DNA of 64,000 bases from Verrucosispora sp. NA02020. GTDB taxonomy: Bacteria; Actinomycetota; Actinomycetes; Mycobacteriales; Micromonosporaceae. This document shows, in pieces, positions 1-64,000 of this stretch. Below the pieces are notes generated by a model. The model searched no databases. It was not told where the DNA came from and saw only the letters and a program-made list of their open reading frames with translations. Both the position numbers and the translations under genes were made by a program. Each line of letters opens with the position of its first letter. Within the stretch, counting starts at the first letter, position 1. The DNA lies in NCBI RefSeq assembly GCF_013364215.1, contig NZ_CP054923.1, forward strand, positions 6,262,001-6,326,000, written 5' to 3'.

Positions 1-30
1 GAAGGGGCGTCCCGGCCGGGACGCCCCTTC
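1..30 (-). terminator. Rho-independent-type terminator hairpin after pssA
   Basis: A perfect palindrome with two 15-nt GC-rich halves starts the window and lies 20 bp beyond the pssA stop. There is no T-run, as is usual in high-GC actinomycetes. It may also serve a gene to the left of the window. Confidence 0.7.
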
Positions 31-50
31 TTCGTGCCATGTCGATCAGG

Positions 51-1043
51 TCAGATGAGGGTGCGGCGCTGGCGGAGCCAGAGCACCGGACCGCTGACCA
101 GGTAACCCACCACGATCAGACCGAACGTGACCCGGATGTCGATCAGCGCACCGAGCACCGGGACCACCCAGACCCACGGCGGCAGCTTGACCAGCCGCGC
201 GAGCTTCGCGTACGGGAAGCTGCTGACCATGGTGAAGGCGAGCAGCGCCACCCCGGCGACCTGCACCAGACCCGGCACCGGCAGGCCGATCACGACCATC
301 AGGGCGAGCACGGCCGCCGCCATGGTGGTCGGCACGCCGCAGAAGAAGCGGCCGTCCTGGGGTGAGACGTTGAAGCGGGCCAACCGGATCGCGGCGCACG
401 CGGCGACCAGTGCGGCGGCCACCCCGGCGGCGGCCATCGGCACCTCACCGGCGAGCGAGGCGTAGACCACCACCGGTGCGGCGAGACCGAACGAGCACAT
501 GTCGGCGAGCGAGTCCATCTGCGCGCCGAAGGGGCTGGAGACCCCGAGCTTGCGGGCCAGCGCGCCGTCGAGGCCGTCGAAGGCGACGCAGGCGATGAGC
601 AGCAGGGCCGCCAGTTGTACGTCGCCACGCATGGCGACGAAGATCGCGTTGATGCCCAGCACCAGGCTGGCCAGTGTGCAGGCGTTGACCAGGGCGAACT
701 TCATCCGCCGGGCCATCGTCCGCTCACCGGGGAGCAGCGGGATCGGTGTCTGGGCGCTCTCCTCCACCGGAGCCGGCACGACGGCGGGGCTGACCGGGGC
801 GATTGTCTCGATCCGTGTGCGGTGGAACCGCTGCAGGCCGTACCGGCGACGCGGACGGTCCTGGTACCTCGGCTCGGGCAGCACGTCAGCCGTGCCGCCC
901 CCCTCCACACCTCGACGACCGACGCGGACCAACAGGACCTGGCGGGCGAGACTGCCGCTGCGGCGCAGCGGGCCCGTCCAGTTGCGTCCGGCGGGACGCG
1001 GGCTGTCAGTGGTACGACGCCGGCGCCATGGGGCTCTCGGCAC
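51..1043 (-). CDS. pssA: CDP-diacylglycerol--serine O-phosphatidyltransferase
   Basis: This integral membrane enzyme makes phosphatidylserine from CDP-diacylglycerol and L-serine, the first step to phosphatidylethanolamine. The CDP-alcohol phosphotransferase motif is clear: DGLDGALAR followed by GAQMDSLAD, inside a C-terminal region with about six hydrophobic helices. The start is uncertain. The GTG at 1043 has a GGAGG four bases upstream and gives 330 residues with an Arg/Pro-rich 110-residue N-terminal extension that stays open (for example RRRYGLQRFHRTR). The ATG at 716 gives a family-like 221-residue protein but has no good ribosome site. A psd gene, often the partner, is not visible next to it. 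The 290 bp upstream (1044-1334) hold no gene that I can support. Confidence 0.85.
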   Translation of the reverse strand: MPRAPWRRRRTTDSPRPAGRNWTGPLRRSGSLARQVLLVRVGRRGVEGGGTADVLPEPRYQDRPRRRYGLQRFHRTRIETIAPVSPAVVPAPVEESAQTPIPLLPGERTMARRMKFALVNACTLASLVLGINAIFVAMRGDVQLAALLLIACVAFDGLDGALARKLGVSSPFGAQMDSLADMCSFGLAAPVVVYASLAGEVPMAAAGVAAALVAACAAIRLARFNVSPQDGRFFCGVPTTMAAAVLALMVVIGLPVPGLVQVAGVALLAFTMVSSFPYAKLARLVKLPPWVWVVPVLGALIDIRVTFGLIVVGYLVSGPVLWLRQRRTLI

Positions 1044-1334
1044 GCTTCCTCCATCACCGGATCGTTGGCCGCCACCTGGGGCCGGCGTCCGGCTCTCTCG
1101 TGCCGGGTCTCTTCGACCCGGCAGCCGTTTTGCGGAGTACACCATTGCATAGGGGGACGGGGATTGGCGATAGCTACCGGCGCTACTTATATCTGCCTCA
1201 ACCGTGCAAACCGCCGTCTTATTCCCATCCCGGGACATTCTTGCCCGTATTCAGTGTCAGCGCTGCCTCGACTGTACCGGAGCCGGTCATCCCCGGCCCG
1301 GTGAGCAGGAGCCCGGAGGGTGCCGCGACCAACG

Positions 1335-2240
1335 TCACATGAGCGCGTCGAGCGCCCGCGAGGCGATCTCCGTCATCGGCAGTTCTCGCAGCTCAGGAAT
1401 GGTGAACCAGGCGGCTTGGGCGGTGGAGCCGCCGGCCAGTTCGGTCACCGCCGGAACGGTCGGAACATCGACCAGCACCCGATAGACGACCCGGATCCCG
1501 TGCCAGTCGATCGGATACCCTTCCGGACCCAGTGCGACCTGATTGTGCAGATTGTCCACTTCGATCAACTCGGTCACCCGACCCAGTTGTCCGGACTCCT
1601 CGACCAGTTCCCGTAGCAGCGCGGTGACCGGCTGTTCGCCATGATCAGTACCGCCGCCGGGCAGGTGCCAGCGGCCGGCACCCGGATAGCCGTCCGCGAT
1701 CAACGACAGCAGCACCCGGCCCGCCGGGTCGGTGACCACGCCGTACGCCCCGAAACGCTGCCGTCGGCGCGGCTCGGGAGGCGGGAAGGGTGCCGTCCGG
1801 CGCAGCGCCGCCGACGGCAACGGGACCACCGGCAGACCGAGCGCCTCGGCCGTGAACGGCAGCAGCGGCAGCACGGACGCCTCGGCCGGGCTGCACCAGC
1901 GGGCGAGATCGGTGCTGCCGATCGCCTCGGCCCGCAGCCGCCCGCCCAGCGGGTTGACGTCGAACAGCACCCGGTCGGTGTGCAGGGCCACCCCGAGGTC
2001 CGGATAGGGCGTCACGTCGGCGACCACCGCCCGCAGCCCGGTCACCTCGACGACCAGGCCGGTCTCCTCGGCGCACTCGCGGACCACCGCGTCGGCGGGA
2101 TGCTCGGCGTGCTCCAGGCCACCGCCGGGCAGCGACCAGACCGCGGGGAAGTCCGCCTCCGCCGAGCCCCGCACCAGAAGCATGCGCCGCTCGGCGTCCC
2201 GCAGCACCCCGTACGCACCGACCCGCCGCAGCTGTTCCAC
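1335..2240 (-). CDS. Tandem double-Nudix hydrolase A
   Basis: This 301-residue protein has two complete Nudix domains. The first Nudix box (about residues 41-63) reads GGLEHAE, seven residues, then RECAEETGL. The second (about 194-216) reads GGTDHGE, seven residues, then RELVEESGQ. Both keep all the catalytic Glu and Gly residues of GX5EX7REUXEEXGU, so both sites should hydrolyse a nucleoside diphosphate linked to some moiety; the substrate is unknown. The start is a GTG six bases after a TAGGGT hexamer, suggesting a leaderless mRNA. The gene next upstream, ending about 106 bp away, is a paralogue of the same architecture. Confidence 0.85.
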   Translation of the reverse strand: MEQLRRVGAYGVLRDAERRMLLVRGSAEADFPAVWSLPGGGLEHAEHPADAVVRECAEETGLVVEVTGLRAVVADVTPYPDLGVALHTDRVLFDVNPLGGRLRAEAIGSTDLARWCSPAEASVLPLLPFTAEALGLPVVPLPSAALRRTAPFPPPEPRRRQRFGAYGVVTDPAGRVLLSLIADGYPGAGRWHLPGGGTDHGEQPVTALLRELVEESGQLGRVTELIEVDNLHNQVALGPEGYPIDWHGIRVVYRVLVDVPTVPAVTELAGGSTAQAAWFTIPELRELPMTEIASRALDALM

Positions 2241-2346
2241 GTCCCGACCCTAGTGCGGCGTCCGGAGCGGTCACCGGACCGGTCTAGATCGATCATGAAG
2301 TTGACGGGTGCTCGCCGCCAACCCCACGATCGTCGGACGGGTGACG

Positions 2347-3294
2347 TCAGGTCAGTCGAGCCGCCTGCACGGCCTCCGCCGTGACCTCGGTGAGGCGGTC
2401 GGTGGGCAGGGCGCCCAACTCCTCCCGCGCGAACCAGCGGGCCTCACAGGTGGAACCACCGACGTCGGCGACGGTGGGCGGGGCGGGCTTGTCGACCACG
2501 ACCCGGTAGAAGGCACGGACGCCGTGCCAGTCGATCGGGTAGCCCTCCGGGCCGAGCGAGGCGGCGTCCCGGTGGCTGGCGACCCCGAGCAGCTCGACCA
2601 GCCGCCCGTCCTGCCCGGTCTCCTCGACCAGTTCCCGGATCAGCGCGGCACCCGGCTGCTCGCCGTAGTCGGTGCCGCCACCGGGCAGGTGCCAGCACCC
2701 CGCACCCGGGTAGCCGTCGGAGACCCGGGTCAACAGCACCCGCCCGTCCGGGTCGGTGACGACGGCGTACGCGGCGAAGCGCTGCGCCCGGTGCAGCCCG
2801 TCCGGGCCGGGCACCGCATAGAAGGAGGGGAACTCCGGCGCCTCGTCGGGGACGATGTCCGCCGAGGAGGCGGGCAGCCCCAGTGCACGGGCGGTGAAGG
2901 AGCGCAGCGGCAGGCGCTGCGCCTCCTCCCGGGTGACCCAGCGGACCAGGTCGGTCGGCCGGTCGACCCGGTCGGTCAGCGAGCCGCCCCGGACCGAGAC
3001 CCGGTAGAGCAGCCGGTCGGTGTGGATGGTGATGCCCCGCTCGGGCAGGGCACGCATGTCGGCCAGGACGTCCTGGAGGCCGGCCACGGCCACCGACAGC
3101 CCGGTCTCGGCGGCGGTCTCGCGGACGACGGTGTGGTGCGGGTCCTCGCCGTGGTCGACAGCCCCACCGGGCAGGGACCACGTGCCGGGTGTGCCGGAGC
3201 GCTCCGATGCGCGGACCAGCAACACTCGGTCAACCGAATCAGCACAGACTGCATATGCCGCGATCCTGCGCAGCGGCTCCAGCATGGTGGTCAC
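2347..3294 (-). CDS. Tandem double-Nudix hydrolase B
   Basis: This 315-residue paralogue of the neighbouring double-Nudix protein has the same layout and near-identical blocks such as GPEGYPIDWHG. Its first Nudix box ends RETAAETGL: the first Glu of the EE pair is Ala, so the N-terminal site may be weakened. The second box (GGTDYGE, then RELVEETGQ) is intact. The start may be the GTG at 3294 or the ATG at 3285; neither has a clear ribosome site. Substrate unknown. The pair most likely arose by gene duplication after an older domain duplication. Confidence 0.85.
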   Translation of the reverse strand: MTTMLEPLRRIAAYAVCADSVDRVLLVRASERSGTPGTWSLPGGAVDHGEDPHHTVVRETAAETGLSVAVAGLQDVLADMRALPERGITIHTDRLLYRVSVRGGSLTDRVDRPTDLVRWVTREEAQRLPLRSFTARALGLPASSADIVPDEAPEFPSFYAVPGPDGLHRAQRFAAYAVVTDPDGRVLLTRVSDGYPGAGCWHLPGGGTDYGEQPGAALIRELVEETGQDGRLVELLGVASHRDAASLGPEGYPIDWHGVRAFYRVVVDKPAPPTVADVGGSTCEARWFAREELGALPTDRLTEVTAEAVQAARLT

Positions 3295-3438
3295 GGAGCC
3301 AAATTCTCCCCGTGTCCGGTTACCGCAGCGGAAAAGAGTCGGATTCCTGACTGATCACTCGCCCCTGAGGGGCAGGTCAGGGTAAGACTCCGGGCCATCA
3401 CCGAGGTCGATGAGCGTCGCGACGCGGACCGTGGAGTC

Positions 3439-3906
3439 ATGACTTCCACATCGCAGGCCCCGTACAAGCAGTTGCGCCGCCCGACCACCGACCGGATGAT
3501 CGCCGGTGTGGCCAGCGGCCTCGGCCGGTACTTCGCCGTCGACCCCACCCTGGTCCGCGTCGCCTTCGCCGTCGGCACGTTGCTGACCGGCGGGATCGCC
3601 GCGCTCGCGTACCCGGTCATGTGGTTCCTGATGCCCGAGGAGCCGGCCGGTGCGCCGGCCTGGCCGCACCCGGCGGACGCGACGCCCCACGCCGCGCCGC
3701 CGCCCGGACCGGCCGGTGGCCCGTCGCACCCCGCCTGGCCCTTCCCGGCCCCGGGAGCGGCCCCCACCGGCCCGGTGACCACCCCGCACGCACCCCCGCA
3801 GGCGCCGGTCGTCGGGCCGGAGCCGATCGTCGAATCGGGGCCGGAGGCCGGGCCACAGCCGACCCCCGGAACGTCACCTCAGCCGCCGGACCGACCGGCC
3901 GTCTGA
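3439..3906 (+). CDS. PspC-domain membrane protein
   Basis: The first about 65 residues form a PspC domain (LRRPTTDRMIAGVASGLGRY, then DPTLVRVAF) with one transmembrane segment ending in MWFLMPEE. The remaining about 90 residues are Pro/Ala/Gly-rich and probably disordered. PspC proteins act in envelope-stress (phage-shock) signalling at the membrane; here no pspA neighbour is present. It is convergent with guaA, and only four bases separate the two stops. Confidence 0.8.
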   Translation: MTSTSQAPYKQLRRPTTDRMIAGVASGLGRYFAVDPTLVRVAFAVGTLLTGGIAALAYPVMWFLMPEEPAGAPAWPHPADATPHAAPPPGPAGGPSHPAWPFPAPGAAPTGPVTTPHAPPQAPVVGPEPIVESGPEAGPQPTPGTSPQPPDRPAV

Positions 3907-3910
3907 GGCG

Positions 3911-5467
<1,557 letters not shown>

Positions 5468-5553
5468 GTGCACGAAGCCTACCGACAGTCACCGGTCGCC
5501 CCGGTCGCGCCCTGCGCGGTCCCGTCACCCGTCGCGTGGCCGGCCTCGGCGGG

Positions 5554-7260
5554 TCACGAGCCGCCCTGGTCAGCCAGCGCTCCGGGTGCGCCCGGCGGCA
5601 CGGCCGGACGGTGCGGGCGGACCGCGGTGAGCCGCCGGTACGGCGCGCCGAGCGGCGGACGCGGGTCGACCTCACCCCGGTTCGGCCAGAGCGACGTGGC
5701 GCGCTCGGCCTGGGCGGTGATGGTCAGCGACGGATTCACCCCGAGGTTGGCCGAGACGGCGGCACCGTCCAGCACGTGCAGCCCCGGGTGGCCGTGGACC
5801 CGGTGGTACGGGTCGACCACCCCGTCGGCGGGGGACACGCCGATCACCGCGCCGCCCAGGATGTGCGCGGTCATCGGGATGTCGAACGGCTCGGTCAGCG
5901 CGCCGCCCGGCGTACCGTCGATCTCCTCCGCCAGCAGCCGCGCGGCCCGGTGGCCGGCCGGGATCCAGGTCGGGTTCGGGACGCCGTGGCCGGGGCCGGA
6001 GACCAGCCGGCCGCCGAACGGCCCGCGCCTCCAGCGGGTGGTGAGCGAGTTGTCGACCGACTGCATGACCAGGGCGATCACGGTGCGTTGCGACCAGCCA
6101 CGGACGGAGAGCATCCGGACGGCCCGGCCGGGATGCCGGACCAGTTGCCCCAGCCAGCGGCGGACCCGGTGCGGCCCGCCCTCGACCAGCAGCGTCTGGA
6201 GCAGTCCCATCGCGTTCGCGCCCCGCCCGTACCGGACCGGCTCGACGTGGGTCTGCGGGTCGGGGTGGAACGAACTGGTGATCGCCACCCCCTCGGTGAG
6301 GTCGACACCGCGTGCCCGCGCCTGCCGGCGGGACATCGAGGCACCGAGAATCGCCTCCGAGTTGGTGCGGGTCAGCTCACCGAGGCGGGGCGAGAGACCG
6401 GGCAGCGCGCCGACGGCCCGCATCTCGTGCAGCAGCCGCTGGGTGCCCAGCGCACCGGCGGCGAAGACCACCTGGTCGGCCTCGATCACCTGCCGACGCC
6501 GCCGCAGCCAGGACCCGGTGCGTTCGGTGTGCACCCGGTACCCGCCCCCGACCGGCCGGACCTCGGTCACCGTGGTCAGCGGACGCACCTCGGCACCGAG
6601 CCGCTCGGCCAACCAGAGATAGTTCTTGACCAGCGTGTTCTTCGCGCCGTGGCGGCAGCCGGTCATGCAGGCGCCGCAGTGCGTGCAGCCGGTGCGCGCG
6701 GGACCGGCACCCCCGAAGTACGGGTCGGCGACCGACTCGCCGGGCCGCCCGATGTGCACGCCGACCGGGGTCGCGTGCACGGTGTGCCCCACCCCCATCC
6801 GCTCGGCCACCCGCCGCATCACCCGGTCCGCCGGGGTGACCAGCGGGTACGCGGTGACCCCGAGCATCCGTTTGGCCTGGTCGTAGTGCGGGGCGAGTTC
6901 GGCACGCCAGTCCGTGACGTCCCGCCACTGGGGGTCGTCGTAGAACGCGTCCAGCGGCTCGTAGAGCGTGTTGGCGTAGACCAGCGACCCACCGCCGACA
7001 CCCGCTCCGGACAGCACCAGCACCCCGCCGCCACGTCGCCGGTCGGCGGCCCGCAGCAGGGTGAGGCGTTGCAGGCCGAAGCAGCCCAGCCGGGGCGCCC
7101 AGAGGAACCGGCGCAGCCGCCACGAGGTCCGGGGGAACTCGTCGTCGGCGAACCGCCGGCCGGCCTCCAGCACGCCGACCGTGTAGCCCTTCTCGGCCAG
7201 CCGCAGCGCGGCGACACTCCCGCCGAAGCCGGACCCGATCACGACCACGTCGTACCGCAT
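5554..7260 (-). CDS. GMC oxidoreductase, cholesterol-oxidase-like
   Basis: This 568-residue flavoprotein opens with a dinucleotide-binding fold (VVVIGSGFGGSVAALRLAEKG). It carries the GMC features GAGVGGGSLVYAN and a C-terminal NLGVNPSLTITAQAER segment, and matches the family annotated as ChoD in mycobacteria. Near residues 200-215 it has a CxxCxxCxxxC cluster (GCTHCGACMTGC) resembling an iron-sulfur signature, which I recall as common in this actinobacterial subgroup. Real substrates are poorly defined; steroid oxidation is only an inference. The position between guaA and guaB3 matches the mycobacterial order. Confidence 0.8.
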   Translation of the reverse strand: MRYDVVVIGSGFGGSVAALRLAEKGYTVGVLEAGRRFADDEFPRTSWRLRRFLWAPRLGCFGLQRLTLLRAADRRRGGGVLVLSGAGVGGGSLVYANTLYEPLDAFYDDPQWRDVTDWRAELAPHYDQAKRMLGVTAYPLVTPADRVMRRVAERMGVGHTVHATPVGVHIGRPGESVADPYFGGAGPARTGCTHCGACMTGCRHGAKNTLVKNYLWLAERLGAEVRPLTTVTEVRPVGGGYRVHTERTGSWLRRRRQVIEADQVVFAAGALGTQRLLHEMRAVGALPGLSPRLGELTRTNSEAILGASMSRRQARARGVDLTEGVAITSSFHPDPQTHVEPVRYGRGANAMGLLQTLLVEGGPHRVRRWLGQLVRHPGRAVRMLSVRGWSQRTVIALVMQSVDNSLTTRWRRGPFGGRLVSGPGHGVPNPTWIPAGHRAARLLAEEIDGTPGGALTEPFDIPMTAHILGGAVIGVSPADGVVDPYHRVHGHPGLHVLDGAAVSANLGVNPSLTITAQAERATSLWPNRGEVDPRPPLGAPYRRLTAVRPHRPAVPPGAPGALADQGGS

Positions 7261-7442
7261 GCACGCATCATTACTCGCGAGTAGATCTCGCGCCAGGCGC
7301 GGTTTTCGCGCCATCATGCAGCGCACCCGACCGCCGTGGGCCCGACGCGTGCCACGACGCCGTCCCGGACGCCCGCGGGCCGGTCGGTGGCAACCCGGCC
7401 CGCCGTGCGGCGGCGGCCCGGCATCGCAGGAGGAGGCGGGGG

Positions 7443-8555
7443 ATGACGTTCGGAGTAAACCGTAGACGGCTGACACTGGCGGTGGCCGGCCTGGTCACGG
7501 TGGCGGTGGTGGCCGTCGGCGCGGTGGCGGTGGCCCGGACGGTCGGCGACGACCGCACGCCGACCGCCGCGCCCACCGACGTCGCCACCTCGCCGAGCGC
7601 GTCGCCCAGCCCCGTCCCGAGTACGCCCCCACCCGGCGCCGACATCACCGGCCCGCTCAACCTGCTGCTGGTCGGCATCGACACCCGGGTCAGCGTGCCC
7701 GGCTGGCAGCCGAACGCCGACGCCGTCCTGGTGCTGCACGTGCCGGCCGGACTGTCCCGGGGGTACCTCTTCTCGCTCCCCCGCGACCTGCTGGTGGACA
7801 TCCCGGCGTTCCCGGACGCCGACTACCGGGGCGGGCGGACCAAGCTCACCCACGCGATGAGCAACGGCAGTCGGGTGCCGGGCCGACCGAACGAACCGGA
7901 CCCGGCCCAGGGGTACGAGTTGCTGCGCCGCACCGTCAGCGAGTACACCGGGCTGCGCATCGACGCGGGCGCGGTGCTCACCTTCGGCGGCTTCGACAAG
8001 CTGGTGGACAGCCTCGGCGGCGTGGACATCCGGGTCGACCAGCGCGTCGTCTCCCGGCACCGCCAGCCGGACGGCAAGCACCGCCAGCCCGGCCCGGGTG
8101 TCGGGGGTTACGTCGGGCCGAGGATGGTCTACGAGCCGGGCGACCGGCACCTCAACGGCTGGCAGGCCCTCGACTACGCGCGCCAGCGCTACCTGCCCGG
8201 TGGCGACTACACCCGGCAGCGCCACCAGCAGCAACTCATCCGTGCGCTGATCGGCAGGATCCTCGCCGACGACCTGGGCCGGCAACCGCAGCGCCTCGAG
8301 CAGGTGGCCGCCGCGCTCGGCGACGCCATGATCTATGTCGGCGGGCGGCGGATCGTGGAGTTCGCGTACGCCCTCAGCACGCTGTCACCGGACACGCTCA
8401 CGCTGGTCGGCCTGCCCGGGGCGTCGGTCGGCCGGGGCGGCGCGTACCGGGGCGAGGAACTGACCACCGTCGGTCGCCGGTTCCTGGCCGCCCTGCGCGC
8501 CGGACGGGTGGACGCGTACCTCGCCGACCACCCGAAGCTCACCGTGCCGGACTGA
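7443..8555 (+). CDS. LytR-CpsA-Psr (LCP) family protein
   Basis: LCP proteins are extracytoplasmic phosphotransferases that attach polymers such as teichoic acid or arabinogalactan to peptidoglycan. This 370-residue protein has a short cytoplasmic tail, one transmembrane helix (about residues 8-30), a Ser/Pro/Thr linker, then the LCP core: NLLLVGIDTR, SLPRDLLVDI, the KLTHA helix, and the Arg pair in DYARQRY with DYTRQRHQQQ. A strong ribosome site (AGGAGG) lies about 10 bases before the ATG. It is divergent from the GMC oxidase gene, with a 182-bp shared upstream region. Confidence 0.9.
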   Translation: MTFGVNRRRLTLAVAGLVTVAVVAVGAVAVARTVGDDRTPTAAPTDVATSPSASPSPVPSTPPPGADITGPLNLLLVGIDTRVSVPGWQPNADAVLVLHVPAGLSRGYLFSLPRDLLVDIPAFPDADYRGGRTKLTHAMSNGSRVPGRPNEPDPAQGYELLRRTVSEYTGLRIDAGAVLTFGGFDKLVDSLGGVDIRVDQRVVSRHRQPDGKHRQPGPGVGGYVGPRMVYEPGDRHLNGWQALDYARQRYLPGGDYTRQRHQQQLIRALIGRILADDLGRQPQRLEQVAAALGDAMIYVGGRRIVEFAYALSTLSPDTLTLVGLPGASVGRGGAYRGEELTTVGRRFLAALRAGRVDAYLADHPKLTVPD

Positions 8556-8632
8556 GCGGCGCACGGCGGCCTGCCGTCTGTCGCCCTGCCCTCCGCCGTC
8601 CGGCAGACAGGCGGTCGGGGCGGGTTGGGTGG

Positions 8633-10051
8633 TCAGGGTAGGCCGGGCGGGGTGGAGCCGGTGAGCCAGGTGTCGAAGAAGGTGCCCAGCGACCGGCCGG
8701 AGACCCGCTCGGCCAGGGCGACGAAGTCGCTGGTGGTGGCGGTGCCGTCCCGGCGTTCGGTGGTCCAGGAGCGCAGGATCTCGAAGAAGGCGTCGTCGCC
8801 CACCGTACGGCGCAACGCGTGCACCACCAGCGCCCCGCGTTTGTAGACGGCGGTGCTGAACATCTGGCCCGGACCGGGGTCGAGGGTGGGCCGCGACCAG
8901 TCGGTGTCGGCGTACTGGAGTTCGAAACTGCGCTGGGCGGTACGCCCACCGTCGTGCTCCGCCCAGAGCCACTCGGCGTAGCTGGCGAAGCCCTCGTTGA
9001 GCCAGATGTCGCCCCAGCGGGCCAACGCCACACTGTTGCCGAACCACTGGTGCGCCAACTCGTGCGCGACCACCGCGTAATTCGGTTCGCCGTCACGGAA
9101 GAAACCCGGGCCGTAGACCGGCCGGGACTGCGTCTCCAACGCGTATCCGATGCGGCTGTCGTCGACCACCACCCCGCCGTACGCCTCGAACGGGTACGGC
9201 CCGAAGCGACCGGCCAGGAAGTCGGCGATCTCGCCGGTGCGGGCCAGTGACCGTGCCTGCGGACCGGTGGCCGGCATCCCGGTCGGTACGGCGGTGACCA
9301 GCGGCTTGCCACCGTGGGTGCCGGTCTCGACCCGGTAGTCACCGATCACCAGCGTGGTCAGGTAGCTCGCCATCGGCGACCGCTCGGCCCACCGCCAGGT
9401 GGTCCAGCCGTCGGTGCTGGTCCGCTCCCCCGGCACCCCGTTGCTCAACGCGGCGAGGCCGTCCGGGACGGTCACCTCGATGTCGTACGTGGCCTTGTCG
9501 GAGGGGTGGTCGTTGACCGGGAACCAGGTCGACGCCGAGCGCGGCTGGCCGAGCGCGATCGCGCCGTCGTCGGTGTGCTGGAAGCCGCCGCTGCCCAACA
9601 CGTTGTCGGCGATCGGCTGCGGCACACCGGCGTACGTCACGTCGACCGTGAACCGGCTGCCCTCGGGAAGTCCCCGGCGCGGGGTGACGGTCAGTTCACC
9701 GTCGGCGTGCCGGTGCTCGGCCGGTGCGCCGTCCACGGTGACCGTGTCGACCGCCAGCCCGGTCAGGTCCAGGTTGAAGCGGGACAGTCCGTGGGTCGCG
9801 GTCGCCCTGACCTCGGCCCGGCCGGCGAGCCGGTCGTCGGCCGGGTCGTAGCGCACCACCAACCGGTAGTGGTCCACGTCGTACCCGCCGTTGCCGCTGC
9901 CCGGCACGTACGGGTCGGCCAGGTCGACGCTGCCCGCCCGGAACCCGTCGCGGTCCGCGGGCTCGCGCTCCCCCGTGCAGCTCACCAGCCCCACAGCGGC
10001 CACCACGGCCACCACGCCAGCCCGCCACCGCCGCCCCGCACCCCTGCTCAT
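8633..10051 (-). CDS. M1-family zinc metallopeptidase lipoprotein
   Basis: A secreted aminopeptidase-type protein of 472 residues. The N-terminus is a lipoprotein signal with lipobox LVSC. The M1 zinc motif HELAHQWFGN is followed 18 residues later by the third ligand in NEGFASYAEW. The fold is truncated relative to full aminopeptidase N (no C-terminal ERAP domain), as usual for the actinobacterial short group. The chosen ATG lies seven bases after TAGGCT, so a leaderless transcript is likely. Convergent with the LCP gene; the 77 bp between the two contain only an imperfect hairpin. Confidence 0.88.
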   Translation of the reverse strand: MSRGAGRRWRAGVVAVVAAVGLVSCTGEREPADRDGFRAGSVDLADPYVPGSGNGGYDVDHYRLVVRYDPADDRLAGRAEVRATATHGLSRFNLDLTGLAVDTVTVDGAPAEHRHADGELTVTPRRGLPEGSRFTVDVTYAGVPQPIADNVLGSGGFQHTDDGAIALGQPRSASTWFPVNDHPSDKATYDIEVTVPDGLAALSNGVPGERTSTDGWTTWRWAERSPMASYLTTLVIGDYRVETGTHGGKPLVTAVPTGMPATGPQARSLARTGEIADFLAGRFGPYPFEAYGGVVVDDSRIGYALETQSRPVYGPGFFRDGEPNYAVVAHELAHQWFGNSVALARWGDIWLNEGFASYAEWLWAEHDGGRTAQRSFELQYADTDWSRPTLDPGPGQMFSTAVYKRGALVVHALRRTVGDDAFFEILRSWTTERRDGTATTSDFVALAERVSGRSLGTFFDTWLTGSTPPGLP

Positions 10052-10079
10052 CCGCCAGAGCCTACCGCCGCCCACGTCA

Positions 10080-10151
10080 TCGATCATGGAGTTGTGGCGG
10101 CGGCGAACCGGGCAAACCAATACGGGTCGCCTGCCACAACTCCATGATCGA
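10080..10151. repeat. Long inverted repeat, GATCATGGAGTTGTGG family, copy 1
   Basis: Two perfectly complementary 19-nt arms (10080-10098 and 10133-10151) are separated by a 34-nt loop. The arm includes cgatcatggagttgtggc. It lies between the M1 peptidase start and the guaB3 stop, so it can act as terminator for guaB3. The same arm recurs at 20490-20557 and partly near 2288 and 20690, so it is a dispersed repeat and not only a terminator. Confidence 0.85.
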
Positions 10152-10186
10152 CGGTCCGACCGGGGACGACGGGGTGACGGGTGGGG

Positions 10187-11305
10187 TCAGCGGTCGAGGA
10201 CCAGGCCGACGCGCTGGAACTCCTTGAGGTCGCGGTAGCCGCACTTAGCCATGGCCCGGCGCAGGCCACCGAAGAGGTTCAGTTGGCCGTCGGGCTCGTC
10301 GGCGGGGCCGAACAGCAGGCGCTCCATCGAGCCCAGCGGCTCACCGGCGACCTCGAACGCACCTCGGGGCAGCGACGGGTGGCTGGCCGCCGAGTGCCAC
10401 CAGGCACCGCCGGCCGGCGCCTCGGCGCAGAGCGACAGCGGCTCGCCGAGCATCACCGCGTCCGCCCCGCACCCGAGCGCCTTGGCGATGTCGCCGGAGG
10501 TACGGATGTCGCCGTCGGCGATCAGGTGCACGTACCGGCCACCCGTCTCGTCCAGGTAGTCCCGGCGGGCCGCGGCGGCGTCGGCGATCGCGGTGGCCAT
10601 CGGCACCCGGATGCCGAGCACCGACTCGGTGGTGGACCACTCGTCCCCGCCGATGCCGACGATCACACCCGCCGCACCGGTCCGCATCAGGTGCAGCGCG
10701 GTCTTGTAGTCGGTGCAACCGCCGACGATGACCGGCAGGTCGAGGTCGGCGATGAACTCCTTGAGGTTGAGCGGTTCGTCGGTGGTCGAGACGTGCTCGG
10801 CCGAGACGATCGTGCCCTGGATGACCAGGAGGTCGACGCCCGCGTCGAGGATGACCGGAGCCAACGCCAGGGTGTGCTGCGGGGACACCCGGACGGCCAC
10901 CGTGCTGCCGCCCTCCCGCAGCTCGCGGACCCGCTCGGTGATCAGGTCGGGGCGGATCGGCTCGGCGTACACCTCCTGGAGGCGCTTGGTGGCGCGGGCG
11001 TCCTCGCCCAGGTCGGACAGCTCCTCCAGCACCTTGGCCGGGTTCTCGTACCGCGTCCACAGCCCCTCGACGTTGAGCACGCCGAGACCGCCCAGTTCGC
11101 CGAGCCGGACCGCCGAGGCCGGGCTCATCGTCGCGTCCGAGGGGTGCCCGACACAGGGGATGCCGAACTGGTACGCGTCGAGCTGCCAGCCGGTGGAGAC
11201 GTCGTCGACGTCCCGGGTGCGGCGGCTCGGCACGATCGCGATGTCGTCCAGGTGGTAGCCGCGCTGCGCGGTCTTGCCCAGCCCGATCTCGACCACGTCA
11301 CGCAT
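10187..11305 (-). CDS. guaB3: GuaB3-family IMP dehydrogenase-like protein
   Basis: This 372-residue TIM-barrel protein starts VVEIGLGKTAQRGYHLDD and matches the GuaB3 group found beside guaB in actinobacteria. It has no CBS pair. Where IMP dehydrogenase has its catalytic Cys loop, this protein reads VGIGGDEWSTTESVLGI without Cys, so classical IMP dehydrogenase chemistry is unlikely. A cyanobacterial GuaB3 has been reported as a GMP reductase; applying that here is inference. It is the downstream partner of guaB, 35 bp away, probably in one transcript. Confidence 0.88.
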   Translation of the reverse strand: MRDVVEIGLGKTAQRGYHLDDIAIVPSRRTRDVDDVSTGWQLDAYQFGIPCVGHPSDATMSPASAVRLGELGGLGVLNVEGLWTRYENPAKVLEELSDLGEDARATKRLQEVYAEPIRPDLITERVRELREGGSTVAVRVSPQHTLALAPVILDAGVDLLVIQGTIVSAEHVSTTDEPLNLKEFIADLDLPVIVGGCTDYKTALHLMRTGAAGVIVGIGGDEWSTTESVLGIRVPMATAIADAAAARRDYLDETGGRYVHLIADGDIRTSGDIAKALGCGADAVMLGEPLSLCAEAPAGGAWWHSAASHPSLPRGAFEVAGEPLGSMERLLFGPADEPDGQLNLFGGLRRAMAKCGYRDLKEFQRVGLVLDR

Positions 11306-11340
11306 GGGGACTCCAGATGTCTCGGGGGTGGAGGGGGTGA

Positions 11341-13535
<2,195 letters not shown>

Positions 13536-13583
13536 CCCCCGCCCGCCGCCTGCCGCCGGGCCGCAGCCGCCGTCCGATGGCCG

Positions 13584-13637
13584 GTAAGGAGGGGGCCCTT
13601 CCTATACACCAGGCGTTAGCAGGGGGCCCCTGCTAAC
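13584..13637 (-). repeat. 54-bp palindromic element, intergenic copy
   Basis: An imperfect palindrome whose ends read gtaaggaggggg and its near complement. Read on the minus strand it aligns base for base, without gaps, with the copies at 21582 and 55262 (shared core taacgcct.gtgtatag). It lies between the convergent DUF5319 and LuxR genes, where it could form a terminator-like hairpin. Confidence 0.85.
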
Positions 13638-13646
13638 CAGTCGGTG

Positions 13647-14447
13647 TCAGGCGACCAGGCCAGCCCGGAAACCGGCGGCCACCGCGTGCGCCCGGTCCCG
13701 GGCGCCCAGCTTGCGGAACAGCCGCCGGGCGTGGGTCTTCACGGTGTCCTCGGAGACGAACAGCTCGCGGCCGATCTCGGCGTTGCTCTTGCCCTCGGCC
13801 ATGCCGAGCAGCACCTGGAGTTCCCGTTCGGTGAGGCCCACGGTGGACCGGTCGGCCCGCGCCGGAACGGCCTTGCCGGACTCGGGAGCGGCGTCCGGCT
13901 CGGCCGGGTCGTCACCGCGCTGCACCGGCACCATCGCCGGGCCGCCGGCCGCGTCACCGCCCGGCCAGGCCGACGCGGCCTCGCCGGTGGTGGGCCGGGC
14001 ACCGGGGGCCGGGCGGCCGGAGCCACCGACGGCGGCGGTGTCCCGTGCCGGGTCGGCGATCCGGGGCCGGTTGGCCCGGCCGGAGGCGGCCAGCAGCAGC
14101 AGCGCCTTGGCGACCGCGCTGGTGAGATCGTGGTCCACGCCCTGGATCAGGCCGCGCGCACCGGCGCTGATGGTCGCCGCCGCCGCCTCGGACTCCTCCG
14201 CGCCGAGCAGCAACACGCTGGCCTGCGGCGCGCGGGCCAGGACCCGCCGGACGAAACCGGCACTGTCGGGCCGGGTGATGGCGGTGTCGGCGAGCACCAC
14301 GTCGGCGGGGCGCTCGGCGAGCCGGAGCATCACCTCCGGATCGGAGACCGCCGTCCGGACCGCACCCGACAGCCCCAGCCGCGCTGCCGCTGAGGTCAGG
14401 TGCTGCGCCGCGAGCGGCGTCCGAACGCACACGAGAACCGTACGCAC
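13647..14447 (-). CDS. LuxR/NarL-type transcriptional regulator
   Basis: This 266-residue protein has a receiver-like N-terminus (the likely phospho-acceptor Asp in DVVLADTAITRPD), a Pro/Ala/Gly linker of about 60 residues, and a C-terminal LuxR helix-turn-helix (LTERELQVLLGMAEGKSNAE, then VSEDTVKTHARRLF). The acidic pair usual near the start of receivers is not evident (N-terminus VRTVLVCVRTPLAA), so phosphorylation is doubtful. No sensor kinase is adjacent. The GTG start has GGAGAGGAG upstream. It is divergent from the whiB3-like gene, so cross-control is possible. Confidence 0.85.
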   Translation of the reverse strand: MRTVLVCVRTPLAAQHLTSAAARLGLSGAVRTAVSDPEVMLRLAERPADVVLADTAITRPDSAGFVRRVLARAPQASVLLLGAEESEAAAATISAGARGLIQGVDHDLTSAVAKALLLLAASGRANRPRIADPARDTAAVGGSGRPAPGARPTTGEAASAWPGGDAAGGPAMVPVQRGDDPAEPDAAPESGKAVPARADRSTVGLTERELQVLLGMAEGKSNAEIGRELFVSEDTVKTHARRLFRKLGARDRAHAVAAGFRAGLVA

Positions 14448-14536
14448 TGTGATCTCCTCTCCGCACACGAGCAGACCATGACGGGGTGGGGTCGGGAGGA
14501 GGTTCCCGGCAACTCTTCCAACTTTTCCGACAGATA

Positions 14537-14582
14537 GGGCATATGCCCCAATTCGGCAAACGTTTTCGATCACACACGTGTG
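14537..14582. promoter_or_regulatory. Divergent control region with two short palindromes
   Basis: The 254-bp region between the LuxR regulator and the WhiB-family gene is AT-richer than its surroundings. It contains a perfect 12-bp palindrome gggcatatgccc (14537-14548) and a 10-bp palindrome cacacgtgtg (14573-14582), spaced about 30 bp centre to centre. They are candidate operators for whiB3/whiD control; the binding protein is unknown. Confidence 0.35.
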
Positions 14583-14701
14583 AGCCGAGAAGGGGCTGGG
14601 TAACGAGGGGCTCAGGCCGGGAACGGTGCGCCTGCGCGGCCCGCCGCCCGGACAGCCGGCCACGAAGTATCTCGCGGTGCCGCGCGAGAGGAGGGGTGCA
14701 G

Positions 14702-15085
14702 ATGTCGAACGTACGTAGACTGCCCGGACCGATCATCGACCTGTGGGACTGGCAGCGCCTCGGCTCCTGTCGTGGCCGCGACAGCGCACAGTTCTTCCAC
14801 CCCGACGGCGAGCGCGGATCCTCCCGGCTCCGGCGGGAGTCCTCCGCCAAGAACGTCTGCCGCGCCTGCCCGGTACGCGCCGAGTGCGCCGCGCACGCGT
14901 TGGCGGTGCGGGAGCCGTACGGCGTGTGGGGTGGATTCAGCGAGTCGGAGCGCCTGCGCCTGCTCGCGGTCGGCTGGGAGGACCTCGCCGACCGTCGGCA
15001 GACCCGGGTCGACGTCAACCGGTTGGAAGCCCGTCTGGGCAGCTCCCACCGGGCGGCCCTCCCGCCCCAACGCAACGTCGCCTGA
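14702..15085 (+). CDS. whiD: WhiB-family iron-sulfur regulator, WhiB3/WhiD type
   Basis: A 127-residue [4Fe-4S] protein. The four cluster cysteines are C23 (GSCRGRD), C53, C56 and C62 (CRACPVRAEC), followed by the WhiB hallmark GVWGG at 74-78 and a basic C-terminus. The start LPGPIIDLWDWQ and its place upstream of groEL identify the WhiB3 (mycobacteria) or WhiD (Streptomyces, sporulation) branch, which acts with the principal sigma factor. The ATG follows GAGAGGAGG; an upstream in-frame ATG at 14486 is not family-like. Symbol assigned from motif and synteny, not from alignment. Confidence 0.88.
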   Translation: MSNVRRLPGPIIDLWDWQRLGSCRGRDSAQFFHPDGERGSSRLRRESSAKNVCRACPVRAECAAHALAVREPYGVWGGFSESERLRLLAVGWEDLADRRQTRVDVNRLEARLGSSHRAALPPQRNVA

Positions 15086-15095
15086 CCCAACGCCC

Positions 15096-15134
15096 CCGAC
15101 GCCGCGCTCCCGCCCCCCGGAAGCGCGGCGTCGG
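15096..15134. terminator. Bidirectional terminator, whiD / molybdoenzyme
   Basis: A perfect 13-bp stem (ccgacgccgcgct and its complement) with a 13-nt loop lies between two convergent genes, ending eight bases before the stop of the minus-strand gene. Confidence 0.8.
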
Positions 15135-15142
15135 TCTGTGCG

Positions 15143-16756
15143 TCACTCGACCGTCAGGGTGACCGAGTGCCAACCCGTCGCGCCGTCCGGCGCCACGTCC
15201 TGCCGCTGCCCGGTCTGCGTCTCGCCGGTGCTGTCCGTCGCCCGCACCTGGAGCGTGTGCTCGCCGGGCGTCGCCTCCCACCGCCAGGACCACTGCACCC
15301 AGGTGTCCACCGAGGCCGTCGGCGCCAGCTCCGCCTCCTGCCAGGGTCCGCCGTCGACGCGGACCTCGACCCGGCGTACGCCCCGGTGCTGCGCCCACGC
15401 GACCCCGGCCACGGTAACCGGGCCGGCGGCGGGACGGTTACGCGGGCGGGGCGTGTCGATCCGCGACTGCGTCTTCACCGGCCCCTCGGCCGACCAGCCC
15501 CGGGGCACCCAGTACGCGTCGAAGTCGGCGAAGCTGGTCAGCTCCAGCTCGGTGATCCACTTGCACGCCGACACGTACCCGTAGAGGCCGGGCACCACCA
15601 TCCGGGCCGGGAATCCGTGCGCCACCGGCAGCGGCTCGCCGTTCATACCGACGGCGAGCAACGCGTCCCGCCCGTCCCGCAGCACCGCCGTCGGGGTGCC
15701 GCAGGTCCAGCCGTCCACCGAGCGCCCGACCACCTGGTCCGCGCCGTCGAGCGGCTGCACCTCGTCGAGCAGCTCCCGGATCGGTACGCCGAGCCACCGC
15801 GCGTTGCCGATCAGATCGCCGCCGACCTCGTTGGAGACGCAGGCCAGCGTGACGTACCGCTCCACCATCGGCCGGGCCAACAGGTCCGCGAAGCTCAGCG
15901 TCACCGGATTGCGCACCCGGCCGTGGATGCGCAGCCGCCACGTCTCCGGATCCACCTGCGGCACCACGAGCGCGGTGTCGATGCGATAGAAGCGCCGGTT
16001 CTCGGTGACGTACCGCGCCAGGCCCGGCACCTCCAGGTCGACACCGGCGGGCAGCGGCGGCGCGGCGGAGACCGGGGCGGGCAGGCTGATCGCCGCCCGC
16101 GCGTCGGAGACACCCCGTTGACCGGCCCACCACCGTCCGGCCGCCCCGCCGACGACGGCCACCCCGAGCACCCCGCCGACACCGGTGAGGAAGCGCCGCC
16201 GCGACTCCGGATCGGTCCGCCGCTGCGGACCCGTCCCGTCCGGCTCGGGTGGGTGCTGCGGCCCTGCCCCGTCCGGCGCGGGCGCGCGCTCGCCCGTCGG
16301 CGGGGACCAGGGCCACGGATCGAGTTCCAGCGGACCGGCGACGAACGCCCAGAGCGTCACGCCGCCGACCAGCGCGCCGACCAGCGACGGCACCGCGTCC
16401 AGGCCGTCCGCGCCGGCCCGGGTCAGCGCCGCCCCGGCACCGAGAGCGGCGAACGCCGCGATGCCGGCCAGGCCGACCACCAGGCGGCGTACGGCCAGCA
16501 CGCCCAACAGGGCGGCGAAACCGGCCAGCAGCACCGCCGTCCCGACCAACAGGGCGATCTTGTCGTACGTGCCGAAGACCGCGATGCCGAACCGCTTCAC
16601 CGGCTCGGGGGCGGCGTCCACGACCAGCCCACCGACCGCCACCAGTGGGGCGGAACGGGGGCCGGTCAGCACCGCCACGACCTCGGCGGCACCGATGGCC
16701 GCCGTTGCGGCGGCGATACCGGCGAGGGCGGCGTACCGGGGTGTCGTACTGCTCAC
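15143..16756 (-). CDS. Membrane-anchored sulfite-oxidase-type molybdoenzyme
   Basis: A 537-residue protein with two parts. Residues 1 to about 145 hold four hydrophobic helices; a further TM or signal-like helix after an RRRFLTGVGG stretch (about 190-212) leads to an extracytoplasmic region. That region has the sulfite oxidase molybdopterin domain (about 240-430), with the molybdenum-ligand Cys in VTLACVSNEVGGDLIGN and FPARMVVPGLYGYVSACKW, and a C-terminal Ig-like dimerisation domain. The natural substrate (sulfite or another oxyanion or sulfoxide) cannot be told from sequence. Confidence 0.85.
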   Translation of the reverse strand: MSSTTPRYAALAGIAAATAAIGAAEVVAVLTGPRSAPLVAVGGLVVDAAPEPVKRFGIAVFGTYDKIALLVGTAVLLAGFAALLGVLAVRRLVVGLAGIAAFAALGAGAALTRAGADGLDAVPSLVGALVGGVTLWAFVAGPLELDPWPWSPPTGERAPAPDGAGPQHPPEPDGTGPQRRTDPESRRRFLTGVGGVLGVAVVGGAAGRWWAGQRGVSDARAAISLPAPVSAAPPLPAGVDLEVPGLARYVTENRRFYRIDTALVVPQVDPETWRLRIHGRVRNPVTLSFADLLARPMVERYVTLACVSNEVGGDLIGNARWLGVPIRELLDEVQPLDGADQVVGRSVDGWTCGTPTAVLRDGRDALLAVGMNGEPLPVAHGFPARMVVPGLYGYVSACKWITELELTSFADFDAYWVPRGWSAEGPVKTQSRIDTPRPRNRPAAGPVTVAGVAWAQHRGVRRVEVRVDGGPWQEAELAPTASVDTWVQWSWRWEATPGEHTLQVRATDSTGETQTGQRQDVAPDGATGWHSVTLTVE

Positions 16757-16825
16757 CGGTCCAGTGTTTCCGACCGCACGCCCGACCGGTAGTCACCTCG
16801 ACCCGGTGTGACCGGGCCGGAACAC

Positions 16826-16862
16826 ACGTGGGGCGCACCGTCGTCGACGGTGCGCCCCACGT
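16826..16862. terminator. Terminator after groEL
   Basis: A perfect 18-nt inverted repeat (arm acgtggggcgcaccgtcg) ends 16 bp beyond the groEL stop, in the gap between groEL and the start of the molybdoenzyme gene. Confidence 0.85.
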
Positions 16863-16878
16863 CCACGTACTCCTCGGG

Positions 16879-18901
<2,023 letters not shown>

Positions 18902-19042
18902 GGGCATACCCTCCTGGGGTACTTGGTTTCGTTACCGATCGGCATGCCGACCGGCGTCAATTGCCACATGCCACCGGGCGGGACCGTCGTCGCGGGTGCC
19001 GGTCCGCCTGGCGTTCAACCCCCGGGCACCAGGGCCCGGACG

Positions 19043-19069
19043 TTGGCACCCTCAGGGTGAGAGTGCTAA
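19043..19069 (-). promoter_or_regulatory. CIRCE operator 1 (HrcA site)
   Basis: Read on the minus strand this is TTAGCACTC, nine bases, GGGTGCCAA: the CIRCE inverted repeat with two mismatches in the right arm. It lies about 140 bp upstream of groES. HrcA represses groE through CIRCE in many bacteria. Confidence 0.85.
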
Positions 19070-19087
19070 TCGCAGGTTATTCCTCGG

Positions 19088-19114
19088 CTAGCACTCCGTC
19101 AAGGAGAGTGCCAA
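19088..19114 (-). promoter_or_regulatory. CIRCE operator 2 (HrcA site)
   Basis: The plus strand reads ctagcactc, nine bases, gagtgccaa, a CIRCE-like repeat with one mismatch per arm. Its centre is 45 bp upstream of the first CIRCE centre. A tandem pair suggests tight or graded HrcA repression of groES-groEL. The rest of 18902-19265 shows no gene; the promoter of the divergent XRE gene must also lie here. Confidence 0.8.
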
Positions 19115-19265
19115 CCCGCCACCCCGTGTCGCCACTCTTTCCGCACTCTTGCGCCACTCTTTCTCCACCGTTCGCCACGGTTGACCGCGACACGCCGACA
19201 CTCGCTTCCGCCCCGAACGACCAATCCTTACTCTCCGGCGCGACTACGTGACGGAGGGCGGACAG

Positions 19266-20066
19266 ATGGCGGACATGCCAACCCTGGGTTTCCTGCGCGA
19301 CCAACTGCGCCGGGCTCGCAAGATGCGCGGGCTCAGCCAGGAAGAACTGGGCAAGATGGTCAACTACTCCCCGTCGGCGGTGAGCGCGATGGAGACCGGG
19401 CAGAACCAGCTCAGCGCCGACTACCTGGCCCGGCTCGACAAGGTGTTGGAGACCGGCGGACTCTTCGTCGGGATACTGGAGCTGATCCGGCTGCACGCCG
19501 AGCCGGACTGGTTCCGACCGTGGGGCGAGATCGAGCGCCAGGCCGTCGCGCTGCGCTGGTACGACCCGGCGGTGGTGCCGGGCCTGCTCCAGACCGAGGC
19601 GTACGCGCGGGCGATGTTGCGGGCCGGGCCGCCGCTGACCGACGAGCAGATCGAGAAGCGGGTGCTGGCCCGGATGGCACGGCAGGAGATCCTCGCCCGC
19701 GAGGAGCCGCCACAGCTCGTCGCGGTGCTCGATCAGCAGACGCTGCGTCGCCAGGTGGGCGAGCGCACGACCATGCGCGAGCAACTGGAGCACCTGCGCG
19801 CCCTCGCCGACCATTCGCACGTCCAGGTACGGATCGTGCCGGCCGAGACCCCGTGGTACGGCGGACTTGCCGGGCCGTTCGTCCTGGCCCGGCTCGCCGA
19901 CGGCACCGAGGTGGCCCACCTGGACAACCAACTCCGGGGGCACACCGTGGACAGCCCGAACGAGCTTGCCAGCCTCGGACGGCGTTGGGAGACTGTGGCC
20001 GGTGAGGCGCTGCCGCGCCGGCAGTCCGCCCGCCTGATCGAGGAAGTGGCGAACTCATGGACCTGA
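19266..20066 (+). CDS. XRE-family regulator with DUF5753 domain
   Basis: A 266-residue protein with an N-terminal Cro/CI helix-turn-helix (LRRARKMRGLSQEELGKMVN, then SPSAVSAMETG) and a C-terminal DUF5753 region that starts with the typical YDPAVVPGLLQTEAYARAM. Such proteins are abundant in actinomycetes and almost always pair with a small DUF397 protein, as here. GGAGGG lies eight bases before the ATG. Target genes unknown. Confidence 0.9.
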   Translation: MADMPTLGFLRDQLRRARKMRGLSQEELGKMVNYSPSAVSAMETGQNQLSADYLARLDKVLETGGLFVGILELIRLHAEPDWFRPWGEIERQAVALRWYDPAVVPGLLQTEAYARAMLRAGPPLTDEQIEKRVLARMARQEILAREEPPQLVAVLDQQTLRRQVGERTTMREQLEHLRALADHSHVQVRIVPAETPWYGGLAGPFVLARLADGTEVAHLDNQLRGHTVDSPNELASLGRRWETVAGEALPRRQSARLIEEVANSWT

Positions 20067-20248
20067 CCCGTGCCGCCTGGCGCAAGTCCTCCCGCAGCAA
20101 TCAAAATGGCGGCGCCTGCGTCGAGGTAGCCGACAACCTGCCCGGCGTCGTCGCCGTACGCGACAGCAAGGACCCGACCGGCCCGGCGCTCACCTTCACC
20201 CCGGCCGCCTGGCACGCCTTCGTCGACACCCACCACCCCACCCGCTGA
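20057..20248 (+). CDS. DUF397 small protein
   Basis: A 63-residue protein with the DUF397 pattern: W-R-K-S-S-R-S, GGACVEVA, VRDSKDPTGPALTF and a terminal W..FV. It overlaps the XRE gene by 10 bases, so the two are translationally coupled. Pairs of this kind (WhiJ-like) regulate development or antibiotic production in Streptomyces; a toxin-antitoxin-like relation has been suggested for some. Confidence 0.9.
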   Translation: MDLTRAAWRKSSRSNQNGGACVEVADNLPGVVAVRDSKDPTGPALTFTPAAWHAFVDTHHPTR

Positions 20249-20489
20249 CCGCCCCCACACCCACGCCCACACCCGGGCGCTGACGCTCGTTCTCGCCACC
20301 CACAGCACCCGCCGCCGTAACTGACGCTGGCGCTGCCACCCAGCACCCGCCGCCGTAGTCGACGCTTCACCACCCGCGACTCGCCCCGCCACCGCCGCCC
20401 CACCTCGTGGCCCCGTCGCTCGCCGCCGCCCCGTCGCTCGCCGCCGCCCCGCCGCCCCGTCGCCTCGCGGCCCGTCGCCCGTCGCCCGT

Positions 20490-20557
20490 CGATCATGGAG
20501 TTGTGGTCGACGAAACGCCCGATCCAGGGCATTGCCCGAGCCACCACTCCATGATCG
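20490..20557. repeat. Long inverted repeat, GATCATGGAGTTGTGG family, copy 2
   Basis: Arms 20490-20506 and 20541-20557 pair over 17 nt with one mismatch; the loop is 34 nt, the same length as in copy 1 at 10080. The arm begins cgatcatggagttgtgg as in copy 1, while the loop sequence is different. Confidence 0.85.
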
Positions 20558-20627
20558 GCAGGACGACGGTGCGGGCTGCCGCACGACCGACGGGTGGACG
20601 GGATGCCGCGAACGGCGTCAAGGTCAC

Positions 20628-20688
20628 GCTCGATCCAGGATCGAGTGGCATCCCGGCGACTGCGAGACCACTCGATCCTGGATCGAGC
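20628..20688. repeat. Nested inverted repeat
   Basis: Perfect 21-nt arms (20628-20648 and 20668-20688) flank a 19-nt loop. Each arm is itself a palindrome (ctcgatcc-a-ggatcgag), so either single-arm hairpins or one long stem can form. It is followed immediately by acgatcatgga, the start of the other hairpin family's arm. Confidence 0.8.
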
Positions 20689-20734
20689 ACGATCATGGAC
20701 CGGACAGCGTCGGCCAGCGCCGGGCGGTGGCGTC

Positions 20735-20803
20735 GGGGCGGGGGCGGTCGGATCGGGGGCGGGGGCGGTCGGGGCGGGGACGGGGGCGGGCGGGGCGGGG
20801 ACG
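20735..20803 (+). repeat. G-run tract with quadruplex potential
   Basis: About 69 bases with at least ten runs of four or five G separated by c, cggtc, cggatc or ac spacers. It ends 24 bp before the methyltransferase start and lies on its coding strand, so it would be in the 5' leader of any longer transcript. Confidence 0.6.
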
Positions 20804-20827
20804 AGTGGCGGCCCGGACAATGGGCGG

Positions 20828-22072
20828 GTGGATCTGGAGCAGTTCGCCGTGTTGCGTACCGACGAGGGGTCGGCGGCGCTCGACGCGGCGGGGCGGGTGG
20901 CCGGCGGCGACCCGCTGCACGCGGCGGCCACGCTCCGCGCGGCAGGGGTGCCGGCCGGACTGGCGGCGGCGGCACTGACCCAGGCGGAGTTGCGCCGCCG
21001 CGCCACCGGCAAGTTCGGGTCGGCGGCCGGCGCCATGTTCTTCACCCGGCCCGGTCTGGAGCAGGCCACCCGGCGGATCGTGGCGGACCGTCGGGCCCGA
21101 CGACTGCGGGCCGCCGGGGTGGGCACCCTGGCGGACCTGGGCTGCGGGTTGGGCGCCGACGCGCTGGCCGCCGCCCGTGCCGGCATCCGGGTGTACGCGG
21201 TGGAGGCCGACCCGCTCACCGCCGCGCTCGCCGAGGCGAACGCTCTCGCTGCCGGGGTGGCCGACCTCGTCACCGTCGAGTGTGGCGACGCGACCGCGTT
21301 CGACGTGACCCGGGTCGACGCGGTCTTCTGCGATCCGGCCCGCCGCCGGGCCGGTACCGGTCGCCGGGTCTTCGACCCGAACGCGTACTCGCCGCCGTGG
21401 GACTTCGTCGTCGGGCTGGCCGAACGGATGCCGCGCACGGTGGTGAAGGTGGCGCCGGGTCTCGACCACGCTCTGATCCCGGCCGGTGCCGAGGCCGAGT
21501 GGGTCGGCGTCGACGGCGACCTGGTGGAGGCGGCCCTCTGGTGCGGCCCGCTCGCCGCACACCCCCGCCGCGCGACCGTGTGTAAGGAAGGGCCCCCTAC
21601 TAACGCCTCGTGTATAGCAGGGGTCCCCTCCTTACATGCCGGCGATGGGGTGCGCGTGCATCAGCTCACCGGGCGGGGGACGGCGGAGGCGCCGGTCGGG
21701 CCGGTACGCAGGTTCGTCTACGACCCGGATTCGGCGGTGGTACGGGCACACCTGGTCGCCGAGCTCGCCGCCGACCTGGACGCCACGCTGGCCGACCCGA
21801 GCATCGCCTACCTCTATGCCGACCGGGCCACCCCCACCCCGTACGCCCGCTGCCTGGAGGTGACCGACGTGCTGGCGTTCTCGCTCAAGCGACTGCGGGC
21901 GCTGCTGCGGGAACGCCGGGTCGGCCGGGTGGAGATCCTCAAGCGGGGCTCCGCACTGGAACCGGAGCGGCTCCGGCGGGACCTGCGGTTGGCCGGTGAC
22001 CAGCCGGCCAGCCTGGTGCTGACCCGGGTCGCCGGAGCGCCGACGGTGCTGGTCTGCCAGCCGGTGACCTGA
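20828..22072 (+). CDS. SAM-dependent methyltransferase with THUMP-like C-terminal domain
   Basis: A 414-residue class I methyltransferase. Motif I is LADLGCGLGADALAAARAG (about residues 98-116), the acidic end of strand 2 is in VYAVEADPLT, and motif IV is DAVFCDPARR. The C-terminal about 140 residues (from VRRFVYDPDSAVVRAHL) fit the THUMP-like domain found in an actinobacterial family of unknown RNA substrate. A 54-bp palindromic repeat (21582-21635) is built into the frame at about residues 252-270, exactly at the inter-domain linker. The GTG start at 20828 is inferred from where similarity-like sequence begins (VDLEQFAVLRTDEG); a GACAAT hexamer lies seven bases upstream. Confidence 0.82.
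   Translation: MDLEQFAVLRTDEGSAALDAAGRVAGGDPLHAAATLRAAGVPAGLAAAALTQAELRRRATGKFGSAAGAMFFTRPGLEQATRRIVADRRARRLRAAGVGTLADLGCGLGADALAAARAGIRVYAVEADPLTAALAEANALAAGVADLVTVECGDATAFDVTRVDAVFCDPARRRAGTGRRVFDPNAYSPPWDFVVGLAERMPRTVVKVAPGLDHALIPAGAEAEWVGVDGDLVEAALWCGPLAAHPRRATVCKEGPPTNASCIAGVPSLHAGDGVRVHQLTGRGTAEAPVGPVRRFVYDPDSAVVRAHLVAELAADLDATLADPSIAYLYADRATPTPYARCLEVTDVLAFSLKRLRALLRERRVGRVEILKRGSALEPERLRRDLRLAGDQPASLVLTRVAGAPTVLVCQPVT
21582..21635 (+). repeat. 54-bp palindromic element inside the methyltransferase gene
   Basis: Exactly 54 bp from gtaaggaaggg to cccctccttac, with terminal inverted repeats of about 20 nt. It is translated within the methyltransferase as CKEGPPTNASCIAGVPSLH. Of its three forward frames only this one is open: the other two hit TAA at element bases 2-4 or TAG at 34-36. 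Confidence 0.9.
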
Positions 22073-22102
22073 CCCGCCGGGCGCAGGACTAGGTTGGCGG
22101 GC

Positions 22103-22582
22103 ATGGCGGGACGGGGTACGCCGGCGATCGCGCTGCTGGCGAAGCAGAGGATCACGCACCGCACCCACCCGTACGACGTCCCGCCGGACGCCGCCAACTA
22201 CGGCGCGGTGGTCGCCGCCGCGCTCGCGGTCGCGCCGGAACGGGTCTTCAAGACCCTGGTCACCGAGGTCGACGGCGCGCTGACCGTGGCGGTGGTGCCG
22301 GTCACCGGCGAGTTGGACCTCAAGGCCCTCGCCGCGGCCGTGGGCGGCAAGCGGGCGGCGCTGGCCGACCGCGCGGCGGCCGAGCGGACCACCGGGTACG
22401 TGCGGGGCGGCATCAGTCCGCTCGGCCAACGCAAGCGGCTGCCCACCGTGATCGACGAGTCCGCCCTGGCGCATCCCACCGTGTACGTGTCGGCCGGTCG
22501 CCGGGGTCTCCAGGTGGAATTGGCGCCCACGGATCTCGTGGCGCTCACCGAGGCCAGCACCGCCGCGCTGACCACCGGCTGA
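22103..22582 (+). CDS. YbaK/EbsC-type aminoacyl-tRNA deacylase
   Basis: A 159-residue protein of the YbaK family, which hydrolyses mischarged Cys-tRNA(Pro) or related species in trans. Visible landmarks: VFKTLVTEVDGALTVAVVPV, the catalytic-type Lys in this VFKTL motif, and GGISPLGQRKRLPTVIDES. The ATG at 22103 is seven bases after TAGGTT, indicating a leaderless start; a TTG nine bases upstream is less likely. Confidence 0.88.
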   Translation: MAGRGTPAIALLAKQRITHRTHPYDVPPDAANYGAVVAAALAVAPERVFKTLVTEVDGALTVAVVPVTGELDLKALAAAVGGKRAALADRAAAERTTGYVRGGISPLGQRKRLPTVIDESALAHPTVYVSAGRRGLQVELAPTDLVALTEASTAALTTG

Positions 22583-22654
22583 CCGCACCCGACCTGCCCA
22601 CTTATCCGTCGTCGCCCGGCCGCGTACCGGGCGGGTGTCGTCGGCGTTGCTGAA

Positions 22655-22733
22655 TTGTTACCGCCGACAACAAACTCATCGCGATCGCACTCTTGTGCTG
22701 GCGTGTGGGGCGCAATACGTTGCCGGACACAAC
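22655..22733 (+). promoter_or_regulatory. Candidate ROK-repressor operators upstream of the ABC transporter
   Basis: The leader has two short inverted repeats: TTGTT-N9-AACAA (22655-22673) and GTTG-N7-CAAC (22719-22733), spaced about 62 bp apart. A possible -10 (tacgtt) overlaps the second. ROK regulators of xylose-type systems bind such AT-rich palindromes, and a ROK gene closes this operon; the match is suggestive only. Confidence 0.35.
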
Positions 22734-22780
22734 AAAACAAACACCGACACCCTTCCCCCACCCTCGAAAGGACCCTGCAG

Positions 22781-23875
22781 ATGCGCAAGGGCTTCCTCGC
22801 CGTCGGCGCCGTGGGTCTCCTGACCCTCGGCTCCCTGACGGCCTGCGGCGACGACTCCGGCGGCAACCAGGCCGGTTCCGACAAGACCCCGAAGATCGGG
22901 GTGATCCTGCCGGACAGCAAGTCCTCCGTCCGCTGGGAGAGCGCGGACCGCAAGTTCCTGGAGGAGGCGTTCAAGGCCGCCGGCGTCCAGTACGACATCC
23001 AGAACGCCCAGGGTGACAAGAACGCGTTCCAGACCATCGCCGACCAGATGATCACCAGCGGCGTCACCGCGCTGATGATCGTCAACCTGGACTCCGGCAC
23101 CGGCAAGGCCGTGCTCGACAAGGCCAAGTCGCAGGGCGTCGCCACCATCGACTACGACCGCCTCACCCTCGGCGGCTCGGCGGAGTACTACGTCAGCTTC
23201 GACAACGAGGCCGTCGGCAAGCTCCAGGGCGAGGGCCTCGTCAAGTGCCTCACCGACGCCAAGGTGGAGAAGCCGGCGATCGCGTACCTGAACGGCTCGC
23301 CGACCGACAACAACGCGACCCTGTTCAAGAACGGGTACGACTCGGTCCTCAAGCCGAAGTTCGACTCGGGCGAGTACACCAAGGCCGCCGACGACTCGGT
23401 GCCGGACTGGGACAACGCGCAGGCCGCCACCATCTTCGAGCAGCAGCTCACCAAGGCCAGCGGCAAGATCGACGGCGTGCTGAGCGCGAACGACGGCCTG
23501 GGCAACGCCGCCATCTCGGTGCTCAAGAAGAACAACCTCAACGGCAAGGTCCCGGTGACCGGCCAGGACGCCGACCCGCAGGGTCTGCAGAACATCCTCG
23601 CCGGTGACCAGTGCATGACCGTCTACAAGGCCGTCAAGCAGGAGGCGGACGCCGCTTCCGAGCTGGCCATCGCGCTGGCCAAGGGCGAGCGCAAGGAGAC
23701 CGGCCAGACGGTCAAGGACCCGGAGAGCGGTCGGGACGTGGCCAGCGTCCTGCTCACCCCGAAGGCGATCTACAAGGAGAACGTCAAGGACGTCATCGCC
23801 GACGGCTACGTGACCAAGGAAGAGGTCTGCACCCCCGACTTCGCCAAGCTCTGCACCGAAGCGGGCATCAGCTGA
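22781..23875 (+). CDS. Sugar ABC transporter substrate-binding lipoprotein, XylF-like
   Basis: A 364-residue periplasmic-binding-type lipoprotein (signal with lipobox LTAC, C20-21 region) of the ribose/xylose class. It has KIGVILPDSKSSVRWESADR, a typical XylF opening, VDYDR-like TIDYDRLTLGG, and DGVLSANDGLGNAAI in the second lobe. It captures a monosaccharide, probably D-xylose or a similar pentose, for the ATPase and permease downstream. An AAAGGA lies nine bases before the ATG. Confidence 0.88.
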   Translation: MRKGFLAVGAVGLLTLGSLTACGDDSGGNQAGSDKTPKIGVILPDSKSSVRWESADRKFLEEAFKAAGVQYDIQNAQGDKNAFQTIADQMITSGVTALMIVNLDSGTGKAVLDKAKSQGVATIDYDRLTLGGSAEYYVSFDNEAVGKLQGEGLVKCLTDAKVEKPAIAYLNGSPTDNNATLFKNGYDSVLKPKFDSGEYTKAADDSVPDWDNAQAATIFEQQLTKASGKIDGVLSANDGLGNAAISVLKKNNLNGKVPVTGQDADPQGLQNILAGDQCMTVYKAVKQEADAASELAIALAKGERKETGQTVKDPESGRDVASVLLTPKAIYKENVKDVIADGYVTKEEVCTPDFAKLCTEAGIS

Positions 23876-23891
23876 CCCACCCGCCTAGGCG

Positions 23892-23928
23892 GCGCCGCCC
23901 GGCACGGCAACCCCGTGCCGGGCGGCGC
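23892..23928 (+). terminator. Intra-operon hairpin after the binding-protein gene
   Basis: A strong stem (gcgccgcccggcacgg and complement, 16 bp) with a tight loop lies 17 bp after the binding-protein stop. In ABC operons such hairpins stabilise the upstream mRNA or terminate partly, giving excess binding protein. Confidence 0.7.
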
Positions 23929-23977
23929 GACGCCGCTGGACGGGTCCCGATCTCCCTCCGTGTCTAAGGAGAACCCC

Positions 23978-24796
23978 GTGTCCGCGACCCCACTGCTGGA
24001 GCTACGCGGGATCGACAAGAGCTTCGGTCCCGTCCAGGTCCTGCGCGACGTCGCCTTCGCCGCCTACCCGGGCGAGGTGACCGCGCTCGTCGGCGACAAC
24101 GGCGCCGGCAAGTCGACCCTGGTCAAGTGCATCAGCGGCATCTACCCCACCGACTCCGGGGAGTTCGTCTTCGACGGCCGCCCGGTGCACATCAACAGCC
24201 CCCGCGACGCCGCCTCGCTCGGCATCGAGGTCGTCTACCAGGACCTCGCGCTCTGCGACAACCTCGACATCGTGCAGAACATGTTCCTCGGGCGGGAGAA
24301 GCGCAGCGGCATCGTCCTGGACGAGCCGACGATGGAGCAGATGGCCGCGGAGACCCTCGCCGGGCTCTCCGTACGCACCGTCAAGTCGCTGCGCCAGCAC
24401 GTCTCCAGCCTCTCCGGCGGCCAGCGCCAGACCGTGGCGATCGCCAAGGCGGTGCTCTGGAACAGCAAGCTGGTGATCCTGGACGAGCCGACCGCCGCGC
24501 TCGGCGTCGCACAGACCGCCCAGGTGCTCGAACTGGTCCGCCGGCTGGCCGACAACGGTCTGGCCGTGGTGCTCATCTCGCACAACATGAACGACGTCTT
24601 CGCCGTCTCCGACCGGATCGCCGCGCTCTATCTCGGCCAGATGGTCGCCCAGGTGAGGACCACCGACATCACGCACTCGCAGATCGTCGAACTGATCACC
24701 GCAGGCCGTTCCGGCGGGCTCGGGCTCGCCACCGAACCGGCCACCAACGGCAACGGTGGAGCACCCGCCAGCAGCAACACAGGAGGGCTGGCATGA
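23978..24796 (+). CDS. Sugar ABC transporter ATP-binding protein, XylG-like (single domain)
   Basis: A 272-residue ATPase: Walker A GDNGAGKST, signature LSGGQRQ, Walker B LVILDEPTAALG and the switch His in VVLISHNMNDV. Unlike XylG or RbsA of enterics, which have two fused nucleotide-binding domains, this protein has one, as in the FrcA-type subgroup. The GTG start follows AAGGAG by six bases. Its stop overlaps, as ATGA, the start of a 24-codon reading frame from the repeat cassette that separates it from the permease gene. Confidence 0.9.
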   Translation: MSATPLLELRGIDKSFGPVQVLRDVAFAAYPGEVTALVGDNGAGKSTLVKCISGIYPTDSGEFVFDGRPVHINSPRDAASLGIEVVYQDLALCDNLDIVQNMFLGREKRSGIVLDEPTMEQMAAETLAGLSVRTVKSLRQHVSSLSGGQRQTVAIAKAVLWNSKLVILDEPTAALGVAQTAQVLELVRRLADNGLAVVLISHNMNDVFAVSDRIAALYLGQMVAQVRTTDITHSQIVELITAGRSGGLGLATEPATNGNGGAPASSNTGGLA

Positions 24797-24867
24797 GCGA
24801 GCCGCAGCGAGCGAATCATCAACTCCGGGCCGAGGCCGGCCCGCAGCGCAGCGGAGGGTCGGCATGA
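24793..24867 (+). CDS. 24-residue peptide of the ATGA coupling cassette (copy A)
   Basis: An open frame of 24 codons begins MSEPQRANHQL and ends PQRSGGSA. Its ATG overlaps the ATPase stop (ATGA) and its TGA overlaps the permease start (ATGA). The native AGGAGGG of the junction precedes it, and the cassette supplies a new GGAGGG five bases before the permease ATG. It is related to two cassettes at 55982-56145 by the shared MSE.QRAN start and the RSG near the end. Whether the peptide is stable is unknown. Confidence 0.7.
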   Translation: MSEPQRANHQLRAEAGPQRSGGSA

Positions 24868-26123
24868 GTTCCACCGCCGTCAAGCAGGACGGGCCGGCCG
24901 CCGTGGCACCGGCACCCTCCGTCGCCAGTCACGTACGCGGCTACTGGCGTCGGGTACGCGGCGGCGACATCGGCGCGCTGCCCGCCGTCGCCGGCCTGCT
25001 CGTCCTCTGCACGATCTTCTCGATCATGCGTCCGAGCTTCCTCACCGCGGGCAACTTCGCCAACCTGTTCACCCAGGGCGCGGCGGTCACGTTGATCGCC
25101 ATGGGGCTGGTCTTCGTCCTGCTGCTGGGCGAGATCGACCTCTCCGCCGGTTTCGCCAGCGGCGTCTGCGCGGCGGTGCTGGCCAACGTGGTGACCGTCC
25201 TCGGGTACCCCTGGTACGTGGCGGTGCTCGCGGCCGTGCTCACCGGCCTGGTCATCGGCACCACGCTGGGCTTCCTGGTCGCCAAGGTCGGCATCCCGTC
25301 GTTCGTGGTCACCCTCGCCGGCTTCCTCGCCTTCCAGGGCGTGGTGCTGCTGCTGATGGAGGAGGGCCGGAACATCTCGGTCCGCGACCCGGTCCTGGTG
25401 GCGATCGCCAACCGCAACCTGCCGCCGGCGCTCGGCTGGGCACTGGCCGCGCTCGCGGTCGCCGGCTTCGCCGCGGTGCAGTTGCTGCGGTACCGCAAGC
25501 GTGCCGCACGCGGCCTGATCAACGACCCGCTGGCCATGGTGCTGGGCCGGATCGGCATCCTGGCCGTGGTCCTCGGCGTCGCCGTCTACGTACTCAACCT
25601 GGAGCGCAGCCGCAACGTGCTGATCAGCTCGCTCAAGGGTGTACCGATCGTGGTGCCGATCATCGCCGTCCTGCTCGTGGCCTGGACGTTCGTGCTCCAG
25701 CGCACCAGCTACGGCCGGCACATCTACGCGGTCGGCGGCAACAAGGAGGCCGCGCGCCGGGCCGGCATCAACGTGGACCGGATCCGCATCTCGGTCTTCG
25801 TGATCTGCTCCACGATGGCGGCGATCGGCGGCATCGTGGCGGCGAGCCGGGCCAACTCGGTCGACCCGAACACCGGTGGCAGCAACGTGCTGCTGTACGC
25901 CGTCGGGGCGGCGGTGATCGGTGGTACCAGCCTCTTCGGTGGCAAGGGACGCGTCCTGGACGCGGTCCTCGGTGGCGCCGTGGTGGCGGTGATCGACAAT
26001 GGCATGGGGCTGATGGGCTACAGCTCGGGCGTGAAGTTCGTGGTCACCGGCGTGGTGCTGCTGCTCGCGGCGAGTGTCGACGCGTTGTCGCGACGACGAG
26101 CCTCGGCCACCGGCAACCGCTGA
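24864..26123 (+). CDS. Sugar ABC transporter permease, XylH-like
   Basis: A 419-residue inner-membrane permease of the BPD_transp_2 family with about ten hydrophobic helices. Visible landmarks: GEIDLSAG early, the EAA-like loop GGNKEAARRAGINVDRIR, and VIGGTSLFGGKGRVLDAVLGG near the end. It forms the channel for the sugar bound by the XylF-like protein. Translation is probably coupled to the cassette peptide through ATGA. Confidence 0.9.
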   Translation: MSSTAVKQDGPAAVAPAPSVASHVRGYWRRVRGGDIGALPAVAGLLVLCTIFSIMRPSFLTAGNFANLFTQGAAVTLIAMGLVFVLLLGEIDLSAGFASGVCAAVLANVVTVLGYPWYVAVLAAVLTGLVIGTTLGFLVAKVGIPSFVVTLAGFLAFQGVVLLLMEEGRNISVRDPVLVAIANRNLPPALGWALAALAVAGFAAVQLLRYRKRAARGLINDPLAMVLGRIGILAVVLGVAVYVLNLERSRNVLISSLKGVPIVVPIIAVLLVAWTFVLQRTSYGRHIYAVGGNKEAARRAGINVDRIRISVFVICSTMAAIGGIVAASRANSVDPNTGGSNVLLYAVGAAVIGGTSLFGGKGRVLDAVLGGAVVAVIDNGMGLMGYSSGVKFVVTGVVLLLAASVDALSRRRASATGNR

Positions 26124-26152
26124 TCCGCTGTACCGAAAGTAGTCAAGCCTCG

Positions 26153-27334
26153 ATGCGCGTAGGACCCAGCCAGGACGAGATCCGTCGGCAGAATCTCGGT
26201 GCCCTGCTGCGTTACGTGCACCTGCACGGCGCCACCACGCGCGCCGAGCTGACGAACACGCTGGGCTTGAACCGGAGCACCATCGGCGCGCTCACCGCCG
26301 ACCTCGCCGCCGCCGGACTGGTGAGCGAGGGGGCGCCGAAGGAGACCGGCCGGGCCGGACGACCGTCGCTGGTCGTCCGGCCCGAGTCGGACCGGGTCTT
26401 CGCGTACGCGTACAGCATCGAGGTGGACCGGCTGCGGGCCGCGCGGGTCGGTCTGGGCGGTGCGGTGCTCGACCGTTGGGAACTGGACCGCCCGCGCGGG
26501 TTGACCGCGACGGAGGCCGCCCCGCTGCTGGCCGGAGCGGTGAAGGAGATGCGGCACGGGCTGCCGCAGGACGCGGTCTGCGTCGGGGCCGGGGTGGCGG
26601 TCTGCGGCATGGTGCGCCGCGACGACGGTCTGGTCCGCCTCGGCCCGACCACCGGATGGGTGGACGAGCCGATCGGCACCACCCTCGGCAGCGAACTCGG
26701 CGTCGACGTCCCGGTCACCGTGGGGAACGTCGCCGACGTGGCGGCCTTCGCCGAACACGCCCGGGGCGCGGCGGCCGGCTGCGACAACGTCATCTATCTC
26801 TACGGCGACGTCGGCGTGGGCGCCGGGATCATCGCCGGTGGCCGCCGCCTCACCGGGCACGGCGGCTACAGCGGCGAGGTCGGGCACATGGTGGTCAGCC
26901 GCGACGGGGTGCGCTGCGAGTGCGGCAACCGGGGCTGCTGGGAGACCGAGATCGGCGAGCACGGGCTGCTGCGGGCCGCCGAGCGCTCCGACGCCCGGGG
27001 CCGGGAGGCGATGCTCGCGGTCTTCGACGCCGCCGACCGTGGCGACGCCCGGGCCCAGACGGCGGTACGCCAGGCCGGCGACTGGCTGGGTTTCGGTGTC
27101 GCCAACCTGGTCAACATCTTCAACCCCGAGATGGTCATCTTCGGCGGCACCATGCGCGACCTCTATCTGGCCGCCGCCGCCCAGGTACGCAGCCGGCTCA
27201 ACTCCAACGGCCTGCCCGCCTGCCTGGAGCACGTACGCCTGCGGACGCCGAAACTCGGCGAGGACGCCCCGCTTGTCGGCGCCGCCGAACTCGCCTTCGA
27301 ACGGCTGCTGGCCGACCCGCTCGACGTCGGCTGA
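26153..27334 (+). CDS. ROK-family transcriptional regulator
   Basis: A 393-residue protein with an N-terminal winged helix (TTRAELTNTLGLNRSTIGAL) and a sugar-kinase-like ROK domain. The ROK zinc site is present (GEVGHM, then CECGNRGCWE). The gene lies 29 bp downstream of the permease gene and is probably the XylR/NagC-type local repressor of the transporter; the effector should be the transported sugar (inference). Confidence 0.9.
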   Translation: MRVGPSQDEIRRQNLGALLRYVHLHGATTRAELTNTLGLNRSTIGALTADLAAAGLVSEGAPKETGRAGRPSLVVRPESDRVFAYAYSIEVDRLRAARVGLGGAVLDRWELDRPRGLTATEAAPLLAGAVKEMRHGLPQDAVCVGAGVAVCGMVRRDDGLVRLGPTTGWVDEPIGTTLGSELGVDVPVTVGNVADVAAFAEHARGAAAGCDNVIYLYGDVGVGAGIIAGGRRLTGHGGYSGEVGHMVVSRDGVRCECGNRGCWETEIGEHGLLRAAERSDARGREAMLAVFDAADRGDARAQTAVRQAGDWLGFGVANLVNIFNPEMVIFGGTMRDLYLAAAAQVRSRLNSNGLPACLEHVRLRTPKLGEDAPLVGAAELAFERLLADPLDVG

Positions 27335-27478
27335 CCCGACCGGACAAGACCGTGAACCGGTTTCGGAACCGGTGAACTGATCGGCCACTCATTCCGTACC
27401 ACTGTGCGGACGAGCGGCCGGCGTGTCAGGCCGCCGTCACGTAGTCGACCGGTTCTCGTCCGAGGAGGCGCCGCAGAC

Positions 27479-28216
27479 ATGGCACCGCTGGATTCCGCTC
27501 GTCGCCGGCAGGGCACCCGGTCCCGTCGCCTGGCGGTGCTGCTCACCACGATCGCCGCCGCTCTCGTCTGGCATCCCGGTGCCGCCGTGGCCGCGCCCGC
27601 CGGCCAGCAACTCGCCGCCGCCGACCAGGCCCTGCTCGACGGGGTACGCCTGGCCGGGCTCTGGGAGATGCCGGCCGGACAGATGGCCGCCGAGAAGGGC
27701 CAGTCGGCGGTGGTCCGCGAGGTCGGTGCGGAGATCGCCCGGCAGCACGAGGAACTGGACCGACTCACCGTGGAGGCCGCCAACAAGCTCGGCGCGACCA
27801 TCCCGACCGTGCCGTCCGCACAGCAGCAGCAGTGGCTGAAGGAGATGAAGGACGCCACCGGCGCCCGGTTCGACCAGATCTTCGTCACCCGGCTCCGGGT
27901 CGCCCACGGCTCGATCCTCCCGGTCGTCACCGCGGTCCGCGGCAGCACCCGCAACGACGTCATCCGCGACCTGGCCAACGCCACCAACAAGTACGTCAGC
28001 GACCACATGCTGATGCTGGAGAGCACCGGCCTGGTGCGGTACGCCGAACTGCCGCCCGCCGTGCTGCCCGCGCCCGGCGAGGACGGACTGATCGCCGCCG
28101 CGTCGGCCAACACCGCACCGGCGGTGGGCATCAGCAACACCCTGATCTGGGCCATCTTCTTCGTTGCCATCGGCACCGGCGGCTTCCTCAGCTATCGGCT
28201 GTTGCGCCGCAGGTAA
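27479..28216 (+). CDS. DUF4142-type secreted protein with C-terminal membrane anchor
   Basis: A 245-residue protein: signal peptide (residues about 18-40, ending AVAAPAG), a helical DUF4142-like ferritin-fold region (VREVGAEIARQHEELDRLTV), and a C-terminal transmembrane helix (LIWAIFFVAIGTGGFLSYRL) before RRR. GAGGAGG precedes the ATG. Function unknown; next to a copper-resistance-type gene, so an envelope metal or stress role is conceivable. Confidence 0.75.
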   Translation: MAPLDSARRRQGTRSRRLAVLLTTIAAALVWHPGAAVAAPAGQQLAAADQALLDGVRLAGLWEMPAGQMAAEKGQSAVVREVGAEIARQHEELDRLTVEAANKLGATIPTVPSAQQQQWLKEMKDATGARFDQIFVTRLRVAHGSILPVVTAVRGSTRNDVIRDLANATNKYVSDHMLMLESTGLVRYAELPPAVLPAPGEDGLIAAASANTAPAVGISNTLIWAIFFVAIGTGGFLSYRLLRRR

Positions 28217-28233
28217 CCAGCCGACCCGCACCG

Positions 28234-29877
28234 ATGGCACCCCGTACCCGGGCCCTCGCCCTCCTCGGGCTGGTCCTGGCCACCCTGTGCGCCGCCCTGG
28301 GTCCCGCCGGCCCAGCGGCGGCGCACGCCGTCGTGGTGGACACCACGCCGCAGCGCGACGAGGTGCTCCCGTACGCGCCACGCGAGGTCCTGGTCACCTT
28401 CAGCGAGTCGGTCGCGCCGGTGTCCGGCCGGGTGCAGGTGCTCGCGCCGGACGGTAAGCGGATCAACATCGGTGACCCGGAGGTCCGCGACCGGACCCTG
28501 CGGATCATGCTGCGCGCCTCCGACCGGCCGCTCGGCACGTACCTGGTCAGTTACCGCGTCATCTCGGCGGACAGTCATCCGGTCGCCGGCAGCTTCACCT
28601 TCGCCGCCGGGGCACCGTCGGTGGCCCCACCCCTGCCGGCCGTGGCGGAGTCGGAGTCACCGGCCGGGGTCCTGGTGCCCGCCGCCAAGTTCCTCGGCTA
28701 CCTCGGTCTGCTGCTGGCGGTCGGTCCGCCGCTGCTCGCTGCGGCGTTCTGGCCACCCCGGCGGTCCCGGCGGGGTGCGACGGTGACGGCGCTGGTCGGG
28801 CTCGGCCTGGTCGCCGTGGCCACCGTCGGCACCTGGGTCGGGCAGGCCGCCCAGGTGGTCGGCGCGCCGGTCGGGCAACTCTCCCCCGCCGACCTGCGCG
28901 CCGTCGCCGACACCGACATCGGCCTGGTGCTGGCGGCACGCCTGGCCCTGGTCGGCGTCGCCGCGGCGCTGCTGCCGGCGGTCACCCGGGGACGCGCCGG
29001 GCGGGTCCGGACGGGGGCGCTGGCCGTCGTGGGGGTGGCCGGGGCGGTCACCTGGCCGCTCGCCGGGCATCCGGTCGCCGCACCGGTGCCGCCGGTGAGC
29101 ATCGTGCTGACCACCGTGCACGTCGTCGGGGTGGCGGTCTGGCTGGGCGGGCTGCTCGCCCTCACCGTGTTCCTGCTCCGGGGCACCCACGAGCGGGTTC
29201 TCGCCCGCATCCTGCCGGCCTGGTCGAAGTGGGCCACGCTGGCGGTGGCCTGGCTGGTCACCGCCGGGGTGCTCCAGGCCGCGATCGAACTCGGTCGGCC
29301 GTCGGCAGTGCTCGGCACCACGTACGGTCGGCTGCTCTGCGCCAAGGCCGCACTGCTCGCAGCCGTGCTGGCGATCGCGGCCTGGCAGCGGCGCCTGATC
29401 CGGCGGCGGATCGCCGCCGGGCGGCCCCGCTGGGTCGCCCGCGCGGCCGGTGTCGAACTCGCGGTGACCGCGATGGTCCTGGTGCTGACCGCCGTGCTGG
29501 TGCAGACGCCGCCGGGGCGGACGGACGGCGCGACCGCCGACGGGGTCACCCGGGACGGTGTCGCCCAGTCGTTGACCACAAGCATCTTCGTGGTGCAGTT
29601 CGACATCTACCCGGCGGCCCCGAACACGGCGAACAGCCTGCACGCGTACGTCTACACACCGGCGGGCAAGGAGCTGCCGGTGGCGGAGTGGAGCGTCACC
29701 GCCGCCCTGCCGGAGGCGGGTATCGAGCCGATCGCGATCGACGTGCTCAGCCTGGAACCGCACCACGGCAGCGCCGAGATCCAGTTCCCGCTGGCCGGCG
29801 AGTGGACGCTGCGGATCAGCGCCCGGACCAGCGACATCGACCGGGCCACCGCGACCACCACGGTGACCATCCGCTGA
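28234..29877 (+). CDS. CopC-CopD fusion copper protein with YtkA/FixH-like tail
   Basis: A 547-residue membrane protein. After a signal peptide the mature CopC domain begins at AHAVVVDTTP, the N-terminal His serving as a copper ligand; a second His is in ISADSHPVAGSF. About eight transmembrane helices of a CopD domain follow, with histidines in the helices (TTVHVVGVAVWLGG). The last about 110 residues are an extracytoplasmic beta-domain like YtkA/FixH. The role is copper binding and import or periplasmic copper handling. It starts 17 bp after the DUF4142 stop. Confidence 0.85.
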   Translation: MAPRTRALALLGLVLATLCAALGPAGPAAAHAVVVDTTPQRDEVLPYAPREVLVTFSESVAPVSGRVQVLAPDGKRINIGDPEVRDRTLRIMLRASDRPLGTYLVSYRVISADSHPVAGSFTFAAGAPSVAPPLPAVAESESPAGVLVPAAKFLGYLGLLLAVGPPLLAAAFWPPRRSRRGATVTALVGLGLVAVATVGTWVGQAAQVVGAPVGQLSPADLRAVADTDIGLVLAARLALVGVAAALLPAVTRGRAGRVRTGALAVVGVAGAVTWPLAGHPVAAPVPPVSIVLTTVHVVGVAVWLGGLLALTVFLLRGTHERVLARILPAWSKWATLAVAWLVTAGVLQAAIELGRPSAVLGTTYGRLLCAKAALLAAVLAIAAWQRRLIRRRIAAGRPRWVARAAGVELAVTAMVLVLTAVLVQTPPGRTDGATADGVTRDGVAQSLTTSIFVVQFDIYPAAPNTANSLHAYVYTPAGKELPVAEWSVTAALPEAGIEPIAIDVLSLEPHHGSAEIQFPLAGEWTLRISARTSDIDRATATTTVTIR

Positions 29878-29892
29878 CCGTGGTGGCCCGGT

Positions 29893-30147
29893 TCAGCGGT
29901 CGACCTGGGTGAAGTCCCAGGAGTGCGGCGGCCGGGCGAGCAGCATCACCGGCGGCTCGGGCAGCGGCCGGGGACTGCTGCGCCACTTCGAGATCACCAC
30001 CACCCGGTGGTCGGTGGAGGAGAACACCTCGCTGGACAGGTGCAGCGGGTCGTGCTCGAACTCGGGCAGGGCGCTGTCGCACACCCAGGTGATCAACTCG
30101 GCGAGCGCGTACGGCTCCGCCCGCGCCTCCCACATCCGTACGATCAC
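29893..30147 (-). CDS. Small protein, possible ABM-like ferredoxin fold
   Basis: An 84-residue protein starting VIVRMWEARAEPYALAELIT and ending RPPHSWDFTQVDR; the middle strand DHRVVVISKW resembles the antibiotic-biosynthesis-monooxygenase fold. The GTG follows GGGAGGA. It is the last gene of the tsaB-rimI-tsaD transcript, 15 bp after tsaD. I do not recognise a specific function. Confidence 0.65.
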   Translation of the reverse strand: MIVRMWEARAEPYALAELITWVCDSALPEFEHDPLHLSSEVFSSTDHRVVVISKWRSSPRPLPEPPVMLLARPPHSWDFTQVDR

Positions 30148-30161
30148 GTCGCCGTCCTCCC

Positions 30162-31208
30162 TCAGACGCTGACCGTGGTCAGCGGCATCGCCGAATCCGC
30201 GGGCAGGTCGAGCCGGCTCGGCGCGACCCCCGAGGCGACCAGGTGCGAGCCGAGGGCCGCCACCATCGCGCCGTTGTCGGTGCACAGTCCCGGCCGGGGT
30301 ACGCGTACCCGGATGCCGTGCCGCGCGGCCCGCTGCTCGGCCAACGCCCGCAGCCGCGAGTTGGCCGCCACTCCCCCGCCGATCACCAGGGTCTCCACGC
30401 CACTGCTGCGGCAGGCGTCCAGCGCCTTGGTGACCAGCACGTCGCAGACCGCCTCCTGGAAGGACGCCGCCACGTCGGCCACCGGCACCGGTTCACCGGC
30501 CCGCTGTCGTGCCTCCACCCACCGGGCCACCGCGGTCTTCAACCCGGAGAAGGAGAAGTCGTACCGGTGCGCGGCCAGGTCCTTGGCGGCGGTCAGGCCA
30601 CGCGGGAACGCGATCGACGCCGGATCGCCGGCCCGCGCCTCCCGGTCGATGTAGGGGCCGCCGGGAAACGGCAGGCCGAGCAGCCGGGCCACCTTGTCGA
30701 AGGCTTCCCCGGCCGCGTCGTCGATGGTGGCGCCCAGCGGGGTGACGCCGTGCGCCAGGTCGTCGACGAGCAGCAACGACGAGTGCCCCCCGGAGACCAG
30801 GAGGGCGATCGCCGGCTCGGGCAGCGGCCCGTGTTCCAGCGTGTCCACCGCCACGTGCGCGGCCAGGTGGTTGACCCCGTAGACGGGCTTCTCGGCGGCG
30901 ACCGCGTACCCCTTGGCCGCAGCCACCCCGACCAGCAGCGCACCGGCCAGCCCCGGGCCGGCGGTCACCGCGATCGCGTCGATGTCGGCGATCGTCACCC
31001 CGGCCTCGGTCAGCGCCCGCCGCATGGTCGGCACGATCGCCTCCAGGTGCGCCCGGCTGGCCACCTCCGGCACCACCCCACCGAACCGGGCGTGCTGGTC
31101 CACGCTGGACGCGAGCGCGTCGGCGAGCAGGGTGTGCCCGCGCACGATGCCGACACCGGTCTCGTCGCACGAGGTCTCGATGCCGAGGATCAGGGGTTCG
31201 TCAGCCAT
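30162..31208 (-). CDS. tsaD: tRNA N6-threonylcarbamoyladenosine synthase subunit TsaD
   Basis: This protein transfers the threonylcarbamoyl group to A37 of ANN-decoding tRNAs with TsaB and TsaE. In its 348 residues the ASKHA fold shows [26 protein letters not shown] and [14 protein letters not shown]. The metal site reads [10 protein letters not shown]: both His are kept, while the middle EG of the enteric HxEGH is AA, which I take as the actinobacterial form. Six bases separate it from the rimI stop. Confidence 0.95.
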
Positions 31209-31214
31209 GGGTGC

Positions 31215-31730
31215 TCAGTCCTGGTGGCGCTGCATCACCAGCGCGTCGGTGTTGCTCGGTTGGTAGTAGCCGCGCCGCACGCCGATCGGCTCGAAGTCGT
31301 ACGACGCGTAGAGGCGCTGGGCCGGCGCGTTGTCCGCCGCGACCTCCAGCAGCACGCTGCGTACGCGCCGCCGGGCGGCCTCGGCGAGCAGGGCCTCCAG
31401 CAGTACCCGCCCCACGCCCCGGCGGTGCGCGTCCCGGCGTACCGCGATGTTCTGCACCCACGCCTCGTCGGGCGGCGCGACCGCCAGCCCGGCGTAGCCG
31501 AGCACCGCGCCGTCGTCGTCGGTCGCGACCAGATAGAAGTGCCCGTGCGACAGTTCGTTCCAGAACATCGCCGCGGACCACTGCTCGGCGCCGAAGAGGT
31601 CCGCCTCGATCGGCAGCACCTCGTCGATGTGCCACCACCGGAACCGGCCGAGCCGCACCAGGTCACGCTGCTCCGGGTCACGCCGCCCGAGTTCACGCCG
31701 CACCGGATCGGTGCGTTGCCGCTCGCTCAC
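31215..31730 (-). CDS. rimI: Ribosomal protein S18-alanine N-acetyltransferase
   Basis: A 171-residue GNAT acetyltransferase: VQNIAVRRDAHRRGVGRVLL is the acetyl-CoA pyrophosphate loop and VAADNAPAQRLYASYDFEPI the typical C-terminal half. Its position between tsaB and tsaD supports RimI. The GTG start overlaps the tsaB stop as GTGA. The N-terminal about 25 residues are extended and Arg-rich. Confidence 0.9.
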   Translation of the reverse strand: MSERQRTDPVRRELGRRDPEQRDLVRLGRFRWWHIDEVLPIEADLFGAEQWSAAMFWNELSHGHFYLVATDDDGAVLGYAGLAVAPPDEAWVQNIAVRRDAHRRGVGRVLLEALLAEAARRRVRSVLLEVAADNAPAQRLYASYDFEPIGVRRGYYQPSNTDALVMQRHQD

Positions 31731-32404
31731 GGCAGGACCGTCTTGCGGGCGGTGGCCGCCACCGCGTCCGGCCGCCGCAGATAGAGCGGGGTCAGCGTCT
31801 CGCCGGGCGCGCCGGCCCGGATGCGTTCGGCGGCCAGGGCGGCCAGCGCGCACGCGTCCGGGTAGCGCGGCTCCGGCCACAGCGGCAGCCCGAGCGTCTC
31901 CGCGTACCGGTGCGCGCCGTCACCGACCGCCGCCGTGACGCCCAGCTCCCGGGCCCGCTCGGCGGCGACCGCCGGGGCACCGACCTCCGGCCCGACGAGC
32001 CGCTGCCCGGCGCCGTCGTAGACGGCCCAGTAGATCTCCCGACGCCGCGCGTCACCGGCGGCCAACACCGGCTCGCCGTTCGCCGCCGGGTATCCGATGG
32101 CGTCCAGGGAGCAGACACCGTACGTCGGTATGTCGAGCACCTGACCCATCGTGGCGGCGGTGACCAGCCCGACCCGCAGCCCGGTGAACGGCCCCGGGCC
32201 GAGCCCGGCGACGATCGCGTCGAGGTCGGCCGGGCGGGCGCCGACGTCGGTCAGCACCGCGTCGACCTGAGGCGCGAGCAACTCGCCGTGCGCGCGGGCG
32301 TCGACGGTGCACCGGTGCGCACGGGTCGTCACCGCCGTCGCGGTGACCTCGACCAGGGCCGCCGTCACCGCCGGCGTCGAGCTGTCCACCACGAGTACGA
32401 GCAC
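31727..32404 (-). CDS. tsaB: t6A modification protein TsaB
   Basis: A 225-residue protein that partners TsaD in t6A synthesis. Start VLVLVVDSSTPAVTAALVE and the block GLGPGPFTGLRVGLVTA are diagnostic. The GTG at 32404 is eight bases after TAGGCT, so translation is probably leaderless; longer frames upstream do not look like protein. First gene of tsaB-rimI-tsaD-ABM. Confidence 0.93.
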   Translation of the reverse strand: MLVLVVDSSTPAVTAALVEVTATAVTTRAHRCTVDARAHGELLAPQVDAVLTDVGARPADLDAIVAGLGPGPFTGLRVGLVTAATMGQVLDIPTYGVCSLDAIGYPAANGEPVLAAGDARRREIYWAVYDGAGQRLVGPEVGAPAVAAERARELGVTAAVGDGAHRYAETLGLPLWPEPRYPDACALAALAAERIRAGAPGETLTPLYLRRPDAVAATARKTVLP

Positions 32405-32584
32405 AATGAGCCAGCCTAGCCGCACCGCCGACCGCCTCGTGGCGCCCCGCCCGCCCCCGATCGAAGCACCCGCACCGGCAGCCACCGTCGCTACCGACAG
32501 TGATCGGGCAAGTACTTCCGTTCGCCGAGCAACTTCTGCTCCCGCCACCACCGTCCCACCTCCGGACAGAGGAGGAATGTCGAT

Positions 32585-33118
32585 TTGAAGGCCGCAGACG
32601 AGCAAGCGTTCCGGGAGTTCGTGACGTCCGAGATGGCGTCACTGCGCAAGCTGGCCTATGTGACCTGCGGGGACTGGCACGCGGCGGATGACGCGGTGGC
32701 CAACACACTGATCAAGCTGTACCCGCGCTGGCGCAAGGTGGAGCGCCCGGACCTGTACGCCAAGACCATGGTGTACCGGGCCGCCGTCGACGAGACGCGC
32801 AGGCCCTGGCGTCAGGGGCGGGAGCGGTCGGCCGGCTACGGCATTCCGGACGTTGCGGTGGACGACCCGAACGGCGCCACCGACGAGCGGCTACGGCTGC
32901 GCACGGCGCTGAACGCCGTACCCACCGGCCAACGGGCCGCCGTGGTGCTGCGTCACTACCTCGGACTCAGCCTGGAGGAGACGGCCCAGGTCCTGGGTTG
33001 CACCGTCGGCACGGCGAAGAGCCAGACGTCGCGCGGTCTCGCCAAGCTCCGCGAACTACTCGGAGCCGACCGGCTCAACAACATCGAGGACAAGGAATGG
33101 CATGTCGCAATTGCATGA
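32585..33118 (+). CDS. SigE-type ECF RNA polymerase sigma factor
   Basis: A 177-residue sigma-70 factor: region 2 (FREFVTSEMASLRKLAYVTC, ADDAVANTLIKLY) and region 4 (TGQRAAVVLRHYLGLSLEET, then GTAKSQTSRGLAKLRELL). The TTG at 32585 is the probable start, nine bases after GGAGGA. An ATG between them opens only a three-codon frame (Met-Ser-Ile-stop) whose TGA overlaps the TTG. The last 17 bases overlap the next gene, its probable anti-sigma. Confidence 0.85.
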   Translation: MKAADEQAFREFVTSEMASLRKLAYVTCGDWHAADDAVANTLIKLYPRWRKVERPDLYAKTMVYRAAVDETRRPWRQGRERSAGYGIPDVAVDDPNGATDERLRLRTALNAVPTGQRAAVVLRHYLGLSLEETAQVLGCTVGTAKSQTSRGLAKLRELLGADRLNNIEDKEWHVAIA

Positions 33119-34259
33119 GATCGTGGCGGCGGTGACCGTGGACGAGCCGCCCATGTCGCGTTCCGTCGACCAGATCGTCACGGCCGGCCGCAAGGCCGAA
33201 CGTCGCCGTCGGGCGGGATTCGCCTCCGCAGGTGCCGCCGGCCTGGTCGCGGCCGTGGTCGCCGGCACGTTCGCGCTGACGCCGGGTGCGCCGGAGCAGC
33301 CGACCACGATCGTCGCCGGGGCCGCCCCAGGCGCGGAGGCCACCTGGTCGGACGCGCCGCCGTTCAGCTTCACGTTCCGCGCGTTCGACGCCGGTCCGCT
33401 GCGCGTGCAGGACCCCGTGGTGGTCTCCCCCGCCTATCAGATCGCCTCGGTCTACATGGACGGCAGAGTCACCCACGACCGGCCGGTCGAGGATTCCGAG
33501 ACGCCCGTCCGTCGGAATGGGAAGCGCCCCCCGGCTGCCGGCACCGACTCGACCCAGCGACCGCTGTACGCCTACCTGACGCTCTACCGACCGGGCGCGT
33601 TCGACCCGGCGGGGATCGTCGGCGGCACCTCGTCGACGATCGCCGGCCGCCAGGCCGTCGAGTCGACCGTCGAGCCGGCCGGCCGGCAGTTGGCCTGGGA
33701 GTACGCCGACGACGCGTGGGCCGTGGTGACCGCGTACACCAGCACCCCCGACCCCTCCATCGCGGACCTGTCGGCGCTGGTCACCGCCCTGAAGCCGAGC
33801 CCGGCGGTGCCCGCCACGCTGCCGTTCCGGATCGGCTACCTGCCCGCCGGCCACACTGCGGTCGAGGCCGGCTCGCACGCCCTGCCCGGCCTGGTCGGCA
33901 TCGCGCAGGCCCGCGCGGGCAACTACGGTGGCGTGACCTACGCCGACCCGGCCCCGTCGACCACCGGCCTGACGTCGCCGTACGGCGACAACGAGAGCGC
34001 CACCATCCCGGGCAGTGTCAGCATCTACGTCATGCCCGCCTCCTCCTCCAACCAGCGGGCGAAGGCCGGCAAGACGAAGTGCTACCAGGCGTCGGGTGAC
34101 GCGTTCTGCAACCGCTGGACCACGGACGGCGCGGTGCAGGTGCAGGTGCTCGGCACCGGCGGGCTCTCCGTCGCGGAACTGACCAGGATCGCGGAGTCGG
34201 TCGAGGTGGCCGACGTGAACGACGAACTCACCTGGACCCCGGTGCCCCAGGCGCGGTAG
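33102..34259 (+). CDS. Single-pass membrane protein, probable anti-sigma partner
   Basis: A 385-residue protein with a cytoplasmic N-terminus of about 38 residues (PMSRSVDQIVTAGRKAERRR), one transmembrane helix (about 40-60), and a long extracytoplasmic part with a Cys pair (KCYQASGDAFC). The overlap with the sigma gene suggests co-translation and an anti-sigma role, though no ZAS or RskA motif is evident. Substrate or signal unknown. Confidence 0.6.
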   Translation: MSQLHEIVAAVTVDEPPMSRSVDQIVTAGRKAERRRRAGFASAGAAGLVAAVVAGTFALTPGAPEQPTTIVAGAAPGAEATWSDAPPFSFTFRAFDAGPLRVQDPVVVSPAYQIASVYMDGRVTHDRPVEDSETPVRRNGKRPPAAGTDSTQRPLYAYLTLYRPGAFDPAGIVGGTSSTIAGRQAVESTVEPAGRQLAWEYADDAWAVVTAYTSTPDPSIADLSALVTALKPSPAVPATLPFRIGYLPAGHTAVEAGSHALPGLVGIAQARAGNYGGVTYADPAPSTTGLTSPYGDNESATIPGSVSIYVMPASSSNQRAKAGKTKCYQASGDAFCNRWTTDGAVQVQVLGTGGLSVAELTRIAESVEVADVNDELTWTPVPQAR

Positions 34260-34290
34260 CCCCTGGCCGACACCGACGATCCCGCTCGTC

Positions 34291-34326
34291 CGGCGCCGTG
34301 TCCCCGCCCCCGGGGGCACGGCGCCG
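34291..34326 (+). terminator. Terminator after the sigma/anti-sigma pair
   Basis: A 10-bp perfect outer stem (cggcgccgtg and complement) extended by C/G runs, 31 bp after the stop codon and 48 bp before the subtilase start. Confidence 0.75.
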
Positions 34327-34374
34327 TCGCCTGCCACCGTCCCTCATTTGTCCACAATGGAGGAACACGAGTCC

Positions 34375-37300
34375 ATGCGCCCCAGAAGATTCCTACCGGC
34401 CGCCGTGGCCCTGCTGCTCGCGGCCGGTCTCGTTCCGGCGTCCCCGGCAGCGGCCGACGCGGCCGGGGCGGCTGCGCCCTCCGGCGGCGGTCGGACCGCG
34501 ACGCTGATCACCGGTGACCGGGTCACCGTGACCACCGACGGCGGCGTCAGCGTCGTCCCGGGCCCGGGACGGTCGGAGATTCCGATGCTGACCAGCACGA
34601 TCGCCGGCCGGGTACGGGTGGTGCCGGCCGACGCGCTGCCGCTGTTGCGGGCGGACCGACTCGACCCACGGCTGTTCGACGTGACCGGGCTGCTCGCCGA
34701 CGGGTACGACGACGACCGACGTGCCGACCTGCCGATCATCGCCTCCACCGACAGTGGCGTCGACGGCACGATCGTGCACCGGATGACCAGCTTCCCGGCC
34801 ACCGCGATGCACACCCGCAAGCAGGGCCTCGACCGGCTCTGGTCGGGGCTGACCCGCAAGGGCGCGAAGGGCAAGGTCTGGCTGGACGCCGTCGGGCGTT
34901 TCAGCGGCGCCGAGGGTATCCAACAGATCGGCGCCCCGAGCGCCTGGCAGGCCGGCCTGACCGGCCGGGGTGTCACCGTCGCGGTGATCGACAGCGGGAT
35001 CGACGCCACCCACCCCGACCTGGTCGGCCGGGTAGCCGCCCAGGTCGACTTCTCGCCGGTCTCCGAGGGCGGCGTACCCACCAGCGACGACGTCCGCGAC
35101 CTGATGGGACACGGCACGGCCGTCGCCGCCGTCGCCGCCGGCAGTGGGGCCGCCTCGGCCGGCCGGTACCGGGGCGTCGCCCCCGAGGCGACGATCATCG
35201 ACGCCAAGACCGGTGACTGGGACTCGACCGAGTCGGCGGTGATCGCCGCGATGGAGTGGGCAGCCGGCCCGAAGCGCGCCGCAGTCGTCAACATGAGTCT
35301 CGGCTTCCCGGACACCCCCGGCGACGACCCCCTGGAGATCGCCCTGCGCCGCCTGAGCGAGCAGCACGGCACGCTCTTCGTGGTCGCGTCCGGCAACAGC
35401 GGCGACAACGGCAACAACCCGAACGCCGCCCAGGACTACGACGTCGGGTCACCGGCAACCGCCGATGCCGCGCTGGCCGTCGGCGCGGTCGACCACGACG
35501 ACCGGCTGGCGTCCTTCTCCAACCGGGGCCCACGTCTCGGCGACGACGCCGTCAAGCCCGACCTCACCGCGCCCGGCGTCGACGTCACCGCTGCCCGCAG
35601 CACCGACGCGTACGGCACCGGCCCCTACACCGACGGCCTGTGGGGCACCTCCTTCGCGGCGCCGCACGCGGCCGGCAGTGCCGTCCTGCTCAAGCAGAAG
35701 CACCCGGACTGGACCGGAGACATGATCAAAGCCGCGCTGATGGGTACGGCCCGACCGGCGTCGGGCGTCAGCGTGTTCGCTCAGGGCGCCGGGCGCGTCG
35801 ACGTGGCCGGCGCGCTCGCCGGTACGGTCCTCGCCGACCCGCCCAGCCTGAGCCTCGGCACCCACACGTTCCCGCACACCGGCGCCGCGCCGACCAGCGG
35901 GACGGTCACCTACCGCAACACCGGCACCACGCCGCAGACCCTACGACTGAGCCTGACCGTGGACGGGCCGCAGACGGCGCCCACCTCCGGGATGTTCCGG
36001 GTGAACCCGTCGACGCTGACCGTGCCGCCCGGCGGCAGTGCCCATGCCACCGTCACGGCCACCGCCTCGACGACGGCACCGGCCGGGCCGTACTCCGGGC
36101 GGCTGACCGCCGGCACCGGCGACGGCAAGCGGCTGACCACGCCGGTCGGGTTGGTCCGGGAGGCCGCCACCCACTCCCTGACGCTGCGGCATCTCGGCGC
36201 GGACGGTCAGGAGACCCGGGACTTCTACACCACCGTCGTGGGCCTGGACATCCCGTACACGTACGACTCGCTCCACCACTACGACGACGAGCAGGGCAGT
36301 GAGATCACCATCCGGGTGCCCGAGGGGCGCTACGCGGTCGTGTCGCAGATGTTCTCCCACCTGCCGGAGCTGACCTATCTGGCGCACACGAACCTGGCCG
36401 TGCGGGCCGACACCGACCTCACGCTCGACGAACGGGTCGGGCGTCCGGTCCAGGTCAGCGTGCCGGCAGCCGACGCGGTCCGCTCCGACAGCACCGTCCA
36501 GGTGGGCGTCCGCTCCGGCAACTCCTGGGTGACCGTCGGCGGCAGCAGCAACGCGTCGACCCGGATGCGGACGGCCCAGATCGGCGGGACCGGCAGCCGG
36601 GACGAGTTCGTCTCGGTGATCGGCACGGCGTTCGCCGACGGATCGGACCCCAGCCGGTACGCGTACCAGCTCGCCTGGCACCGGCCCGGCGCGCTGCCCA
36701 CCGGCTTCACCAGGTCCGTCACGGCCGGAGAACTCGCCGTGGACCGGACCTCCGCCCGCGCCCAGGCCCCGGAGGGCCCGGCCGCGATGCAGTCGGCGCC
36801 GATCGTGCCGGGCTATCCGCTGACCCCGGCGTACGCCTCCACGCCGCTGGCGCAGACCCGCCACTTCAACACCGACGGCGGCATCAGGTGGGCCTCGCGG
36901 GTGTTCCAGTACTCGGACGAGGCCGTCGACTACTACACCGTCACCACGGCCGGACCGGCGATCGCCTACCGGCCCGGGCGGACCTACACCTCCACCTGGA
37001 ACGCCCCGATCGTCGCGCCCTGCCCGACCGCCGGTGGCGGGTGGTCCGGCGACCAACTGGTCGTGCGGGTCGCCCCCTACTGCGACAGCGCCGGCCACCC
37101 CGGCCACGTCGAGCAGGAAACCCTCTCCGGTACGACCACCCTCTACCGCAACGGCACCGAGGTGGCCACCTCGGACCTGCCCGGTCACGCCCGATTCACC
37201 GTGCCGCCCGTACCGGGCAGTTACCGGCTCCACGTCGAGTCCACCCGGGCGGCCTCGTTCGGCCTGTCCACCCGGGTCACCGCCGACTGGACGTTCACCC

Positions 37301-37611
37301 GGCCGGTGACCGCGTCGCGCCTCATGGCGGTCCGCATGGCGCCGACCCTGGACGCCACCGGCACGGCACCCGCCGGCCGGTCCTTCACCATCCCGATCAG
37401 CAGCGCCGACGCCACGTCGGTCGGCCTGCGGGTCTCCTACGACGACGGCGCCACCTGGAAGTCGACCCCGGTCACCCGCACCGGCGCCGGCACCTTCCTC
37501 GGTACGGTCCGCCACCCGGCCGCCCCCGGGTACGTGTCCGTGCAGGTCACGGCCAGAGGTAGCGCCACCAGCCTGACCGAGACGGTGGTTCGCGCGTACC
37601 GGATCGGCTGA
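34375..37611 (+). CDS. Large secreted S8 (subtilisin-type) serine peptidase
   Basis: A 1078-residue secreted protease: signal peptide (RRFLPAAVALLLAAGLVPAS), a propeptide of about 150 residues, and a catalytic domain with Asp in VAVIDSGIDATHPDL, His in MGHGTAVAAVAAG and Ser in GTSFAAPHAAGSA. About 600 residues of beta-rich C-terminal modules follow. I chose the ATG at 34375 because GGAGG lies 11 bases upstream; the upstream ATG at 34357 overlaps that GGAGG. A DnaA-box-like ttgtccaca is at 34348. Probably nutritional; its link to the adjacent sigma factor is a guess. Confidence 0.88.
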   Translation: MRPRRFLPAAVALLLAAGLVPASPAAADAAGAAAPSGGGRTATLITGDRVTVTTDGGVSVVPGPGRSEIPMLTSTIAGRVRVVPADALPLLRADRLDPRLFDVTGLLADGYDDDRRADLPIIASTDSGVDGTIVHRMTSFPATAMHTRKQGLDRLWSGLTRKGAKGKVWLDAVGRFSGAEGIQQIGAPSAWQAGLTGRGVTVAVIDSGIDATHPDLVGRVAAQVDFSPVSEGGVPTSDDVRDLMGHGTAVAAVAAGSGAASAGRYRGVAPEATIIDAKTGDWDSTESAVIAAMEWAAGPKRAAVVNMSLGFPDTPGDDPLEIALRRLSEQHGTLFVVASGNSGDNGNNPNAAQDYDVGSPATADAALAVGAVDHDDRLASFSNRGPRLGDDAVKPDLTAPGVDVTAARSTDAYGTGPYTDGLWGTSFAAPHAAGSAVLLKQKHPDWTGDMIKAALMGTARPASGVSVFAQGAGRVDVAGALAGTVLADPPSLSLGTHTFPHTGAAPTSGTVTYRNTGTTPQTLRLSLTVDGPQTAPTSGMFRVNPSTLTVPPGGSAHATVTATASTTAPAGPYSGRLTAGTGDGKRLTTPVGLVREAATHSLTLRHLGADGQETRDFYTTVVGLDIPYTYDSLHHYDDEQGSEITIRVPEGRYAVVSQMFSHLPELTYLAHTNLAVRADTDLTLDERVGRPVQVSVPAADAVRSDSTVQVGVRSGNSWVTVGGSSNASTRMRTAQIGGTGSRDEFVSVIGTAFADGSDPSRYAYQLAWHRPGALPTGFTRSVTAGELAVDRTSARAQAPEGPAAMQSAPIVPGYPLTPAYASTPLAQTRHFNTDGGIRWASRVFQYSDEAVDYYTVTTAGPAIAYRPGRTYTSTWNAPIVAPCPTAGGGWSGDQLVVRVAPYCDSAGHPGHVEQETLSGTTTLYRNGTEVATSDLPGHARFTVPPVPGSYRLHVESTRAASFGLSTRVTADWTFTRPVTASRLMAVRMAPTLDATGTAPAGRSFTIPISSADATSVGLRVSYDDGATWKSTPVTRTGAGTFLGTVRHPAAPGYVSVQVTARGSATSLTETVVRAYRIG

Positions 37612-37614
37612 TCC

Positions 37615-37660
37615 GAGGTGCCCCTTCACGTCGCCGCACGGGGATGTGAAGGGGCACCTC
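37615..37660. terminator. Bidirectional terminator, subtilase / ung
   Basis: Perfect 15-bp stem (gaggtgccccttcac and complement) with a 16-nt loop between convergent genes. Confidence 0.85.
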
Positions 37661-37674
37661 AGCGCACCAACGGC

Positions 37675-38376
37675 TCAACCGGCGGTGCGCTCCCAGTCGA
37701 CGGTGGGCAGGCCGGCGTCGGCGAGGGCCTTGTTGGCCGCGCTGAACGGCCGGCTGCCGAGGAAGCCACGCGGGTTCATCGGGCTGGGGTGGCCCGCCTC
37801 CAGCACCACGTGCTGCGGATTGGTGACCAGCGCCGCCTTCTTGCGCGCGTAGCCACCCCAGAGCAGGAACACCACGCGCGACTCCTGGGCGTCCAGCGCC
37901 CGGATGGTGGCATCGGTGAACTCCTCCCACCCCCGGTTGGCGTGCGAGCCGGGAGTGCCCTGCCGCACCGTCAACACCGAGTTGAGCAGCAGCACCCCCT
38001 GTGCCGCCCAGCCGTCCAGGTTGCCGCTGCGCGGCTTGGGCACGCCCAGGTCCTCGCCCAACTCCTTGAAGACGTTGCGCAACGACGGCGGCACCGAGAC
38101 CCCCTCGCGCACGCTGAAACTCAACCCGTGCGCCTGGCCGACCCGGTGATAGGGGTCCTGCCCGAGGATCAGCACCCGGCAGGCCGACGGCGCGCAGAGT
38201 CGGTAGGCGGAGAAGAGGTCCTCGACCGGCGGGAAGACCGTCTGGGTCGCGTACTCCCCGGCGACGAAGTCGGCCAACGCGGCGGTGCGGGCCGGGTCGA
38301 GGTGCGGGGCGAGCACCTCGCGCCACGCCTCGGGAAGCAGGGCCGGCAGGTCGAGGGCGGGGGTGTCGTCGGGCAT
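37675..38376 (-). CDS. ung: Uracil-DNA glycosylase, family 1
   Basis: Removes uracil from DNA. In its 233 residues the water-activating loop GQDPYHRVGQAHGLSFSV and the minor-groove loop GHPSPMNPRGFLGSRPFS are intact. The ATG at 38376 gives the family start (MPDDTPALDL); a GTG-like extension upstream is weaker. It lies downstream of the tsaE gene on the same strand, 74 bp away. Confidence 0.95.
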   Translation of the reverse strand: MPDDTPALDLPALLPEAWREVLAPHLDPARTAALADFVAGEYATQTVFPPVEDLFSAYRLCAPSACRVLILGQDPYHRVGQAHGLSFSVREGVSVPPSLRNVFKELGEDLGVPKPRSGNLDGWAAQGVLLLNSVLTVRQGTPGSHANRGWEEFTDATIRALDAQESRVVFLLWGGYARKKAALVTNPQHVVLEAGHPSPMNPRGFLGSRPFSAANKALADAGLPTVDWERTAG

Positions 38377-38450
38377 CGGCGGCCTTTCACCGGTCGGAAC
38401 GTTTCCGGGCACTGTAGGCAGTGGGTACGACAGCGTTCGGCGCAGGGCCG

Positions 38451-38939
38451 TCAGCGCGGGACGGTCAACTCGGCCAGCCGGGCCGCCCAGTCGCCACCGA
38501 CCGGCTCCAGCCCGACGACCCGGGTGTCGTCGTCACGCCGGTCCATCTGGATCCGCAGGTGTGCGTCGACCAGCTGCTCGACCAGCCCCTCGCCCCACTC
38601 GACCACGGTGACCGAGTCCTCCACCGAGGCGTCCAGGTCCAGGTCGTCGATCTCGGCCCGGGGGTCGCTCGCGGCACCCAGGCGGTACGCGTCGGCGTGC
38701 ACCAACGCCACCCCGCGTCCGGTCGCCGGGTCCGGCCCGTGCACCCGGGCGATCACGAAGGTCGGCGAGGTGATGTCGCCGAGCACGCCCAGCCCGGCAC
38801 CGACCCCCTGGGTCAACGCGGTCTTGCCGGCACCCAGCGGCCCGGTCAGGAGCACCAGGTCACCGGCGCGCAGCAGCCGCGCGAGGCGCCGCCCGAAGGC
38901 GTGCGTGTCCGCGACGGTCGGCAGCTCGAAACGGGTCAC
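38451..38939 (-). CDS. tsaE: t6A ATPase TsaE
   Basis: A 162-residue ATPase that drives turnover of the TsaB-TsaD complex: P-loop TGPLGAGKTALTQGVG, SPTFVIARVH, and VVEWGEGL near the end. The GTG overlaps the stop of the hydrolase gene as GTGA, so the two are coupled. It is separated by 6 kb from the other t6A genes. Confidence 0.93.
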   Translation of the reverse strand: MTRFELPTVADTHAFGRRLARLLRAGDLVLLTGPLGAGKTALTQGVGAGLGVLGDITSPTFVIARVHGPDPATGRGVALVHADAYRLGAASDPRAEIDDLDLDASVEDSVTVVEWGEGLVEQLVDAHLRIQMDRRDDDTRVVGLEPVGGDWAARLAELTVPR

Positions 38940-40030
38940 GGGCGGTCCCGCTCGCACGAGTCGAGGAAGCGGCTGACCGCGATGTTGACCTCGTCGGCGT
39001 GCTCCAGCATCACCACGTGCCCACTGTCGTGGATCTTGACGAACTCGGCGTGCGGCAGCCGCCGGACGATCTCCTCGGAATGCGTCACCGGCGTGATCAT
39101 GTCCTTGTCTCCGACGATCACCAACACCGGCGTGTCCTCCAACGCGGCCAGCGCCGGGAACCGCGAGTGCGTCGCCAGCGTACGCAGATAGCGGGTCACC
39201 GTGTCGGCCGAGGTACGCGAGTTCATCTCCTCCACGTACGACACCAGCGACGGGCTCGGCTTACGGGTGCCGAAGCCGTACCTGCGGGTGAGCAGCCAGG
39301 CCACGTTGCTGGTGGACTTGCGGGCCCGGTCGATCACCGTCCCGCCGTAGCGGGTGACGTAGCCGGCCGTGTAGAGCACCGGCGCGCCGACGCGCCCGAG
39401 CAGAGCGGGCGCGACCAGCTTCGTCTCCGCCAGCAGACCGCCGGAGGTGGCCATCAGCACCGTGCCCACCACCCGGTCGTCGAACATCTCCGGGTACAGC
39501 TCGGCCAGCGACATGATGGTCATGCCGCCCATCGAGTGCCCGATCAGGACCAGCGGCCCGTCCGGTGCCACCTCGTCGATCACCCGGCGCAGCGTGTGGC
39601 CGAGCGCGACGAGGTCGTACTCGCCGCCCTCCAACCGCCCCGAACGGCCGTGACCGGGCTGGTCGTACGCCACGATCCGGTGCTCGCCCCGCCCGGCCAG
39701 CATCTTGCGCTGGAAGTGGAACGTGCCCATGTCCAGGCAGAAACCGTGCACCAGCACGACCGTCGGGTTGCCCGCGACCGGACGGATCGGCTCGACCACC
39801 TCGACGTGCACGTCGGTGCCGTCGGGCAGCTCCAACCGGTGCGCCGCGTCGTAGTGCTGCTCGCCGAAGACCTCGTCGACGTACGGATCGGCCGGGTCGG
39901 CCTTGAGTCGGCGGACCAGGGCCCGTTCCGTGGCGACACCGGCGGCGAGCCCGGCGGCGGCCACGCCGAGTGCCGCACCGACCAGCCCGGCGGCCCGGCC
40001 GGCGGCGGTACGCGGTCGGGGGACCCTCAC
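38936..40030 (-). CDS. Alpha/beta-fold hydrolase, membrane-associated
   Basis: A 364-residue hydrolase with an N-terminal hydrophobic helix (AAGLVGAALGVAAAGLAAGV). Catalytic elements: oxyanion region VVLVHGFCLDMG, nucleophile Ser in IGHSMGGMTIM, acid in VIVGDKDMITP and His in DSGHVVMLEH. The family is regularly found between alr and tsaE in actinomycetes; its substrate is unknown. The GTG start overlaps the alr stop, with GGAGGG upstream inside alr. Confidence 0.88.
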   Translation of the reverse strand: MRVPRPRTAAGRAAGLVGAALGVAAAGLAAGVATERALVRRLKADPADPYVDEVFGEQHYDAAHRLELPDGTDVHVEVVEPIRPVAGNPTVVLVHGFCLDMGTFHFQRKMLAGRGEHRIVAYDQPGHGRSGRLEGGEYDLVALGHTLRRVIDEVAPDGPLVLIGHSMGGMTIMSLAELYPEMFDDRVVGTVLMATSGGLLAETKLVAPALLGRVGAPVLYTAGYVTRYGGTVIDRARKSTSNVAWLLTRRYGFGTRKPSPSLVSYVEEMNSRTSADTVTRYLRTLATHSRFPALAALEDTPVLVIVGDKDMITPVTHSEEIVRRLPHAEFVKIHDSGHVVMLEHADEVNIAVSRFLDSCERDRP

Positions 40031-41145
40031 GCCGACCCTCCGTCGTAGACACGGGGCACCCGGGTGCTGCCGAAGCGGGTGACGATCTCGTAGTTGATGG
40101 TGCCGACCGCCTCGGCCCAGTCGTCGGCGGTGGGCGCACCGTCCGCGCCGTCGCCGAAGAGGGTGACCACGTCACCGGCGACCACCGGATCGTCGCCGCA
40201 GTCCAGCACGAACTGGTCCATGCAGACCCGACCGGCGACGGTCCGCCGCCGGCCGCCGAGTTGCACCGGGCCGGTGCCGGAGGCGTGCCGGGGCACCCCG
40301 TCGGCGTAGCCCAGCGGCACCACGGCCAGCGTCGCGTCGCGCTCGGTGAGGTAGGTGTGCCCGTAGGAGACACCGGCGCCGGCCGGTACCCGTTTGGTCA
40401 GCATCACCCGGGCCCGCGCGGTCATCGCCGGCCGCAGCCCGTACGTCTGTCCGGCCACCGGCGAGAGGCCGTACACGGCCAGCCCGGGGCGGACCAGGTC
40501 GAAGTGGGTGTCGGGTCGGGTCAGCGTGGCCGCCGAGTTGGCCAGGTGCCGGTAGCGCGGGCGCAGTCCGGCCCGCTCGACCATGGCCAGCCCCTCGTGG
40601 AAGACCGCCAACTGCCGGTCCGTGGTGGGGTGTCCGGGCAGGTCCGCGTAGACGAAGTGGCTCCACACCCCGACCACCTCGACCAGCCCGTCGGCCTGGG
40701 CCTTGGCGGCGGCGTCGAGCAGCGCCGGCCAGTCGGCGACGGTCGCGCCGCCCCGGGCCAACCCAGTGTCGATCTTGAGGTGCAGCCGGGCCGGACGTTC
40801 CGCGCGTCGGCTCGCCCCGACCATCTCGTCGAGCTGCGGAAGGCTCGCCACCCCCAGGTCGACGCCGGCCGCGACGCCGGTGTGCAGCGGCAGCCCGGGC
40901 GCCAGCAGCCAGGCCAGCACCGGGGCGTCGATGCCCGCCGCCCGCAGGGCCAACGCCTCGTCCAGGGTGCAGACCCCGAGCCAGTCCGCGCCCGCCTCCA
41001 ACGCGGCGCGGGCGGCCGGGACCATGCCGTGGCCGTAGCCGTCACCCTTCACCACCGCCATCAACTCGGCGCCGGTGCCGGTGCGCAACCGGTCCACGTT
41101 CTCCCGGATCGCGTCGAGGTCGACGCGTACCTCGGCCTGCCACAT
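40027..41145 (-). CDS. alr: Alanine racemase
   Basis: PLP enzyme making D-alanine for peptidoglycan. In its 372 residues the PLP Lys lies in AVVKGDGYGHG and the C-terminal catalytic Tyr in SYGHTYL, preceded by PAGAGV. The ATG is seven bases after TAGGGT; the G-run between could also serve as a ribosome site. The start of alr-hydrolase-tsaE, all joined by GTGA overlaps. Confidence 0.95.
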   Translation of the reverse strand: MWQAEVRVDLDAIRENVDRLRTGTGAELMAVVKGDGYGHGMVPAARAALEAGADWLGVCTLDEALALRAAGIDAPVLAWLLAPGLPLHTGVAAGVDLGVASLPQLDEMVGASRRAERPARLHLKIDTGLARGGATVADWPALLDAAAKAQADGLVEVVGVWSHFVYADLPGHPTTDRQLAVFHEGLAMVERAGLRPRYRHLANSAATLTRPDTHFDLVRPGLAVYGLSPVAGQTYGLRPAMTARARVMLTKRVPAGAGVSYGHTYLTERDATLAVVPLGYADGVPRHASGTGPVQLGGRRRTVAGRVCMDQFVLDCGDDPVVAGDVVTLFGDGADGAPTADDWAEAVGTINYEIVTRFGSTRVPRVYDGGSA

Positions 41146-41227
41146 GCCCCCCACCCTACTTCCGCGCTGATCACCCGGGGTCGCCCCCGGCCGAGCACGG
41201 GGTGTCGGGCGAGTCCCCGACGACGGG

Positions 41228-42697
41228 TCAGGTGATCCGGGCCAGCACCGGCCGCAGCGCGTCGGCCACGTCGGCGGCGGCCACCGGACCGCCCCGCGCC
41301 GCCTCCCGACCGGCCAACCCGTGCAGGTACGCCGCCGCCGCGGCGGCCCGCTCCGCCGGCAGGCCGGACGCGAGCAGCGCACCGAGCAGCCCGGCCAGGA
41401 CGTCCCCGGTGCCGCCGGTGGCCAGGGCCGGGGTGCCGGTCGGATTGACGTACGCCCGGCCGTCCGGCGTGCCGATCACCGTGCGGTTCCCCTTGAGCAG
41501 CACCACGGCGTTCGTCCAGGCGGCCAGCCGCAGCGTCGCGGCGACCCGGTCCGCGCCGGGCTCCTCGCCGCAGAGCCGGGTGAACTCCCGGTCGTGCGGA
41601 GTGATCACGATGGGCGCGTCGCGCTGCCGGAGCCGGTCGGCGAGCCGACCGTCGACCAGCAGCGTCAGCGCGTCGGCGTCCAGCACCACCGGCACCGGCG
41701 CGGCGAGCACCGTCCGCAGCTCGGCGGCGGCCCGGTCGTCCGTGCCCAGGCCCGATCCGCACACCCACGCCTGCACCCGACCCGCGTCGACCACCCGATC
41801 GGTGGCGATCACCGACGGGTAGCGGCGCACCACCTCCTCGCGGGCACCCCCCGCGTAGCGGACCAGGCCGGTCGGCCCGGCGAGCGCGCCGCCGACCGAG
41901 AGCACCCCCGCACCCGGATACGTCGCCGACCCGGTGGCCACCCCGACCACGCCCCGGGTGTACTTCTCCGAGGCCGCGCCGAGCCGGGGCCACCAGTCGA
42001 CCACGTCGGGCTCCTCCACGACGTGCAGCGCCGGGCTGCCCCGCAGCCACGGCCCCAGCCCGATGTCGACCAGCTCCACCTGCCCGGCGAGCGCGGCGGC
42101 GGGGCCGACCGCCAGAGCCGGCTTCCAGGCGCCGAAGGTCACCGTCACGTCGGCCCGCACCGCCTCGGGGCGACCGGACGAGGTCAACGGCACCGCCCCG
42201 GTGTCCACCTCGACGCCGCTGGGCACGTCCACCGCCACCACAGTCGCGCGACCACCGTCGCGCCCGTGCTGCCGCGACAGGCTCGCCGCCAACTGCTCGG
42301 CGGTCTCCCGCAGCCCGCCGCGCCCGCCGATGCCCACGATCCCGTCGAGCACCAGGTCGACCGTTGCCGGCGGGCGCGCCACGACCCGACCACCGGCGGC
42401 CCGCAACGCCGCCAGCCCCGCCGCGTGCACCCGGTCCGGCGCGAGCAGCAGCGCCGACACGGCCGCACCCCGCCGGGCCAGCCGGGCGCCCGCGTACAGG
42501 GCGTCGCCGCCGTTGTCGCCGGAGCCGACGAGCAGCAGCACCGGTGCCGCGTACACCCCGCCCCGGTCGGCGAGCAGCAACGCGCAGCGGCGGGCCAGCC
42601 CGGCGGCGGCGCGCTGCATCAGCGTGCCGGGAGGCAGCTCGGCCATCAGTGCGCTCTCGGCCGCCCGGACCTCCGCCACCCGCCAGACCGGCCGCAT
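41228..42697 (-). CDS. nnr: Bifunctional NAD(P)H-hydrate epimerase/dehydratase
   Basis: Repairs hydrated NADH and NADPH. Its 489 residues hold an N-terminal YjeF-N epimerase (LLLVGSGDNGGDALYAGARL) and a C-terminal ADP-dependent dehydratase with ITPHDREFTRL and the GTGDVLAGLLGALLA motif. It follows a 15-codon leaderless reading frame, and is 82 bp upstream of alr. Confidence 0.93.
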   Translation of the reverse strand: MRPVWRVAEVRAAESALMAELPPGTLMQRAAAGLARRCALLLADRGGVYAAPVLLLVGSGDNGGDALYAGARLARRGAAVSALLLAPDRVHAAGLAALRAAGGRVVARPPATVDLVLDGIVGIGGRGGLRETAEQLAASLSRQHGRDGGRATVVAVDVPSGVEVDTGAVPLTSSGRPEAVRADVTVTFGAWKPALAVGPAAALAGQVELVDIGLGPWLRGSPALHVVEEPDVVDWWPRLGAASEKYTRGVVGVATGSATYPGAGVLSVGGALAGPTGLVRYAGGAREEVVRRYPSVIATDRVVDAGRVQAWVCGSGLGTDDRAAAELRTVLAAPVPVVLDADALTLLVDGRLADRLRQRDAPIVITPHDREFTRLCGEEPGADRVAATLRLAAWTNAVVLLKGNRTVIGTPDGRAYVNPTGTPALATGGTGDVLAGLLGALLASGLPAERAAAAAAYLHGLAGREAARGGPVAAADVADALRPVLARIT

Positions 42698-42698
42698 G

Positions 42699-42746
42699 TC
42701 ACACCCCGTCTCCCGCGTCCCGCACGCGATCGGTGCCGACGATCAC
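42699..42746 (-). CDS. 15-residue leaderless upstream reading frame of nnr
   Basis: A GTG six bases after a TAGGGT -10 opens a 15-codon frame (VIVGTDRVRDAGDGV) that stops one base before the nnr ATG. The placement implies the nnr transcript starts at this GTG. The first residues VIVG resemble the start of AcpS, whose gene often precedes nnr in actinomycetes, so it may be a remnant or a regulatory leader peptide; both are guesses. Confidence 0.45.
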   Translation of the reverse strand: MIVGTDRVRDAGDGV

Positions 42747-42800
42747 GCGGCCACCCTACCGGCGGGCGGGCCGCAGGATAGCCCTTGTCCACATACCCGA

Positions 42801-42854
42801 CGGCCCCTGTGGACGACGGCGGCGGGCGTACCCGGCCGTCGTCCACAGGGGCCG
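42801..42854. repeat. Perfect 20-bp hairpin upstream of the WXG-like gene
   Basis: Arms 42801-42820 and 42835-42854 (cggcccctgtggacgacggc and its complement) with a 14-nt loop lie in the divergent region between nnr and the WXG-like gene. A ttgtccaca nonamer (42785-42793) is close by. It may be an attenuator in the leader of the plus-strand pair. Confidence 0.7.
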
Positions 42855-42916
42855 CCTCCGGGGCCCGGCCCCGCCTAGCGTCTGCGCCGGGCGGGAGTCG
42901 AGGACGGGAGGGGCCG

Positions 42917-43213
42917 ATGGCGCAGGAGGAGTTGACCGTGCGGCCGGAGACGCTGCACCGGGTGGGGCGGACGCTGGGCGACACCGCCTACCGGCTGGCC
43001 CACGGGCCGGCGGGCGTGCCGGGGTTGGCGGCACCGGACCGCCAGTGGTCGGCGGCGGGAGCGCTGGCCGCACTGGAGACGTCGGTACGCACCTGGTGCG
43101 GGCGGCTCGGCGCGGAGGTGGCGGAGACCGGGGACGCGGTCCGCGCCGCCGCCGGGGCGTACGAGTCGGTGGACGGTCGGGCCGCCACCCGCTTCTCCGC
43201 GGTGACCCGGTGA
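42917..43213 (+). CDS. WXG100/ESX-type small helical protein
   Basis: A 98-residue protein predicted to be helical throughout, opening MAQEELTVRPETLHRVGRTL, an EspC/WXG100-like pattern, with a W at the mid-protein turn (DRQWSAAG). It overlaps the following DUF1023 gene as GTGA. Such pairs are candidate type VII secretion substrates, but no ESX genes are in view. GGGAGGGG precedes the ATG. Confidence 0.65.
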   Translation: MAQEELTVRPETLHRVGRTLGDTAYRLAHGPAGVPGLAAPDRQWSAAGALAALETSVRTWCGRLGAEVAETGDAVRAAAGAYESVDGRAATRFSAVTR

Positions 43214-44823
43214 CCGGCGCGACGCCGACCCGGCCGAGCGCCGTCGGGTACGTCCAGCTCTCCACGGCCGACCCGGCCGGCTGGCGGAGCACCGGCACCG
43301 CGTGGGCCGGCCTGGCCGGGCTCGCCGGGCGGCGGGCCGACGAACTCGCCGACGGTGCGGCGGCACTGCGCACCGGCTGGTCCGGGCGGGCCGCCGGCTC
43401 GGCCGGGGCCCGCCTGACCGGGCTGCGGACCGAGCTGACCGCGCTCGTCCCGGCCGCCGTCGAGGTCGACCAGGTGCTCGCCGGGTTCTCCGCCCGCCTC
43501 GCGGCGGCCCGGGCCCGGCTCTCCTCGGCCGTGGCGCTGGCCGCCGCCACCGGTGTGCTGATCGACCGGTCGGGTCGGGTGCGCCCCGACCCGGCGCGGG
43601 TGCCGCCGGAGCGGGCCGCCGCCACGGTTACCCCGGTGGCCACCGGCCTGCGGGACGCACTCGACCTGGCCGGGGCGGCCGACCGAGAGGCCGCCGGACG
43701 CCTCGGGCAGTTGTCGCGGGACGCCGCCGCCGGTTGGGTGGTCCCGCCTCCGCCGGGCCGACCCGCCCCGCACACCGACCCCGCCCGGGTACGCCAGTGG
43801 TGGACCGGGCTCAGCACGGCACAGCGTCGCTGGTTGGTGCTGCACGAGCCGGAGCTGGTCGGTCGCCTCGACGGGGTGCCGGCCGCCGACCGGGACCAGG
43901 CCAACCGCTCGCTGCTGGGCATCCGGCGGGAGGAACTCCGGGCGCGGTGGGAACGGCTGCTGGCCCGGGTGCCGCGCGGTCCGGCGGAGGTGGCCGGGCT
44001 GCGCGCGGTGGACGCCGCACTGACCGGGCTGGACGCGCTCGCCACCCGGCTCGACGCGACGGGGTCACCCCGGGCGTACCTGCTCGGGTTGGACGTGGGC
44101 GGCGAAGGACGCACGGTGGTGGCGCTGGGCGACCCGGACCGCGCCACCGGCGTGGTGACGTACGTGCCGGGGATGACCGCCGGGCTGGACGACGCCACCG
44201 GCGAGCTGGGCCGGGCGGCCCGGGTGCTGTCCCGCTGCGCCGACCTGGCACCGGGCCAGGAGACCTCGGCGGTGCTCTGGCTGGACTACGACGCCCCGGA
44301 CTTCCTGCACGAGGCGGCCCGGGACGGGCAGGCCCGGGACGCGGGCGAGGCGCTGCACCGGTTCCAGGAGGGACTGCGGGCCACCCACGACGGGCCACCG
44401 GCCCGGCAGACGGTGCTCGGGCACAGCTACGGGTCGCTGGTGGTCGGGACCGCTGCCCGGGACCATGGGCTCGCCGCGGACGCGCTGGTCTTCGTCGGCT
44501 CGCCCGGCGTCGGTGTGGGACACGCCTCCGAGCTGGGCGTCCCGCCCGAGCAGGTGTGGGCCAGCACCGCGCCGGACGACGTGATCCGGCTGACCCGCCC
44601 ACCGGACGAGCTGGCCCGGCAGGCGGTGCTCGGCGCCTCGCCGGTCGGCACGGTCCTGGACTGGCTGGCCGGGTCGGACGACGAACGCTGGTTCGGGCGC
44701 GACCCGGCCGAGCCGGGTTTCGGAGGTCGGACGTTCCCCAGTGGCCGGTACGGTCACACCGGCTACTGGGATCCGGCCAACCCCGCGTTGGACGGTATGG
44801 CGCGAGTGGTGCTCGGCCGGTGA
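43210..44823 (+). CDS. DUF1023 alpha/beta hydrolase with helical N-terminal domain
   Basis: A 537-residue protein: residues 1 to about 230 are Ala-rich helices of WXG-like character (WAGLAGLAGRRADELADGAA), followed by the DUF1023 hydrolase domain, with nucleophile Ser in TVLGHSYGSLVVG and His near the end in YGHTGYWDP. The substrate is unknown. It is translationally coupled to the WXG-like gene. Only ten bases separate its stop from that of glmS. Confidence 0.8.
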   Translation: MTGATPTRPSAVGYVQLSTADPAGWRSTGTAWAGLAGLAGRRADELADGAAALRTGWSGRAAGSAGARLTGLRTELTALVPAAVEVDQVLAGFSARLAAARARLSSAVALAAATGVLIDRSGRVRPDPARVPPERAAATVTPVATGLRDALDLAGAADREAAGRLGQLSRDAAAGWVVPPPPGRPAPHTDPARVRQWWTGLSTAQRRWLVLHEPELVGRLDGVPAADRDQANRSLLGIRREELRARWERLLARVPRGPAEVAGLRAVDAALTGLDALATRLDATGSPRAYLLGLDVGGEGRTVVALGDPDRATGVVTYVPGMTAGLDDATGELGRAARVLSRCADLAPGQETSAVLWLDYDAPDFLHEAARDGQARDAGEALHRFQEGLRATHDGPPARQTVLGHSYGSLVVGTAARDHGLAADALVFVGSPGVGVGHASELGVPPEQVWASTAPDDVIRLTRPPDELARQAVLGASPVGTVLDWLAGSDDERWFGRDPAEPGFGGRTFPSGRYGHTGYWDPANPALDGMARVVLGR

Positions 44824-44833
44824 GCGCCCCGTG

Positions 44834-46747
44834 CTACTCCACGGTGACCGACTTGGCCAGGTTGCGCGGCTGGTCGACGTCGTGCCCCCGGGCGGCGGCG
44901 ATCTCGGCCGCGAGCACCTGCAACGGCACGGTGGTCACCAGTGGGGCGAGCAGCGTCGGGGTACGCGGCACGTAGATCAGATGGTCGGCGTAGCGGACGA
45001 CCGCCTCGTCGCCCTCCTCGGCGATCACGATGGTGCGGGCGCCCCGGGCGCGTACCTCCTGGATGTTGGAGACGATCTTGTCGTGCAGCAGTCCGCGACC
45101 GACCGGGGACGGCACCACGCAGATCACCGGGGTGCCCTGGTCGATCAGCGCGATCGGGCCGTGCTTGAGTTCACCCGCCGCGAAGCCCTCGGCGTGCATG
45201 TACGCCAGCTCCTTGAGCTTGAGCGCGCCCTCCAGCGCCACCGGGTAGCCGACGTGCCGGCCGATGAACAGCACCGTCGGCGCGGACTTCAGCTCCCGGG
45301 CCAGCTCCCGGACCGGCTCGATCCGACCGAGCAGTTCCCGCAGCTTGTCCGGCACCTGGTGGAGCTGATCGACCACGGCCGCCACCTCGTCGGCGAACTT
45401 GATCCCCCGCACCTGGGCCAGGTGCAGCCCGATCAGATAACAGGCGACCAACTGGGTGAGGAACGCCTTGGTCGAGGCGACGGCGATCTCCGGACCGCCG
45501 TGGGTGTAGAGCACGGCGTCGGACTCCCGGGGGATGGTGGAACCGTTGGTGTTGCAGATGGCCAGCACCCGGGCCTTCTGCTCCTTGGCGTGCCGCAGCG
45601 CCATCAGGGTGTCCATGGTCTCGCCGGACTGCGAGATCACCACGATCAGGGTGGAGCGGTCCAGCACCGGGTCGCGGTACCGGAACTCGCTGGCCAGTTC
45701 CACCTCGCAGGGGATCCGGGTCCAGTGCTCGATGGCGTACTTGGCGACCATGCCGGAGTGGTACGCGGTGCCGCAGGCGACGATGAAGATCTTGTCGACG
45801 TCGCGCAGGTCCTGGTCGCTGAGGCGGACCTCGTCGAGCATGATCTCGCCGCTCTCGGTCAGCCGGCCCAGCAGCGTGTCGGCGACGGCCTGGGGCTGCT
45901 CCTCGATCTCCTTGAGCATGAACCAGTCGTAGCCGCCCTTCTCGGCGGCCGAGGAGTCCCAGTCGATGTGGAAGTCCTTGCCGCTGGCGGGCTGACCGGC
46001 GAAGTCGGTGATCTCGATGGTGTCGGCGGTGATCAGGACGATCTGGTCCTGGCCCAGCTCGACCGCCTCGCGGGTGTACTCGATGAACGCGGCGACGTCG
46101 CTGGCGAGGTAGTTCTCCCCGTTGCCGCGCCCCACCACCAGGGGCGAGTTGCGACGCGCGCCGACGACGGCTCCGGGCACCCCGGCGTCCACCGCGAGCA
46201 GCGTGAAGGCACCCTCCAGCCGCTGGCAGACCACCCGCATGGCGGCGGCGAGCAACTGCGGCCCGTCCGGGTGGCCGGCGGCCCGCAGCTCGGCCAGGGC
46301 CTTGGCGAGCAGGTGCGCGGCGCACTCGGTGTCGGTGTCACTGACGAACTGGACGCCGTCGTCCTCCAGCTCGGTGCGGAGCTTGGCGAAGTTCTCGATG
46401 ATGCCGTTGTGGATCACCGCGACCCCGCCGTCGGGTGACAGGTGCGGGTGCGCGTTGCGGTCCGTGGGGCCGCCGTGGGTGGCCCACCGGGTGTGCCCGA
46501 TGCCGGTGGTGCCGTCGCCGATGCCGATCGGGCTGGCTCCGCAGCCGGCCGGGTCCTCGGCGGCACGCTCGGAGAGCACCTTCTCCAGGTTGGCCAGCTT
46601 GCCGGCCTTCTTCTCGGTCAGCAGCTGCCCGTCGCAGACCACGGCGACACCCGCCGAGTCGTAGCCGCGGTACTCCAGCCGCCGCAGGCCGTCGAGCACG
46701 ATACCGAGCGCCGGCCGACTGCCGGCGTACCCCACGATTCCACACAT
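44834..46747 (-). CDS. glmS: Glutamine--fructose-6-phosphate aminotransferase
   Basis: Makes glucosamine-6-phosphate for peptidoglycan. Its 637 residues hold an N-terminal Ntn amidotransferase whose nucleophile is Cys2 (MCGIVGYAG), then two SIS isomerase domains (ISQSGETMDTL; ending DVDQPRNLAKSVTVE with the catalytic Lys). The ATG is seven bases after TAGGCT, a leaderless arrangement; this excludes a glmS ribozyme leader on that transcript. Confidence 0.97.
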   Translation of the reverse strand: MCGIVGYAGSRPALGIVLDGLRRLEYRGYDSAGVAVVCDGQLLTEKKAGKLANLEKVLSERAAEDPAGCGASPIGIGDGTTGIGHTRWATHGGPTDRNAHPHLSPDGGVAVIHNGIIENFAKLRTELEDDGVQFVSDTDTECAAHLLAKALAELRAAGHPDGPQLLAAAMRVVCQRLEGAFTLLAVDAGVPGAVVGARRNSPLVVGRGNGENYLASDVAAFIEYTREAVELGQDQIVLITADTIEITDFAGQPASGKDFHIDWDSSAAEKGGYDWFMLKEIEEQPQAVADTLLGRLTESGEIMLDEVRLSDQDLRDVDKIFIVACGTAYHSGMVAKYAIEHWTRIPCEVELASEFRYRDPVLDRSTLIVVISQSGETMDTLMALRHAKEQKARVLAICNTNGSTIPRESDAVLYTHGGPEIAVASTKAFLTQLVACYLIGLHLAQVRGIKFADEVAAVVDQLHQVPDKLRELLGRIEPVRELARELKSAPTVLFIGRHVGYPVALEGALKLKELAYMHAEGFAAGELKHGPIALIDQGTPVICVVPSPVGRGLLHDKIVSNIQEVRARGARTIVIAEEGDEAVVRYADHLIYVPRTPTLLAPLVTTVPLQVLAAEIAAARGHDVDQPRNLAKSVTVE

Positions 46748-46902
46748 GGGAGGCAGCCTAACCAGATCCGCTCACGATGTCTGCGCGAAAGCCGGGTAAA
46801 CAATCACTGAATTTGAGCGATTAGCGCTACACGGTGATCGGTGTCACCTCGCACGCAAGCGGGGGCGGGCAGGACGACCGGGCCCAGCCGTACCCTGACC
46901 GT

Positions 46903-48096
46903 GTGACGAGCACCGATGTCGACCCGCTGGTGAGCCGGATGCGCCCGTTCGGGACGACGGTTTTCGCCGAGATGTCCGCTCTGGCCGTGCGTACCGGCGC
47001 GGTCAACCTCGGACAGGGTTTCCCGGACACCGACGGCCCGCCCGAGATGCTCGCCGCCGCCGCCGAGGCGCTGCGGGCCGGCCGCAACCAGTACCCTCCC
47101 GGCCCCGGCGTACCGGAGCTGCGCGCCGCCGTGGCGGCACACCAGCGCCGGTTCTGGGGCCTGGAGTACGACCCGGACGGCGAGATCGTGATCACGGCGG
47201 GCGCCACCGAGGCGATCGCCGCCGCGATCCTCGGTCTCTGCGAGCCGGGCGACGAGGTGGTCTGCTTCGAGCCCTACTACGACTCGTACGCCGCCTCGGT
47301 CACGCTGGCCGGAGCCGTCCGGCGACCGGTCACGCTGCGGCCCGGCGACGACGGGCGGTACGCCTTCGACCCGGCGGACCTGCGGGCCGCGTTCGGGCCG
47401 CGGACCCGACTGGTGCTGCTGAACTCCCCGCACAACCCGACCGGCAAGGTCTTCACCCCGGCCGAGTTGTCGCTGATCGCCGAGCTGTGCCAGGAGCACG
47501 GCGCGTACGCGGTCACCGACGAGGTGTACGAGCACCTGGTCTTCACCGACGCGTCGACCGGGCACGTCCCACTGGCCACGCTGCCCGGCATGCGCGAGCG
47601 CACGCTCCGCGTCTCGTCGGCCGGCAAGACGTTCTCCTGCACCGGCTGGAAGGTGGGCTGGGTCAGCGGTCCGGCGGCACTCGTCTCGGCGGTGCTGCGG
47701 GTCAAGCAGTTCCTCACCTTCGTCAACGCGGCGCCACTGCAACCTGCGGTCGCGGTGGCCCTCGCCCTGCCCGACGCCTACTTCACCGACTTCCGAGACG
47801 GCATGCAGGCCCGCCGCGACCAGTTGATCAGCGGGCTCGGCGACGCCGGCTTCGACGTGCTCACGCCGGAGGGGACGTACTTCGTCACCGCCGACATCAC
47901 CGCCCTCGGCGGCACCGACGGCGTCGACTTCTGCCGGACGTTGCCGGAGCGCTGCGGCGTGGTGGCCGTACCCACCCAGGTCTTCTACGACGACCCGGAG
48001 GCCGGCCGGCGGCTGGTGCGGTTCGCGTTCTGCAAACGCCCGGAGGTGCTGACCGAGGCGGTGGCCCGGCTACGCCGGGCAGGCGCGCACGCCTGA
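46903..48096 (+). CDS. Class I PLP aminotransferase
   Basis: A 397-residue aminotransferase: NSPHNPTGKVF, YAVTDEVYEHLVF, and the PLP Lys in SSAGKTFSCTGWKVGW. The opening INLGQGFPDTDGPPEM-like block (VNLGQGFPD) places it with kynurenine/methionine or DapC-type enzymes; the substrate cannot be fixed. The GTG is six bases after TACCCT and there is no ribosome site, so it is probably leaderless. Confidence 0.88.
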   Translation: MTSTDVDPLVSRMRPFGTTVFAEMSALAVRTGAVNLGQGFPDTDGPPEMLAAAAEALRAGRNQYPPGPGVPELRAAVAAHQRRFWGLEYDPDGEIVITAGATEAIAAAILGLCEPGDEVVCFEPYYDSYAASVTLAGAVRRPVTLRPGDDGRYAFDPADLRAAFGPRTRLVLLNSPHNPTGKVFTPAELSLIAELCQEHGAYAVTDEVYEHLVFTDASTGHVPLATLPGMRERTLRVSSAGKTFSCTGWKVGWVSGPAALVSAVLRVKQFLTFVNAAPLQPAVAVALALPDAYFTDFRDGMQARRDQLISGLGDAGFDVLTPEGTYFVTADITALGGTDGVDFCRTLPERCGVVAVPTQVFYDDPEAGRRLVRFAFCKRPEVLTEAVARLRRAGAHA

Positions 48097-48194
48097 CCCG
48101 GCGGTCAGCGCGTCCGGGCCCGACGGCGCGCCGCCGACCGGGTGAGCAGGGGGCACCACGGCCGCCCTGCCGCGTGTACCGGCCGTCGCGTCGG

Positions 48195-49547
48195 TCAGGC
48201 CGGGCTGGCCGTGCGGACCTGTTCGGCGATCCGCTCGGCGACCTTCCGTGCGGTCGCCTCGGTGGCCGCCTCGACCATCACCCGCACCAGCGGCTCGGTG
48301 CCCGAGGGGCGCAGCAGCACCCGTCCCGTCTCGCCCAGCTCGGCCTCGGCGCGTTCCACCTCGGCGCGGACGGCGGGCGCGGCGGCACCGACGGTGCGGT
48401 CACCCACCGGCACGTTGATCAGCACCTGCGGCAGCTTGGTCACCACCGCCGCGAGGTCCGCCAGGGTCCGGCCGGTGGCGGCCATCCGGGCCATCAGGTG
48501 CAGCCCGGTCAGCACCCCGTCGCCGGTGGTGGCGTACGCGGGCATGACGATGTGTCCACTCTGCTCACCGCCGAGCGCCAGCCCGGAGGCGCGCAGTTCC
48601 TCCAGCACGTACCGGTCGCCCACCTTGGTCTCGATCAGCCGGATGCCCTCGGCGGACATGGCCAGGCGCAGGCCGAGGTTGCTCATCACGGTGGCGACCA
48701 GGGTGTCCCCGGTCAGCGTGCCGGCCTCCCGCATGGCCAGCGCCAGGATCGCCATCACCTGGTCGCCGTCGACCTCGTCGCCGTCGGCGGTGACCGCCAC
48801 GCAGCGGTCGGCGTCGCCGTCGTGCGCGATACCGAGGTGTGCGCCGTGCTCGACCACGGCCTGTTGCAGGGCGGCGATGTGGTTCGAGCCGCACCCGTCG
48901 TTGATGTTGAGCCCGTCCGGCTCGGCGTAGATCGCGACGACCTCGGCGCCCGCCTCGCGGTACACGGCCGGGGCGACCTCGGCGGCGGCGCCGTTGGCGC
49001 AGTCCACCACGACCTTGATCCCGTCGAGCCGGTGCGGCACGGTGCCCGCCAGGTGCTGCACGTAGTGGTCGGCGCCGTCGAGCAGGTCGTGTACGCGGCC
49101 CACGCCCGCACCGACCGGCCGCGTCCAGGCGGTGGTGGCGTTGGCCTCGATGGCCGCCTCGATCCGCATCTCGATCTCGTCGGGCAGCTTGTGCCCACCA
49201 GCCGCGAAGAGCTTGATCCCGTTGTCCGGCATCGGGTTGTGCGAGGCGGAGAGCATCACCCCGAGATCCGCCTTGGCCTCGGCGGTGAGGAACGCCACCG
49301 CCGGGGTGGGCAGCACGCCGACCCGGACCACGGTCGCTCCGGCGCTGGTCAGTCCGGCCACCACGGCCGCCTCCAGCATCTCGCCGCTGGCGCGGGTGTC
49401 CCGGCCGACCACGGCGATCGGAGCGTGACTGCGATCCGACTCGGCGAGGGTGTGGGCGGCCGCGACGGCCACCGAGAGCGCCAACTCCGGGGTGAGGTCG
49501 ACGTTCGCCCGCCCGCGTACGCCGTCCGTGCCGAACAACCGGCCCAT
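48195..49547 (-). CDS. glmM: Phosphoglucosamine mutase
   Basis: Converts glucosamine-6-phosphate to the 1-phosphate, the step after GlmS. A 450-residue enzyme with start [14 protein letters not shown], the phosphoserine loop [13 protein letters not shown], the metal loop AHDGDADRC and the substrate loop near [13 protein letters not shown] 49547 has GGAGG nine bases upstream. It lies downstream of rplM-rpsI as in other actinobacteria. Confidence 0.96.
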
Positions 49548-49588
49548 ACCCACCAACCTCCGATGAAACTGCCGTTACAGGTGAAAAG

Positions 49589-49639
49589 CGGACGGCCGGT
49601 CCACCTCCCCGGGTCGAGGGGAGGCGGACCGGCCGTCCG
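49589..49639 (-). terminator. Terminator after rplM-rpsI
   Basis: A 14-bp perfect stem (cggacggccggtcc and complement) plus an inner cctcccc/gggg stem lies 27 bp after the rpsI stop and 41 bp before the glmM start. Confidence 0.85.
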
Positions 49640-49665
49640 TCAGAAGTACAAGGTGCGGCTGGAGA

Positions 49666-50130
49666 TCAGCGCTTCGAGTACTGGGGAGCCTTACGGGCCT
49701 TCTTGAGGCCGTACTTCTTGCTCTCCTTGACCCGCGCGTCACGGGTCAGGAAGCCGGCCTTCTTGAGGGCCGGGCGGTCGTCGGGCTCGTTGACGATCAG
49801 CGCCCGCGCGATGGCCAGCCGCAGCGCGCCGGCCTGGCCGGTGGTGCCGCCGCCCCGCAGGTTGGCGATCACGTCGAAGGCCTCGGGCTTCTCGGCGGTG
49901 ACCAGCGGGTCCTTGATCAGCTGCTGGTGCACCTTGCTCGGGAAGTAGGCTTCCAGGTCGCGTCCGTTGCACGTGATCTTGCCGGTGCCCGGCACGATCC
50001 GGACTCGGACGATGGCCTCCTTGCGCCGACCCACGGTCTGGATCGGGCGGTCACCACGAGGCGCGCGGGCGACGGGCGCCGGCGCCTCGGTGGCCTCGGG
50101 GGCGACCTCGGTGGCGGTGATGTCGGTCAT
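49666..50130 (-). CDS. rpsI: 30S ribosomal protein S9
   Basis: A 154-residue protein with an Ala/Glu/Pro-rich N-terminal extension of about 35 residues, then the S9 core ([39 protein letters not shown]) and the basic tail ending APQYSKR that reaches the ribosomal P site. It lies 20 bp after rplM. Confidence 0.97.
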
Positions 50131-50150
50131 GCTGCTTCCTTCGCCCGCGC

Positions 50151-50594
50151 TCACTGCGCGATCTGCTTGATCTCGAACGGCGCCGGCTGCTGCGCGCCGT
50201 GCGGGTGCTCGGCACCGGCGTAGACCTTCAGCTTCTTGATCAGCTGACGGCCCAGCTTGTTGTGCGGGAGCATCCCCTTGACAGCCAGCTCGATGGCCCG
50301 GTCGGGGCGCTTGGCGAGCAGCTCCTCGTAACCGACCTGCTTCAGGCCGCCCGGGTAGCCGGAGTGGCGGTAGGCGATCTTCTGCTGCCGCTTGTTGCCG
50401 GTCAGCGCGACCTTGCCCGCGTTCACGATGACGACGAAGTCGCCCGTGTCGACGTGCGGCGCGAAAGTCGGCTTGTGCTTGCCCCGCAGCAGCGTGGCGG
50501 CGTGGGTGGCCAAGCGGCCCAGCACGACATCAGAGGCGTCGATGACGTGCCACTGACGCTCGATCTCACCCGGCTTCGGGCTGTACGTACGCAC
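50151..50594 (-). CDS. rplM: 50S ribosomal protein L13
   Basis: A 147-residue protein: [51 protein letters not shown] and [11 protein letters not shown] are diagnostic. The GTG start gives [10 protein letters not shown] as in relatives. The 207 bp between rplM and narK hold its promoter and no gene. Confidence 0.97.
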
Positions 50595-50801
50595 AGGTCT
50601 ACCTTGTCTCGTCGTCGGTCTGGGGTAGCGCGCCGAGGTGACCAGGGCTTCCCGGTCGGACCAGCGCGCACGAACGACCAAGCGTACCTCAGGCGGCACG
50701 CCCACAGATGTCGTACAACAGCAGGCAACGATACCCGTAGCCCCGTCGGCCGGTCAAAACGGGGGTCCGGCGGGCGCGCCGGATGGAGGGACAATACCCC
50801 C

Positions 50802-52172
50802 TCAGACCCGTGCCCGCGCCATCCGGGACCCCGGCCGGAGGTACGCCACCCAGGTGACCGCCAGCAACACCAGGAAGAAACCGACATAGAAGCGCAGGGC
50901 CGGCTGGATCCCGCCGTAGGTCGACCGGGCCCAGGCGTAACAGATCGGCACCAGGAAACCGCCGAAGGCGCCGACCGCGGAGATGATGCCCAGCGCACCG
51001 GCGGCCTGCCGACGCATCGCCAGCATCACCTCCGGCGTACCGCCCAGGTCCTCGCCCTTGACCCGGAAGATCTTGCTGATCATCCGGTAGGTCGAGCCGT
51101 TGCCCACCCCGGTGGCGACGAAGAGCAGCAGGAAGGCCGCGAAGAAGACACCCATGCTGCGCCGCTCCACCGACCAGAGGGCGGCCAGCGCACCGGCGGC
51201 CATCAGCACGAAGCTGACCACCGTGACCCGGGCACCGCCGACGACGTCGGCCAGGCGACCGCCGAAGGGCCGGCAGAACGAGCCGACCGCAGCGCCGAGG
51301 AACGCCCAGGCCAGCGCGGTGTCCGGCCGGCCGAACACCGAGGTGAGCAGCGTCGGGAAGGCCGCCGAGTAGCCGATGAACGAGCCGAAGGTGCCGATGT
51401 AGAGCAGGGACATGATCCAGGTGTCCCGGTGCCGCAGCGACGACCAGACCGGCCCCACGTCGGCCTTGGCCTCGACCAGGTTGTCCATGAAGAGGTACGC
51501 GCAGACGGCGGCGATCACCGCGAGCGGGACGTACATCAGTCCGGCGCGGGCCAGCACGAGCCCGCCGCCGAGCACGATCACCTGCGGCACCACGAACTGC
51601 ACCACCGCGACCCCGATGTTGCCACCGGCCGCGTTGAGGCCCAGCGCCCAGCCCTTCTCACGTTCGGGGTAGAAGAAGGATATGTTCGCCATGCTGGAGG
51701 CGAAGTTGCCGCCGCCGAGACCGGCGCTGGCGGCGATCAGCAGCAACGGCAGGAACCCGATCTCCGGATGCTCGACCGCCCAGGCCAGGCCGGCGCAGGG
51801 CACGATCAGCAGCAGCGCGGAGACGACCGTCCAGTTCCGTCCGCCGAAGACCGGCACGGCGAAGGTGTACGGCAACCGCAGCAGCGCCCCCACCCCGCTC
51901 GGTACGGCGGTCAGCCAGAGCGCCTGGCTGGTGGTCAACTGCCACCCGGCGTCGCCGAGCCGGACGACGACGATGCTCCACAGCAGCCACACCGAGAAAC
52001 CGATGTGTTCCGCGAAGATCGACCAGATGAGGTTGCGTCGGGCGATCCGACTGCCGGTGGTACGCCAGAATCCCGGCTCCTCCGGCGTCCAGTGCCCGAT
52101 CCAGCGACCGGGCCTGCGGTCCAGGTCCTGCGTGTCCTCGATAACCTCGGGGCGCGTGCTCGTGGTGGTCAT
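50802..52172 (-). CDS. narK: Nitrate/nitrite MFS transporter
   Basis: A 456-residue transporter of the NarK/NasA group with 12 hydrophobic helices. The two nitrate signature stretches are present: AASAGLGGGNFASSMANISF in helix 5 and a GVGNGSTYRMI form in helix 11. It brings nitrate in for the nasA-nirBD enzymes 1.6 kb away on the other strand. Upstream (52173-52273) I see only a partial GlnR-like half-site pair. Confidence 0.92.
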   Translation of the reverse strand: MTTTSTRPEVIEDTQDLDRRPGRWIGHWTPEEPGFWRTTGSRIARRNLIWSIFAEHIGFSVWLLWSIVVVRLGDAGWQLTTSQALWLTAVPSGVGALLRLPYTFAVPVFGGRNWTVVSALLLIVPCAGLAWAVEHPEIGFLPLLLIAASAGLGGGNFASSMANISFFYPEREKGWALGLNAAGGNIGVAVVQFVVPQVIVLGGGLVLARAGLMYVPLAVIAAVCAYLFMDNLVEAKADVGPVWSSLRHRDTWIMSLLYIGTFGSFIGYSAAFPTLLTSVFGRPDTALAWAFLGAAVGSFCRPFGGRLADVVGGARVTVVSFVLMAAGALAALWSVERRSMGVFFAAFLLLFVATGVGNGSTYRMISKIFRVKGEDLGGTPEVMLAMRRQAAGALGIISAVGAFGGFLVPICYAWARSTYGGIQPALRFYVGFFLVLLAVTWVAYLRPGSRMARARV

Positions 52173-52273
52173 GGCGCCGAAGCTAGGAATCGAGCGTTAC
52201 CGTGGCGTTCGCCCTCGGGGTCGACGGCGCAACGGGGAGCGCACCGGCGCCGCGCGCCGGTGGTGAGGAACGG

Positions 52274-52567
52274 TCAGAGCTGCTGGAGGATGCGCAGCGC
52301 CCGGTCGATCCGGCGCATGGTCTCGATGTCGGCGACGTCCACGCACTCGGCGAACCACTTCTTCATCGGAGACGAGATCCGGTCCGGCATGACCACCCAG
52401 CCGCCCATCGGCACCGCCAGGGGCGAGTCGCGCAGCAGCGCCGCCTCGACCACCTCGGCGACGATCACGATGGGCACCGCGGTGGAGTTGTAGACATCCG
52501 AGCTGATCACGAGCCCGAGCCGCTCGCGAGCCCCGGCGATCCGCCAGACCTCGCCCCTACGCAGCAC
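52274..52567 (-). CDS. MazF/PemK-type toxin
   Basis: A 97-residue protein with the PemK/MazF fold: LRRGEVWRIAGARERLGLVI at the start, VIVAEVV, and a C-terminal helix MRRIDRALRIL. Family members are mRNA endoribonucleases. The GTG start overlaps the antitoxin gene by 11 bases. The usual second-half RxVxxDQ-type motif is hard to see, so activity is not certain. Confidence 0.75.
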   Translation of the reverse strand: MLRRGEVWRIAGARERLGLVISSDVYNSTAVPIVIVAEVVEAALLRDSPLAVPMGGWVVMPDRISSPMKKWFAECVDVADIETMRRIDRALRILQQL

Positions 52568-52814
52568 GCGGGCGACCGCCGAAGAGCAGGTCGTCGACCA
52601 TGCCCACCTCCTGCGCGTCGGCCAGCGAGGCCGACTCCAGGTCCAGTCCGGCCCGCCCGACCGCGGCGGCGTGCGCCGCGAAGACCTCACGCAGGGCCTT
52701 CTCCCGGGCAGCCTGATCCATCCAGGCCGACAGGGAGAGCCCTTCGCGCTTGGCGAACCGCCTGGCCTCCGCGATCGTCTCGTCGGAGAACGACAGAGTC
52801 ACCTTGGCTGTCAT
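52557..52814 (-). CDS. Ribbon-helix-helix antitoxin (MazE-like)
   Basis: An 85-residue protein: MTAKVTLSFSDETIAEARRF is the ribbon plus first helix, GLSLSAWMDQAAREKALRE the second helix; the C-terminal half is acidic and probably wraps the toxin. The ATG is seven bases after TAGTCT, so leaderless autoregulated expression is likely. The pair sits between narK and nasA. Confidence 0.75.
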   Translation of the reverse strand: MTAKVTLSFSDETIAEARRFAKREGLSLSAWMDQAAREKALREVFAAHAAAVGRAGLDLESASLADAQEVGMVDDLLFGGRPRAA

Positions 52815-52843
52815 GCCGGTCAGACTACCCGCTGGTATGACCA

Positions 52844-53587
52844 TCAGTCATCCGTCGAGTACCGCGAGCTGTCGCCGGCCGGGCCGTTGGCACCCGGGGC
52901 ACGGCCGCCGAAGACCGCGAACCGCCACGCCTTGAAGAAGCAGTCCACGTCGGTCAGCCCCGCGTCGGACAGCCAACGACACTGCTCCCCCACGGACGCC
53001 GGCCGGTCGTACGCCATCCGCTGCGCGGCGGCGGCGATCTCGTCGGCGTCGGAGCCGCGCGCGGTGATCTGGGCCAGCCAGACCTCGTGGTAACGCCGGT
53101 CCAGCTCGGCGGTGGGGCCGGCGACCTGTTCGGCGTTGACGAAGACGCCTCCGGGCACCAGCGCCTCGGCGGCCCGCCGGTAGAGGTCCCGCTTTCCGGC
53201 GTCGTCGAGGTGGTGGACGGCGAGCGCGCTGACCACCGCGTCGTAGCGCCCGTCGGGCAGCGGGTCGGTCAGGTCGGCCACCACCACCCGGTGCGGCACG
53301 CCACGGCTGGTGAGCTGGTCGGCGGCGACGGCCAGCATCTTCGGCGCGGCGTCGACGAGGGTCAGTCGGACTCCGGGCACGGCGGCGGCGACCAGCGACG
53401 ACAGCAGACCGGTGCCGGCGCCCAGATCCAAGACCTCGGGGGTACGCCCGGCGGCGCGGGCGGCACGCAACGCCGGCTCGACGACCTCGACGGCCGTGCC
53501 GTAGAACCCGTCGAAACAGGGCACCAGTCGCCGCCGCGCGGCGTCGTAGCTGCCGGCCACCGCGTCGAACGCCTGAGCCACATCCAT
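52844..53587 (-). CDS. Class I SAM-dependent methyltransferase
   Basis: A 247-residue small-molecule-type methyltransferase: motif I VLDLGAGTGLLSSLVAAAV, motif II LVDAAPKML, and the AVHHLDDAGKRDLYR block. The ATG has GGGGGGAT upstream; a TACAAT hexamer on the same strand at about 53651 may be its -10. The substrate is unknown. It is divergent from nasA. Confidence 0.85.
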   Translation of the reverse strand: MDVAQAFDAVAGSYDAARRRLVPCFDGFYGTAVEVVEPALRAARAAGRTPEVLDLGAGTGLLSSLVAAAVPGVRLTLVDAAPKMLAVAADQLTSRGVPHRVVVADLTDPLPDGRYDAVVSALAVHHLDDAGKRDLYRRAAEALVPGGVFVNAEQVAGPTAELDRRYHEVWLAQITARGSDADEIAAAAQRMAYDRPASVGEQCRWLSDAGLTDVDCFFKAWRFAVFGGRAPGANGPAGDSSRYSTDD

Positions 53588-53700
53588 GTCGATCCCCCCG
53601 ATCCGTCGCCGTCGCGCACACTTCCCACATGACAGGATTTTCGTTCCATATTGTAGACCTCTCGACCCCGCGCGCAGCCGACGTGCGGTGTGAGGTGCTC

Positions 53701-53738
53701 TTGACAGGGCCGAAACAAACGGGACGCCGACCGGAAAC
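53701..53738 (+). promoter_or_regulatory. Four-part GlnR box upstream of nasA
   Basis: The strand reads TTGAC, six bases, GAAAC, six bases, GACGC, six bases, GAAAC. This is the a-b-a-b arrangement gTnAc-n6-GaAAc of GlnR operators, each half-site 11 bp from the next. It lies 24 bp before the nasA ATG. GlnR is the global nitrogen regulator of actinomycetes, so nasA-nasB-nirBD is probably under nitrogen-limitation control. Confidence 0.75.
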
Positions 53739-53762
53739 CGCCCAACGGCACGCTTTGCCGAC

Positions 53763-55985
53763 ATGACAGACGGTGCACGGTCGGCGACTCGATCGGGGGA
53801 AACACCCCGGGAGGTGGCGACGCACTGCCCGTACTGCGCACTCCAGTGCGGGATGACCCTGCGCCAGGACGAGGACCGGATCTCCGTACACCCCCGGGAC
53901 TTCCCCACCAACCGGGGCGGCCTCTGCCAGAAGGGCTGGACCTCCGCCGAACTGCTCGACCACCCCGACCGGCTGACCACCCCGCTGCTGCGCGACCCGG
54001 CCACCGGCCGACTCGCACCGGCGAGCTGGGAGGCGGCGCTGGACCGCATCGTCACCGGGCTGGGCGAGGTACAGCAGCGGCACGGCCGCGACGCCGTCGC
54101 CGTCTTCGGCGGCGGCGGGCTCACCAACGAGAAGGCGTACGCACTGGGCAAGTTCGCCCGCGTGGCGCTGCGTACCCGACACATCGACTACAACGGACGG
54201 TTCTGCATGTCCTCGGCCGCCGCAGCCGGGATGCGGGCCTTCGGCGTCGACCGGGGACTGCCGTTCCCGCTCGCCGACCTGGGCCGGGCGGACACCCTGC
54301 TGCTGGTCGGCGCGAACCCGGCCGAGACGATGCCACCGCTGGTGCGCTGGCTCACCGAACAGCGGGAACGCGGCGGCACGCTGATCGTGGTCGACCCGCG
54401 CGCCACCGCCACCGCCCGGCAGGCCGACCTGCACCTGCAACCCCTGCCCGGCACCGACCTGGCGGTGGCCAACGCACTGCTGCACACCGTGCTGACCGAG
54501 GGCTACGTCGACGGGTCGTACGTCGCCACCCGCACCAACGGTTTCACCGACGTACGCCGTACCGTGGCGGGCTGGTGGCCGGCTCGGGCCGAGGCGCTAT
54601 CCGGCGTACCCGTGGCCGACCTGGAGGCGACGGCCCGCGCCCTCGGCACCGCCGAACGGGCGATCATCCTCACCGCCCGGGGCGCCGAACAGCACGCCAA
54701 GGGCGTCGACACGGTCACCGCCTTCGTCAACCTGGCGCTCGCCCTCGGCCTGCCCGGCCGGCCCGGCTCCGGGTACGGCTGCCTGACCGGGCAGGGCAAC
54801 GGCCAGGGCGGCCGGGAGCACGGGCAGAAGGCCGACCAGCTACCCGGGTACCGCAGGATCGACGATCCGGCGGCCCGGGCACACGTCGCGGAGGTCTGGG
54901 GCGTACCCGCGGACGAGCTGCCCGGTCCGGGCGTGCCGGCGTACCGGTTACTGGACTCACTGGGCACCGCGGACGGACCCCGGGCGTTGCTGGTCTTCGG
55001 CTCCAACCCGGTGGTCTCCGCACCGCGCGCGGCCCGGATCGAGAGCCGGCTGCGCGACCTGGACCTGCTCGTCGTCGCCGACTTCCTGCTCTCCGAGACC
55101 GCCGCGCTGGCCGACGTGGTGCTGCCCACGGCGCAGTGGGCCGAGGAGGACGGCACCTTGACCAACCTGGAGGGACGGGTGCTGCGCCGACGCGCGCTCC
55201 GCCCCCCGCCGACCGGTGTCCGCACCGACCTCGCCATCCTCGCCGCCATCGAGGACCTTCTGAAAGGAAGGGCCCCTTCCTATCGCCTCGTGCATAGCAA
55301 GGGTCCCCTCCTAACACCCGGCGCGGACGCGAGCGACGACGCGGGAGCGGGTGTGCCGGAGGCCGATCCGCAGGCGGTGTTCGAGGAACTGCGGCGGGCC
55401 TCGGCGGGCGGGCTCGCCGACTACGCCGGCATCAGTTGGGACCGCATCGACGAGGCGGACGGGGTGTTCTGGCCCTGCCCACGCAGCGACGGGCCGGACT
55501 CGCCCCGACTCTTCGCGGACCGCTTCGCCACCCCGGACGGGCTGGCCCGGTTCCACCCGGTGGAGCACCGGCCGGCGGCCGAGGAGGTCTGTCCGGAGTA
55601 CCCGCTGCACTTCACCACCGGCCGGGTACTCGCCCAATACCAGTCCGGCACACAGACCCGGCGGGTGGCGGCGCTGCGCCGGGCCGCCCCCGACGCGTTC
55701 GTGGAGCTGCACCCGGATCTGGCCGATCGGCTCGGGGTGGCCGACGGCGAACCGATCCGGGTGGTCTCCCGGCGAGGCGAGTTCCGGGCGCCTGCCCGGC
55801 TGAGTCCGGCGATCCGGCCGGACACCGTCTTCGCGCCGTTCCACTGGGCCGGCGCGGCACGGGCCAACTCCGTCACCAACGACGCGGTCGACCCGATCTC
55901 CGGCATGCCCGAGTTCAAGATCTGCGCCGTCCGCCTGGAGAAGGTCGCACCAGGCGACGCGGAGCGCAGCGGAGTGTTGCCATGA
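53763..55985 (+). CDS. nasA: Assimilatory nitrate reductase catalytic subunit
   Basis: A 740-residue molybdopterin enzyme reducing nitrate to nitrite in the cytoplasm. The N-terminal [4Fe-4S] site is THCPYCALQCGM with GGLCQKG; the Mo-ligand Cys is in YNGRFCMSSAAAAG; the C-terminal Mo-cofactor domain starts near residue 610 (LHFTTGRVLAQYQSGTQTRR). Two foreign pieces are fused in: a 54-bp palindromic repeat (residues about 500-518) between the end of the main domain (AILAAIEDLL) and VFEELRRASAGG, and the last ten residues (GDAERSGVLP), which come from a coupling cassette. No ribosome site precedes the ATG. Confidence 0.92.
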   Translation: MTDGARSATRSGETPREVATHCPYCALQCGMTLRQDEDRISVHPRDFPTNRGGLCQKGWTSAELLDHPDRLTTPLLRDPATGRLAPASWEAALDRIVTGLGEVQQRHGRDAVAVFGGGGLTNEKAYALGKFARVALRTRHIDYNGRFCMSSAAAAGMRAFGVDRGLPFPLADLGRADTLLLVGANPAETMPPLVRWLTEQRERGGTLIVVDPRATATARQADLHLQPLPGTDLAVANALLHTVLTEGYVDGSYVATRTNGFTDVRRTVAGWWPARAEALSGVPVADLEATARALGTAERAIILTARGAEQHAKGVDTVTAFVNLALALGLPGRPGSGYGCLTGQGNGQGGREHGQKADQLPGYRRIDDPAARAHVAEVWGVPADELPGPGVPAYRLLDSLGTADGPRALLVFGSNPVVSAPRAARIESRLRDLDLLVVADFLLSETAALADVVLPTAQWAEEDGTLTNLEGRVLRRRALRPPPTGVRTDLAILAAIEDLLKGRAPSYRLVHSKGPLLTPGADASDDAGAGVPEADPQAVFEELRRASAGGLADYAGISWDRIDEADGVFWPCPRSDGPDSPRLFADRFATPDGLARFHPVEHRPAAEEVCPEYPLHFTTGRVLAQYQSGTQTRRVAALRRAAPDAFVELHPDLADRLGVADGEPIRVVSRRGEFRAPARLSPAIRPDTVFAPFHWAGAARANSVTNDAVDPISGMPEFKICAVRLEKVAPGDAERSGVLP
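55262..55315 (+). repeat. 54-bp palindromic element inside nasA
   Basis: Same length and layout as the copies at 13584 and 21582. It is read in a different frame from the methyltransferase copy and yields LKGRAPSYRLVHSKGPLLT. Element base 2 is A instead of T and base 22 is T instead of A; with the other copy's bases this frame would contain TAA at positions 2-4 and 20-22. Confidence 0.9.
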
Positions 55986-56065
55986 GCGAGCACCAGCGAG
56001 CGAATCAGCACCACAGCGCGGACAAGCCTCATGGCGACACGGAGCGCAGCGGAGTGACGGCATGA
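55982..56065 (+). CDS. 27-residue cassette peptide (copy B1)
   Basis: Open frame starting MSEHQRANQHHSADKPHG and ending DTERSGVTA. The ATG overlaps the nasA stop and its TGA overlaps the next cassette's ATG. A GGAG supplied by the cassette remnant at the end of nasA precedes it. Rich in charged and polar residues; function unknown, possibly only a by-product of translational coupling. Confidence 0.65.
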   Translation: MSEHQRANQHHSADKPHGDTERSGVTA

Positions 56066-56145
56066 GCGAGCGCCAGCGAGCGAATCAGCAGCACAGTGCG
56101 GACAAGCCTCATGGCGACGCGGAGCGCAGCGGAGTGTTGCCATGA
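56062..56145 (+). CDS. 27-residue cassette peptide (copy B2)
   Basis: Open frame starting MSERQRANQQHSADKPHG and ending DAERSGVLP. It differs from copy B1 at only a few residues. Both ends are ATGA overlaps, the last with the nasB start. Its terminal ten residues are the same as those at the end of NasA. Confidence 0.65.
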   Translation: MSERQRANQQHSADKPHGDAERSGVLP

Positions 56146-57581
56146 GCGGCGATCGGGTGGTCGTGGTCGGCAACGGGATGGCCGGTGCCCGGTTGGCGAG
56201 CGAGCTGCGCGGGCGGGGCGGGGACCTCAAGGTCACCGTGCTCGGCGCGGAGCCGCATCGGGCGTACAACCGGATCATGTTGTCGACGCTGCTCACCGGC
56301 AAGATCAGCGAGCTGGACGTGGAGTTGGCGGAGGCGGCCGGGCGGGGGGTCGACGTCCGCACCGGGGTCACCGTCCGGGCCGTCGACCGGGCCGCCCGGG
56401 AGGTACGCACCGACGACGGCGACCGGATCCGTTACGACCATCTGGTGCTCGCCACGGGTGCGCGGGCGGTCGTGCCGCCGTTGCCCGGTCTCGATGCGGC
56501 CCACCTGCCGGACCGGGTGGTCGCGTTCCGCACGCTGGACGACTGCCGACGCATCATCGCGACGGCCCGGGGTGCCCGGCGGGCGCTGGTGCTCGGGGGC
56601 GGGCTACTCGGCCTGGAGGCGGCCCGGGGGCTCGCCGCCCGGGGGCTCGGCGTCGCGGTGGTGCACCGGGTGCCGTACCTGATGGAGCGGCAGCTCGACG
56701 CCGTGGCCGCCACGATGCTGGCCGGTACGCTCGCCGACCTGGGGGTGACCACCCATCTGGCCGTCACGCCGACGGCGCTCGCGGCCGACGCCTCCGGGGT
56801 ACGCCTGGAGCTGTCCGACGGCCGGTGCCTCGACGCCGACCTGCTGGTGCTCGCCTGCGGGGTACGCCCGGAGACCGCCCTGGCCGAGGCGGCCGGACTG
56901 GCGGTGGACCGGGGTGTGCGGGTCGACGACCGACTGCGGACCGGCGATCCACGGGTCTCGGCGATCGGCGACTGCGCGCAGCACGGCTCCGCGCCGACGG
57001 GGCTGGTGGCACCGGCCTGGGCGCAGGCCCGGGTGGTCGCACACCTGCTGACCGGCGAGGATCCGTCGGCCCGGTACCGGCCCCGGCCGGTGGTGACCCG
57101 GCTCAAGGCGGCCGGCATCGACCTAGCCTCGATGGGCGACCCGACCGGCGGCCCGGGCGAGGAGCTGACCTTCGCCGACCCGGCCCGTGGCACGTACGCC
57201 CGGTTGCGGATCCACGACGAGCGGCTGGCCGGCGCGATCCTGCTCGGCGACAACCCGTCGGTGGGCACCGTCGTCCAGTTGTTCGACCGGGGTCAACCGG
57301 TCCCCGCCGACCGACGGGCGCTGCTGCTGGGCCGGTCGCTCGGTGGTGCGGTCGCGGCTCCGGCCGCCTCCCCGGCGTTGATGCCGGACGCGGCCACGGT
57401 GTGTCAGTGCAACACGGTCAGCAAGGGCGCGCTGGTGGCCTGCTGGCGCGGCGGAGCCCGGACCGTCGACGAGGTCGTCGCCCGGACCAGGGCCGGGACC
57501 GGCTGCGGCGGTTGCCGCGACGCGGTCGCCGGCATCGTCGACTGGTTGTCCAGATCGGATCCGGTGGAGGTGGGACGATGA
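56142..57581 (+). CDS. nasB: FAD/NAD(P)-dependent reductase, NasB-like nitrate reductase partner
   Basis: A 479-residue flavoprotein: FAD fold VVVVGNGMAGARLASELRG, NAD fold RRALVLGGGLLGLEAARGLA, IGDCAQHG, then a C-terminal BFD-type [2Fe-2S] domain (VCQCNTVSKGAL, then GTGCGGCRDAV). It probably supplies NAD(P)H electrons to NasA. It is homologous to the N-terminal half of the adjacent NirB. Its end overlaps nirB as ATGA. Confidence 0.82.
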   Translation: MSGDRVVVVGNGMAGARLASELRGRGGDLKVTVLGAEPHRAYNRIMLSTLLTGKISELDVELAEAAGRGVDVRTGVTVRAVDRAAREVRTDDGDRIRYDHLVLATGARAVVPPLPGLDAAHLPDRVVAFRTLDDCRRIIATARGARRALVLGGGLLGLEAARGLAARGLGVAVVHRVPYLMERQLDAVAATMLAGTLADLGVTTHLAVTPTALAADASGVRLELSDGRCLDADLLVLACGVRPETALAEAAGLAVDRGVRVDDRLRTGDPRVSAIGDCAQHGSAPTGLVAPAWAQARVVAHLLTGEDPSARYRPRPVVTRLKAAGIDLASMGDPTGGPGEELTFADPARGTYARLRIHDERLAGAILLGDNPSVGTVVQLFDRGQPVPADRRALLLGRSLGGAVAAPAASPALMPDAATVCQCNTVSKGALVACWRGGARTVDEVVARTRAGTGCGGCRDAVAGIVDWLSRSDPVEVGR

Positions 57582-60100
57582 CCGGTGGCAACGTGGTCGT
57601 GATCGGCAACGGCATGGTCGGGCAACGGTTCGTCGACGCGGTGCGGTCACGCGACCCGGGGGGACGGTGGCGGGTCACCGTCCTCGCCGAGGAGACCCGA
57701 CCCGCGTACGACCGGGTGCGGCTCTCCGCGTTCTTCGACGGGGCCGACGTGGACGAGTTGAACCTGCACACCCCGCACGACGGCGTCGAGTTGCGCCTCG
57801 GCGAGGCGGCCACCGGGGTGGACCGGGCCCGTCGGGTGGTGTCCACGGCGACCGGCGAGCACCCGTACGACGTGCTGGTCCTGGCCACCGGGTCGTCGGC
57901 GTTCGTGCCGCCGGTGGCGGGTACGGACCTGCCGGGGGTGTTCGTCTACCGGACGCTGGACGACCTCGCGGCGATCCGCGAGCACGCCCGGGGCCGACGC
58001 ACCGGCGCGGTGATCGGCGGCGGTCTGCTCGGCCTGGAGGCGGCGAACGCGCTGCGCCTGCTCGGTCTGGCCACCCGCGTGGTGGAGTTCGCGCCCCGGC
58101 TGATGCCGGTGCAGGTCGACACCGCCGGTGGCGCGATGCTGCGCCGCTACGTCGAGGAGTTGGGGGTGGCCTGTCACCTGGGGGTGGCGACCACCGCGTT
58201 GCGACCCGGCCCGGACGGCGCGGTCGGCGGCCTGGAGCTGGCCGACGGCACGCTGCTCGACGCCGACGTGGTGGTGGTGGCCGCCGGCATCCGTCCCCGC
58301 GACGAGGTGGCCCGTGCGGCCGGACTGGAGGTCGGCCCGCGCGGTGGGGTGCTGGTCGACGACGCCTGCCGCACCTCCGACGAGCGGATCTACGCGGTCG
58401 GCGAGTGCGCGGCGGTGCAGGGCACCTGCTACGGCCTGGTCGCCCCCGGGTACGCGATGGCCGAGGTGGTGGCGGATCGGCTGGTCGGCGGGGAGGCCAC
58501 CTTCCCGGGCGCGGACACCGCCACCAAGCTGAAGCTGCTCGGCGTCGACGTGGCCTCCTTCGGTGACGCGCACGGCACCACGCCGGGTTGCCTGGACGTG
58601 ACCTGGACCGATCCGGCCACCCGGGTCTACGCCAAACTGGTGCTCTCCGACGACGCGACGACGCTTCTCGGCGGCGTGCTGGTGGGTGACGCGTCGGCGT
58701 ACCCGACGTTGCGGGCCAGCGTCGGCGGGCCGTTGCCGGCCGCGCCGCTGGCGTTGCTCGCCCCGGAGCAGGCGGCGGGCGCGACGGCGGGCGCGCTGCC
58801 GGCGTCCGCCCAGGTCTGTTCCTGCAACGCGGTCACCCGGGGCGACGTCGACGCGGCGATCGCGGGCGGCTGCGCGGACGTGCCGGCGCTGAAGGCGTGC
58901 ACCCGGGCCGGCACCAGTTGCGGTTCGTGCGTCCCGATGCTCAAACAGTTGCTCGACGCGGCCGGTGTGGTCCAGTCCCGGGCGTTGTGCGAGCACTTCG
59001 ACGTCAGCCGGCAGGAGCTGTTCGACATCGTCCGGGTACGCGGCATCCGGACGTTCTCCCGGCTGATCGCCGAGCACGGCCGGGGGCGGGGCTGCGACAT
59101 CTGCAAGCCGGTCGTCGCCTCGATCCTCGCCTCGCTCGGCAACGGGCACATCCTCGACGGCGAGCAGGCGTCGTTGCAGGACACCAACGACCACTTCCTG
59201 GCGAACCTGCAACGGGACGGCAGCTACTCGGTGGTGCCGCGGATCCCGGGCGGGGAGATCACCCCGGAGAAGCTGATCGTGATCGGTGAGGTGGCCCGCG
59301 ACTTCCGGCTCTACACCAAGATCACCGGCGGGCAGCGGATCGACCTGTTCGGCGCCCGGGTCGACCAGTTGCCGCAGATCTGGCGTCGGCTGGTCGACGC
59401 CGGTTTCGAGTCCGGGCACGCGTACGGCAAGGCGCTGCGGACGGTGAAGTCCTGCGTCGGCTCCACCTGGTGCCGGTACGGGGTGCAGGACGCCGTCGGA
59501 CTGGCCGTCGCCCTGGAGCTGCGGTACCGGGGACTCCGCGCGCCACATAAGCTCAAGTCGGCGGTCTCCGGCTGCGCCCGGGAATGCGCCGAGGCCCGCA
59601 GCAAAGACTTCGGCATCATCGCCACCGAGACCGGCTGGAACCTCTACGTCGGCGGCAACGGAGGCTTCCGGCCCCGGCACGCCGACCTGTTCGCCACCGA
59701 CCTCTCCACCGAGGCGCTGATCAGGACGATCGACAGGTTCCTGATGTACTACGTCCGCACCGCAGACCGGCTGCAACGCACCGCCGTCTGGATCGAGGCG
59801 ATGGAGGGCGGGCTCGACCACCTCCGCTCGGTGATCGTCGACGACTCGCTCGGCCTCTGCGCGGACCTGGACGCCGCGATGGCCCGACACGTCACGTCCT
59901 ACTCGGACGAGTGGCGGGACGTGCTCGACGACCCGGACCGGCTGCGCCGCTTCACCTCCTTCGTGAACGCGCCGGACGTACCCGATCCGTCGATCACCTT
60001 CGCCACCGAACGCGGACAACCCGTCCCGGTCGGCGGCCGACCACCCGCACCCGACGGCCGCCAGCCGGTCACCCTCGGCCTGCCGGAGGTACGGCGATGA
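57578..60100 (+). CDS. nirB: NADH nitrite reductase large subunit
   Basis: An 840-residue enzyme that reduces nitrite to ammonium. Order: FAD/NAD domains (VVVIGNGMVGQRFVDAV; GAVIGGGLLGLEAANAL), BFD [2Fe-2S] (VCSCNAVTRGDV, SCGSCVPMLKQL), a ferredoxin-like half domain, then the siroheme/[4Fe-4S] domain with ligands in SCVGSTWCRYG (about 625-635) and SGCARECAEA (about 664-673). GGTGGAGG precedes the ATG. Both ends are ATGA overlaps. Confidence 0.95.
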   Translation: MTGGNVVVIGNGMVGQRFVDAVRSRDPGGRWRVTVLAEETRPAYDRVRLSAFFDGADVDELNLHTPHDGVELRLGEAATGVDRARRVVSTATGEHPYDVLVLATGSSAFVPPVAGTDLPGVFVYRTLDDLAAIREHARGRRTGAVIGGGLLGLEAANALRLLGLATRVVEFAPRLMPVQVDTAGGAMLRRYVEELGVACHLGVATTALRPGPDGAVGGLELADGTLLDADVVVVAAGIRPRDEVARAAGLEVGPRGGVLVDDACRTSDERIYAVGECAAVQGTCYGLVAPGYAMAEVVADRLVGGEATFPGADTATKLKLLGVDVASFGDAHGTTPGCLDVTWTDPATRVYAKLVLSDDATTLLGGVLVGDASAYPTLRASVGGPLPAAPLALLAPEQAAGATAGALPASAQVCSCNAVTRGDVDAAIAGGCADVPALKACTRAGTSCGSCVPMLKQLLDAAGVVQSRALCEHFDVSRQELFDIVRVRGIRTFSRLIAEHGRGRGCDICKPVVASILASLGNGHILDGEQASLQDTNDHFLANLQRDGSYSVVPRIPGGEITPEKLIVIGEVARDFRLYTKITGGQRIDLFGARVDQLPQIWRRLVDAGFESGHAYGKALRTVKSCVGSTWCRYGVQDAVGLAVALELRYRGLRAPHKLKSAVSGCARECAEARSKDFGIIATETGWNLYVGGNGGFRPRHADLFATDLSTEALIRTIDRFLMYYVRTADRLQRTAVWIEAMEGGLDHLRSVIVDDSLGLCADLDAAMARHVTSYSDEWRDVLDDPDRLRRFTSFVNAPDVPDPSITFATERGQPVPVGGRPPAPDGRQPVTLGLPEVRR

Positions 60101-60444
60101 GCATCGCGACGACGCTGCGCTGGCACGTGGTCTGCCCGCTGGACCGGCTGGACCCGGACCGGGGCGTCGCCGCCCTCGTCGACGGGGTGCAGGTGGCGGT
60201 CTTCCGCACCGGAGACGGGTTGTACGCGATCGACAACCGCGACCCGGTCGCCGAGGCGTACGTGCTGTCCCGGGGCATCGTGGGCAGCCGGCAGGGCGTG
60301 CCGACGGTCGCCTCGCCGCTGCACAAGCAGGTGTACGACCTGCGCACGGGGGTTTGTCTCGACCTGCCCGGCGTCGCCGTGGCCCGGCACGAGATCCGTT
60401 GCCGGAACGGCATGGTCGAGGTGCGGCTGCGACAGGAGGGGTGA
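60097..60444 (+). CDS. nirD: Nitrite reductase small subunit
   Basis: A 115-residue Rieske-like protein (LYAIDNRDPVAEAYVLSRGI, then VASPLHKQVYDLRTGVCL). The Rieske Cys/His ligand pairs are absent, which is normal for NirD. It associates with NirB. ATG overlaps the nirB stop; its own TGA directly abuts the next ATG. Confidence 0.92.
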   Translation: MSIATTLRWHVVCPLDRLDPDRGVAALVDGVQVAVFRTGDGLYAIDNRDPVAEAYVLSRGIVGSRQGVPTVASPLHKQVYDLRTGVCLDLPGVAVARHEIRCRNGMVEVRLRQEG

Positions 60445-61533
60445 ATGGGCGAGGAACTGGCCGGCTTCACCATCGGGGTGACCGCCGACCGACGGCGGGA
60501 CGAACTCGCCGCGCTACTGCAACGGCGCGGTGCCCGGGTGGTGCTCGCTCCCGCCCTGCGGATCGTGCCGCTCGCCGACGACACCGAGTTGCGCGAGGCG
60601 ACCCGTACCTGCCTCGACCGGCCACCGGACGTGTTGATGGCCAACACCGGGATCGGCATGCGCGGGTGGCTGGAGGCGGCCGAGGGCTGGGGCCTGGCCG
60701 AGCCGCTGCGCTCCGTGCTCGGCGGCGCGTACGTGGTGGCCCGGGGGCCGAAGGCCCGGGGGGCGATCCGCGCCGCCGGGCTGCACGACCAGTGGTCCCC
60801 GGAGTCGGAGAGCTGCGACGAGGTGGTGGACCACCTGCGTCGGCGGGGAGTCGCCGGGCAGGTGATCGCCATGCAGTTGCACGGCGAGCGGCAACCGGAG
60901 TGCACCCGCGCTCTGGAGGACGCCGGTGCCACGGTCATCGAGATCCCGGTCTACCGGTGGGCCCCGCCGACCGACCCGGCCCCGCTGCACCGGCTGGTCG
61001 ACCTGGTGGCCAGCCGGTTGGTGGACGCGGTCACGTTCACCTCGGCACCGGCCGCGGAGGCGTTGCTGCGGGCCGCCGGTGACCGGACGGAGACGGTGCT
61101 GGAGGCCCTGCGCGGTGACGTGCTGGCCAGTTGCGTCGGCCCGGTCACCGCCGAGCCGCTGGTACGCCGGGGCGTGCCGGTGAGCGCGCCGAGCCGGGCG
61201 AGGTTGGGTGCGCTGGTCCGCACCATCGTCGACGAGTTGCCCCGCCGGACGGTCACCATCAAGGCCGCCGGACACCTGCTCACGTTGCGGGGCCACGCGG
61301 CGGTGATGGACGGTGACCTGAGACCGCTGGCCCCGGCACCGATGGCGGTGCTGCGGGCACTGGCCCAGACACCGGGTCGGGTGCTGTCGCGTACCGCCCT
61401 GCTGCGGACCCTGCCGCGTGGCGCCGACGAGCACGCGGTGGAGATGGCGGTGGCCCGGCTCCGGGCCGGGCTGAAGGCCCCCCGGGTGGTGCAGACGGTC
61501 GTCAAACGCGGGTACCGACTCCGGGTCGACTGA
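60445..61533 (+). CDS. nnaR: HemD-winged-helix fusion, NnaR-like nitrate/nitrite regulator
   Basis: A 362-residue protein: residues 1 to about 255 form a uroporphyrinogen-III synthase (HemD) fold (MANTGIGMRGWLEAAEGW, VTFTSAPAAEALLRAAG). The last about 95 residues are an OmpR/PhoB-type winged helix (LAQTPGRVLSRTALLRTLP, then VVKRGYRLRVD). The same architecture in Streptomyces is NnaR, a co-activator of nitrate/nitrite genes with GlnR. It may sense a tetrapyrrole or feed siroheme to NirB. Assignment rests on architecture and context. Confidence 0.85.
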   Translation: MGEELAGFTIGVTADRRRDELAALLQRRGARVVLAPALRIVPLADDTELREATRTCLDRPPDVLMANTGIGMRGWLEAAEGWGLAEPLRSVLGGAYVVARGPKARGAIRAAGLHDQWSPESESCDEVVDHLRRRGVAGQVIAMQLHGERQPECTRALEDAGATVIEIPVYRWAPPTDPAPLHRLVDLVASRLVDAVTFTSAPAAEALLRAAGDRTETVLEALRGDVLASCVGPVTAEPLVRRGVPVSAPSRARLGALVRTIVDELPRRTVTIKAAGHLLTLRGHAAVMDGDLRPLAPAPMAVLRALAQTPGRVLSRTALLRTLPRGADEHAVEMAVARLRAGLKAPRVVQTVVKRGYRLRVD

Positions 61534-61539
61534 CCGTAC

Positions 61540-61579
61540 GCGGGAGCCCGCCGGTGGAGGTCCACCGACGGGCTCCCGC
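61540..61579. terminator. Bidirectional terminator, nir operon / conservon
   Basis: An 11-bp perfect outer stem (gcgggagcccg and complement) plus an inner cggtgga/tccaccg stem, between the convergent nnaR-like and GTPase genes. Confidence 0.85.
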
Positions 61580-61585
61580 CGACAC

Positions 61586-62209
61586 TCAGCCCACCGGGGT
61601 CGGAAAGCCCCGGTCGTGTTCGGCCTGCAACCGCGCCATGGCGTGCTCGACGACGGTCATCAGCACCCGCTTGACCGAGTCCCGCTGCCGGGCGTCGGTC
61701 AGCACCAGCGGTACGTCCGGCGAGATGGCCAGCGCCTCGCGGACCTCCTCCAGTTCGTACTGCTGCGCGCCGTCGAACCGGTTCAGCGCGACCACGTACG
61801 GCAGCTTGCGGCTCTCGAAGTAGTCGAGCGGAGCGAACGCGTCGGTTATCCGGCGGGTGTCCACCAGCACCGTGGCACCCACCGCGCCCCGAATGATCTC
61901 GTCCCACATGAACCAGAACCGGGTCTGCCCAGGTGTGCCGAAGAGGTACAGGATCAGGTCCTGTGCCATGGTGATACGGCCGAAGTCCATGGCGACCGTG
62001 GTGGTCTCCTTGCCCGGCACCTTGGACGGGTCGTCGATACCGACGCCCGCCGCGGTCATCACCGCCTCGGTGGTCAGCGGTGTGATCTCCGAGATCGCCC
62101 CGACCAACGTGGTCTTGCCGACACCGAAGCCACCCGCGACGACGATCTTCGCGGAGATGATTCCCCGGCTCTGGCGGGCCCCGGCGGGGTCATAGCTCGC
62201 GAAGTCCAC
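61586..62209 (-). CDS. Conservon small GTPase (CvnD-type)
   Basis: A 207-residue Ras-like ATP/GTP-binding protein: P-loop VVAGGFGVGKTTLVGAI, G3 LYLFGTPGQTRFWFMWDE (DxxG reduced to FGTPGQ), and NRFD as G4. It is the fourth component of conservons, membrane-proximal signalling modules of actinomycetes. The GTG start overlaps the DUF742 gene by 20 bases. Confidence 0.92.
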   Translation of the reverse strand: MDFASYDPAGARQSRGIISAKIVVAGGFGVGKTTLVGAISEITPLTTEAVMTAAGVGIDDPSKVPGKETTTVAMDFGRITMAQDLILYLFGTPGQTRFWFMWDEIIRGAVGATVLVDTRRITDAFAPLDYFESRKLPYVVALNRFDGAQQYELEEVREALAISPDVPLVLTDARQRDSVKRVLMTVVEHAMARLQAEHDRGFPTPVG

Positions 62210-62555
62210 TCAGCACCCTTCCCAGCATTTCCATCCGCTCCTCGAAACCTGTGGCGGGAGCGGCCGTCTGTAGCGTCAACAGGCCCTCGGCCACCATGTC
62301 GGCGACCAACACCCGGGCGACACCCAGCGGTAGCCGGGTGTACGCGGCGATTTCCGCCAGCGATTCGGGCCGGCTCTCGCAGACCATGGCGATGCGATGC
62401 TTGTCATGCCCGGCAAACCGCGACTCGGCGATCTGGGTGGGGCTGGCGACCAGCACCGCTTCCAAGGCGATGTCCTGCCGCGGCTCGGTCCGTCCCCGGG
62501 TGACCGCGTACGGCCGCACCAGTGCACCACGCGGGTCACGTCGGTGTTGCTCCAT
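62190..62555 (-). CDS. Conservon DUF742 protein (CvnC-type)
   Basis: A 121-residue winged-helix-like protein with the DUF742 pattern: ALVRPYAVTRGRTEP, ESLAEIAAYTRLPLGVARVL and VLSGLREL at the end. A perfect GGAGGTGATC lies six bases before the ATG. Third component of the conservon. Confidence 0.92.
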   Translation of the reverse strand: MEQHRRDPRGALVRPYAVTRGRTEPRQDIALEAVLVASPTQIAESRFAGHDKHRIAMVCESRPESLAEIAAYTRLPLGVARVLVADMVAEGLLTLQTAAPATGFEERMEMLGRVLSGLREL

Positions 62556-62641
62556 CCGCGATCACCTCCTCTCCCCTCCGCCGGCATGTCGCCACCGGAT
62601 CTCCTCCGTACCGGCGCGGGGTTGCGCCGGTCCTGTCCCTG

Positions 62642-63049
62642 TTATGACCGCACCGCGTCCCGGGGCAGCGGCACCAGCGCCGCGCCGACCCGCTCGACCA
62701 GCAGTGCCATCTCGTAGCCCACCTGCCCGACGTCGCAGCTTCGCGCCGCGAGCACGGCCATCGACGACCCGTCGCTGATCGACATCAGGAACAGGTAGCC
62801 GCTGTCCATCTCGATGACCGTCTGCAGCACCCCGCCGGCACTGAACATCCGCGCGGCGCCCTCGGTCAGGCTCACCACGCCGGAGGTGATCGCGGCGAGC
62901 TGGTCCGCCCGGTCCCCCGGCAGGTCACGGGAGGAAGCGAGTAGCAGTCCGTCGGCGGACACCGCCACCACGTGGGCGATACCCGCCACGCTGTCGGCGA
63001 AGTTGGTGAGCAGCCAACCCATGTCCTGCATGGCCGCTGGCCTGTTCAT
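62642..63049 (-). CDS. Conservon roadblock/LC7 protein (CvnB-type)
   Basis: A 135-residue roadblock/LC7 protein (GWLLTNFADSVAGIAHVVAV, SADGLLLASSRDLP, SVLAARSCDVGQVGYEMALL-like end). In conservons it regulates the GTPase. AAGGAG precedes the ATG, which overlaps the kinase stop as ATGA. The 86-bp gap to the DUF742 gene holds nothing else. Confidence 0.92.
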   Translation of the reverse strand: MNRPAAMQDMGWLLTNFADSVAGIAHVVAVSADGLLLASSRDLPGDRADQLAAITSGVVSLTEGAARMFSAGGVLQTVIEMDSGYLFLMSISDGSSMAVLAARSCDVGQVGYEMALLVERVGAALVPLPRDAVRS

Positions 63050-64000
63050 CGGCTCGTCTCCTTGGTCGAGGTGCTGTCCTGGCTCGCTCCGGCCGTCCGT
63101 CCGCGCTGCACGCCACGGTGGTAGGCCGAGAGCAGACCGCGTACTTCGTCCGGCGTACGGCGGCTGCGCTCACGTCCGCTGCGGGGCTCGATCCCACCGG
63201 GGACGAGCTGCTGCTGCGGCACCCGCTTGGGCAGTCCGGACCGGGTGGTGCCGGCCGGGGTCGGCTCGGCCGCCTTGCTGGCCCGCGTCCAGCCGTCGTC
63301 GGCCGCGGTCCGCCAGGCGTCGGACTCCGAGGCCTGCGGGGCCGCCGGCGACGGCGCCGGGGGCGGCGTGGCCGAGGTGGCCGGTGGCGGTGCCGCCGGT
63401 GGTGGCGCGGCGGGCGGAGTCACCGTGGGCAGTGGCGTGGTCGCGGCGGTCGTCGCGGTCGACGCGGCCGGTGACGACTGGTACGCGGGTGGCGGCGCGG
63501 GCTGCGCGGCGGCAGCCGCCCCGGGTGTACGTGTGGGCAACGGGCTCCGTCCCCGAGTCGGCTCGACGGCCGGCGCGGGTGGGCCGGCAGCCGGCTGCGG
63601 CGGCTCGTCGAACTGCGGTCGGCTGAAGATGGCGGTGGCGTCGTTGCCGTGCGAACGGAACCAGACCGCCTCCATCTCGCGGAAGATCGGCGCCTCGGCC
63701 TGGGGTTCCGGCGGGGCGGTGATCGGCGCGGTGGCCTGTGGTGCCGTGGCGGCCAGGCTGGCGCCCAGGCCACGGAAGGGGGTGTCGGTCTGCGGGGTCG
63801 CACCCACACCGAACGCGGTCGGTGCGCTCATCGGTGCCCCGGCGACCGGACCGGCCGGCAGCACCGGGTCGGGCCGGGCGGCGGGCGGTGCGCTCCGCTG
63901 CGGCAGCGGATCGAGTGACGGCTGGGCGACCGTCGGCGTGCCGGCGTTGAACCCCCCGGCGAAGGCGGGCGGTGCGGTACGGGCCGGCGGGGCCGGCGGC
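63046..64000 (-). CDS. C-terminal part of a conservon sensor histidine kinase (CvnA-type), cut by the window end
   Basis: The reading frame is open from the window edge to the stop at 63046; about 317 residues are visible. All of it is Pro/Ala/Thr-rich linker apart from the terminal block (GLPKRVPQQQLVPG, then DEVRGLLSAYHRGVQRGR), which is the characteristic end of conservon kinases. The ATPase and sensor domains lie outside the window. Kinases of this family often carry an N-terminal nitrate/nitrite-sensing domain, which cannot be checked here. Confidence 0.82.
   Translation of the reverse strand, partial: PPAPPARTAPPAFAGGFNAGTPTVAQPSLDPLPQRSAPPAARPDPVLPAGPVAGAPMSAPTAFGVGATPQTDTPFRGLGASLAATAPQATAPITAPPEPQAEAPIFREMEAVWFRSHGNDATAIFSRPQFDEPPQPAAGPPAPAVEPTRGRSPLPTRTPGAAAAAQPAPPPAYQSSPAASTATTAATTPLPTVTPPAAPPPAAPPPATSATPPPAPSPAAPQASESDAWRTAADDGWTRASKAAEPTPAGTTRSGLPKRVPQQQLVPGGIEPRSGRERSRRTPDEVRGLLSAYHRGVQRGRTAGASQDSTSTKETSR

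Follow-up and report, generated by a model that had tools for sequence, protein, structure and literature searches.

The tandem array between the nasA- and nasB-like genes of the window, by which we mean the whole 64,000-nucleotide stretch of Verrucosispora sp. NA02020 DNA analyzed here, very probably represents a single insertion of a dispersed, MIRU-type repeat, small and apparently non-autonomous, which occupies DTGA start codons. TRF detected the array as a tandem repeat at 55953-56148 (period 80, 2.5 copies, score 343). Read 5' to 3', it consists of a tail copy fused to nasA, unit 1 and unit 2, with nasB following directly at 56142; all of these features lie on the + strand. The upstream ORF (53763-55985) encodes a nasA-like assimilatory nitrate reductase catalytic subunit of 740 aa with the Pfam domains Molybdopterin, Molydop_binding and Molybdop_Fe4S4. 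Its best NCBIfam match is NasC, at a score below the family cut-off, and its C-terminal residues, GDAERSGVLP, are the fused unit tail. This partial unit (55938-55981, a 3' half, also detected as direct repeat D2) is fused in frame to nasA, carries its GGAG at 55971-55974, and matches R1, a sequence-only model of the family built from 42 units, over model positions 37-84 (E 5.2e-5). Units 1 (55982-56061) and 2 (56062-56141), both R1 matches and members of our curated set, are each 80 bp long. Their ORFs, at 55982-56065 (MSEHQRANQHHSADKPHGDTERSGVTA) and 56062-56145 (MSERQRANQQHSADKPHGDAERSGVLP), start on ATGA, encode 27 residues and end on a TGA within the following ATGA, while the GGAG of each (56051-56054 and 56131-56134, respectively) lies 7 nt upstream of the following ATG. 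An earlier note on this DNA had described units of 80 bp with ATGA at both ends, 27 residues and a GGAG, and this anatomy holds for the 2 units; the array that it outlined is likewise real, but its first copy is a tail only, leaving 2 complete ATGA-to-ATGA units. The nasB-like ORF (56142-57581) begins on the last ATGA of the array and encodes an FAD/BFD electron-transfer subunit of 479 aa (Pfam Pyr_redox_2 and Fer2_BFD) that is NirB N-terminal-like in NCBIfam, again at a score below cut-off. Both nas gene names are based on Pfam domains together with such sub-cut-off NCBIfam matches; a NarK-type transporter and a full-length NirB, each above the NCBIfam cut-off, are encoded near nasA and nasB. 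A single 71-bp unit of the same family (L092; R1 match, curated set) occupies another gene junction in the window, at 24793-24863 on the + strand.

The nasA|nasB repeat is a member of a family beyond chance: R1 found 72 matches in the 7.28-Mb genome at E<1e-3, distributed over 43 sites with 1-3 matches each (150 candidates scored). The curated own-genome set comprises 37 sites and 63 units, including 3 sites added by eye (L073, L086 and L107, the last of which is doubtful). Unit lengths are 80 (n=35), 71 (14), 74 (6), 77 (2) and 65 bp (2), with one unit each of 68, 62, 50 and 81 bp, and the encoded peptides measure 17-27 aa. The 5' half of the units is of the GAGCGAATCATC type. As the earlier note had anticipated for a genome-wide search, ATGA, seldom GTGA, stands at both unit ends. 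Its frame arithmetic, according to which a length of 2 modulo 3 restores the stop/start overlap, also extends across the family: 62 of the 63 curated units, of eight lengths between 50 and 80 bp, are 2 mod 3 and have an ORF that stops exactly on the next DTGA, and for the 12 units offering two candidate ends we chose by hand the ATG that follows the consensus end of the family, a choice that coincides with the coupled ATG. In the sole exception (L098, 81 bp), two units are merged and share a 54-codon ORF, which again closes on the DTGA of the gene. Relatives that had no part in model building follow the same rule. At 29 loci from further genomes of the genus, 34 units were parsed, of which 33 were 2 mod 3 and 32 had an ORF ending on the next DTGA; 3 of these 29 loci were mis-parsed and looked regular when inspected by eye.

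The rule governing where units stand is the start codon, not the operon junction that the earlier note had proposed. Scored by ORF length and codon composition, the array end is a gene start in 36/37 arrays, compared to 71/507 other ATGAs at the same loci. This stricter scoring was used because a looser downstream-ORF rule, passed by 69/72 matches, was also passed by 415/859 control DTGAs. Failures under the looser rule were two L070 matches just under the GC3 limit and L223, which leads to no gene. In the relatives, 24 of 29 parsed array ends passed the downstream rule; of the failures, L244, L246 and L264 have an extra short DTGA step before the gene, while L238 and L257 were mis-parsed. Entry into the array takes several forms. 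Among 65 sites (36 own and 29 from relatives), 36 begin on the stop codon of the upstream gene, another 18 lie after an SD-like sequence (matched loosely and without a control, and a class that includes L075 and L090, where the left flank is a unit tail), and 9 follow TANNNT positioned 4-9 nt before the ATG; the remaining 2 display none of these features. TANNNT shortly before an ATG has the look of a leaderless promoter, and 0 of the 36 coupled sites carry it. The earlier note would have abandoned its element had most copies stood away from stop/start junctions, or had copies lacked ATGA at either end. Neither check refutes it, although at 13 of the 37 own sites, by our criterion, the first DTGA does not coincide with the end of an upstream gene.

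Untargeted insertion followed by selection, in which copies land anywhere and the survivors are those at start codons in the coupled frame, could generate a similar distribution, as the frame rule resembles selection and copies inside genes would be lost. Under such a model, copies between genes would be neutral whichever way they point. Nevertheless, 69/72 matches are in the sense orientation to a gene-like ORF by the loose rule, with 2 more nearly so and 1 not, as are 36/37 arrays, and 36/37 arrays end at gene starts. We therefore consider untargeted insertion unlikely, while acknowledging that the start-codon bias of copies may be partly selective.

Together with the ATGA that comes next, the final 33 nt of a unit are able to fold into a 12-bp stem whose consensus, TCATGGCGGCAC / GTGCCGGCATGA, has a single mismatch. 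The stem is closed by a 13-nt loop, GGAGCGNAGCGGA, with the GGAG of the unit at the 3' edge of the loop and the start codon inside the stem. In unit 1 this hairpin spans 56028-56066 (+ strand; arms 56028-56040 / 56054-56066; inverted repeat I2, 85% complementary, and fold) and its stem covers the next ATGAG. In unit 2 it spans 56109-56145 (+ strand; arms 56109-56120 / 56134-56145; fold and per-unit pairing, with inverted repeat I4 overlapping), and all 12 of 12 pairs are formed, the ATGA of nasB included. The folding energies of these two window units displayed no extra stability relative to shuffles (z -0.47 and +1.05, respectively). Since these free energies are ordinary, the case for the hairpin is positional and comparative. 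Over 42 aligned units and 12 pairs, 85.3% of cells were paired compared to 81.2% after shuffling, both-side cells numbered 20 compared to 8.1, and the covariation score was 0.187 compared to 0.120; each of these values was reached by 0/500 shuffles, and the other two measures by 7 and 2, in a control possibly inflated by kinship of the sequences. Sliding the stem partner reduced pairing to 24-52%. The seven inner pairs, examined alone, also covary. Of the 12 stem positions, two frequently lack a pair (24/42 and 14/42). Scored individually against shuffled interiors, 56 of 63 genus units reached P<0.05 (30/37 own and 26/26 from relatives, the latter being top model hits). All four start-codon bases are paired, via an inner TCAT/TCGT, in 47 of the 63 (26 own, 21 relatives); the four DTGA bases are incompletely paired in 11/37 own units. 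The outer two pairs are lost in some 71-bp units. In sum, the 3' end of the unit can form a covarying hairpin that covers the next start codon.

IS200/IS605 and REP/RAYT elements carry an end hairpin beside a tetranucleotide target and an internal stretch that pairs to the target. By analogy, the units might move by single-strand transposition, with the inner TCAT guiding them to an ATGA target and a host HUH enzyme acting in trans. Pairing of the four start-codon bases by the inner TCAT/TCGT in the 47 units mentioned above is consistent with such a mechanism, as is the lack of MITE-type terminal inverted repeats in the window array, where the inverted repeats instead pair an internal arm with the ATGAG junctions. 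However, translation explains the same hairpin, and the likeness to these elements is one of resemblance, no enzyme being linked to the units here; we regard this mechanism as improbable. The term 'self-propagating', which the earlier note had applied to the array, is not supported either: an incidental, non-systematic look revealed no transposase or autonomous copy, nor did our searches happen to bring up any longer element sharing the ends of the unit.

Orthologous junctions in relatives provide support for dispersal of a repeat. Four junctions were surveyed, in each case the best 30 loci of 41-61 genomes, own genome included. At nasA|nasB, the own array of [80,80] compares with a single 80-bp unit in L123 and L124, a partial unit in L113, and one doubtful box each in L118 and L119, which were flagged on that basis; 24 of the 30 loci are devoid of any box, and most of these display a direct overlap such as GTGGAGAAGGC|ATGACC. 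At trpB|trpA, the own genome carries a tail fused to TrpB in addition to [80,74], and one unit each is present in L148 (80 bp), L156 (89 bp) and L142 (77 bp, read by eye and not flagged by the script). The rest of the best 30 loci contained no recognizable unit, although short DTGA steps (5, 8 or 47 nt) are present. At nuoM|nuoN, the own array is [80,80,80], L174 has one 80-bp unit (read by eye where the script failed to resolve it) and L188 has [44,110]. In L184 and L192, this very nuoM|nuoN start codon is occupied by a second, unlike family of 59-bp units, which is also present in L183, where it forms no clean stop/start chain and the flag, from one box, is doubtful; 11 of the best 30 loci were scored empty and the script could not resolve 8. 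At trpC|trpB, the own genome has two units, L165 and L168 have single unit-like copies, L151 carries a doubtful second-family flag from one box, and 26/30 loci were scored empty. None of the trpC|trpB loci yielded a stop/start chain, TrpC ending upstream. Orthologous sites thus span 0-3 units, bearing out the expectation of 0, 1 or more units in relatives. Judged by flank and ORF length, unaligned, 1 and 2 units precede seemingly the same gene in L255/L260/L262, L249/L251/L259 and L253/L263. The family is carried by 38 of 39 genomes of the genus, with 0-86 matches per genome at E<=1e-5 (116 candidates scored each). The filled and the clean empty orthologous sites suggest that the units may be, or may have been, mobile; the comparison brought to light no enzyme, circle or recent jump.

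A history devoid of mobility would have old repeats spread by gene conversion and unequal crossing-over between start regions only. Local tandem duplication is indeed clear, as units are more alike within arrays than between them (identity of 0.920 vs 0.757) and 7/31 within-array pairs are identical. Right ends also sometimes copy the bases 5' of the target ATGA, as recombination tracts would: the mean shared suffix was 2.68 compared to 1.86 after permutation at 57 of 62 sites, the other 5 having been dropped because their left flank is a unit tail. Against this history, the range of 1-86 matches between positive genomes of one genus, together with the clean empty sites, suggests dispersal to unrelated genes, and we judge recombination alone to be a rather improbable source of the family. 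The same excess of suffix raised the prospect of a target duplication longer than ATGA. This was set aside: some of the left flanks kept in the test (L075, L083 and L240) resemble old tails, and we therefore claim only ATGA as the shared target.

The family has two subtypes, MSERQRANH.. and MSERSERII.., which are equally long but separated by a compensating one-base insertion and deletion, such that the frame shifts and then returns. In one subtype, diversity at codon positions 1/2/3 was 0.226/0.274/0.231 for the middle of the unit and 0.167/0.130/0.099 for the 3' part; the corresponding values in the other were 0.250/0.256/0.234 and 0.222/0.106/0.120. Hence there is no third-position excess in the middle or the 3' part of the unit ORF. 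Only at the extreme 5' end (columns 5-12) are third positions the most variable (0.19 and 0.33), and there the first few codons are conserved. The compensating frameshifts and the lack of a third-position excess led us to drop a functional peptide; the conserved peptide sequence of a leader peptide or attenuator was not found. Conservation concerns above all an open frame closing on the next start codon, and for the most part not the peptide. Regulatory leaders, meaning uORFs retained because their peptide or hairpin regulates the downstream gene, would fit the position of the units 5' of genes, the SD edge and start codon inside a hairpin, and the report that the length of an upstream tandem repeat tracked the mRNA level of M. 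tuberculosis fpg1 (PMC2734929), but the widely differing downstream genes (nas, trp, nuo and others), the evidence against a selected peptide and the lack of units at the same junctions in most loci surveyed make them very unlikely.

For an insertion of the MIRU kind, the features described above suggest how a gene could tolerate a unit at its start codon. Translational coupling is known to involve such components: a start codon and SD edge covered by a hairpin, an ORF that traverses this hairpin, and a stop that overlaps the start. A ribosome would enter at the first unit start, either by coupling from the upstream gene, via an SD sequence or by leaderless initiation, and would translate the 17-27 aa peptide, melting the hairpin as it does so. 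It would then stop on the TGA and restart at the overlapping ATG of the next unit or gene. The downstream gene would still be translated, roughly in proportion to earlier initiation at that start, and the peptide itself would be a by-product. Because the start codon lies within the hairpin, the gene may be read mainly by ribosomes that have translated the unit. Such a hand-off would render insertion at a start codon nearly harmless, allowing the repeat to persist and multiply. We infer both the hand-off and the near-neutrality from the arrangement of the sequence.

Kin of the family extend beyond the genus. A phylum scan under strict filters (15 candidates scored per genome) matched 4 of 296 genomes: the own genome, G012 of the same genus, and two of genus g3, which belongs to another family of the same order. 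The g3 units are 80 bp long, have the same ATGA ends and stand before ORFs. Their hairpin reached P<0.05 in 5/6 units, and the two arms change jointly (TCGTGAC/GTCATGA and TCGTGCT/AGCATGA); in G110, 1/1 unit reached this level. Genus g2, of the same family as g3, has PE and PPE proteins in its genome G210; taking these as genus markers, we presume g2 to be Mycobacterium in the wide sense. It gave 7 weak matches in 6/39 genomes. At L236/L237, three identical 65-bp units stand in tandem, each running from ATGA to ATGA, and L232 holds one such unit; the outer two stem pairs are lost in g2 units, and 0/2 hairpins reached P<0.05 (0.056 and 0.063). Kinship between the 65-bp DTGA units at these two sites and the MIRUs of M. 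tuberculosis is suggestive only. The other weak g2 matches were rejected, L231 being a stretch like the 5' half without DTGA ends, and L233, L234 and L235 looking like chance. A search for the mycobacterial-type repeat pattern found it absent from all 3 genomes searched (M. celatum, M. fragae and a Gordonia), and plasmid and phage records contained no match to the unit.

MIRUs share the orientation of the flanking gene, and Supply et al. reportedly proposed in 1997 that they spread into DTGA sites; we know of no start-codon hairpin in them. The earlier note knew of no description of such an element, but mycobacterial MIRUs, described in an excerpt of PMC12548453 as seemingly mobile, inserted at start codons and containing an internal ORF coupled at -4 nt, are a precedent. 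They are units of 40-100 bp at 41 places in H37Rv, 12 of which are polymorphic in copy number (PMC2734929), and 77-bp MIRUs lie between senX3 and regX3 (PMC4213456). The present family resembles them in unit length (50-81 bp, within the range of about 40-100 bp given in PMC2734929), in being dispersed (43 sites), partly tandem and variable in orthologous copy number (0-3), in insertion at start codons with a 4-nt ORF overlap (62/63 units, 36/37 arrays), and in sense orientation to the flanking gene (69/72 matches by the loose rule, 36/37 arrays), a comparison based on published MIRU descriptions and on architecture. It differs in its host: MIRUs occur in mycobacteria, whereas this family occurs in the genus of the window (38/39 genomes), which belongs to another family than g2, and its main lengths are 80, 71, 74 and 77 bp. 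Enterobacterial RU-1/2/3 are likewise small and dispersed and, according to the title of PMC2759123, carry open reading frames; in contrast to the units here, they are MITE-like, 103-168 bp long and intergenic, and the text of PMC2759123 that was examined mentions no start-codon rule. Our literature search, mostly confined to papers outside subscription, found no description of MIRU-kind repeats outside mycobacteria, none of such repeats in Micromonospora, Salinispora or Nocardia, and no paper containing the unit or peptide strings. Within that literature, several points are new: the occurrence of the family in this genus, the empty sites, the frameshifts that compensate each other, the covarying start-codon hairpin, and a second family at one shared start codon.

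A broader reading seems quite possible to us, though we would stop short of calling it probable: MIRUs may be a single branch of an ancient class of elements that insert at start codons throughout the order, each with its own ORF, ribosome site and start-locking hairpin, in which the gene is read by ribosomes passing through the element, and the arm of the hairpin pairing with ATGA may at the same time serve as a target guide in single-strand transposition. For annotation, these findings urge caution, as element sequence accounts for 17-27 aa 'proteins' beginning MSERQRANH.. or MSERSERII.. and likewise for some gene ends. MIRUs serve as markers for tuberculosis strain typing, and a passage of PMC2734929 calls their function not well understood. 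A copy-rich family of the MIRU kind in a genus of free-living type, with both empty and filled sites, makes mobility and the ribosome hand-off testable.

The window contains, in addition to the array between nasA and nasB, a single 71-bp unit of the main family (positions 24793-24863), which lies at another gene junction. Elsewhere in the unit-bearing nas operon, nasB and nirB overlap through ATGA at position 57578 without a unit, and this overlap is an unoccupied site of the kind that units occupy elsewhere. The gene located after the nitrite reductase genes (60445-61533) joins a HEM4 (uroporphyrinogen-III synthase) domain to a DNA-binding Trans_reg_C domain; its product is perhaps a regulator of the nitrate/nitrite operon.

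Start codons also harbor a second repeat family of ~59-60 bp, with sequence GTGAGCGCGAGGA..CCCGCAGTCGCGAACGAA.. and DTGA at its bounds. The window's own genome carries it at loci L084 (contig C1, ~5422808-5422882), L085 (~5430768-5430843) and L102 (~6836135), and relatives carry it at L183, L184, L186, L192 and L196. The nuoM|nuoN junction of these relatives is a site of the second family, the same junction at which main-family units occur. Probable or possible kin of the main-family units are present in other genera of the order. One genus bears a sister family of mostly 80-bp units (L203, L206, L209, L214, L218 and L220 in genome G294; L204 in G110), with a 5' end of the same kind (ATGAGCGAGCGCAGCGAGCGAA) and a 3' hairpin that covaries. 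A PE/PPE-bearing genus has 65-bp units running from ATGA to ATGA at L232 and L236, the latter a tandem of three identical units.

Pieces of units now form protein ends (window 55938-55981, L084, L105 and L074). The C-termini of NasA (GDAERSGVLP; 55938-55981) and TrpB (GSERSGAAA) are unit pieces, another makes up the N-terminus of a gene at L074, and at L105 a unit tail precedes a gene that we take, by eye, to be urease-like.

At L239, L241, L243-L247 and L258, and at L098 in the window's own genome, TANNNT lies 4-9 nt before the unit start, as in leaderless genes. Judging from these sequences, a unit can therefore apparently start without a ribosome site.
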